DNA from: a virus
Direction: 5' to 3' (one strand)
Length of the DNA: 31,977 nucleotides
Virus record (IMG/VR): IMGVR_UViG_3300030060_003830
Coordinates: 1 to 31,977 of that record
Positions 1-31,977 of the stretch are shown here, piece by piece. Each line of letters begins with the position of its first letter. Position 1 is the stretch's first letter. Position numbers and translations under genes: made by a program. The notes beneath the pieces are model-generated. The model was not told the DNA's origin. It was given only the letters and a program-made list of their open reading frames with translations, and searched no databases.

Positions 1-36
1 GTGATACCAGTAAATATAATTGTTTGTTTTTTTCAT
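1..36 (-). CDS. N-terminal piece of a gene that continues at the right end of the window
   Basis: Read leftward, an ATG at 34-36 opens a frame of 12 codons (MKKTNNYIYWYH) that runs off the left edge. If the window is closed into a circle it continues in frame into the open reading frame at 31977-31606, giving a 135-residue protein. The start has the ACAATG context shared by most leftward genes and follows the stop of the upstream gene (40-42) by three bases. The function is unknown. Splitting by an arbitrary cut of a circular map explains the missing part better than a truncation. Confidence 0.75.
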   Translation of the reverse strand, partial: MKKTNNYIYWYH

Positions 37-39
37 TGT

Positions 40-219
40 TTAACCTTTTTTTCTATTTTCCATTAATTCAGCCATTTCCAATTGTTCAATTATATTTTCT
101 AAACAATCATTTATAGTTGTTTCTGTTCCTTCATTATCTTTTAATAACGAACCGAATTTGTGAAACTTGGCTTGATTTTTTATGTCGTAAAGATCGCATA
201 ATAAGTCTGATATATTCAT
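40..219 (-). CDS. Small hypothetical protein, 59 aa, leftward operon
   Basis: A 59-residue frame starts MNISDLLCDLYDIKNQ and ends in a basic tail (ENRKKG). The second half is acidic and probably helical (CLENIIEQLEMAELMEN). No known domain is recognised. The start is well placed: AAGGAA lies about nine bases upstream of the ATG in a leader (AAAAGGAATAAAACAATG) that is nearly identical to those of the genes starting at 543 and 31584. It is the third gene behind the leftward promoter at 580-608 and is followed after three bases by the gene crossing the window edge. It is probably an early, host-directed protein by position only. Confidence 0.65.
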   Translation of the reverse strand: MNISDLLCDLYDIKNQAKFHKFGSLLKDNEGTETTINDCLENIIEQLEMAELMENRKKG

Positions 220-236
220 TGTTTTATTCCTTTTAA

Positions 237-377
237 TTAAAATTCATTCTTTAAGTATTCTTTTAGTTCTTCATCTTCACGACTTATCAGCATTGCTTCA
301 ACATTATCGTCTGATAGTGCGATATCAACGTCTATTAGTAGCTCACCGCATAGTGTGTAGAATTCTGTTTTTGTCAT
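237..377 (-). CDS. Small acidic hypothetical protein, 46 aa
   Basis: A 46-residue frame starts MTKTEFYTLCGELL and ends KEYLKNEF. It is strongly acidic (DVDIALSDDNVEAM, SREDEEL) and probably helical. The ribosome binding site is good (GAGGGG, about nine bases upstream) and the start has the recurrent ACAATG context. It lies between two other tiny leftward genes with gaps of 16-17 bases, consistent with co-transcription from 580-608. No family is recognised. A small acidic early phage protein could act as an inhibitor of a host nucleic-acid-binding protein, but nothing in the sequence proves that. Confidence 0.6.
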   Translation of the reverse strand: MTKTEFYTLCGELLIDVDIALSDDNVEAMLISREDEELKEYLKNEF

Positions 378-393
378 TGTCTTAATCCCCTCA

Positions 394-543
394 TTAAATT
401 ATTTTAATGTAAAAATGCAATATTGTTGGCAGTCCTATTATTGCGTAAATCAACATAAAACCTGGTAAAACATTCCAAACGATTGCACCTAAGATAATAA
501 AGATTGTTAGTAATATAATTAAATCTAAAATAGTTTTTATCAT
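394..543 (-). CDS. Small membrane protein, 49 aa, two predicted TM helices
   Basis: The protein MIKTILDLIILLTIF... is almost entirely hydrophobic, with two membrane segments (about residues 4-22 and 28-44) and a lysine near the C-terminus. The frame stays open upstream to an ATG at 619-621, but that start would lie before the promoter at 580-608. The ATG at 541-543 has AAAAGGAATAAGACA directly upstream, so 543 is chosen. It is the first gene of the leftward operon. It could be a superinfection-exclusion or early membrane-modifying protein or a minor holin. No family is recognised. Confidence 0.65.
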   Translation of the reverse strand: MIKTILDLIILLTIFIILGAIVWNVLPGFMLIYAIIGLPTILHFYIKII

Positions 544-579
544 TGTCTTATTCCTTTTATGTAAAGTTGTTATACATTG

Positions 580-608
580 TATATAGTATAGTAGTTTTAC
601 ATTGTCAA
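580..608 (-). promoter_or_regulatory. Leftward sigma70-like promoter
   Basis: On the minus strand a perfect TTGACA -35 box (608-603) is followed after exactly 17 bases by TATATA (585-580). It sits 37 bases upstream of the first leftward gene. The plus-strand TGTCAAC recurs at 661, 28497 and 30241, so a regulator may also read this site. Confidence 0.6.
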
Positions 609-660
609 CAGTTAATATCAAATTTTTTTACATCAATAATAATTAGCTATAGATATTGTG

Positions 661-685
661 TGTCAACAAGTTATATGATAGTTAT
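661..685. repeat. Copy 1 of TGTCAACAA-N6-TGATAGTTAT
   Basis: A 9-mer and a 10-mer separated by six bases recur with identical spacing at 30241-30265. On a circular map the two copies border the leftward gene block. This may be a regulator or host-factor binding site; the role is unknown. Confidence 0.6.
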
Positions 686-700
686 ATAGGATATATAGGA
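683..700 (+). repeat. Tandem duplicate of the 9-mer TATATAGGA
   Basis: Two perfect adjacent copies (683-691 and 692-700) are followed by TAAGG. They overlap the end of the 661-685 repeat. They could be part of a promoter or an AT-rich melting element; this is a weak inference. Confidence 0.45.
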
Positions 701-819
701 TAAGGTAGCTTTTAGGTTTTTGTTGTCTGGATTGGATTTAAGTTTTTTTATGTGCTGGATTTTATATTTTTCTAAACAGACAGACCTGACAACATCATAC
801 ACAATCTGTATTGCAGACC

Positions 820-850
820 CACCGGGGGCATGTTCCGAAACCATGCATCC
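820..850. other. Candidate packaging (cos/pac) site hairpin
   Basis: The segment is more GC-rich than its surroundings (CCACCGGGGG at 819-828). It contains an imperfect hairpin with arms GCATG (828-832) and CATGC (842-846), extended by TT/AA across a bulge. It lies 66 bases before the terminase small subunit, where cos or pac sites commonly sit. There is no direct proof. Confidence 0.3.
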
Positions 851-915
851 TGACCTGGTCTACCGCTCTGTATATGTGTTAATCAATACTATCCAACACA
901 CACTCAGGAGTAACT

Positions 916-1323
916 ATGCCTAAGAGGAAGTTAGCTAAGAAGGAAGATATTATCTTGAAGATGATATCGGATGGGATAACGGTTACAAGTATATGTAAGG
1001 GTATGGGTATAAGTAGGTTTACCTTTTACAAGTATTTAAATGATAATCAGGATTTGAAGGAAGCGTATCAGTTGGCTAGGAGTAGTTATTCTTCTGAATT
1101 TAGAAGTGACTATGAGAAGTTACTGGTTGGGGCTGTTGTTGGTACGGCTAAAGTGGATGTAATAGCTTTGAAGGAGATGGGTGTGCATAGTAGATGGTTA
1201 GAGTCTAAGTGTAACCCAGAAGAGTTTGGTGATACTTCAAAAGCCATGATGCAGTTGAAGAATGGAGATACTGAGATTAATATTGCTTGGATGACAGATG
1301 GCTCAGGTAACGATACCGTATAA
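916..1323 (+). CDS. Terminase small subunit
   Basis: This 135-residue protein probably recognises the packaging site and hands phage DNA to the large terminase. The N-terminus is very basic (MPKRKLAKKEDII), followed by a helix-turn-helix-like segment at about residues 20-45 (ITVTSICKGMGISRFTFYKYL). This is the arrangement of many podovirus small terminases. The helical middle and the acidic tail would serve oligomerisation and contact with the large subunit. The start is supported by AGGAG seven bases upstream. It overlaps the large subunit gene by 26 bases. Purine-rich, G-ending codons (AAG, GGT, GTT) differ from neighbouring genes. The assignment rests on position and the HTH rather than a diagnostic motif. 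Confidence 0.85.
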   Translation: MPKRKLAKKEDIILKMISDGITVTSICKGMGISRFTFYKYLNDNQDLKEAYQLARSSYSSEFRSDYEKLLVGAVVGTAKVDVIALKEMGVHSRWLESKCNPEEFGDTSKAMMQLKNGDTEINIAWMTDGSGNDTV

Positions 1324-2587
1324 ACCTCGTGCGTCTCAGGCTGAAATGCATAACAACCTAAGACGCTGGAATGTTTTAGTCATGCACAGACGTTTTGGCA
1401 AGACTGTTTTTGCAATTAATCATTTAATTAAGGAATGTTTAACCTGTCCATTGCCCAGACCAAGGGTTGCTTTTATTGCGCCTACCTTTACGCAAGCTAA
1501 GAGAATTGCGTGGGATTATGTTAAATATTATGCAAGTGTTATACCAGGCGTAGCCTTTAATGAAACAGAGCTACGAGTAGATTTTCCCAACGGTGCAAGA
1601 CTGATGTTATTGTCTGCTGAGAATCCAGATGCCCTAAGAGGTATTTATCTGGACTTGGCTATCTTTGATGAATATGGAATGCAGAATCCAAGGGTATGGG
1701 GGGAGGTAGTACGACCAGCCTTGTCTGACAGAGAGGGGGCTGCTGTATTTTTGGGAACTCCTGCTGGTCATAATCATTTTTTTGATTTGTTGCAACAGGC
1801 AAAGAATGAATGTGAAGAAGGCTCAGACAAGTGGTATTGGAAAACGGTCAAGGCATCTGAGAGTGGGATTGTTAAGGATGAAGAGTTAAAAGCTGCTAAA
1901 CAGCAAATGACAGAAGAGCAGTTTGACCAGGAGTATGAATGTTCCTTTACAGCCAGTATTATTGGTGCTTATTATGGAAAGTTAATTGCAGAAGCAGAAG
2001 AGAGTGATAGAGTAACAAAAGTACCCTATGACCCTTCAATGCCTGTGCATACAGCCTGGGATTTAGGAGTAAATGATGCGACTGCTATTTGGTTTGCTCA
2101 GACGTATCGTGGGGGTGCGGTACATATTATTGATTATTACGAGAATAGTGGAGTCGGTCTCGACCACTATGCGGAAGTTCTTAACCGGAAAGACTTCGTA
2201 TACGGTGACCATCTCGCACCACACGACATCGAAGTCAGAGAACTTGGGTCTGGCAAATCGCGTCTGGAAACGGCTTTATCGCTGGGTATCAGGTTCAAGG
2301 TAGTGCCTCGCATGAAAGTAGCGGATGGTATCAATGCAACAAGGATGTTGCTACCGAAGTGTTTTTTTGATAGAGATAAAACACAGGATGGTTTAGATAT
2401 GTTACGACAGTACCGACAAGAGTGGGATGATAAGAAGAAAGTGTTTCGTGACCATCCACGACATGACTACACATCTCATGCAGCAGATGCGTTTCGATAT
2501 TTAGCAACTGGGCTTGAGCAAAGGACCAGAATGGTACGACCACCACAAACCGTTGCTGTTAATGAATATAATCCTTTTGCCATGTAA
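1298..2587 (+). CDS. Terminase large subunit (packaging ATPase/nuclease)
   Basis: This 429-residue motor protein packages DNA into the prohead and cuts it. The ATPase domain has a Walker A-like motif HRRFGKT (residues 30-36) and a Walker B LDLAIFDE (118-125) with the catalytic glutamate. The coupling motif region contains FLGTPAG. The C-terminal RNase-H-like nuclease starts with AWDLGVNDATAIWF (about 251-264) and ends with HAADAFRY near residue 395, a typical metal-ligand segment. The length fits compact phage terminases. The start overlaps the small subunit and has only a weak ribosome binding site, suggesting translational coupling. An internal patch at about 2160-2280 is unusually rich in C-ending codons. 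Confidence 0.95.
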   Translation: MAQVTIPYKPRASQAEMHNNLRRWNVLVMHRRFGKTVFAINHLIKECLTCPLPRPRVAFIAPTFTQAKRIAWDYVKYYASVIPGVAFNETELRVDFPNGARLMLLSAENPDALRGIYLDLAIFDEYGMQNPRVWGEVVRPALSDREGAAVFLGTPAGHNHFFDLLQQAKNECEEGSDKWYWKTVKASESGIVKDEELKAAKQQMTEEQFDQEYECSFTASIIGAYYGKLIAEAEESDRVTKVPYDPSMPVHTAWDLGVNDATAIWFAQTYRGGAVHIIDYYENSGVGLDHYAEVLNRKDFVYGDHLAPHDIEVRELGSGKSRLETALSLGIRFKVVPRMKVADGINATRMLLPKCFFDRDKTQDGLDMLRQYRQEWDDKKKVFRDHPRHDYTSHAADAFRYLATGLEQRTRMVRPPQTVAVNEYNPFAM

Positions 2588-2598
2588 GGAGAAGTAAA

Positions 2599-2799
2599 AT
2601 GAGTTTTTTAAGTCCACCTCGTATGGTTGCACCGCCACCACCTGCACCAGTTCCAGAAGAACCAGATATGGAATTAGGTGCAGCACTTGCTGAAGAAGGG
2701 GTTAGAAGACAACGAGCAGGGCGCGTTGGCAGAGGCTCTACCATTGTTGCAGGATTACTGAATCAGGATACTGCTAAAAGCAAGACGATGATAAGCTAA
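2599..2799 (+). CDS. Small proline-rich protein before the portal, 66 aa
   Basis: The protein begins MSFLSPPRMVAPPPPAPVPEEP, a proline-rich stretch. An Ala/Glu-rich helix and a basic segment (RRQRAGRVGRGSTIV) follow. AGGAG lies about eight bases upstream of the ATG. The stop shares its last base with the portal start (TAATG), so the two are likely translated together. Small proline-rich proteins are often found between terminase and portal in marine podoviruses, but their function is not known. A minor head-associated role is inferred from position only. Confidence 0.75.
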   Translation: MSFLSPPRMVAPPPPAPVPEEPDMELGAALAEEGVRRQRAGRVGRGSTIVAGLLNQDTAKSKTMIS

Positions 2800-4394
2800 T
2801 GATTGATGAAGAATTAAAAGCATTATTGAAGCGGTTTGATTATGTAGAAGACCAGCGTGATACATGGAACACGCACTACCAAGAACTCGCTGACTTTATG
2901 CTTCCCAGAAAAGCAGAGATTGTAAAACAGCGTTCCAAAGGCGAAAAGCGTATGGAACAGATATTCGATGGCACAGCGTTGCAAGCGGTTGATTTACTCG
3001 CTTCGTCTTTGCACGGTATGCTGACGAGTGGTGCATCGCCTTGGTTTCATTTGGACATCAAAGATACCGACATTAATCGTGATGATGATGTACGAGAATG
3101 GTTGCAAGATACGTCCATGCGAATGATGAGATTGTTTAATCAATCAAACTTTGAAACCGAAGTGCATGAGTTATACGTTGATTTAGTTGTGTTTGGTACA
3201 GGCTGTATGTTTATTGAAATGGGGGAAGACAATCAGCTTCGTTGTTCAACACGACATATTTCTGAGTTTTACATACAAGAAGATTTGCATGGTATGGTGG
3301 ATACCGTCTATCGAAAGTATGAATCGTCTGCCAAAGCAGCAGTACAAAGATTTGGAGAAGAGAATGTCGGAGAGCATATTCTCAAAGTATTTAAAAAGAA
3401 TCCAGAAGAGTCCGTAGAAATATTGCATATTGTTACCCCTCGTATGACACGAGATATAACCAAACGTGATAATATAAATATGCCATTTGCTTCGGTGTAT
3501 GTATGTAATAAAACAAAAATGGTGCTGTCCGAAGGTGGCTTTGAAGAAATGCCGTTTATCGTTCCAAGGTTTCTAAAAAGCACAGGTGAAATCATGGGGC
3601 GTTCTCCAGCGATGATTGCATTGCCAGATGTAAAAATGCTGAACCTAATGAGCAAAACAATTATTCAAGCAGCTCAAAAACAAATCGACCCCCCGTTGCT
3701 TGTTCCTGATGATGGCTTTATGTTGCCTGTCAGAACACAGCCTGGTGGTTTGAACTTTTATCGCTCTGGCACACGAGATACGATTACGCCTTTGAATACA
3801 GGCAGCAATACCAATGTTGGTTTGAGTATGGAAGAACAAAGAAGACAAGCGATTCGCTCTGCTTTTTATGTAGACCAAATACTGGTTGGCGGTTCTCCAA
3901 ACATGACAGCCACCGAAGTGATTCAAAGACAGGAAGAGCGGATGCGAGTAATTGGTCCTGTTCTTGGAAGATTAATGAATGAAATGCTACGTCCATTGAT
4001 AGACCGTGTATTTGCGCTCATGTTACGAGCCGATATGTTGCAACCAGCACCAGCGTTAATACAGGGAAGAGATGTAGATATTGAATATGTATCCCCACTA
4101 GCTATGGCACAAAAATCCAGCAGCTTGAACAATACCATGAAGGCGTTGGAGATATTAATGCCATTGGCACAGGCATTACCTGTAGGTGACCATATTGACC
4201 CAGATGGATTGGTGCGACACATTACCGATAGTCTGGGTGTGCCAAAAACAACATTAAAATCTCAACGTGAAGTAGACGCAACAAGACAACAACGTCAGGA
4301 AATGCAACAAGCAATGCAGGAGCGTGAAGCATTATCACAAGACGTGGCTGATACCGCACAAGCAGCACAAGCAGTTAGAATGGTGAGCAAATAA
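2799..4394 (+). CDS. Portal protein (head-tail connector, T7 gp8-like)
   Basis: At 531 residues this is close in length to T7 gp8. It forms the dodecameric ring through which DNA enters and leaves the head and on which the tail is built. The N-terminus (LKRFDYVEDQRDTWNTHYQE, then LADFMLPRKA) and the motif SLHGMLTSGASPWFHL at about residues 70-85 are characteristic of the head-to-tail connector family. The C-terminus is a Gln/Ala-rich helix (about 485-525). It overlaps the upstream gene by one base and the downstream small gene by one base, indicating strong translational coupling in the head operon. Confidence 0.93.
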   Translation: MIDEELKALLKRFDYVEDQRDTWNTHYQELADFMLPRKAEIVKQRSKGEKRMEQIFDGTALQAVDLLASSLHGMLTSGASPWFHLDIKDTDINRDDDVREWLQDTSMRMMRLFNQSNFETEVHELYVDLVVFGTGCMFIEMGEDNQLRCSTRHISEFYIQEDLHGMVDTVYRKYESSAKAAVQRFGEENVGEHILKVFKKNPEESVEILHIVTPRMTRDITKRDNINMPFASVYVCNKTKMVLSEGGFEEMPFIVPRFLKSTGEIMGRSPAMIALPDVKMLNLMSKTIIQAAQKQIDPPLLVPDDGFMLPVRTQPGGLNFYRSGTRDTITPLNTGSNTNVGLSMEEQRRQAIRSAFYVDQILVGGSPNMTATEVIQRQEERMRVIGPVLGRLMNEMLRPLIDRVFALMLRADMLQPAPALIQGRDVDIEYVSPLAMAQKSSSLNNTMKALEILMPLAQALPVGDHIDPDGLVRHITDSLGVPKTTLKSQREVDATRQQRQEMQQAMQEREALSQDVADTAQAAQAVRMVSK

Positions 4395-4645
4395 TGGTAC
4401 AAATACAATCTATTGAGAATGAAGCCTATACACAAGAGCGAAGGCAACAAGAGATTGAACAGCTTAGAGATATGTACACCCAGACATTTACATCTGAAAA
4501 TGGAAAAAAAGTACTCAATGATTTAGCCAATCGATGCCATGCAATGAGTACCACTTTTGTATCTGGAGATGCAAATGCATCTGCCTTTGAAGAGGGAAAA
4601 CGTGCCGTTTTCTTACATATTAAAAACATGATTAATAAGGAGTAA
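4394..4645 (+). CDS. Bbp19-like small phage structural protein, 83 aa
   Basis: This short helical protein has the pattern 'TFTSENGKKVLNDLANRC' followed by 'STTFVSGDANASAFEEGKRA' and VFLHIKNMI. I recognise it as the Bbp19-type family found between portal and scaffold in podoviruses. Family function is undetermined; it is probably a minor head component or assembly factor. The start is coupled to the portal stop (TAATG). The N-terminus is Gln/Glu-rich (QERRQQEIEQLRDMY) and likely a helix. The family call is from memory of the motif. Confidence 0.75.
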   Translation: MVQIQSIENEAYTQERRQQEIEQLRDMYTQTFTSENGKKVLNDLANRCHAMSTTFVSGDANASAFEEGKRAVFLHIKNMINKE

Positions 4646-4647
4646 AA

Positions 4648-5484
4648 ATGGAAGAACAAGCAGTCGAACAGGTAGACCAGCCATCTACAACGGTGTTAGA
4701 AACACCAGCAGAGGTAGCACAGGGCGGTTCTGGTAACGATTTCTTAAACCAGTTGCCAGAAGAATTACGCTCACATCCAAGCCTTTCACCAATTAAAGAT
4801 GTGGGTAATCTTGCGAAATCCTATGTGAATGCACAACAACTCATTGGTGCAGATAAACTAGCAGCCCCCAAAAATCCATCCGAAGAACAACTTGGCAAAA
4901 TACATCAGTATCTAGGTGTACCAGAAACAGCCGATAAGTATGATGTTGTCGTAGATGGAAACGTAGTAACAGAAGAAATTGCTAGTAATTTTAAGGGCAT
5001 AGCACATAAACTTAATCTTACACCTAATCAAGTAAATGGTGTAATGGAATATTACAAATCAACGGTAAATACATCACAAGAAGAGATTAGCCGACAACAA
5101 GAAACTCTCAAAGAAGAAACCATTACCAATCTGAAAAAAGAGTGGGGTCAGGCATATGATGATAAACTGGCAGGGGTAAAAGGATTGCTTGGTAAGTTTG
5201 GCGATTCCGATATTTATGAGTTACAACTAGCAAGCGGTTTGAAGTTCGGTGATGACCCACGAGTCATTAAATACTTCTCCCAAATGGCAGACTTTGTAAA
5301 TAAATCTACAAGTGAAGATACGATTGCCGATGCAACACAAACACGCAAACTTACACCAAATGAAGCGCAAGCAGAAATCGATGCCATTATGAACTCACCC
5401 GAATATACCGATAAAAAGAACTACATCGCACGACAGAGAGCCATATCCCGTGTGAGTGAATTGATGGAAATGGTACATGGATAA
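4648..5484 (+). CDS. Capsid assembly scaffolding protein
   Basis: This 278-residue acidic, Gln/Glu-rich protein directly precedes the capsid gene, the position and composition of podovirus scaffolds. The N-terminus is disordered and acidic (MEEQAVEQVDQPSTTVLETP). A conserved-looking segment at about residues 35-90 (FLNQLPEELRSHPSLSPIKD, then VGNLAKSYVNAQQLIGADK) is typical of phage scaffolding or capsid-assembly proteins. A coiled-coil-prone stretch lies at about 140-175. It should guide coat assembly in the prohead and be absent from mature particles. AAGGAG is upstream of the start. Its end overlaps the next small gene by eight bases. Confidence 0.85.
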   Translation: MEEQAVEQVDQPSTTVLETPAEVAQGGSGNDFLNQLPEELRSHPSLSPIKDVGNLAKSYVNAQQLIGADKLAAPKNPSEEQLGKIHQYLGVPETADKYDVVVDGNVVTEEIASNFKGIAHKLNLTPNQVNGVMEYYKSTVNTSQEEISRQQETLKEETITNLKKEWGQAYDDKLAGVKGLLGKFGDSDIYELQLASGLKFGDDPRVIKYFSQMADFVNKSTSEDTIADATQTRKLTPNEAQAEIDAIMNSPEYTDKKNYIARQRAISRVSELMEMVHG

Positions 5485-5716
5485 AGAGTCCTTCATTCTT
5501 GCTCGAAATGAATTAATATGTAATCTCTTGCAAACCTGTGCAAATAGAGATATTTTAGATACGAACCAGCTAAAAGACAAAGCAGACGTGCTTTGGGGTT
5601 GGGTTGTTAAGGGTAGCGATACACATCGTCCTGAAGACAATCGGATAGACGATAGTTCTATGGCAACTAAAAAGCCAAGAGGTGTCCGTAAGGGTAGCAC
5701 ATCGACAACAGTATAA
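5477..5716 (+). CDS. Small hypothetical protein between scaffold and capsid, 79 aa
   Basis: The protein begins MDKESFILARNELICNLL and ends in a basic, Ser/Thr-rich tail (ATKKPRGVRKGSTSTTV). It overlaps the scaffold stop by eight bases. No family is recognised. Position suggests a minor head or assembly protein. An internal ATG (at about 5660) could start an 18-residue basic peptide, but it lacks a clear ribosome binding site. The gene ends 28 bases before the capsid gene, leaving room for the strong capsid ribosome binding site. Confidence 0.6.
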   Translation: MDKESFILARNELICNLLQTCANRDILDTNQLKDKADVLWGWVVKGSDTHRPEDNRIDDSSMATKKPRGVRKGSTSTTV

Positions 5717-5744
5717 ACGCAATTTGTGAAAGAAGGAGTATAGT

Positions 5745-6623
5745 ATGTCTTCACAAGTCACAACCGCGTTCGTACAACAGTATTCTGCCAATGTGCAAAT
5801 GCTGTCACAACAGATGGGCAGCCGTCTGCGTGATGCAGTTCGCATTGAGAATGTTGTCGGTAAGAACGCATTTATAGACCAAATAGGTAAGGCAACCGCG
5901 CAACTGCGTACATCTCGCCATGCCGATACACCACAACTTGATACACCTCATGCAAGACGTAGATTAAGTTTAGCATCGTATGAGTATGCTGATTTAATCG
6001 ATGACCAAGATAAGGTGCGTATGTTAATTGACCCAACATCTTTTTATGCACAAGCCGCAGCAGCAGCTATGGGACGTGCAATGGATGATGTGATTATCGA
6101 TGCAGCACTTGGTACAGCGTCTACAGGTGAAACAGGTTCCGGTTCAGCAACACTTGACGCAACAAACAATATGGTAGGTTCATCATCATCGAATGATGGG
6201 TTGACCATAGCTAAATTGCTTGAAGCAAAACGTAAGCTGGACTTAAACGATGTTGACCCTTCGATACCACGGTATATTGCAGTAGGTCCAAAGCAGATTG
6301 AAGATTTATTGGGTACAACTCAAGTCACCAGTTCAGACTTCAATACAGTAAAGGCATTAGCTCAAGGGGATGTAAATTCCTTTTTAGGCTTTGAATTTAT
6401 TATGACGAATCGTCTGGATGTTGATTCAAATGATATTCGTTCTTGCTTTGCATGGGCTGAAGATGGACTTACCCTGGGTATTGGTAAGGATGTATCTGCA
6501 CGTATTGATGAGCGTAATGATAAAGGTTATGCAACTCAAGTTTACTATTGTATGGATATTGGAGCAGTTAGGATGGAAGAATCCAAAGTTGTTAAAATAT
6601 TCTGTGATGAAACACCAGACTAA
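5745..6623 (+). CDS. Major capsid protein
   Basis: This 292-residue coat protein begins MSSQVTTAFVQQYSANVQML. Features typical of podovirus HK97-fold coats are visible: an N-terminal helix, a segment resembling an extended loop rich in Arg and Thr (ATAQLRTSRHADTPQLDTPH, about residues 48-67), the run YEYADLIDDQDKVRMLIDPT (about 78-97), and a spine-like helix AQAAAAAMGRAMDDVIIDAA. It has one of the best ribosome binding sites in the window (AAGGAGTATAGT before ATG), as expected for the most abundant protein. It sits after the scaffold and before a probable decoration protein. Confidence 0.92.
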   Translation: MSSQVTTAFVQQYSANVQMLSQQMGSRLRDAVRIENVVGKNAFIDQIGKATAQLRTSRHADTPQLDTPHARRRLSLASYEYADLIDDQDKVRMLIDPTSFYAQAAAAAMGRAMDDVIIDAALGTASTGETGSGSATLDATNNMVGSSSSNDGLTIAKLLEAKRKLDLNDVDPSIPRYIAVGPKQIEDLLGTTQVTSSDFNTVKALAQGDVNSFLGFEFIMTNRLDVDSNDIRSCFAWAEDGLTLGIGKDVSARIDERNDKGYATQVYYCMDIGAVRMEESKVVKIFCDETPD

Positions 6624-6637
6624 GATAGGGGATAAAA

Positions 6638-7117
6638 ATGACTACTAAAAACTCAGACTTAGTTGCCAATTATCTTGCTCTTCCTTCGGTTGCTAATCCA
6701 GCAAGCGAGTTGGGGGGAAGGATAAGAATTGCATCTGGAAATGTTGCTTTAGCAGATGGGGATAGCACAGATGACGATATTGTTTATCTAGCTCCAATCC
6801 CATCTCATGCAAATCTTATATCCGTTCGGATTGGAACAGATGCATTAGGTGGTTCTTGTACTTTTAACGTAGGCTTATATAAGTTGGACAACACAGTTGT
6901 AGATGAAGATTGTTTAGCAACATCTGTTGCAGATGGCGCAGCAATCGCAGAACTTCGCTATGAAGTTTTGGATTTAAATACAACAGGTCAAAAACTATTT
7001 GAGCTTGGCGGTTTAAGCACAGACCCAGGTGAGCCACTTTACGTAGCAGCAACTTTCAATGCTACTGGTGGAACAGCCGGAGACATGGCATTTATTATTG
7101 AATATGCCGTAGACTAA
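6638..7117 (+). CDS. Probable capsid decoration / head-surface protein
   Basis: This 159-residue protein directly follows the capsid gene and precedes a hairpin terminator, a position typical of decoration or accessory head proteins. It is predicted to be mostly beta with many Gly, Ala, Thr and Asp residues and few lysines (TFNVGLYKLDNTVVDEDCLA, YVAATFNATGGTAGDMAFII). The ribosome binding site GGGGATAAAA precedes ATG. No catalytic motifs are visible. A head-fibre or cement role is inferred from position and composition; it could also be an unrelated structural protein. Confidence 0.65.
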   Translation: MTTKNSDLVANYLALPSVANPASELGGRIRIASGNVALADGDSTDDDIVYLAPIPSHANLISVRIGTDALGGSCTFNVGLYKLDNTVVDEDCLATSVADGAAIAELRYEVLDLNTTGQKLFELGGLSTDPGEPLYVAATFNATGGTAGDMAFIIEYAVD

Positions 7118-7124
7118 AACATTG

Positions 7125-7150
7125 GGGGCAGAGCAATCTGCCCCTTACAC
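7125..7150 (+). terminator. Hairpin terminator/attenuator after the head genes
   Basis: A perfect 8-bp GC-rich stem (GGGGCAGA at 125-132 with TCTGCCCC at 137-144, all +7000) has a GCAA tetraloop. It is followed by TTACACTT rather than a long T run, so partial termination with read-through into the tail genes is likely. Confidence 0.6.
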
Positions 7151-7166
7151 TTAAAGAGGTAGAATT

Positions 7167-7763
7167 ATGTCTTCTGTTGTTGATATTTGTAATGAAGCTA
7201 TGGACTTACTTGGGGCTGCAACAATTACTTCCCTTGATGAAAACTCCAAAGAAGCAAAACTCTGCAATCGAAGATTTACTACCGTAAGAGACCAAGTATT
7301 ACGCTCTCACCCTTGGAACTCAGCCATACGCAGAGCAACCCTTGCCAAAGACTCCGCTACACCAGCGTTTGGATTTATCAATCAGTTTTCACTTCCTACT
7401 GACCCATTTTGTTTGCGTGTATTATCGTTCTTTACCGATAGCATCAATCAGGACATCGCTGCTTATGAAACACAGGTTATGTTTAAGATTGAAGGCAGAA
7501 AAGTATTATCAGATGAAACAGCCTGTAAGATTATTTATGTTGCACGAGTTACTGATACAGAAGAATATGATAGTCTTCTTTCTAGCACGATTGCACACAA
7601 ATTAGCATCGGAAGTTGCCTATGCCATAACAGGAAGTGCATCGCTATCCGGTCAGATATTTCAGTTATATCAAGCACGATTATCCGAAGCCAAAGCTATG
7701 GATGCGATGGAAGGTGTACCAGATAGATTAACATCGAGCGAGTTTATTGACGTAAGAGTGTAA
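7167..7763 (+). CDS. Tail tubular protein A (T7 gp11-like)
   Basis: This 198-residue protein forms the upper ring of the short tail, attached to the portal. The N-terminus VDICNEAMDLLGAATITSLD is characteristic of the family. It is followed by the conserved SHPWNSAIRRATLAK segment (about residues 47-61) and the FSLPTDPFCLRVL motif (about 73-86). The length matches T7 gp11 (about 196). AAAGAGGTAGA provides the ribosome binding site. It is separated by one base from tail tube B, which assembles on it. Confidence 0.92.
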   Translation: MSSVVDICNEAMDLLGAATITSLDENSKEAKLCNRRFTTVRDQVLRSHPWNSAIRRATLAKDSATPAFGFINQFSLPTDPFCLRVLSFFTDSINQDIAAYETQVMFKIEGRKVLSDETACKIIYVARVTDTEEYDSLLSSTIAHKLASEVAYAITGSASLSGQIFQLYQARLSEAKAMDAMEGVPDRLTSSEFIDVRV

Positions 7764-7764
7764 T

Positions 7765-10700
7765 ATGGCACGAGTATCAACGATTGTTACCAACTTCCAA
7801 TCCGGTGAGCTAACACCCAGATTAGAAGGAAGAGTTGATTTACAAAAATATAATGCAGGGGTGCAAACCTTGCAAAACATGGTGGTCTTTCCTCAAGGTG
7901 GTATAACTCGAAGAACCGGAAGTTATTATGTTCATTCATCCAAAGATGGTGGTGAAGTGCGACTCGTAAACTTTGAGTTTGGTGCAGATACAGCATCTGA
8001 AGAGCCTGTATCCTATGTATTGGAGTTTGGTCTAAACTACATTCGTTTTTACAATGATGAGGAAATACTTACTGAAGCAACAAAATCCATAACCGGAATC
8101 ACAGCAGCAAACCCAGCGGTGGTTACATCGTCTTCTCACGGCTATAGCGATGGCGATAGAGTGTTTATCAAAGGGATTGTTGGAATGACGGAACTTAATA
8201 ACAGAGAGTTTACCGTTGCAAATAAAACAACCAATACATTTGAATTATCAGGTATCAATAGCTCTGCTTTTACAGCGTATTCTTCCGGTGGTACATCTGG
8301 CAAAATCGTTGAGATAACCACTACCTATACCGTAGCACAGGTAAAAGAATTGACGTTTGCACAATCCGCAGATGTGATGTTTATTGCCCATCGCAGTCAT
8401 GCACCAGCACAACTTACACGAACAACGGCTACGTCTTTTACATTAGAAGATGTAGATTTTGTAGATGGCCCATATGAAGACGAGAATATTGGAACAACAA
8501 CGATTACATCGGACGCAAACACAGGAACAGTTACATTAACAGCTTCGGCTGATTTATTTGCATCATCAGATGTAGGTTCTTTGTTTCGATTCAGAGATAT
8601 TGTTGAAGTACAACATGATGCGTGGGCAACAGGAGATACCTATTCACAGAATGATTTAGTACGACATAATGGTAATGTATATAAGAAAACAGATGCAGGA
8701 AGTGGAGAATCTACAGGAGCGCAAGCACCTGTTCATACATCTGGCTCAGAAGTATACGGCAATCATACATGGCAGTTTCAGCATAGTGGCACAGGATTTG
8801 TAAAAATCACAGCGGTAGCAAGTGCTACATCAGCAACGGCCGTGGTGCAAAATAATTCGGTCAATGGAAATATCAATACACTTGTCTTACCAAAAAATGC
8901 AACAGATGGAACAACGCGTTGGTCACGAGGGGCATTTAGCAGTCGAAACGGGTTTCCAAGAGCCGTAGCATTTTATGAAGAAAGATTGTTTTTTGCTGGT
9001 ACAACCGCACAGCCACAGAGTATTTTTGGTTCTGTAACAGATGATTTTACCAATCATAGTCCTGGCACAAATGATGATGATGCCATTAATGTTACGATTG
9101 CATCTGACCAAGTAAATGTTATCAAGCACATGATACCAGGACGATTCTTGCAAATCCTTACTACAAGCGCAGAGTTTACCTTATCAGGTGGTACGCAAGG
9201 GGCTGCGGTGACTCCCACATCGGTAAATGTCTTACGAGAAACCACATTTGGCGTATCAAATGTGCGTCCACTTCGAGCAGGAGCAAGCACAATACTGGTG
9301 CAAAAAAGTGGTGAGAAAGTAAAAGAAGTTACTTTTGATTTGAATACGGATGGACTGGTGGGAAGAGACTTAACGATATTAGGAGAACATCTTGCCAAAG
9401 GTGGTTTGGTGGATATGGTATGGCAGCAAGAGCCAGAATTGATTTTATGGTTCGTGCGCTCTGATGGTGTTTTGATAGGTCTTAGTTATGACCCTGCAAA
9501 CAATACAGTTGGATGGCATCAGCATCCGTTTGGAAACTCAGGGGTTGTTGAGAGTGTTACATCCATACCAAGTGGAACAGAAGACCAAGTATATTTATCA
9601 GTAAAGCGCACCATCAATAGTTCTACGGTACGACATATTGTGTATCTCAAATCATTTAATTTTGAGCAAAAAATACGAAATGTTTTCTTTTTGGATTCAG
9701 GGGTTACGTTTCAGAATACTGCTAAGACGATTACAGGTGTGTCCCTGTCAACCGACCAAGTAAGTAGTGTAACAATAGACCATCAAACTGTCACCATCAC
9801 ATCTTCTTCACATGGATTTAGTAACGGTGATGATGTTGTTATCAATGATGTCGTTGGTATGACAGAACTGAATGGCGATAGTTTTACAGTATTCAACTCA
9901 CAAACTAATACCTTTGAGTTGGCAAACCCAGCGACTAAAAGCATAAAATCAATCAGCAAAGCAAACCCTGCAAATATCAATATTGATAATCATGGTTTTG
10001 CAACCAATGACCAAGTCGCTATTTTTGATATCGTAGGTATGACAACGGTCAATAATACAGGGGTTATTGTTACAAAAGTGGATGATAATAATTTTACTAT
10101 CAATGTTGATTTGAGTTCAGCAAGTGGTTTTCCAGCAGCAAAAGTAAATAATGGAAGTGGTATTAGTAGTGGTTCTACGGTTATTGATATTGATAATGTA
10201 TCAGGTACAATATCAACAGGCATGGTGGTAACAGGCACAAACATAGCTTCTGGAACAACCGTTGTCGCATTAGCTGGGCAAACCAAAATTACCTTATCTA
10301 CTGGCACAACAGGAGCAATAGCCGATGATGCAGATTTAGTGTTCTTGCCGAATAGTGGTGTGGTGCGTAAGGCAACCAATGGAACACCTTTTACAACTTA
10401 CATATCAGGTGGTGAAGTTCGCAAGAAAATATCGTCTATTACAGGAGTCAATCATTTAGAAGGTGAAACGGTTGCAGTCTTAGTAGATGGAGCAAGCCAT
10501 GCTGACAAGACTGTAACAAATGGTAACATTACGTTAGATAGAAGTGGTGGTGTCATTCATGTTGGATATAATTATGACTCATTGGTAGAAACCTTGCGTA
10601 TGGAAGCTGGTGCTGATGATGGCATATCACAAGGAAAAATAAAACGAATACATGGTGTAACAGCACGATTTATTGATACAGTAGGAGCAGAAACAGGACC

Positions 10701-10902
10701 AGACTTAAATAATCTTGACCGAATGCCATTTCGTGATAGTAGTATGGCTATGGATGGTCCCATACCTTTATTTAGTGGTGATAAGGAAATATTCTTTCCA
10801 TCTGGATATGATAATGATGCTCAAGTCATTATACGACAAAACCAGCCGTTGCCTATGACGATACTGGCAATTATGAGAAGGTCTAATACATTCGATGCTT
10901 AA
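7765..10902 (+). CDS. Tail tubular protein B (T7 gp12-like, enlarged)
   Basis: This 1045-residue nozzle protein is longer than T7 gp12 (about 794). The N-terminus is diagnostic of the family (TNFQSGELTPRLEGRVDLQK and GGITRRTGS). The central part carries FFAGTTAQPQSIFGS and the C-terminus LPMTILAIMRRSN. The extra length comes partly from three modules of the pattern SSHG-x-GD-GMTELN-F: residues about 113-177, 670-718 and 730-780. These resemble the small FCCH-type beta domain found in many marine phage tail proteins. It also contains a Thr/Ser/Gly-rich stretch (about 790-860). It follows tail tube A by one base and overlaps the next gene by eight. Confidence 0.9.
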   Translation: MARVSTIVTNFQSGELTPRLEGRVDLQKYNAGVQTLQNMVVFPQGGITRRTGSYYVHSSKDGGEVRLVNFEFGADTASEEPVSYVLEFGLNYIRFYNDEEILTEATKSITGITAANPAVVTSSSHGYSDGDRVFIKGIVGMTELNNREFTVANKTTNTFELSGINSSAFTAYSSGGTSGKIVEITTTYTVAQVKELTFAQSADVMFIAHRSHAPAQLTRTTATSFTLEDVDFVDGPYEDENIGTTTITSDANTGTVTLTASADLFASSDVGSLFRFRDIVEVQHDAWATGDTYSQNDLVRHNGNVYKKTDAGSGESTGAQAPVHTSGSEVYGNHTWQFQHSGTGFVKITAVASATSATAVVQNNSVNGNINTLVLPKNATDGTTRWSRGAFSSRNGFPRAVAFYEERLFFAGTTAQPQSIFGSVTDDFTNHSPGTNDDDAINVTIASDQVNVIKHMIPGRFLQILTTSAEFTLSGGTQGAAVTPTSVNVLRETTFGVSNVRPLRAGASTILVQKSGEKVKEVTFDLNTDGLVGRDLTILGEHLAKGGLVDMVWQQEPELILWFVRSDGVLIGLSYDPANNTVGWHQHPFGNSGVVESVTSIPSGTEDQVYLSVKRTINSSTVRHIVYLKSFNFEQKIRNVFFLDSGVTFQNTAKTITGVSLSTDQVSSVTIDHQTVTITSSSHGFSNGDDVVINDVVGMTELNGDSFTVFNSQTNTFELANPATKSIKSISKANPANINIDNHGFATNDQVAIFDIVGMTTVNNTGVIVTKVDDNNFTINVDLSSASGFPAAKVNNGSGISSGSTVIDIDNVSGTISTGMVVTGTNIASGTTVVALAGQTKITLSTGTTGAIADDADLVFLPNSGVVRKATNGTPFTTYISGGEVRKKISSITGVNHLEGETVAVLVDGASHADKTVTNGNITLDRSGGVIHVGYNYDSLVETLRMEAGADDGISQGKIKRIHGVTARFIDTVGAETGPDLNNLDRMPFRDSSMAMDGPIPLFSGDKEIFFPSGYDNDAQVIIRQNQPLPMTILAIMRRSNTFDA

Positions 10903-11317
10903 ATTAAGAACTTTTGATAAAAAAGATATTGAAAACATAGATTTAGACTTTGTTATTGAAAAACAACATAAAGATGCATTTGTTGCACCAGACCAGGTGC
11001 ATGGTTATACATTGACCGACGATGGTGTGATATTAGGCATGGGCGGTATTCACAAGATGTGGGGTAAAGTTGCAGAGGGTTGGTTTTTTATATCAAAGCA
11101 AGGTAAGATAAAATACAAGTCAGTAGTAAAACACACCTATTATATGTTTGATGTGATTGAAACAGAGAATGAATTGGATAGAATACAGGCAAGTGTTTCA
11201 GCAGATGACCCAACAGCCATACGATTTGCGCGATGGTTGGGGTTTGAAAATGAGGGTTTGATGAGACAATATGGTGTAGATGGCGGTGATTATTACCGCA
11301 TGGCGAGGATAAAGTAA
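10895..11317 (+). CDS. GNAT-like internal virion protein A (T7 gp13-like)
   Basis: This 140-residue protein has the C-terminal GNAT acetyltransferase signature (SADDPTAIRFARWLGFENEG, about residues 109-128) and a plausible beta-strand core (GVILGMGGIHKMWGKVAEGW). Proteins of this fold occupy the gp13 position between tail tube B and gp14 in T7-like phages, where they act in virion assembly. An acetyltransferase activity is not proven here. The start overlaps the upstream stop by eight bases and the end overlaps gp14-like by one base, so co-translation is likely. Confidence 0.75.
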   Translation: MLKLRTFDKKDIENIDLDFVIEKQHKDAFVAPDQVHGYTLTDDGVILGMGGIHKMWGKVAEGWFFISKQGKIKYKSVVKHTYYMFDVIETENELDRIQASVSADDPTAIRFARWLGFENEGLMRQYGVDGGDYYRMARIK

Positions 11318-11790
11318 TGCCTGATGGTGGATTAACAGCATTAGCCGTAGGTGGTCAGGTTCTTGGCGGTATCATGGGTTCAAAGGGAAACCAAGCTGCT
11401 GCTCGTGCTGCGGAACAAGTAGCTGAATTTAATGCACAGGTTGCTGAAAACGAAGCAATCCTTTTACAAAGGCAGAAAAGAGAAGAAGAAGCTGCGCTCA
11501 GAAGACAGTCTGATAGGCTTATTAGCACACAAAGAGTGGCAACAGCCAAGTCTAGCATACAAATGTCAGGCAGTCCATTACAGGCTTTAGCCGATGCTTA
11601 TTTCAACACAGAAAAAGATGCAGCACGAATACAATATGCCTCGAGTATTCAGCAGATGCAAAAAGAATCGGAAGCAAGATTGGCACGTTTAGAAGGACAA
11701 GCAACAGCGCAAGCACTTAGAATACAAGCACAACAATCATTGCTTGGTGGATTTACCGATGCAGCAGCAACAGGAGCAAGTTTAGTCTGA
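11317..11790 (+). CDS. Internal virion protein B (T7 gp14-like)
   Basis: This 157-residue protein has a Gly/Ala-rich N-terminus that could insert into a membrane (LTALAVGGQVLGGIMGSKG). A long Ala/Gln/Arg-rich helix (about 24-140) follows, with the recurrent family segment RQSDRLISTQRVATAKSSIQ and MSGSPL. T7 gp14 is ejected with gp15 and gp16 and forms the outer-membrane part of the DNA ejection channel; the same role is inferred here. Coupled to both neighbours by one-base overlaps. Confidence 0.82.
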   Translation: MPDGGLTALAVGGQVLGGIMGSKGNQAAARAAEQVAEFNAQVAENEAILLQRQKREEEAALRRQSDRLISTQRVATAKSSIQMSGSPLQALADAYFNTEKDAARIQYASSIQQMQKESEARLARLEGQATAQALRIQAQQSLLGGFTDAAATGASLV

Positions 11791-13667
11791 TGCCCAGAAT
11801 ACCATTATACAATCAAGGAACAGGGCCAACACAAGGATTAGCTGCTGGTCAGTTATCACCACGAGCAAGTATAAATGCTTTTACTGCGCCTGGTAGGGCA
11901 TTTGCTAATTATCAGAAAACATTTGGGGATGCCAGTAAAGTTGCAACTAATTTTGCATTGGCTGAACAAGAAAGAGAAGATGTTGCAATTAACTCTAAAG
12001 TGATGGCAGAAGCGACAGAAAAATTAAATGTAGCTCAATTACAGGCATCAAATAAAGATACGACTATAGACGAAGGAAACAGGTCATTTGAAGAAGCATC
12101 TGCTGGAATTATTGATAATGTAAAAAATAGTGGTTATGGTAAAAGAAGAGAAGCAATGCTTGTAAATAATTTAAACAAGTTGCTTTTGAAATCAAAATTA
12201 ACTTTTCAGCAAAATGCCTTTAATAATGGTAACAAAATTGCTTTAAGTAATTACAATAATTCTTATTTAAAAAATTTAGAGTCATTAAATGGAATGAACC
12301 CAAATTCATTTGAATGGTTAACTACAACAGAATCAATGTTAGCTGATAACCGAGTAGCACTTCAAAGTGGAATCGCAACTAATAATACAGAAGGTTCAAT
12401 TCAATCAGATATAAATAAAATAAAAAGAAACAATACAAGGTTAAGTTTATCAGAATCAATTAGAGATGCAAAATCATTAGAAATATTGGAAAGCATTAAA
12501 AAAAGAGTTTCGCAAGAAATTTCTAATGCGTCAGACGCATCTGTTCTTAACAACCTAATTGATGAACAAGAAACTGAAATTAAAAACAATAATATAGCTT
12601 TTGTTTCAAACTTTATTGATTCAACTAACATTGATGATGAATTTTTAACAATTCAAAATTTAGAGGATGACTTTAATAAAGCAAAGCAAGGAAACTTTGG
12701 GGAAGATAGTGTTAGGCAAGAAATATGGGATAAATCAAGTGAATCGGAAAGAAAAGTAATTGTAAATAGTATGCAAGCTAATTTAAACCAAGCAAAAAGA
12801 AATTTCACTTTTTTACAAAGGCAAAACGAATTGACAATCAACGCAGCAAACGATGATTTGCTTGTAGAAAATTTACAAAAAGCTAGAGATTTAGGTATTA
12901 ATTTTGAAGAAGTTAATAATTTACCGTTTCAAGGGGCGCAAGGAGAGCAGTATAGAGAACAGCTTGCTACGGTTATTCAAAACAGATTAGTTGGTGCAGA
13001 AAAAACAACAGATAGTTTTTTAGCGACCAAAGCAATAGTTCAAAAAATACAATTAGGACAAATTACAAGCATTACCGAAAAATTTCAAATACCTGGCATA
13101 GATGAAAAACCACTATCAATTTTAGAAAGAGAAAATATACAACTTACTTCACAAAGAGTGGATGAGTTTTTTAAATTTTTTAGGTCACAAAATAAAGAGG
13201 AACTTACAAGAAGAGAGAAAAAAATATCTGATTTTATAGATTCAAAAGAATTAGCAGTTAGAGGAAGTAGTCTACTGATTAATAAACCTACCCCAGATTC
13301 AAATGTAAGAATGGAAGTTTTTGAGGCAGCTATTAGAGAAGATATAAGAAAAGGTTTAGAAGACGGTAAAAATTTTGATGATATGTTAAATATTTTATCT
13401 CCAGATTATATATTACCGCAACAAACATTAAATAGGTTTATTCCAAGCAAAGAAGCCTTAACACAAGAAGCAAAATCATTATTTAATTTAGAAACAAATA
13501 TAAAAGGATATACAGTAGACGATGTAGCTCCACCAACTTTGCAAGAAATGGGGCTACCAGCTAACGCTACAGAAAGCCAAATTTTAAATCACCCTGAATA
13601 CCAAGCGTGGGAAAACAGTTTTAGTGGTCAAGTTTGGAAAGAGCTAACTCAAAGAGCAAATCAATGA
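11790..13667 (+). CDS. Internal virion protein C (T7 gp15-like)
   Basis: This 625-residue, largely alpha-helical protein is rich in Asn, Lys, Glu and Ile. It lies at the gp15 position between the gp14-like and gp16-like genes. The N-terminal segment LYNQGTGPTQGLAAGQLSPR, then INAFTAPGRAFANYQKTFGD, is typical of this class in marine podoviruses. It likely forms a periplasmic tube during DNA ejection. No enzymatic motif is seen. From about 11.9 kb the DNA is noticeably more AT-rich, with AGA arginine and AAT/AAA codons, than in the head and tail-tube genes. It overlaps the next gene by four bases (ATGA). Confidence 0.75.
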   Translation: MPRIPLYNQGTGPTQGLAAGQLSPRASINAFTAPGRAFANYQKTFGDASKVATNFALAEQEREDVAINSKVMAEATEKLNVAQLQASNKDTTIDEGNRSFEEASAGIIDNVKNSGYGKRREAMLVNNLNKLLLKSKLTFQQNAFNNGNKIALSNYNNSYLKNLESLNGMNPNSFEWLTTTESMLADNRVALQSGIATNNTEGSIQSDINKIKRNNTRLSLSESIRDAKSLEILESIKKRVSQEISNASDASVLNNLIDEQETEIKNNNIAFVSNFIDSTNIDDEFLTIQNLEDDFNKAKQGNFGEDSVRQEIWDKSSESERKVIVNSMQANLNQAKRNFTFLQRQNELTINAANDDLLVENLQKARDLGINFEEVNNLPFQGAQGEQYREQLATVIQNRLVGAEKTTDSFLATKAIVQKIQLGQITSITEKFQIPGIDEKPLSILERENIQLTSQRVDEFFKFFRSQNKEELTRREKKISDFIDSKELAVRGSSLLINKPTPDSNVRMEVFEAAIREDIRKGLEDGKNFDDMLNILSPDYILPQQTLNRFIPSKEALTQEAKSLFNLETNIKGYTVDDVAPPTLQEMGLPANATESQILNHPEYQAWENSFSGQVWKELTQRANQ

Positions 13668-16600
13668 GTGTTTTAGAAACAAGAAAAGCAGCTTTGTCTC
13701 ATTATGGCTTTGAAGATAAAGAAGTTGATGAGTATCTCAATGCAACTCGTGATGCGTTAACCTTTCAACAAATCAATCAAAATAGAAATGAAGATGAGGA
13801 AAATTCGGTTTATGCACCAATTAAAAATTATTGGGGCAATATTATTGAATCGGTTACAGGAACAGCTTCGAAAATTGGAGAGACAACTCAAAGAGGATTG
13901 CAGAGAATGGCAACCGATATTCAAGAGGTTGCTTCTGATATAAAGGAAGCTGCTGTTGGAGAAGAATTTCAATTTGATGAATACTGGAAAAGAGGGTTAG
14001 GCAAATCAACACTAAGTCTTGCGTTGGAATATCACGGAAACGGTGGTGTTTTAGGGGCTGATATACAAAAGTCTTTACAACCAGAGCCAGTAGATACAGG
14101 GCATCTTGAAAGAGCTATTGAAACTATGGGTACTCTTATTGGCGATATTCCTGTTGGTGCTGTGTCTGCTGGAACTACTGCGCTTCTAACAAGAAATGCT
14201 CCTGCTTCTGGTTTTGCTGCTGGGTTTGCTACCGAGGGTATGCGTCAAACATACATAGAAGCATTACAAAGAGGGCAAGTAGAAAATTTTTCAGAATGGT
14301 GGAACATATTTATAGAAAAAGGTCTCGGAGAAGCAATTAAATCAGGGATTGTTACAGGTGCTGGTGTTGCTGCTCCTGGTATTGTTTCAAAATTAGGAAA
14401 TGAGTCTGCTCTTGTAAAATATGGTACTCAATATGGAGTTTTTTCCTCTCTTGGACCTTTTCTAGAAGGAAGATTACCTACAAAAGATGAATTGATTAAT
14501 GTAGGTTTAGTAATGGCAGGTTTAGGCGGAACAGCCATAACAGCAAAAAAAGGAACTGATATGATTATGAATCGTGTTGGTTCATCAAATAAAACAACAA
14601 CAGAAGTTTTAGAAGAAGTAGCTAAAAGTCCTGATATGTTAGAAGATGCTTTAAGTAACAACATTACAGATTTTAGAAAACCTATCGCTGATGGAGACAA
14701 AGCAGAAGCTAGTTTTGCTGGAGCAAAAGCACCAACAAAAAAACCAGATATAGAACAACAAAGACAAGACAAGAATTTAGAAGAACTAAATGAAAATCTT
14801 ATTAGTGATAATCAAGCAATACAAAATGTTGCTAACACAATATCCAATAGCAAAAAAACTTCTCCATTATTAGGCAGTTTAGTAGATATAAAAAATAGAG
14901 CTGTTACACAGTATCTTGATAGATTACATCCAGCGTTTTTAGCAGAACAAGCAATAAAAAATAGTGGTGGTAAACTTAATGAAGCGATTACTGCCTATCA
15001 ACAAATAAGAATACAGCCTGGTCAAGTTGGCAAATCAGTATCTTTTTTAAGTACGGGCACTTTTAAATTTAATACGCCAACAAAAAATACAGGCAAAAGT
15101 CTTTCACAAATATTTAAAAATTACACTCCTAAAATGATGAAAGAATGGGATGTGTATGCAAAATCTAAAAGAGCTATTGAAAGAGATGCAAAAGGATTAG
15201 AAACAGGTGTAGACATACCTTCAGCACGACAAGCGGTAAACGCTTTAGAAAAAAAACATGGCAAAGTATTTCAAGACTACCTTAAATTTCAGGAAAGTGT
15301 TTTAGATTACATGGTAGATTCTGGAATGACTTCAAAAAATACTGCTGTTGCTTTTCGTGAAGCAAGTAAAGATTATGTACCGTTTGCAAGAGATATTGAA
15401 ACAAATGCTACTGGTGCTTTTTCATCAAATATAATGAACCCATACAAAGCATTTAAAGGTGGAACACAAAAAACCTTTAGCCCTAGTGAAACAATATTTA
15501 TGAACACATTGAGTCAAATAACATCAGCAGAAAGAAATTTTTCTCAAGTAAAGTTTATTGAACTTATTGAAGCCAATCCAACTGTTTTTCCTAACATTAA
15601 AAAATCAGTTGCTAGAGCAAAAGAAACAAGGCTGAAAAAAGAAGAACTTGAAAAAGTGGTAGATGACCCTGCTTCATTAAAAGATGAAGTGATAGATGGA
15701 TTTTCTGTTTTTAGAAGAGATGGTCATCAATTATCCGATAGTGAAATTGTTATTTTTAGAAAAGGCAAAAGAGAAGTTTGGGAAGTTGGAGAAGATTTAG
15801 CTCAAATGTTTAAAGAAGCATCAAGGGAAGAAGCTAACTTATTGATTAAAATAGCAGAACCTTTTTCAAAAACATTGCGATTAGGCGCAACATTAGCCCC
15901 AGATTTTGTTGCTAGAAATTTTAGCAGAGACACGATTTCTGCTGCTATATTAAGTAATAATCAATTTCTTCCGATGTTTCACTCATTGTCAGGTTTTAAA
16001 TCGCTTATCTTCAAAGGCGATAAAATGTATGAAAATTTTGTTAAATCAGGTGCTATGCAATCAATGTTTATAAGTATGGACAGAAATTACTTTGCCCAAA
16101 ATATGAAACAATTTATGCAAGCAGAAAAAATGCGTAATGTGATAACAAATCCGTTGGAATGGTTGCGTGTTACAGCCGAATTATTTGAAACTTCTTCAAG
16201 ACTAGGAGAGTTTAAGCTTTCATATAATAAACTTAGAAGAAATCAAAATTTGACAGACAAAGAAATACTTGAGGGTTCTGGTTTTGCAGGAAGAGATGTA
16301 ACACTTGATTTTGGCAGAATGGGTACAAAGGTTGCTGGTTGGAATAGAATAAATGCTTTTTTAAATGCAACTATTCAAGGTCATGTAAAAGTATATGAAG
16401 CATTTAAACGAAATCCTGCAAGAACATCTACAAAAATAAGTGCTTATATAGTTGCACCAAGTATTTTATTGTGGTTGCAAAATCACGATGACCCTAGATA
16501 TAAAATTATACCTCGTTGGCAAAAAGATTTATTTTGGATTTTTATTGTAGGAGACGGTACAGTTGAAGATGGTGATTATATTGCTTGGAGAATACCAAAA

Positions 16601-17407
16601 CCATTTGGTCTTGGAATAGTATTTGGAACAGGCACAGAAAGAATGTTAGACCATTTTGTTGGTCAAGACCCTGTTGCTATGAAAAAATTTGTAGATGAAC
16701 AAATGGGTGGATTTAGTTCTTTAACAGGATTAATACCAGATGTATTAAGACCACCCATTGAACTTTTTACAAATACCAGTTTTTTTACAAAAAAACCTAT
16801 TGTTCCAAGATACCTTGAAAAAGTTTTGCCAGAATATCAATATACAGAATATACAAGTGAAACAGGAAAGCTGGTGGGCAAATGGCTATCAGAAACAACG
16901 AATGGAACTATGGGAAGTCCAGCAAGTTTTGACCATCTTATGAGTTCTTGGACAGGTACTTTAGGAAGATATGCTCTTGAATTTAGTGATTATTTATTGA
17001 AAAAGTTTGATGTGGTAGATACGCCTGAGAAACCTTTAGACACATTAGCTGATGTTCCTTTTATTAAGGCTTTTGTTGTTAGAAATCCTACTGGTGGCTC
17101 AGAGCAAGTTGAAAGATTCTACGACTATTACAATAAAGTATCTACTCAATTAGAAACAATCGATAAACTTTTAAAAGAAAACAACTTAAAAGAAGCTAAA
17201 AAAGTACAGGGCAAAATAAATTTAAATTTATTGCCATTGGTTGAAATGCAAAAAGTTATTTCAGCACAGTCAAAATATATTAAAGCAATATATAATTCAG
17301 ACATGACACCAGCAGAAAAAAGACAAGCAATAGATGAAATTTACAGGGCAATGATTACTGTTGCTTCAGCAGGGGTATCTTTGGCTGAAGAAACAAAAAA
17401 TGAATAA
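13664..17407 (+). CDS. Large internal virion protein D (T7 gp16-like position)
   Basis: This 1247-residue protein is the largest in the window. The ATG at 13664 overlaps the upstream stop as ATGA and is preferred over an in-frame ATG 30 bases earlier. I see no lytic transglycosylase motif at the N-terminus, where T7 gp16 carries one. Residues about 180-240 are Gly/Ala-rich and possibly membrane-active (PVGAVSAGTTALLTRNAPAS). The region LAPDFVARNFSRDTISAAIL (about 744-763) through QGHVKVYEAFKRNP and GTERMLDHFVG (to about 1010) resembles the LPD38 domain of large polyvalent phage proteins. It probably travels in the head and is injected with the DNA. AT-rich like its upstream partner. Confidence 0.78.
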   Translation: MSVLETRKAALSHYGFEDKEVDEYLNATRDALTFQQINQNRNEDEENSVYAPIKNYWGNIIESVTGTASKIGETTQRGLQRMATDIQEVASDIKEAAVGEEFQFDEYWKRGLGKSTLSLALEYHGNGGVLGADIQKSLQPEPVDTGHLERAIETMGTLIGDIPVGAVSAGTTALLTRNAPASGFAAGFATEGMRQTYIEALQRGQVENFSEWWNIFIEKGLGEAIKSGIVTGAGVAAPGIVSKLGNESALVKYGTQYGVFSSLGPFLEGRLPTKDELINVGLVMAGLGGTAITAKKGTDMIMNRVGSSNKTTTEVLEEVAKSPDMLEDALSNNITDFRKPIADGDKAEASFAGAKAPTKKPDIEQQRQDKNLEELNENLISDNQAIQNVANTISNSKKTSPLLGSLVDIKNRAVTQYLDRLHPAFLAEQAIKNSGGKLNEAITAYQQIRIQPGQVGKSVSFLSTGTFKFNTPTKNTGKSLSQIFKNYTPKMMKEWDVYAKSKRAIERDAKGLETGVDIPSARQAVNALEKKHGKVFQDYLKFQESVLDYMVDSGMTSKNTAVAFREASKDYVPFARDIETNATGAFSSNIMNPYKAFKGGTQKTFSPSETIFMNTLSQITSAERNFSQVKFIELIEANPTVFPNIKKSVARAKETRLKKEELEKVVDDPASLKDEVIDGFSVFRRDGHQLSDSEIVIFRKGKREVWEVGEDLAQMFKEASREEANLLIKIAEPFSKTLRLGATLAPDFVARNFSRDTISAAILSNNQFLPMFHSLSGFKSLIFKGDKMYENFVKSGAMQSMFISMDRNYFAQNMKQFMQAEKMRNVITNPLEWLRVTAELFETSSRLGEFKLSYNKLRRNQNLTDKEILEGSGFAGRDVTLDFGRMGTKVAGWNRINAFLNATIQGHVKVYEAFKRNPARTSTKISAYIVAPSILLWLQNHDDPRYKIIPRWQKDLFWIFIVGDGTVEDGDYIAWRIPKPFGLGIVFGTGTERMLDHFVGQDPVAMKKFVDEQMGGFSSLTGLIPDVLRPPIELFTNTSFFTKKPIVPRYLEKVLPEYQYTEYTSETGKLVGKWLSETTNGTMGSPASFDHLMSSWTGTLGRYALEFSDYLLKKFDVVDTPEKPLDTLADVPFIKAFVVRNPTGGSEQVERFYDYYNKVSTQLETIDKLLKENNLKEAKKVQGKINLNLLPLVEMQKVISAQSKYIKAIYNSDMTPAEKRQAIDEIYRAMITVASAGVSLAEETKNE

Positions 17408-17466
17408 ATTACTTTAACTTTATTGAAACATAAAAATAAGGTATAAGAAAGTAAGTAGGAGTAGAT

Positions 17467-18765
17467 ATGACAGTCAGTAGCACTACAACAAAAGTCAGCT
17501 ATAGTGGTGATGGCACTACCTCTGCTTTTGCCTATAGCTTTAAAATATTCAATGATAGTGATTTAGTAATTATTGTTCGTAACAATACAACAGGTGCAGA
17601 AACCACTAAAACACTCAACACCGATTATCTTGTAAGTAATGCTGGTGAGTCCGATGGTGGCACAGTTACCTTTAAGTTTGATACAGGCAACTCTGGCGAT
17701 AGTAACTACGATACAACAGACAGAAGACCGCAAAGCGGTGAGACGGTATTGTTAAAACGTGTAATGACACTTACGCAAAACACAGACTATACGCCCAATG
17801 ATAGCTTTCCGGCAGCAGCGCATGAAGAAGCATTGGATAAACTGACTTTTATTCAACAGCAACAGCAGGAAGAAATAGACAGAACATTTAAGTTTGCAGA
17901 AACCGATACAGGTACAATAACCATTCCAACATCCACAGAAAGGGCTAGTAAATATCTAGGATTTGATACCAATGGTGATGTTATAGCAGTAGCTGGAACA
18001 GCCGATGTAACACCAATATCCACCTTTGCTGCTACCATTGTAGATGACACCAGCGCATCTGCGGTACGAACAACCATTGGTTTAGGAAATCTTTCTACTC
18101 TTAACACAGTAGGCTCTACACAAATTGATGATAATTCGGTAACAGCAAGTGAATTAAATATATCCGGCAATGGTACATCTGGTCAGTCTATTGTTTCAGA
18201 TGGTGATGGTTCTTTTAGTTATGTAAGTGTTCCTGCTTTTGTTTCTGGAATGGTAATGCCTTACGCTGGTACATCCGCCCCTACTGGATTCTTATTGTGT
18301 GGTGGTCAAGCTGTTAGTCGTACAACCTATTCTGATTTGTTTGCCGTGATTGGCACAACCTATGGTGTTGGCGATGGTTCATCTACATTTAATTTGCCAG
18401 ACTTACAGGGTCGTGTTGTTGCTGGAAAAGATGATATGTCTGGGTCAAGTGCAAACAGGCTGACGGATGCCGTAACTGGTGGTTTAAATGGTGATACATT
18501 AGGTGATACTGGCGGTACAGAATCGCATACATTAACAAGCGCACAATCTGGATTACCTCAGCATAACCATTCAGCTACAACAAACTTAACTATCGCTGGT
18601 AGTTCTGGTGGTTCAACTGGTATTCTAACTGACTCAAGCAGGTCTACAAGTTCTAGTACGAGTTTTTCAAGTACATCAATCGGTAATGCAGGACCAACAG
18701 ACGCATCTGCAGCACACAACAACGTACAACCAACAATTATTCTCAACTATATTATAAAGACGTAG
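17467..18765 (+). CDS. Tail fibre 1: T7-type anchor plus tail-collar domain
   Basis: This 432-residue protein has an N-terminal T7 gp17-like anchor (about residues 1-140: [57 protein letters not shown]). The anchor ends in a Gln-rich helix that would join it to the tail. The C-terminal half holds a phage tail collar domain (about 258-330: [35 protein letters not shown]). A His-containing tip (LPQHNHS) follows, as in many receptor-binding tips. AGGAG lies seven bases upstream. It is followed after four bases by a second fibre with a related N-terminus, so the two probably share attachment sites. Confidence 0.88.
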
Positions 18766-18769
18766 AGCC

Positions 18770-21814
<3,045 letters not shown>

Positions 21815-21850
21815 CGACAACACCAGTTACGGATAAACTTGGACAATAAT

Positions 21851-22402
21851 ATGAGACAAAATTGGCAGTTATGGAGTGGTGCATTATCTAATAATCAAAT
21901 GGCACTTATTACTGAAAAGGCAAATGCTTTGCCTGACGTTAATGCTACAATATTTTCAGATAGCAAAGTAAATTCAGACATCCGTAGGTCAAAAGTAAAA
22001 TGGCTTACCCATGACAATGAGGTAAAAAATTTACTTTGGGGTTATGCAGAGGAAGCAAATCGTAATGCTTTTGGATTTGATGTAAGAAATGTTGGAGATG
22101 TTCAATACACAGAATATCATGCAACTGAAGCAGGTCATTATGATTGGCATCACGATATTCATTGGAATGATGAAAAAGCATTTGATAGAAAATTATCAAT
22201 TACAGTTCAATTAAGTAATCCAGAAAATTATACAGGTGGTCAATTTGAGTTTGGTGAAACCCAAACACCAGATTATCATATATCTACAAAAAAAGGAACT
22301 GTTCTAGTATTTCCTTCTTATTTACAACATAGGGTAACACCAGTTCAAAGTGGCACACGAGTAAGTTTAGTAGCATGGTTTGAAGGACCGAGGTGGAAAT
22401 GA
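21851..22402 (+). CDS. PKHD-type 2OG-Fe(II) oxygenase (prolyl hydroxylase-like)
   Basis: This 183-residue non-haem iron dioxygenase should use 2-oxoglutarate and O2 to hydroxylate a substrate. All key residues are visible: HxD iron ligands H100 and D102 in HYDWHHDIHW, distal H160 in FPSYLQHRVTPV, and R170 (GTRVSLVAWFEGP) for 2-oxoglutarate. The GGQFEF and LSITVQLSNPENYTGG segments are typical of the phage PKHD family. The ATG at 21851 is preferred to an upstream in-frame TTG at 21839. It follows the collagen-like fibre by 36 bases and overlaps the next gene (ATGA). The substrate is unknown; neighbouring collagen-like prolines are an attractive candidate, but phage enzymes of this type occur in many other contexts. 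Confidence 0.92.
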   Translation: MRQNWQLWSGALSNNQMALITEKANALPDVNATIFSDSKVNSDIRRSKVKWLTHDNEVKNLLWGYAEEANRNAFGFDVRNVGDVQYTEYHATEAGHYDWHHDIHWNDEKAFDRKLSITVQLSNPENYTGGQFEFGETQTPDYHISTKKGTVLVFPSYLQHRVTPVQSGTRVSLVAWFEGPRWK

Positions 22403-22851
22403 TTTCATTCAAAGGCACACACCTATTCGACAGACTATGCTGGGCTAAAAAAAACCTTGAGCCACATCAGTCCGACTATCGTGTAGTCTACGAAGATAAC
22501 ATAGACGAGTGCTGTAAAATCCTCGTGCCAGACCCGAACTGGATAGCGTGTGCATTGCAAGGCGGTATCCTACCACCAGTATGGGTTTACTGGGAACTAA
22601 AGAAAGATGAAGCGCAGGAAGATTTTAAGAAACATACTCGTGGTTATCTGTTACATCAGACAGAGCCAATGGAAGCCATGACAGAAGAAGAGGCAATAGA
22701 ATACCTAATTCAAAAAGATGTGCCACAGCATGTTTGGGAAAATTGGGATGAAGGTAATCGCCCGAAGATGGTAATCTGTAGGAAGGATCAACTTCCTGCA
22801 ACTAGAGAGTGGAGAAACGCTTGGCGTATCTCTGAAGAACTGGCCGCATAA
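22399..22851 (+). CDS. Hypothetical protein with C-terminal RNAW motif, 150 aa
   Basis: This 150-residue acidic protein is rich in Trp and Cys (LFDRLCWAKKNLEPHQ, WIACALQGGILPPVWVYWEL). No family is recognised. The last 20 residues contain QLPATREWRNAWRIS, which matches a motif near the N-terminus of the following gene (SIPSNRDFRNAWSLSG). The ATG overlaps the oxygenase stop (ATGA), with AGGTGG upstream. Codons are richer in C-endings than those of its neighbours. By position it is a tail-fibre-linked accessory or structural protein. Confidence 0.7.
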   Translation: MISFKGTHLFDRLCWAKKNLEPHQSDYRVVYEDNIDECCKILVPDPNWIACALQGGILPPVWVYWELKKDEAQEDFKKHTRGYLLHQTEPMEAMTEEEAIEYLIQKDVPQHVWENWDEGNRPKMVICRKDQLPATREWRNAWRISEELAA

Positions 22852-22862
22852 AGGAGACTTAG

Positions 22863-23240
22863 ATGGCTGTAATAACAAATATTGTAGACAAAGATGGCAA
22901 TCAGATAGATAGTTCAGTAGCTACATCTATTCCAAGTAATCGTGATTTCCGAAACGCATGGTCGCTATCTGGCAAGGTTATTTCAGAAGATATCACTAAA
23001 GCCAAAGAATTATTTAAAGATAAAATTAGAGAAGTTCGTGAGCCTTTGTTAGAAGCAGAAGACGTTGCGTACATGAAAGCATTGGAAGCAGATGATGCTA
23101 CAGCAAAAACAAATTCTGTAAATAAGAAAAAAGCATTAAGAGATGCACCAGCGGCACAAGCCATAACAGATGCAACAACGATTGCAGAATTAAAAGCGGC
23201 TTGGGATACAAGCGTATTAGGAGTAAGTCCGTACGCATAG
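22863..23240 (+). CDS. Hypothetical tail-associated protein with RNAW motif, 125 aa
   Basis: This 125-residue protein starts MAVITNIVDKDGNQIDSSVA and then has IPSNRDFRNAWSLSGKVISE (about residues 24-43). A long charged helix follows (ITKAKELFKDKIREVREPLL onward). This combination of an R-x-F-R-x-A-W motif followed by KDKIRxxRxPLL is, as I recall, common in phage tail-region proteins of unknown role, some resembling fibre chaperones. GGAG precedes the start at good spacing. It ends 10 bases before a membrane protein gene. Confidence 0.7.
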   Translation: MAVITNIVDKDGNQIDSSVATSIPSNRDFRNAWSLSGKVISEDITKAKELFKDKIREVREPLLEAEDVAYMKALEADDATAKTNSVNKKKALRDAPAAQAITDATTIAELKAAWDTSVLGVSPYA

Positions 23241-23250
23241 GAGTGATTAA

Positions 23251-23724
23251 ATGGTTGATCCAGTTAGTGCAATAGCGATAGCTGGTACTGCTTTCAATGC
23301 ACTTAAAAGAGGTGTTTCCATAGGCAGAGATATTGAGTCTATGGGCAAGGACTTATCACGATGGATGAGTGCTGTATCTGATATTGACCGCGCACACCAT
23401 GAAGCAAAAAACCCACCTATATTTAAAAAATTATTTAATGGTAAATCTGTTGAACAAGAAGCTATGGAATTATTTACTCAAAAGAAACAGCTTGAGAATC
23501 AACGTGATGAACTTCGTAAATTAATTAGCAGTATGTGTGGTCCTCAAGCATGGCAAGAATTAATCAAGATGGAACGTGATATAAGAAAGCAAAGACAAGA
23601 AACTCTTTATGCCCAAAGAGAAGCGCGTAAACATTTTGCAGAGGCAATAGCTATAATAGTTTTAGTATTAACGGTTGTTGGTTTTTTTCTTTTTGTTTTT
23701 TATCTTTGGCATAATAAGGCTTAG
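23251..23724 (+). CDS. Coiled-coil membrane protein, 157 aa
   Basis: The N-terminus is Ala-rich (MVDPVSAIAIAGTAFNALKR). A long charged coiled coil spans about residues 70-128 (TQKKQLENQRDELRKLISSM, KMERDIRKQRQETLYAQREA). One C-terminal membrane helix follows (AIAIIVLVLTVVGFFLFVFY, about 131-150). The topology suggests a protein anchored by its C-terminus, with the coil on one side of the membrane. Placement before the holin makes a spanin-like or virion-membrane role possible, but no signal peptide or lipobox is visible. Similar proteins appear in marine podoviruses without known function. Confidence 0.7.
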   Translation: MVDPVSAIAIAGTAFNALKRGVSIGRDIESMGKDLSRWMSAVSDIDRAHHEAKNPPIFKKLFNGKSVEQEAMELFTQKKQLENQRDELRKLISSMCGPQAWQELIKMERDIRKQRQETLYAQREARKHFAEAIAIIVLVLTVVGFFLFVFYLWHNKA

Positions 23725-23726
23725 AA

Positions 23727-24056
23727 ATGATACAGAAGAAACTAGAAAAAGATAGTAAATATAGTTACTTAGACGCAGATGGCGATGGCATTGTTGATGA
23801 TGATGAAATGCGTTTACATGATATGGAGATGCAGGACAGAAAAGAAAATGCACAGCTTCGTAAACTAACTGCACAAAGACGCATGGCAACAGCCGTGTTG
23901 TGTTTCATGGCAATCTATACTTTGCTAATGTTTGCACCGTTCATACCAGACACACGCATCAAACTTCTTACTGACCTGTCAAACTTGCTATATATAACAG
24001 GCGGTGGTATCGTAGGAGCATACATGGGTGTAAGCGCATGGATGAGTAAAAAATGA
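23727..24056 (+). CDS. EF-hand-like two-TM membrane protein, 109 aa
   Basis: The N-terminus carries one canonical EF-hand/dockerin-like loop, DADGDGIVDDDE (residues 16-27), with acidic residues at the calcium-ligand positions and a terminal Glu. A charged helix follows, then two membrane segments (about 53-71 and 83-103). The loop suggests Ca2+ binding on the soluble side; the membrane part resembles holin-like phage proteins. It overlaps the next gene by four bases (ATGA). A calcium-tuned lysis or membrane role is inference. Confidence 0.75.
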   Translation: MIQKKLEKDSKYSYLDADGDGIVDDDEMRLHDMEMQDRKENAQLRKLTAQRRMATAVLCFMAIYTLLMFAPFIPDTRIKLLTDLSNLLYITGGGIVGAYMGVSAWMSKK

Positions 24057-24271
24057 TAGATATACATCACACAGTAGAAATAGCTTATGTGTTAGTTATT
24101 TCCATGTGGGGTAATACAGGTCAGGATTGGGAATATATAGGCAATCAAATTGTGTTGCAACAACCGATGACCCTAGACCAATGTGAGTATTTGATTGATG
24201 AGACAATGTGGCAAGCCTTTTATAATAACGAATATTATAAATTAATGGCTCATTGTTACCCAGAGGACTAA
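24053..24271 (+). CDS. Small hypothetical protein, 72 aa
   Basis: This 72-residue acidic protein is rich in aromatic residues. It has a short hydrophobic N-terminal stretch (VEIAYVLVISMWG) that could be a weak signal or membrane segment, then DQCEYLIDETMWQAFYNNEY and CYPED. Two cysteines in the second half could pair if it is exported. It overlaps the upstream gene by four bases and ends three bases before the holin. No family is recognised. Its place within the lysis set hints at a periplasmic accessory. Confidence 0.65.
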   Translation: MIDIHHTVEIAYVLVISMWGNTGQDWEYIGNQIVLQQPMTLDQCEYLIDETMWQAFYNNEYYKLMAHCYPED

Positions 24272-24274
24272 CAC

Positions 24275-24640
24275 ATGATAGGTATTATTGGTAAGATTTT
24301 AGGTTCTGACAAAATTTTATCCAAGGGTATGGATTTGATTGACTCCATGCATACGTCTGAAACAGAAGCTATTGAAGCAAAAACTCAAGCAAAAGTAGAA
24401 CTGATGAAAAGCTACGCACCATTTAAAGTGGCTCAAAGGTATCTTGCTTTGATGTTTGGTGGTACATTTTTGATATCTTTTTTTCTTGTATTATCGATGA
24501 CAATGTTTGGTTATGGTAATACTATTGAAATAAAGATGGTCTTATCTGATTTTTATATTGGTGAGATAATGTTATTAATTATTGGTTTTTACTTTGGCGG
24601 TGGATTAGCTGAATCAATAAAAAGAAAGCCAAAAGAATGA
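24275..24640 (+). CDS. Holin, GTA-type 3TM-like
   Basis: This 121-residue protein has an amphipathic N-terminus (MIGIIGKILGSDKILSKGMD) and a helical, lysine-bearing middle with the family-like segment KSYAPFKVAQRYLALMFGG. Two clear membrane helices follow (about 55-76 and 91-110), and it ends in a basic tail (ESIKRKPKE). The layout matches the GTA_holin_3TM type found in marine phages. It should open the inner membrane so that the lysozyme encoded about 650 bases downstream can reach the cell wall. The stop overlaps the start of the next gene (ATGA). Confidence 0.78.
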   Translation: MIGIIGKILGSDKILSKGMDLIDSMHTSETEAIEAKTQAKVELMKSYAPFKVAQRYLALMFGGTFLISFFLVLSMTMFGYGNTIEIKMVLSDFYIGEIMLLIIGFYFGGGLAESIKRKPKE

Positions 24641-24816
24641 GAAAGTTTGCAAAAGTTCCAAAGACAAAAGGTGGTGTGCCAAAGAAATATGTGCGTGGCG
24701 CAAAGAATCCAAAAGCACGAGAAGCAGAGATAAAACGTACTGCTAAACTGTATCGACAAGGTAAACTCACACCAGCGATGATGGATAGAATCAGCAAGAT
24801 AAGGAGCAAAGGATGA
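24637..24816 (+). CDS. Small basic protein 1, 59 aa
   Basis: This 59-residue, strongly basic protein starts MRKFAKVPKTKGGVPKKYVR and ends RISKIRSKG. The second half is probably helical (REAEIKRTAKLYRQGKLTP). The start overlaps the holin stop and the stop overlaps the next start, both as ATGA. It is the first of six tiny Lys/Arg-rich proteins around the lysozyme. No family is recognised. Possible roles are nucleic-acid binding, a packaged basic peptide, or a membrane-active lysis helper. Confidence 0.7.
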   Translation: MRKFAKVPKTKGGVPKKYVRGAKNPKAREAEIKRTAKLYRQGKLTPAMMDRISKIRSKG

Positions 24817-25055
24817 GCAAAGCAGCCGTTGTAGCAAAGTATTCTAAGTCATCTGGTATATCAAAATCAACATTAGGCAAGGTATATCAAAGAGGATTAG
24901 GAGCATATTATTCTGCTGGTAGCAGACCCAAAGTATCAGCACATCAATGGGCGGCTGGAAGAGTACGGTCATTTGCAACAGGTAAAGGTGGCGCACGAAA
25001 AGCAGATGCCGATTTAATCCGAGGTGGTAAAAAGAAAAAGGCAAAAAAGAAATGA
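24813..25055 (+). CDS. Small basic protein 2, 80 aa (DUF5872-like)
   Basis: This 80-residue basic protein has the pattern SAHQWAAGRVRSFATGKGGA followed by RKADADLIRGG and an oligolysine tail (KKKKAKKK). I associate this W-x-x-GRV-x-SF...KAD-x-DL pattern with a small phage/viral domain (DUF5872-like) of unknown role. It is linked by ATGA overlaps to both neighbours. The start is preceded by AAGGAGCAAAGG. The lysine tail suggests binding to nucleic acid or another polyanion. Confidence 0.7.
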   Translation: MSKAAVVAKYSKSSGISKSTLGKVYQRGLGAYYSAGSRPKVSAHQWAAGRVRSFATGKGGARKADADLIRGGKKKKAKKK

Positions 25056-25177
25056 TGACGAAACAGCAAAAAGCAAAGGTCAAAAAGGTAGCATCAGGCT
25101 TGCGAAAGGCATCACGTTCACACGCTGGGCAAGCCAAAACATTACAATCTTTGTTGAAAAAGAAAGGTAAGAAATAA
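25052..25177 (+). CDS. Small basic protein 3, 41 aa
   Basis: This 41-residue peptide starts MMTKQQKAKVKKVASGLRKA and ends LKKKGKK. It has almost no acidic residues and would form a cationic amphipathic helix. It starts inside the upstream stop (ATGA) and its stop shares a base with the next start (TAATG). No family is recognised. It was accepted as a gene because of the unbroken coupling chain and the basic composition common to the whole cluster. Confidence 0.6.
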   Translation: MMTKQQKAKVKKVASGLRKASRSHAGQAKTLQSLLKKKGKK

Positions 25178-25302
25178 TGCCAGGTAAAAAACTATCGCCA
25201 AAGCAAATGAAAATAGCCAGAGTAGCATCACCAAGAAATAAAATTACAGGTGCTGATTTTAAAAAACTAAAAAAAGGCAAGAAGAAAAATGGACGTGGAT
25301 AA
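25177..25302 (+). CDS. Small basic protein 4, 41 aa
   Basis: The peptide starts MPGKKLSPKQMKIARVASPR and ends in a lysine-rich tail (KKLKKGKKKNGRG). Its segment KIARVASPRNKITGADFKKL looks like a short conserved phage peptide, but no family is recognised. It starts by one-base overlap with the upstream stop and overlaps the lysozyme gene by 14 bases. Its very high charge is comparable with the neighbouring basic proteins. Confidence 0.6.
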   Translation: MPGKKLSPKQMKIARVASPRNKITGADFKKLKKGKKKNGRG

Positions 25303-25756
25303 ACTGCGAGAGCAGTTAGCCGAAGACGAGGGCTGTAAATACGAGATATATCTTGACCATTTGGGATTGCCTACATTTGGTATTGGACATTTAATTACCA
25401 AAGATGACCCAGAATGTAACATGGAAGTTGGTACAGTTATTGAACAGAATCGTGTGCAGTCTGCTTTTAATTTAGATATTGCTGTAACGATGGAAGATTG
25501 TCACAGATTATACAAAGACTTCAAAAAGTTGCCAGAGGAAGTTCAATTAATTGTAGCAAACATGATGTTTAATCTGGGATATCCAAGACTATCTAAGTTC
25601 AAAGGCATGAAGGCAAATGTAGATGCACGAGATTGGTCTGGTGCTGCCGATGAAATGGTAGATTCAAAGTGGTACACACAAGTGCCAAACAGAGCAAGAC
25701 GTTTAGTTGAAAGAATGAGACAGGTAGATGGTAGCCAAACGGTTTCAGAATCCTAA
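25289..25756 (+). CDS. Endolysin, T4-type lysozyme (GH24)
   Basis: This 155-residue muramidase cleaves peptidoglycan during lysis. The T4 catalytic triad is present with exact spacing: E14, D23 and T29 in EDEGCKYEIYLDHLGLPTFG, followed by IGH. The helical C-terminal domain has the usual VANMMFNLGYPRLSKFKGM segment and an Arg-rich end (VPNRARRLVERMRQV). There is no signal peptide, so export depends on the holin at 24275-24640. It is embedded between genes for tiny basic proteins, overlapping the one before by 14 bases and the one after by 29. Confidence 0.95.
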   Translation: MDVDKLREQLAEDEGCKYEIYLDHLGLPTFGIGHLITKDDPECNMEVGTVIEQNRVQSAFNLDIAVTMEDCHRLYKDFKKLPEEVQLIVANMMFNLGYPRLSKFKGMKANVDARDWSGAADEMVDSKWYTQVPNRARRLVERMRQVDGSQTVSES

Positions 25757-26015
25757 AGGTGGATTGAACGCTGCTGGTAGAGCGCACTTCAAGCGTACTA
25801 CAGGAGCTAATTTAAAACGTCCTGTAAAATCGGGAGATAATCCAAGACGCGCTAGTTTTTTAGCAAGAATGGGGAATGTGAAAGGGAAAGAACGTGACAG
25901 TAAGGGAAAGCCTACGAGATTACTACTTAGCCTTCGTGCGTGGGGTGCAAGCAGTAAAGCGGATGCTCGTGCGAAAGCAGCAGCCATCAGCAAACGAAAC
26001 AAAGCCAAAAAGTAA
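25728..26015 (+). CDS. Basic protein 5, 95 aa (DUF6321-like)
   Basis: This 95-residue protein carries FQNPKGGLNAAGRAHFKRTT followed by RRASFLARMGNVKG and a C-terminal LRAWGASSKADARAKAAAIS stretch. I associate this GGLxAxGRxxFKRxTGxxLKxPV...RRxSFxARM pattern with a small DUF6321-like family seen in phages and marine metagenomes. Its function is unknown. It is highly basic and ends KRNKAKK. It overlaps the lysozyme by 29 bases. The lack of membrane segments argues against a holin role. Confidence 0.72.
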   Translation: MVAKRFQNPKGGLNAAGRAHFKRTTGANLKRPVKSGDNPRRASFLARMGNVKGKERDSKGKPTRLLLSLRAWGASSKADARAKAAAISKRNKAKK

Positions 26016-26055
26016 AGAAGTACAGTATTTAAAAGGTACAAAAAAGGAGAAGAAA

Positions 26056-26166
26056 ATGTATGGTTCTATGAGAAGTAAACCAACCAAATCAAAAGCTATG
26101 AAAAAGCAAGCTGCTACAGCCATGTCTATGAAGAAAGCTAAGAAAAAACCTAAGAAAAAGATGTAA
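26056..26166 (+). CDS. Small basic protein 6, 36 aa
   Basis: This 36-residue peptide, MYGSMRSKPTKSKAMKKQAA to KKAKKKPKKKM, is nearly one third lysine with many methionines and alanines. The frame is open upstream to 25894, but the ATG at 26056 has a clear AAGGAGAAGAAA ribosome binding site and is chosen. It is the last gene of the late unit. The terminator at 26384 lies beyond a convergent gene. The function is unknown; it resembles histone-like or protamine-like tails only in composition. Confidence 0.6.
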   Translation: MYGSMRSKPTKSKAMKKQAATAMSMKKAKKKPKKKM

Positions 26167-26361
26167 TTAAAAGAAACCTCTTCTCCAACCACTTATATTT
26201 TTAGCTACTTTAGAGCTAGTTTTTGCTCTTGTTTGTCGTGTAGGTTTTGGTGGTTGAAAGTTAATGACTTCATCTTTTAATTTTTTTAATTCTTCACGGA
26301 AATTTTCTATTTCTTTTTTTGAATTTTCATTGTATGGTTTATTGAGCGAAGTTTTTATCAT
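26167..26361 (-). CDS. Small coiled-coil protein, 64 aa, convergent
   Basis: This 64-residue frame has a helical, charged segment (NSKKEIENFREELKKLKDEV, about residues 13-32) and then a Pro/Thr/Arg/Lys-rich tail ending WRRGFF. The ribosome binding site is strong (GGGAGGAAATCC before ATG). It lies directly downstream, on the minus strand, of the terminator hairpin at 26384-26422, so its expression needs read-through or its own promoter. Its stop abuts the stop of the rightward gene ending at 26166. No family is recognised. Confidence 0.6.
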   Translation of the reverse strand: MIKTSLNKPYNENSKKEIENFREELKKLKDEVINFQPPKPTRQTRAKTSSKVAKNISGWRRGFF

Positions 26362-26383
26362 GGATTTCCTCCCTATTAAAACT

Positions 26384-26422
26384 CCCTGTGTAGGTTTGAT
26401 TGTTGCCTACACAGGGTTTTTT
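26384..26422 (+). terminator. Strong rho-independent terminator, probably bidirectional
   Basis: A perfect 11-bp stem (CCCTGTGTAGG with CCTACACAGGG), an 11-base loop and six T residues on the plus strand are present. On the minus strand the stem is followed by GAGTTTT, so it can also end the leftward unit, whose last gene stops at 26424. Confidence 0.88.
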
Positions 26423-26423
26423 A

Positions 26424-26729
26424 TTATAGCCTTCTTATCGCTGGTTTAACTGGCAATCCTTGACCATCATCAAACACTTTTGATATACGCATCGTGTATT
26501 TATCACGACCTCGAGCTGTTTGATAATCTGATTTATATATTTGTATTGAATATTCTTGGTCTTTTTCTAACACGATTTCACGAGAATCAATACTTTTTGT
26601 TGTGTTATTCCAATCTCCTAACGTAGTAATAACTTGACACATCGCTTGGGTTCTTGCGTTAGGGTCATCACTATTTCTATCTGGTTCAAATAAAGTTTGT
26701 TGTAAGATTGGTTCATATGTTTTAGCCAT
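26424..26729 (-). CDS. Hypothetical protein at the end of the recombination unit, 101 aa
   Basis: This 101-residue, mostly beta-like protein starts MAKTYEPILQQTLFEPDRNS and contains IQIYKSDYQTARGRDKYTMR. No family is recognised. It has a good ribosome binding site (GGAGCAAATA) and overlaps the putative annealing protein gene by eight bases. The last codons lie against the terminator at 26384-26422. A role as a ssDNA-binding or recombination accessory is suggested by location only; it lacks an obvious OB-fold signature or acidic C-terminal tip. Confidence 0.65.
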   Translation of the reverse strand: MAKTYEPILQQTLFEPDRNSDDPNARTQAMCQVITTLGDWNNTTKSIDSREIVLEKDQEYSIQIYKSDYQTARGRDKYTMRISKVFDDGQGLPVKPAIRRL

Positions 26730-27447
26730 TATTTGCTCCTTTTTTTCTCTTTTCCTCGTCTTCTAATTCATCCATTTTTTTATTGTATGCAAGGCTGATA
26801 ATTTTGTAATCAGCAGAATATTTTTCTTTAATGATTTCTAGAAACTTGGTATTTTTAGTTAACCACGTATTACCATCTTTTGCATCAACGAGTTTTGCTA
26901 TTTGTTCTGGTATTTGCAACATTAAATATTCTTCTTTTTCAAGCATTTGAGCTTGGTCTTCTGTTAGTGTAGTTTTAATAATTGATACAGAGTTTGGGTC
27001 AGGTTCAAACGGCGGTGGTTCTTCTTGTTTGACTTGCTGCTTTTGTTCAACATGACGATTAGGGTTCTTAAAACTTTCTGCTTCTTCTTCTGAATATACA
27101 AATCCAGATGCACCGATAAGTTTAAGGATTACCCTGTCTTTGGCGCGTTTCTCACTCATGGCAAACGGATAGCTGTTCTTTGAATTGGAAGGGCTTGCCT
27201 CACCAATAGACCATTCTGTTTTATCTCCGTCCGTACCTGTTACACACATAGCAACAAAGCCTTCTTCTACATTGTCTTTTATAACATCTGGTTTTTCAAA
27301 CTGTATGCCGATGTGACTTGCAATGCGTTCAAGAGCATCGTGATAAATAACAGGTGTGCCATGACAATCCCAAGTAGCTTCTTGTTCGGTCATGCCTATC
27401 TTGCTAATCAAGTCTTTAAGATGTTGTGGTATCTGTCTTTTTTTCAT
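26722..27447 (-). CDS. Putative single-strand annealing protein (Rad52/ERF-like)
   Basis: This 241-residue protein has an N-terminal domain with HDALERIASHIGIQFEKPDV and VAMCVTGTDGDKTEWSIGEA, then the segment YPFAMSEKRAKDRVILKLIG (about residues 92-111). The (A/E)-x-x-EKRA-x-x-R motif at the end of the domain resembles phage annealing proteins of the Rad52/ERF type. A charged tail follows (KQQVKQEEPPPFEPDPNSV), and a Lys/Glu-rich helix ends the protein. With the exonuclease two genes upstream it would form a Red-like pair that pairs resected single strands. The family call rests on motif memory and context, so moderate confidence. Confidence 0.6.
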   Translation of the reverse strand: MKKRQIPQHLKDLISKIGMTEQEATWDCHGTPVIYHDALERIASHIGIQFEKPDVIKDNVEEGFVAMCVTGTDGDKTEWSIGEASPSNSKNSYPFAMSEKRAKDRVILKLIGASGFVYSEEEAESFKNPNRHVEQKQQVKQEEPPPFEPDPNSVSIIKTTLTEDQAQMLEKEEYLMLQIPEQIAKLVDAKDGNTWLTKNTKFLEIIKEKYSADYKIISLAYNKKMDELEDEEKRKKGANNG

Positions 27448-27586
27448 TTTTCTGTCTCATTAATTTATTGTTTTCATTGAATAGTGTAAGAAATGCCTGT
27501 AGGTTTTCAGCTAAATCATCCATCTCTTTTGCCATTTTTGATAGTTTAATATCCATAACATCAATTTGTTGTTGAAGTTCATCCAT
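27416..27586 (-). CDS. Small coiled-coil protein, 56 aa
   Basis: This 56-residue protein, MDELQQQIDVMDIKLSKMAK then EMDDLAENLQAFLTLFNENN, has a heptad pattern of hydrophobics and should form a coiled coil. It ends in a basic, Thr-rich tail. The ATG at 27586 is coupled to the exonuclease stop (TAATG) and has GGAG six bases upstream; an ATG four codons earlier is less well placed. It overlaps the following gene by 32 bases. No family is recognised; possibly a partner of the recombination proteins. Confidence 0.65.
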   Translation of the reverse strand: MDELQQQIDVMDIKLSKMAKEMDDLAENLQAFLTLFNENNKLMRQKNEKKTDTTTS

Positions 27587-28452
27587 TATATTCTCCATAT
27601 TACTTTTGCTATTCTAAAAAATTCGTTGCCTTGATATGACATTATTCGCTCTAAATCAGGTGATACAAAATCCAATGCTTCATCAAAGTTCTTTGATTTT
27701 TTCATGATGTTTTGTATGACTAGCCATCGTTGTTTTACGATGTTGAAGTGATACTCTAGGCTATCTTTTTTCAGCAAGTCAGTAGTTTCTGGTGTAGATA
27801 TTTCATAGCCATCTGCTGTGCAAAACAATAGGGCTGGTGTTAAGCCTGTTGCTTTCCAGTAGACTGCTTGCTGACAAATTTGGTTGTGATTTGGCTCTTT
27901 GGCTGGTTTGGGTATACGCCAGGTTCGAGTGCCATCCTTTTTCATGGGATTGCGAATAGACCAACTTGTTTTCAAATCTATCATTTTTTTATTTGAACGA
28001 TAGTCAATCAGATACATGGTTGGCACATCAATATCATCCACATCAAAAAACTCTTTCTTTTCGCCTATAAAGTTTTGTCTGCCAAAGTATTCTTTCAATC
28101 CTTTGTGTGCTTGTACGGCTGTTGAGTGTATGTGTTGTTTTATTTCCTGATGTTCCTCTGCATCTTTACCCTCGTCAAAGGTACGGGGTTTGTAGAAACT
28201 ATACTCACGCTCTACAATCTGTTTCGCTTCATCAAACTCGATGGGTTCTTTTTTATCAAAGGTAAGACCCAGCGATAAATCAACGAGTCGTTGTACTGCG
28301 TTGCCTGCCGTCATTTTAGCTGACGATGGAAACGATAATTGCATATGAAAGTCACAGTACAGTTTCAAAAAATACTCATCGAGTGGTTGTGTACCGCCAG
28401 ATGCTGAGTTGTGCATGGCTCGATTGCCAAATGGTTTACGATATTCAGTCAT
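27586..28452 (-). CDS. PD-(D/E)XK exonuclease, RecB/Cas4-like
   Basis: This 288-residue nuclease should resect DNA ends to expose single strands for annealing. The core motif is visible: YLID with D150, MIDLKTS with D159 and K161, then the RecB-type Q-x-x-x-Y motif in QICQQAVYWKATG (Q194, Y198). The N-terminal GTQPLDEYFLKLYCDF and AGNAVQRLVDLSLG segments match phage RecB-like nucleases. The start at 28452 has GGAGAAAACA upstream; an ATG seven codons earlier is less likely. It is the first gene of the leftward recombination unit, downstream of the palindrome at 28488-28502. No iron-sulphur cysteine set like Cas4 is seen. Confidence 0.85.
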   Translation of the reverse strand: MTEYRKPFGNRAMHNSASGGTQPLDEYFLKLYCDFHMQLSFPSSAKMTAGNAVQRLVDLSLGLTFDKKEPIEFDEAKQIVEREYSFYKPRTFDEGKDAEEHQEIKQHIHSTAVQAHKGLKEYFGRQNFIGEKKEFFDVDDIDVPTMYLIDYRSNKKMIDLKTSWSIRNPMKKDGTRTWRIPKPAKEPNHNQICQQAVYWKATGLTPALLFCTADGYEISTPETTDLLKKDSLEYHFNIVKQRWLVIQNIMKKSKNFDEALDFVSPDLERIMSYQGNEFFRIAKVIWRI

Positions 28453-28487
28453 TGTTTTCTCCTTCCGTATCATACAATCTCACACTA

Positions 28488-28502
28488 TTGACATATTGTC
28501 AA
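28488..28502. promoter_or_regulatory. Perfect palindrome TTGACATATTGTCAA in a divergent promoter region
   Basis: The 15-base palindrome offers a TTGACA -35 box on each strand and lies between the leftward recombination unit (start 28452) and the rightward regulator unit (start 28546). Matching -10 boxes are only fair, so it may instead, or also, be an operator for the HTH protein genes at 28546 and 28863. Confidence 0.6.
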
Positions 28503-28545
28503 CTATCTATTATTGATTATTTATTAATTAAGAAAGGACAATGAA

Positions 28546-28866
28546 ATGGAAAACAAAAACGCATATAAAATGGTAAGAACTACTGACCCTGAGACAAGCA
28601 TTGATGCAGCTATATCACTTGACCCAACTAAATTAGAGAAGATTGTTTTGGAAGCGGTTTCACAATTTCGTGAGCAAGGTGCTACTATGTCTGAGATTGA
28701 AAGAATGTTGGTTACAATACATCCAGCAAGTATCACACCACGATTCAAACCCTTGATTGAAAAAGGATTGATAAAAACAGATAATAGAACTCGCAAGAGT
28801 GTACGTTCTAATCGTCAACAACGTATCCATTGGGCTAGTGAATTTTATAAGGAAGAAGAGCAATGA
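28546..28866 (+). CDS. Winged-helix DNA-binding protein, 106 aa
   Basis: The 106-residue protein begins MENKNAYKMVRTTDPETSID, then has AISLDPTKLEKIVLEAVSQF and a winged-helix core, QGATMSEIERMLVTIHPASI followed by TPRFKPLIEKGLIKTDN. A basic wing/tail (RTRKSVRSNRQQRIHW) completes it. This layout matches small MarR-like or terminase-like phage helix-turn-helix proteins. AAAGGA lies seven bases upstream. It is the first gene after the palindromic divergent region and may regulate it. It overlaps the following XRE-type regulator by four bases (ATGA). Confidence 0.72.
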   Translation: MENKNAYKMVRTTDPETSIDAAISLDPTKLEKIVLEAVSQFREQGATMSEIERMLVTIHPASITPRFKPLIEKGLIKTDNRTRKSVRSNRQQRIHWASEFYKEEEQ

Positions 28867-29051
28867 AATTAGAAGATTATATAAAAGAAAAAGGTATTAG
28901 CAGACGTTACTTTGCCAAAATAGCCAAGCTAGATAACTCAACCATTACTCTTTTAATACAAAAAAAACGAAAACCAAGTCAGGACACACTTACCAAAATC
29001 TTTATTGCTACTAAAGGTGAGGTAACAGCAGACGATTTTTATCATGGTTAA
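28863..29051 (+). CDS. XRE/Cro-like repressor, 62 aa
   Basis: This 62-residue protein is a single helix-turn-helix domain: YIKEKGISRRYFAKIAKLDN with recognition helix STITLLIQKKRKPSQDTLTK, then ATKGEVTADDFY, the typical ending of the fold. It should bind an operator as a dimer. It is coupled to the upstream winged-helix gene (ATGA) and overlaps the next gene by eight bases. Likely targets are the palindrome at 28488-28502 or the sites near 30380-30430; this is inference. Confidence 0.85.
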   Translation: MKLEDYIKEKGISRRYFAKIAKLDNSTITLLIQKKRKPSQDTLTKIFIATKGEVTADDFYHG

Positions 29052-29853
29052 TCCATATAAGCTGCCAGATGGAAAAGTATTAATTAGCCTGTCTGGTGGC
29101 AGAACATCTGCCTATATGCTTTATCAAATACTTAAAGCTAATGATGGGTTGCGTGATGATGTTGTTGTTGCCTTTGCTAATACAGGAAGAGAAATGCAAG
29201 GAACAATAGACTTTATAAAAGAAATACAAAGCAGATGGAACGTCAATATTCGTTGGCTTGAATATATAAAAGCTAAACCAAAATACCAAGAGGTAAATCA
29301 CAATTCTGTTAGCTTAGATGGTAAACCATTTATGGAGATGATTGATAGTAAGTCAGCTAATAAATTTTTACCAAATCAAAATATGAGATTTTGCACCCAG
29401 GAGTTAAAAGTAAAAACAATAAAACGATTTCTCGTAGGTATGGGCTGGAAGCGATGGATTAATACTGTTGGAATCCGAGGTGATGAGCCAAGACGATTAA
29501 AAGAATCTACAGACAATAGATGGGTGAACTGGTATCCGATAGCTGAATCAAAAGAAACTGTTAGAAATGTAAATCAGTTTTGGAAACAACACTCATTTGA
29601 TTTAAAGATTATGAAAGGGTCTGGCAACTGTGATGGTTGTTTTTTGAAATCAGAAGCTACATTAGCAGCAATGATACGAGAGTATCCAGAAAGAATGAAA
29701 TGGTGGGACGATATGGAGCAGATGACAGGCGGTTCGTTCCATAGAAATAGAACATATAAAACTTTGTCTGATTTTGTAAATAAACAAAGTGATTGGATTT
29801 TTGATAGTCAATCTTATTTATGTCAGCAAGATGATGGAGAATGTAGTGGTTAA
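29044..29853 (+). CDS. PAPS-reductase-like PP-loop ATPase, 269 aa
   Basis: This member of the adenine-nucleotide alpha-hydrolase (PP-loop) superfamily shows the pyrophosphate-binding motif SGGRTS (residues 17-22) and FANTGRE at 44-50. Cysteine C117 sits in RFCTQELK and C196-x2-C199 in GNCDGCFLKSE. The segment GIRGDEPRR lies at 143-151. Two more cysteines, C260 and C267, are near the C-terminus. The cysteine set suggests a metal or Fe-S cluster. Phage proteins of this type are usually called PAPS reductase, but the substrate is unknown; related PP-loop proteins act in nucleobase thiolation or DNA sulphur modification. It is embedded between a regulator and an Hjc-like nuclease. Confidence 0.82.
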   Translation: MVNPYKLPDGKVLISLSGGRTSAYMLYQILKANDGLRDDVVVAFANTGREMQGTIDFIKEIQSRWNVNIRWLEYIKAKPKYQEVNHNSVSLDGKPFMEMIDSKSANKFLPNQNMRFCTQELKVKTIKRFLVGMGWKRWINTVGIRGDEPRRLKESTDNRWVNWYPIAESKETVRNVNQFWKQHSFDLKIMKGSGNCDGCFLKSEATLAAMIREYPERMKWWDDMEQMTGGSFHRNRTYKTLSDFVNKQSDWIFDSQSYLCQQDDGECSG

Positions 29854-30232
29854 TGGTCGCAACAAAGGAGCATCATTTGAAAGAGAGGTTGCCAACTATC
29901 TCAGGATGCATCTTTCTCTTCAAGACATTAAGAGAGATATCGAACAATACCGAACTGCTGACCGAGGTGACTTACTTGGGGTAGATGGCTGGACAATAGA
30001 ATGCAAGCGATATAAGCGTCCAGAATCGGCAAACGGATTTTTCCGCAAGGAATGGTGGGAACAGGTAGTAAAGGCGGCTGATGCGGCTAAAAACAAGCCT
30101 GTATTGATATTCAAATTTGACCATCAACCTATCCGGTGCGCTCTCTATCTTAAAGATATTAATAAAAAATATAAGGGTAATGATGTAGCGATTGTTACCC
30201 TAGAAAGTTTTGTAAAGCTCCTCTCTCTCTAG
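29831..30232 (+). CDS. Hjc-like PD-(D/E)XK endonuclease (Holliday junction resolvase-like)
   Basis: This 133-residue nuclease has NKGASFEREVANYLR (E17 of the first motif), RTADRGDLLGVDG (D47) and WTIECKRYK with the catalytic E57-x-K59. The order and spacing are those of the Hjc/Hjr resolvase fold. It should cleave branched DNA from recombination or replication before packaging. The ATG at 29831 is used; a GTG at 29846 has a better placed GGAG and would remove only five residues. It overlaps the PAPS-reductase-like gene by 23 bases. It is the last gene of this unit, followed by the hairpin at 30319-30370. Confidence 0.8.
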   Translation: MMENVVVNGRNKGASFEREVANYLRMHLSLQDIKRDIEQYRTADRGDLLGVDGWTIECKRYKRPESANGFFRKEWWEQVVKAADAAKNKPVLIFKFDHQPIRCALYLKDINKKYKGNDVAIVTLESFVKLLSL

Positions 30233-30240
30233 GGCTTGCG

Positions 30241-30265
30241 TGTCAACAAAAAAAATGATAGTTAT
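30241..30265. repeat. Copy 2 of TGTCAACAA-N6-TGATAGTTAT
   Basis: Same 9-mer and 10-mer with the same six-base spacing as 661-685, located eight bases after the nuclease stop. Here the spacer is all A. On the circular map the two copies lie at opposite ends of the leftward block. Confidence 0.6.
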
Positions 30266-30318
30266 TAATTTCATTGTTAGCGTATGATAGATTGCAGTCA
30301 GATTGTACGCATCCTTTC

Positions 30319-30370
30319 ATAAATAAGTGTTCTACTGCCCATCAAGAGGGCAAGTAGGACGCTTATTTAT
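30319..30370. terminator. Long hairpin between convergent units, probable bidirectional terminator
   Basis: Arms of 22 and 23 bases (319-340 and 348-370, +30000) pair almost completely, with two G-U pairs and one bulge, around a 7-base loop. Both outer ends are AT-rich (ATAAATAAG / CTTATTTAT), giving a U-rich end in either direction. It separates the rightward unit ending at 30232 from the leftward unit ending at 30430. Confidence 0.65.
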
Positions 30371-30379
30371 ATGGGTATT

Positions 30380-30430
30380 ATCTATATAGACCTTATCTTG
30401 AAGACATAGTCTATATAGATTGTACAATCT
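30380..30430. repeat. Palindromic sites: two TCTATATAGA copies and AGATTGTACAATCT
   Basis: TCTATATAGA, itself palindromic, occurs at 30381-30390 and 30410-30419, extended to ATCTATATAGAC and GTCTATATAGAT, with centres 29 bases apart. A perfect 14-base palindrome AGATTGTACAATCT follows at 30417-30430, reaching the XRE stop codon. A half-site AGATTGTACGC lies at 30300-30310. These could be operators; they could also form an RNA hairpin. Confidence 0.55.
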
Positions 30431-30606
30431 TATTTCTTTAGTTCTAAAGATAAATATCTTAATGCATACTCTACAGACTTGGGTATTGGATACTTGCCAT
30501 ATTCGTAATTGAATATCGTCATTCGAGTAAGTTGTAGTTTCTCTGCTAGTTGCATACGAGTAAGCTGCATACTCTCTCTTAATTCTATGAATTGTTTTTT
30601 AGTCAT
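30430..30606 (-). CDS. XRE-family helix-turn-helix regulator, 58 aa
   Basis: This 58-residue single-domain DNA-binding protein reads MTKKQFIELRESMQLTRMQL, then AEKLQLTRMTIFNYEYGKYP and SVEYALRYLSLELKK. The helix-turn-helix at about residues 15-36 and the YExG turn are typical of the Xre family. It overlaps the upstream gene by ATGA and is the last gene of the leftward operon. Its stop codon touches the palindrome at 30417-30430, which could be its own operator or a target of a related regulator. A dimer is expected. Confidence 0.82.
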   Translation of the reverse strand: MTKKQFIELRESMQLTRMQLAEKLQLTRMTIFNYEYGKYPIPKSVEYALRYLSLELKK

Positions 30607-30797
30607 TTACTTTCTTTCTCTAGTAGTTTTCGAATTTCTTCAATCACATATTTCTCTGTAAGCAATCCCTCTCTCTCAGAAAAGGGACTATCAATTTGTA
30701 TTCGTGGAATATCTAAAAGCTTGGCAATAGAAGAAATACCCATATTTTGCCTGACAAAATACAGGTATTCTTTTTCAGCTTCTTCGTAGCTTGCCAT
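30603..30797 (-). CDS. Small hypothetical protein upstream of XRE regulator, 64 aa
   Basis: This 64-residue helical protein starts MASYEEAEKEYLYFVRQNMG and contains ISSIAKLLDIPRIQI, which could be a degenerate helix-turn-helix. It ends EEIRKLLEKESK. It is coupled at both ends: its start shares a base with the upstream stop (TAATG) and its stop overlaps the XRE start (ATGA). It may be a partner or antagonist of the regulator that follows. No family is recognised. Confidence 0.65.
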   Translation of the reverse strand: MASYEEAEKEYLYFVRQNMGISSIAKLLDIPRIQIDSPFSEREGLLTEKYVIEEIRKLLEKESK

Positions 30798-30955
30798 TAG
30801 AACAAATCAAACGGATTGAAACACGAATTGTATTCCGTCCACAAAGACTTATCCCAGGTATTGCATCCTAAAAGCCAATTAATGATTATAAAATCTATCA
30901 AGGCTACAAATGCCAACATAATTATTATTGACATAAATATATTAAACTTTGTCAT
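30797..30955 (-). CDS. Small membrane protein, 52 aa, one TM helix
   Basis: The protein starts MTKFNIFMSIIIMLAFVALI and continues hydrophobic to about residue 30 (DFIIINWLLG). A short polar tail with two cysteines follows (CNTWDKSLWTEYNSC). It probably spans the inner membrane once or acts as a signal anchor, with the Cys-bearing end in the periplasm. GAGGAAAAATATAACA precedes the ATG, again with ACAATG context. It is two bases from the upstream gene and shares a base with the downstream start. No family is recognised. Confidence 0.6.
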   Translation of the reverse strand: MTKFNIFMSIIIMLAFVALIDFIIINWLLGCNTWDKSLWTEYNSCFNPFDLF

Positions 30956-30957
30956 TG

Positions 30958-31140
30958 TTATATTTTTCCTCTTAAATCATAAATTGCTATTAGTTGATGC
31001 CAAGGTCTAAATTCTCCGATTGAACGTCTTAAAATATATGCGTCACTTATCCACATTTTATAACGCTTATTATTTTTTACTTCGTAAAACTCAGCTTGTT
31101 TTTCTGCAAATATTATTTTTTTAATTGTATCTCTTAACAT
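30958..31140 (-). CDS. Small basic hypothetical protein, 60 aa
   Basis: This 60-residue protein reads MLRDTIKKIIFAEKQAEFYE, then VKNNKRYKMWISDAYILRRS and IGEFRPWHQLIAIYDLRGKI. It is basic with several aromatic residues and a beta-like second half. AGAGAGG is well placed upstream and the start has the ACAATG context. It follows the 113-residue gene after about 100 bases that hold two short hairpins. No family is recognised. Confidence 0.6.
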   Translation of the reverse strand: MLRDTIKKIIFAEKQAEFYEVKNNKRYKMWISDAYILRRSIGEFRPWHQLIAIYDLRGKI

Positions 31141-31205
31141 TGTATTATACCTCTCTTTTTAATTATGCCATTAGTGGCGTTTTAAGCACGTTCTAATGCT
31201 TATCG

Positions 31206-31233
31206 TTGCCTTGCCTGTAGTTAGACAAGGCAA
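31206..31233 (-). other. Intergenic hairpin in the leftward operon
   Basis: A perfect 8-bp inverted repeat (TTGCCTTG at 206-213 and CAAGGCAA at 226-233, +31000) with a 12-base loop lies just after the 113-residue gene. No T run follows on the minus strand, so RNA processing, mRNA protection or partial termination is more likely than full termination. A smaller palindrome GCCATTAGTGGC lies about 25 bases further along the transcript (31168-31179). Confidence 0.45.
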
Positions 31234-31242
31234 TCATAAACA

Positions 31243-31584
31243 CTAGGCTTTCATCGCTAGTTTTTCGTTGTCTTGCATCCATTCATTTACAACTTGTTCG
31301 CCTACTATGTAAGCATACATATTCACAACTTTTTCAGGGTTGGATAAGTCTGTTGATACTTCTCCAAAATTATCTTGTTCATATTCTTTTATTATATTGA
31401 TAACTTCAAAGGCTTTATTACCTAGCCATTTTTCAGCTTGGTAAGTTCCAATAATGTAATAATCCGTATTAAATGCGTGATGATGTAAATCCTCGTAGTT
31501 ATCCCATATAAACATACAGTCAACATCTAGAATAAAATCATCAAAGTGTTCTTTAATCTCATCGTATTTGTAAAAGTTTTTCAT
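31243..31584 (-). CDS. Acidic hypothetical protein, 113 aa
   Basis: This 113-residue acidic protein starts MKNFYKYDEIKEHFDDFILD and has the segment DLHHHAFNTDYYIIGTYQAE, then KWLGNKAFEVINIIKEYEQD and PEKVVNMYAYIVGEQVVNEW. It looks like a compact alpha/beta phage domain that I have seen in marine phage genomes without a known function. The leader AAAAGGAATAAAACAATG is the same as at the gene starting at 219. Highly acidic early proteins sometimes mimic DNA, but the folded, aromatic-rich sequence here gives no specific support for that. Confidence 0.68.
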   Translation of the reverse strand: MKNFYKYDEIKEHFDDFILDVDCMFIWDNYEDLHHHAFNTDYYIIGTYQAEKWLGNKAFEVINIIKEYEQDNFGEVSTDLSNPEKVVNMYAYIVGEQVVNEWMQDNEKLAMKA

Positions 31585-31605
31585 TGTTTTATTCCTTTTC
31601 TTTTT

Positions 31606-31977
31606 TTAAGCCCATGTTAGAAGAACAGATACACTTTCCAATGCATACCTTATAGCCTCTTGCCTATCATTGGTTAATAGCACTCCGTTAATATCTCTGT
31701 CTTGGCATAATCTTTCAGTTTCATGTTCACCATTTACCATTGTAAAAACCGAATATCGCTCTTCAATGCCTTCACGCTTTGCTTCTTCATCATTGTGAAA
31801 AGCATGTAATTGGACGTATGTTTCTGAATCATTGTCGTAGTTGAAACAGATAGAACCGCATACATCATTGTGATAAGAATGATTCTCCCATTGTATCGAT
31901 GAAGAATAATATTGTTCTGATTGCTTGTTTATATCTTCTAGTAATTCTTTAATAAAAGTTTGACATTCTGGGTTGTA
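31606..31977 (-). CDS. Hypothetical protein, C-terminal 123 residues; N-terminus at the left edge
   Basis: The frame enters from the right edge (YNPECQTFIKELLEDINKQS) and ends at the stop 31606-31608. Joined to the 12 codons at 36-1 it gives a 135-residue protein. Acidic and His/Tyr-rich segments are visible (WENHSYHNDVCGSICFNYDN, QLHAFHNDEEAKREGIEERY), followed by a C-terminal helix (DRQEAIRYALESVSVLL). It precedes the 113-residue gene by 21 bases. No family is recognised. The in-frame join is the main evidence that the window is circular. Confidence 0.75.
   Translation of the reverse strand, partial: YNPECQTFIKELLEDINKQSEQYYSSSIQWENHSYHNDVCGSICFNYDNDSETYVQLHAFHNDEEAKREGIEERYSVFTMVNGEHETERLCQDRDINGVLLTNDRQEAIRYALESVSVLLTWA

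Follow-up and report, generated by a model that had tools for sequence, protein, structure and literature searches.

The late gene block and its basic proteins

The DNA analyzed here, referred to as the window, comprises 31,977 bases and represents positions 1 to 31,977 of the virus record IMGVR_UViG_3300030060_003830 in IMG/VR. It features a long plus-strand block of head, tail and late genes, the final genes of which are six small open reading frames (ORFs A to F, 24637-26166, all on the plus strand) surrounding a gene for a GH24-type endolysin (lysozyme; 25289..25756, plus strand, 155 aa, match to PF00959). ORF A (24637..24816, 59 aa, net charge +17), ORF B (24813..25055, 80 aa, +19), ORF C (25052..25177, 41 aa, +14) and ORF D (25177..25302, 41 aa, +14) precede the endolysin gene, and ORF E (25728..26015, 95 aa, +23) and ORF F (26056..26166, 36 aa, +14) follow it. 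ATGA overlaps occur at three junctions (H/A, with H being the gene before A, A/B and B/C), and the C/D junction reads TAATG; D overlaps the lysozyme gene by 14 nt, the lysozyme gene overlaps E by 29 nt, and a gap of 40 nt separates E from F. A hairpin with a T-run (26377..26422, -24.4 kcal/mol, z -6.15), bordered by A and T runs on both sides, is probably a bidirectional terminator between the late plus-strand genes and the convergent minus-strand genes.

Directly 5' of ORF A, a 121-aa membrane protein belonging to phrog_9646 and representing a possible holin is encoded at 24275-24640; it was matched in only three of the 17 cassette-bearing relatives described below (L002, L006 and L010) and in the others it appears to be absent or substituted by another gene. 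Elsewhere in the window, a probable tail fibre protein with long collagen-like GPTGPT repeats (18770-21814) and a protein starting with ISLSGGRTSAYML (29044-29853), which by its sequence resembles PAPS reductase / nucleotide hydrolase-type enzymes, were identified.

The proteins encoded by ORFs A to F feature pI values between 11.0 and 12.0 and net charges of +14 to +23 apiece, corresponding to +0.24 to +0.39 per residue, compared to -0.14 to +0.03 for the 21 other window genes checked. The initial annotation, which had described six basic proteins of 36-95 residues around the lysozyme, mostly linked by ATGA or TAATG, was thus confirmed; the oligolysine tails that it ascribed to nearly all of them were found as Lys-rich C-termini in five of the six, ORF A ending in RSKG instead.

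A search anchored on the lysozyme returned 80 IMG/VR loci, and the order and frame of A to F were kept in 17 independent IMG/VR contigs (L002-L015, L045, L068 and L074), with C and/or D being absent from three of these 17 related contigs (L002, L045 and L068). Pooled pairwise dN/dS values, calculated over 15-18 sequences per family (C, n=15; D, n=16; F, n=18), amounted to 0.083 for A, 0.125 for B, 0.097 for C, 0.099 for D, 0.113 for E and 0.181 for F, a range comparable to the value of 0.076 obtained for the lysozyme. Hence, neither of the two outcomes that the initial annotation had named as fatal to its proposal, namely frames not conserved in related phages or a ratio near 1 for the smallest ORFs, was observed. 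The charge contrast with the 21 other genes, the recurrent order and the low dN/dS values indicate that A to F are not chance ORFs; they are real, conserved genes under purifying selection. That they represent spurious or decaying small ORFs of AAA-rich DNA, in which frames could open by chance through low-complexity lysine codons, is virtually inconceivable and already refuted by the selection test (0.08-0.18 for 15-18 sequences), along with the kept order and the Pfam families assigned to two of the proteins.

Protein families and the wider cassette set

ORF E matched DUF6321 (PF19846) with 84.2 bits (gathering cut-off 28.5; 1e-23; profile positions 2-72 of 72), and ORF B matched DUF5824 (PF19141) with 49.8 bits (gathering cut-off 25; profile positions 63-123), both above the respective cut-offs. 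In contrast to the initial assignment of two of the proteins to DUF5872-like and DUF6321-like families, only the latter was retained, since none of A to F matched DUF5872 in Pfam at E-values up to 1; the remaining small proteins, considered unrecognised, did include three (C, D and F) with no confident family. A, B and E fall into phrog_38321, phrog_28338 and phrog_4689, respectively, all of which are families annotated as being of unknown function. Neither NCBIfam nor the PADLOC anti-phage defence models (E up to 0.1) yielded any match. E spans the whole DUF6321 domain and stands alone, whereas in many relatives the domain forms the terminal part of a large protein. B represents only the C-terminal half of DUF5824, and A possibly supplies the rest as a separate gene.

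A is an obligate partner of B, being located beside it at all 106 loci featuring A (order A-B at 101 and B-A at 5), and the three cases of B without A were all found at contig ends. Joined together, A and B align to positions 1 to 123 of the DUF5824 profile, and in the cultured phage HTVC111P the joined pair scores 2.8 bits above B alone. A split DUF5824 gene was nevertheless rejected as proven, because shuffled and reversed versions of A fused to B likewise extend the Pfam alignment (reversed A plus B, 52.3 vs. 48.2 bits). A possibly represents the N-terminal half of DUF5824, as suggested only by a start that invariably falls at the VPKKY motif and by the total A-B pairing.

AlphaFold2 predicted a compact four-helix structure with a basic tail for E (pLDDT 89.2) and three helices for B (pLDDT 82). 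E had no PDB match, either by sequence or by predicted fold, and B had no significant one; relatives of known structure were accordingly discarded for both, there being none by sequence and none convincing by fold. Fold searches with the two models recovered no known DNA-binding fold, and the significant matches of the E fold in a viral library were DUF6321-type proteins.

To place these families in a wider context, loci were fetched with the E, B and G profiles, and 321 sequences, metagenomic contigs being mostly fragments, were scanned with 12 family HMMs, iterated from small seeds, and with the lysozyme. Retrieval by family biases the counts, and the density test therefore leaves out the anchor family. 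Up to 1.5 kb from the anchor, members of other families occurred at a density of 0.63 per kb, compared to 0.0068 per kb elsewhere, an about 90-fold difference, and all 393 of 393 cassette neighbours (families A-N) were encoded on the same strand as the anchor. Accordingly, A to F form part of a larger set, comprising at least 12 families of small basic proteins, which are mixed and matched among unrelated marine phages. The claim of a coherent late system made in the initial annotation was supported by this clustering, by the single strand and by the position in late or head regions; regarding its suggestion of protamine-like condensation or packaged peptides, either nucleic-acid binding of this type or packaging would be the best reading.

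The combinations differ from phage to phage: E, I, G (phrog_31838) and K (the pair phrog_17747/phrog_14910) are present in EXVC031P, A, B and G in P-HS2, E and J (phrog_16028) in KBS-P-1A, J and E in MEP301, and both E and J in the cultured cyanophage S-TIP37, while in HTVC111P the lysozyme gene is immediately followed by G, A and B. The phrog_16028 profile itself returned 0 matches in seven phage records, one of which has J visible by other means, and this zero count is therefore uninformative. The J and E domains each match phrog_11180 and phrog_28131, indicating that they also occur within one protein. D-family matches were obtained at 74 of the fetched loci. At four of the loci (L271, L289, L290 and L291), a D-like ORF is located between two ORFs matching phrog_17747 and phrog_14910, resembling a K gene split by a cassette. 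Extra basic cassettes between C and D were often seen (L004, L006, L007 and L015); in close relatives, such small insertions encode a G protein (L004, 4236-4382), a Tyr/His-rich protein with a Lys-rich C-terminal tail (L006, 9711-9899) and a basic protein of 104 aa (L015, 4116-4430).

Clustering by gene sharing fused 196 loci into one component through widely shared genes, and the independence of the phage backbones consequently rests on their distinct capsid, portal and terminase families. A bacterial origin of the cassettes was dismissed: among 84,980 species genomes, the phage-type E pattern picked out 11 relatives, every one on a MAG contig and some accompanied by other cassettes. Our literature search found no paper naming DUF6321 or DUF5824 and no description of such a basic-protein toolkit.

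Placement among head genes and relation to lysis

Outside the window clade, the large neighbours of the cassettes comprised major head proteins (phrog_267, 1328 and 371), portals or adaptors (phrog_332, 1216 and 12082), scaffolds (phrog_3927 and 1052), terminases (phrog_2 and 38) and tail proteins, representing several unrelated families. Among cultured T7-like phages, which include pelagiphages and cyanophages, J-E is located between scaffold and capsid genes in HTVC031P; KBS-P-1A uses the same slot with the order E-J and psbA alongside, and CRP-118 carries J in the slot of the HTVC031P pair, with an HNH gene alongside. J-E was also found between capsid and tail tube genes in P-SCSP1q and beside the portal gene in MEP301. 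This placement among head genes favours a head or DNA role and disfavours one in lysis.

The initial annotation had also considered cationic lysis helpers, which would act on the envelope together with the lysozyme. In the lineage of the window, this idea is suggested by the endolysin being surrounded by A to F and by the membrane protein encoded just upstream, but linkage of the cassettes to lysis genes was not borne out across lineages: only 28 of 233 cassette anchor loci had a lysozyme of this GH24 type, the one type tracked, within 2 kb. Among the 80 lysozyme loci, 18, constituting the window clade, carried the window set whole or in part, 12 of the other 62 had a member of at least one cassette family no more than 3 kb away, and the remaining 50 of the 80 had no cassette within that distance. 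The endolysin is thus a neighbour of the basic set and not part of it. Furthermore, a membrane or lipoprotein segment would be expected of lysis accessory proteins, whereas no hydrophobic segment was detected in A to F (top 19-residue mean hydropathy 0.19). On synteny and hydropathy, a lysis role was therefore rejected, and we regard it as very improbable.

A possible role in the phage head

We tentatively favour the reading that A to F are late, head-associated DNA-binding proteins, at least part of which would be packaged, and that they function like, without being homologous to, the internal proteins of T4. As one lineage's version of the small basic cassette set, they would be expressed from the 3' end of the late operon; the Lys/Arg-rich folded modules (E, and B with A) and the disordered oligolysine tails would bind DNA during head filling, and at least part of the set may be packaged with the genome or loaded onto it. 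Once packaged or loaded, the basic proteins could assist in neutralising the DNA or in organising it, or could reach the next host along with the genome, in the manner of T4's basic internal proteins. That the proteins bind DNA, that the stand-alone peptides are packaged and that they influence packaging or ejection is all inferred. One copy each of A to F contributes a charge of +101; at a genome size of 34 kb, assumed from relatives, approximately 67 copies of the set would balance one tenth of the phosphates.

In T4, ipII and ipIII are basic and adjoin the GH24 lysozyme gene e; about 300-370 copies of each are packaged, they bind DNA when the salt concentration is low, the phage can dispense with them, and they differ from one phage to another (PMC9026906). 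IPI, IPII and IPIII share with A to F the small size, the basic character, late expression and the variable composition of the set, and ipII and ipIII also the position beside the lysozyme gene. However, ipII and ipIII begin with the capsid targeting sequence MKTYQEFIAEA, and A to F lack such an N-terminus, which places them outside the T4 internal-protein family; moreover, their charge density is far above that of the T4 proteins, and no sequence relation between the two groups was shown. The basic DNA-binding virion proteins of the chlorella virus PBCV-1 offer an analogy in the idea that proteins may help to neutralise packaged DNA (PMC3281028), although those are large proteins of a eukaryotic virus and A to F are tiny phage proteins.

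Regarding virions, the cyanophage S-CREM2 encodes a divergent C-terminal DUF6321 domain (109291-109512) within gp137 (108049-109521), and four unique peptides of this ORF (4.1% coverage) were reported from the proteome of CsCl-purified virions (PMC10665884). With 490 aa and a net charge of -20, gp137 is a large and acidic protein; a virion protein therefore carries the domain, and packaging of the small proteins is not thereby established. T4 internal proteins are packaged in many copies, whereas for DUF6321 only this large tailed protein has been reported in virions. The relative SSM1_115 of S-SM1 was probably not detected in virions, because its record, in which other proteins are marked as virion structural, labels it only as hypothetical. 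In a predicted trypsin digest, each of A to F retains no more than one to three peptides in the range of 7-35 aa; routine virion proteomics would thus often overlook them, a possible reason for their going unnoticed. Adjoining the DUF6321 protein of S-CREM2, gp136 (L347, 1302-2015) is a Lys-rich protein of 237 aa with a net charge of +23, for which eight peptides are listed in the published virion proteome (PMC10665884).

The size, acidity and low coverage of gp137 and the probable non-detection of SSM1_115 in virions weigh against the favoured head-protein reading, as do the missing T4-type targeting sequence and the fold searches, in which no known DNA-binding fold was recovered. Furthermore, tailed phages are widely held to neutralise packaged DNA via ions and polyamines rather than proteins, and evidence for a substantial share of basic proteins in this is stated to be lacking (PMC3281028). 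A broader and rather doubtful proposal is that the toolkit of at least 12 horizontally re-assorting families, shared by marine tailed phages in lineage-specific combinations, is the phage counterpart of protamines or histones and arranges the DNA inside the head or on its way there. If true, the ion-neutralisation view would be called into question for the most numerous phages of the sea, since abundant pelagiphages and cyanophages would possess a recurring polycationic toolkit, and several uncharacterised families with hypothetical members only would gain a testable role.

The main rival, which we consider possible but on the unlikely side, is that the proteins are late nucleic-acid binders acting inside the infected cell only, where host DNA, replicating DNA, mRNA or ribosomes would be their targets, without being packaged. 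Charge by itself predicts RNA or DNA binding, and polycationic proteins may be equally able to bind RNA; the lack of a targeting sequence, the status of SSM1_115 and the occurrence of J or E in variable slots with accessory genes (psbA in KBS-P-1A and HNH in CRP-118) are likewise compatible with an intracellular role. Against it stand the repeated head-module placement in several lineages and the presence of gp137 in virions.

Improbable, in our view, are minor or transient head-assembly factors associated with scaffold or portal, in which the charge would serve protein-protein contacts and not DNA. J and E do adjoin scaffold, portal and capsid genes, and the E model is compact and folded, but the same families accompany capsid, portal and scaffold proteins of several unrelated types and also lie near the lysozyme, so that a specific protein partner would be hard to keep; the oligolysine tails also argue against this reading. 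A capsid decoration role for E found no support, since P-SCSP1u carries the E gene, 100% identical to that of P-SCSP1q, and its cryo-EM structure reports no decoration protein (PMC10575957); this fits an unordered internal location of E.

In some Pseudomonadota, DUF6321 was found behind a histone H1-like Lys/Ala tail in chromosomal genes (L338, 1402-2016, and L339, 1402-2037, both on the minus strand).
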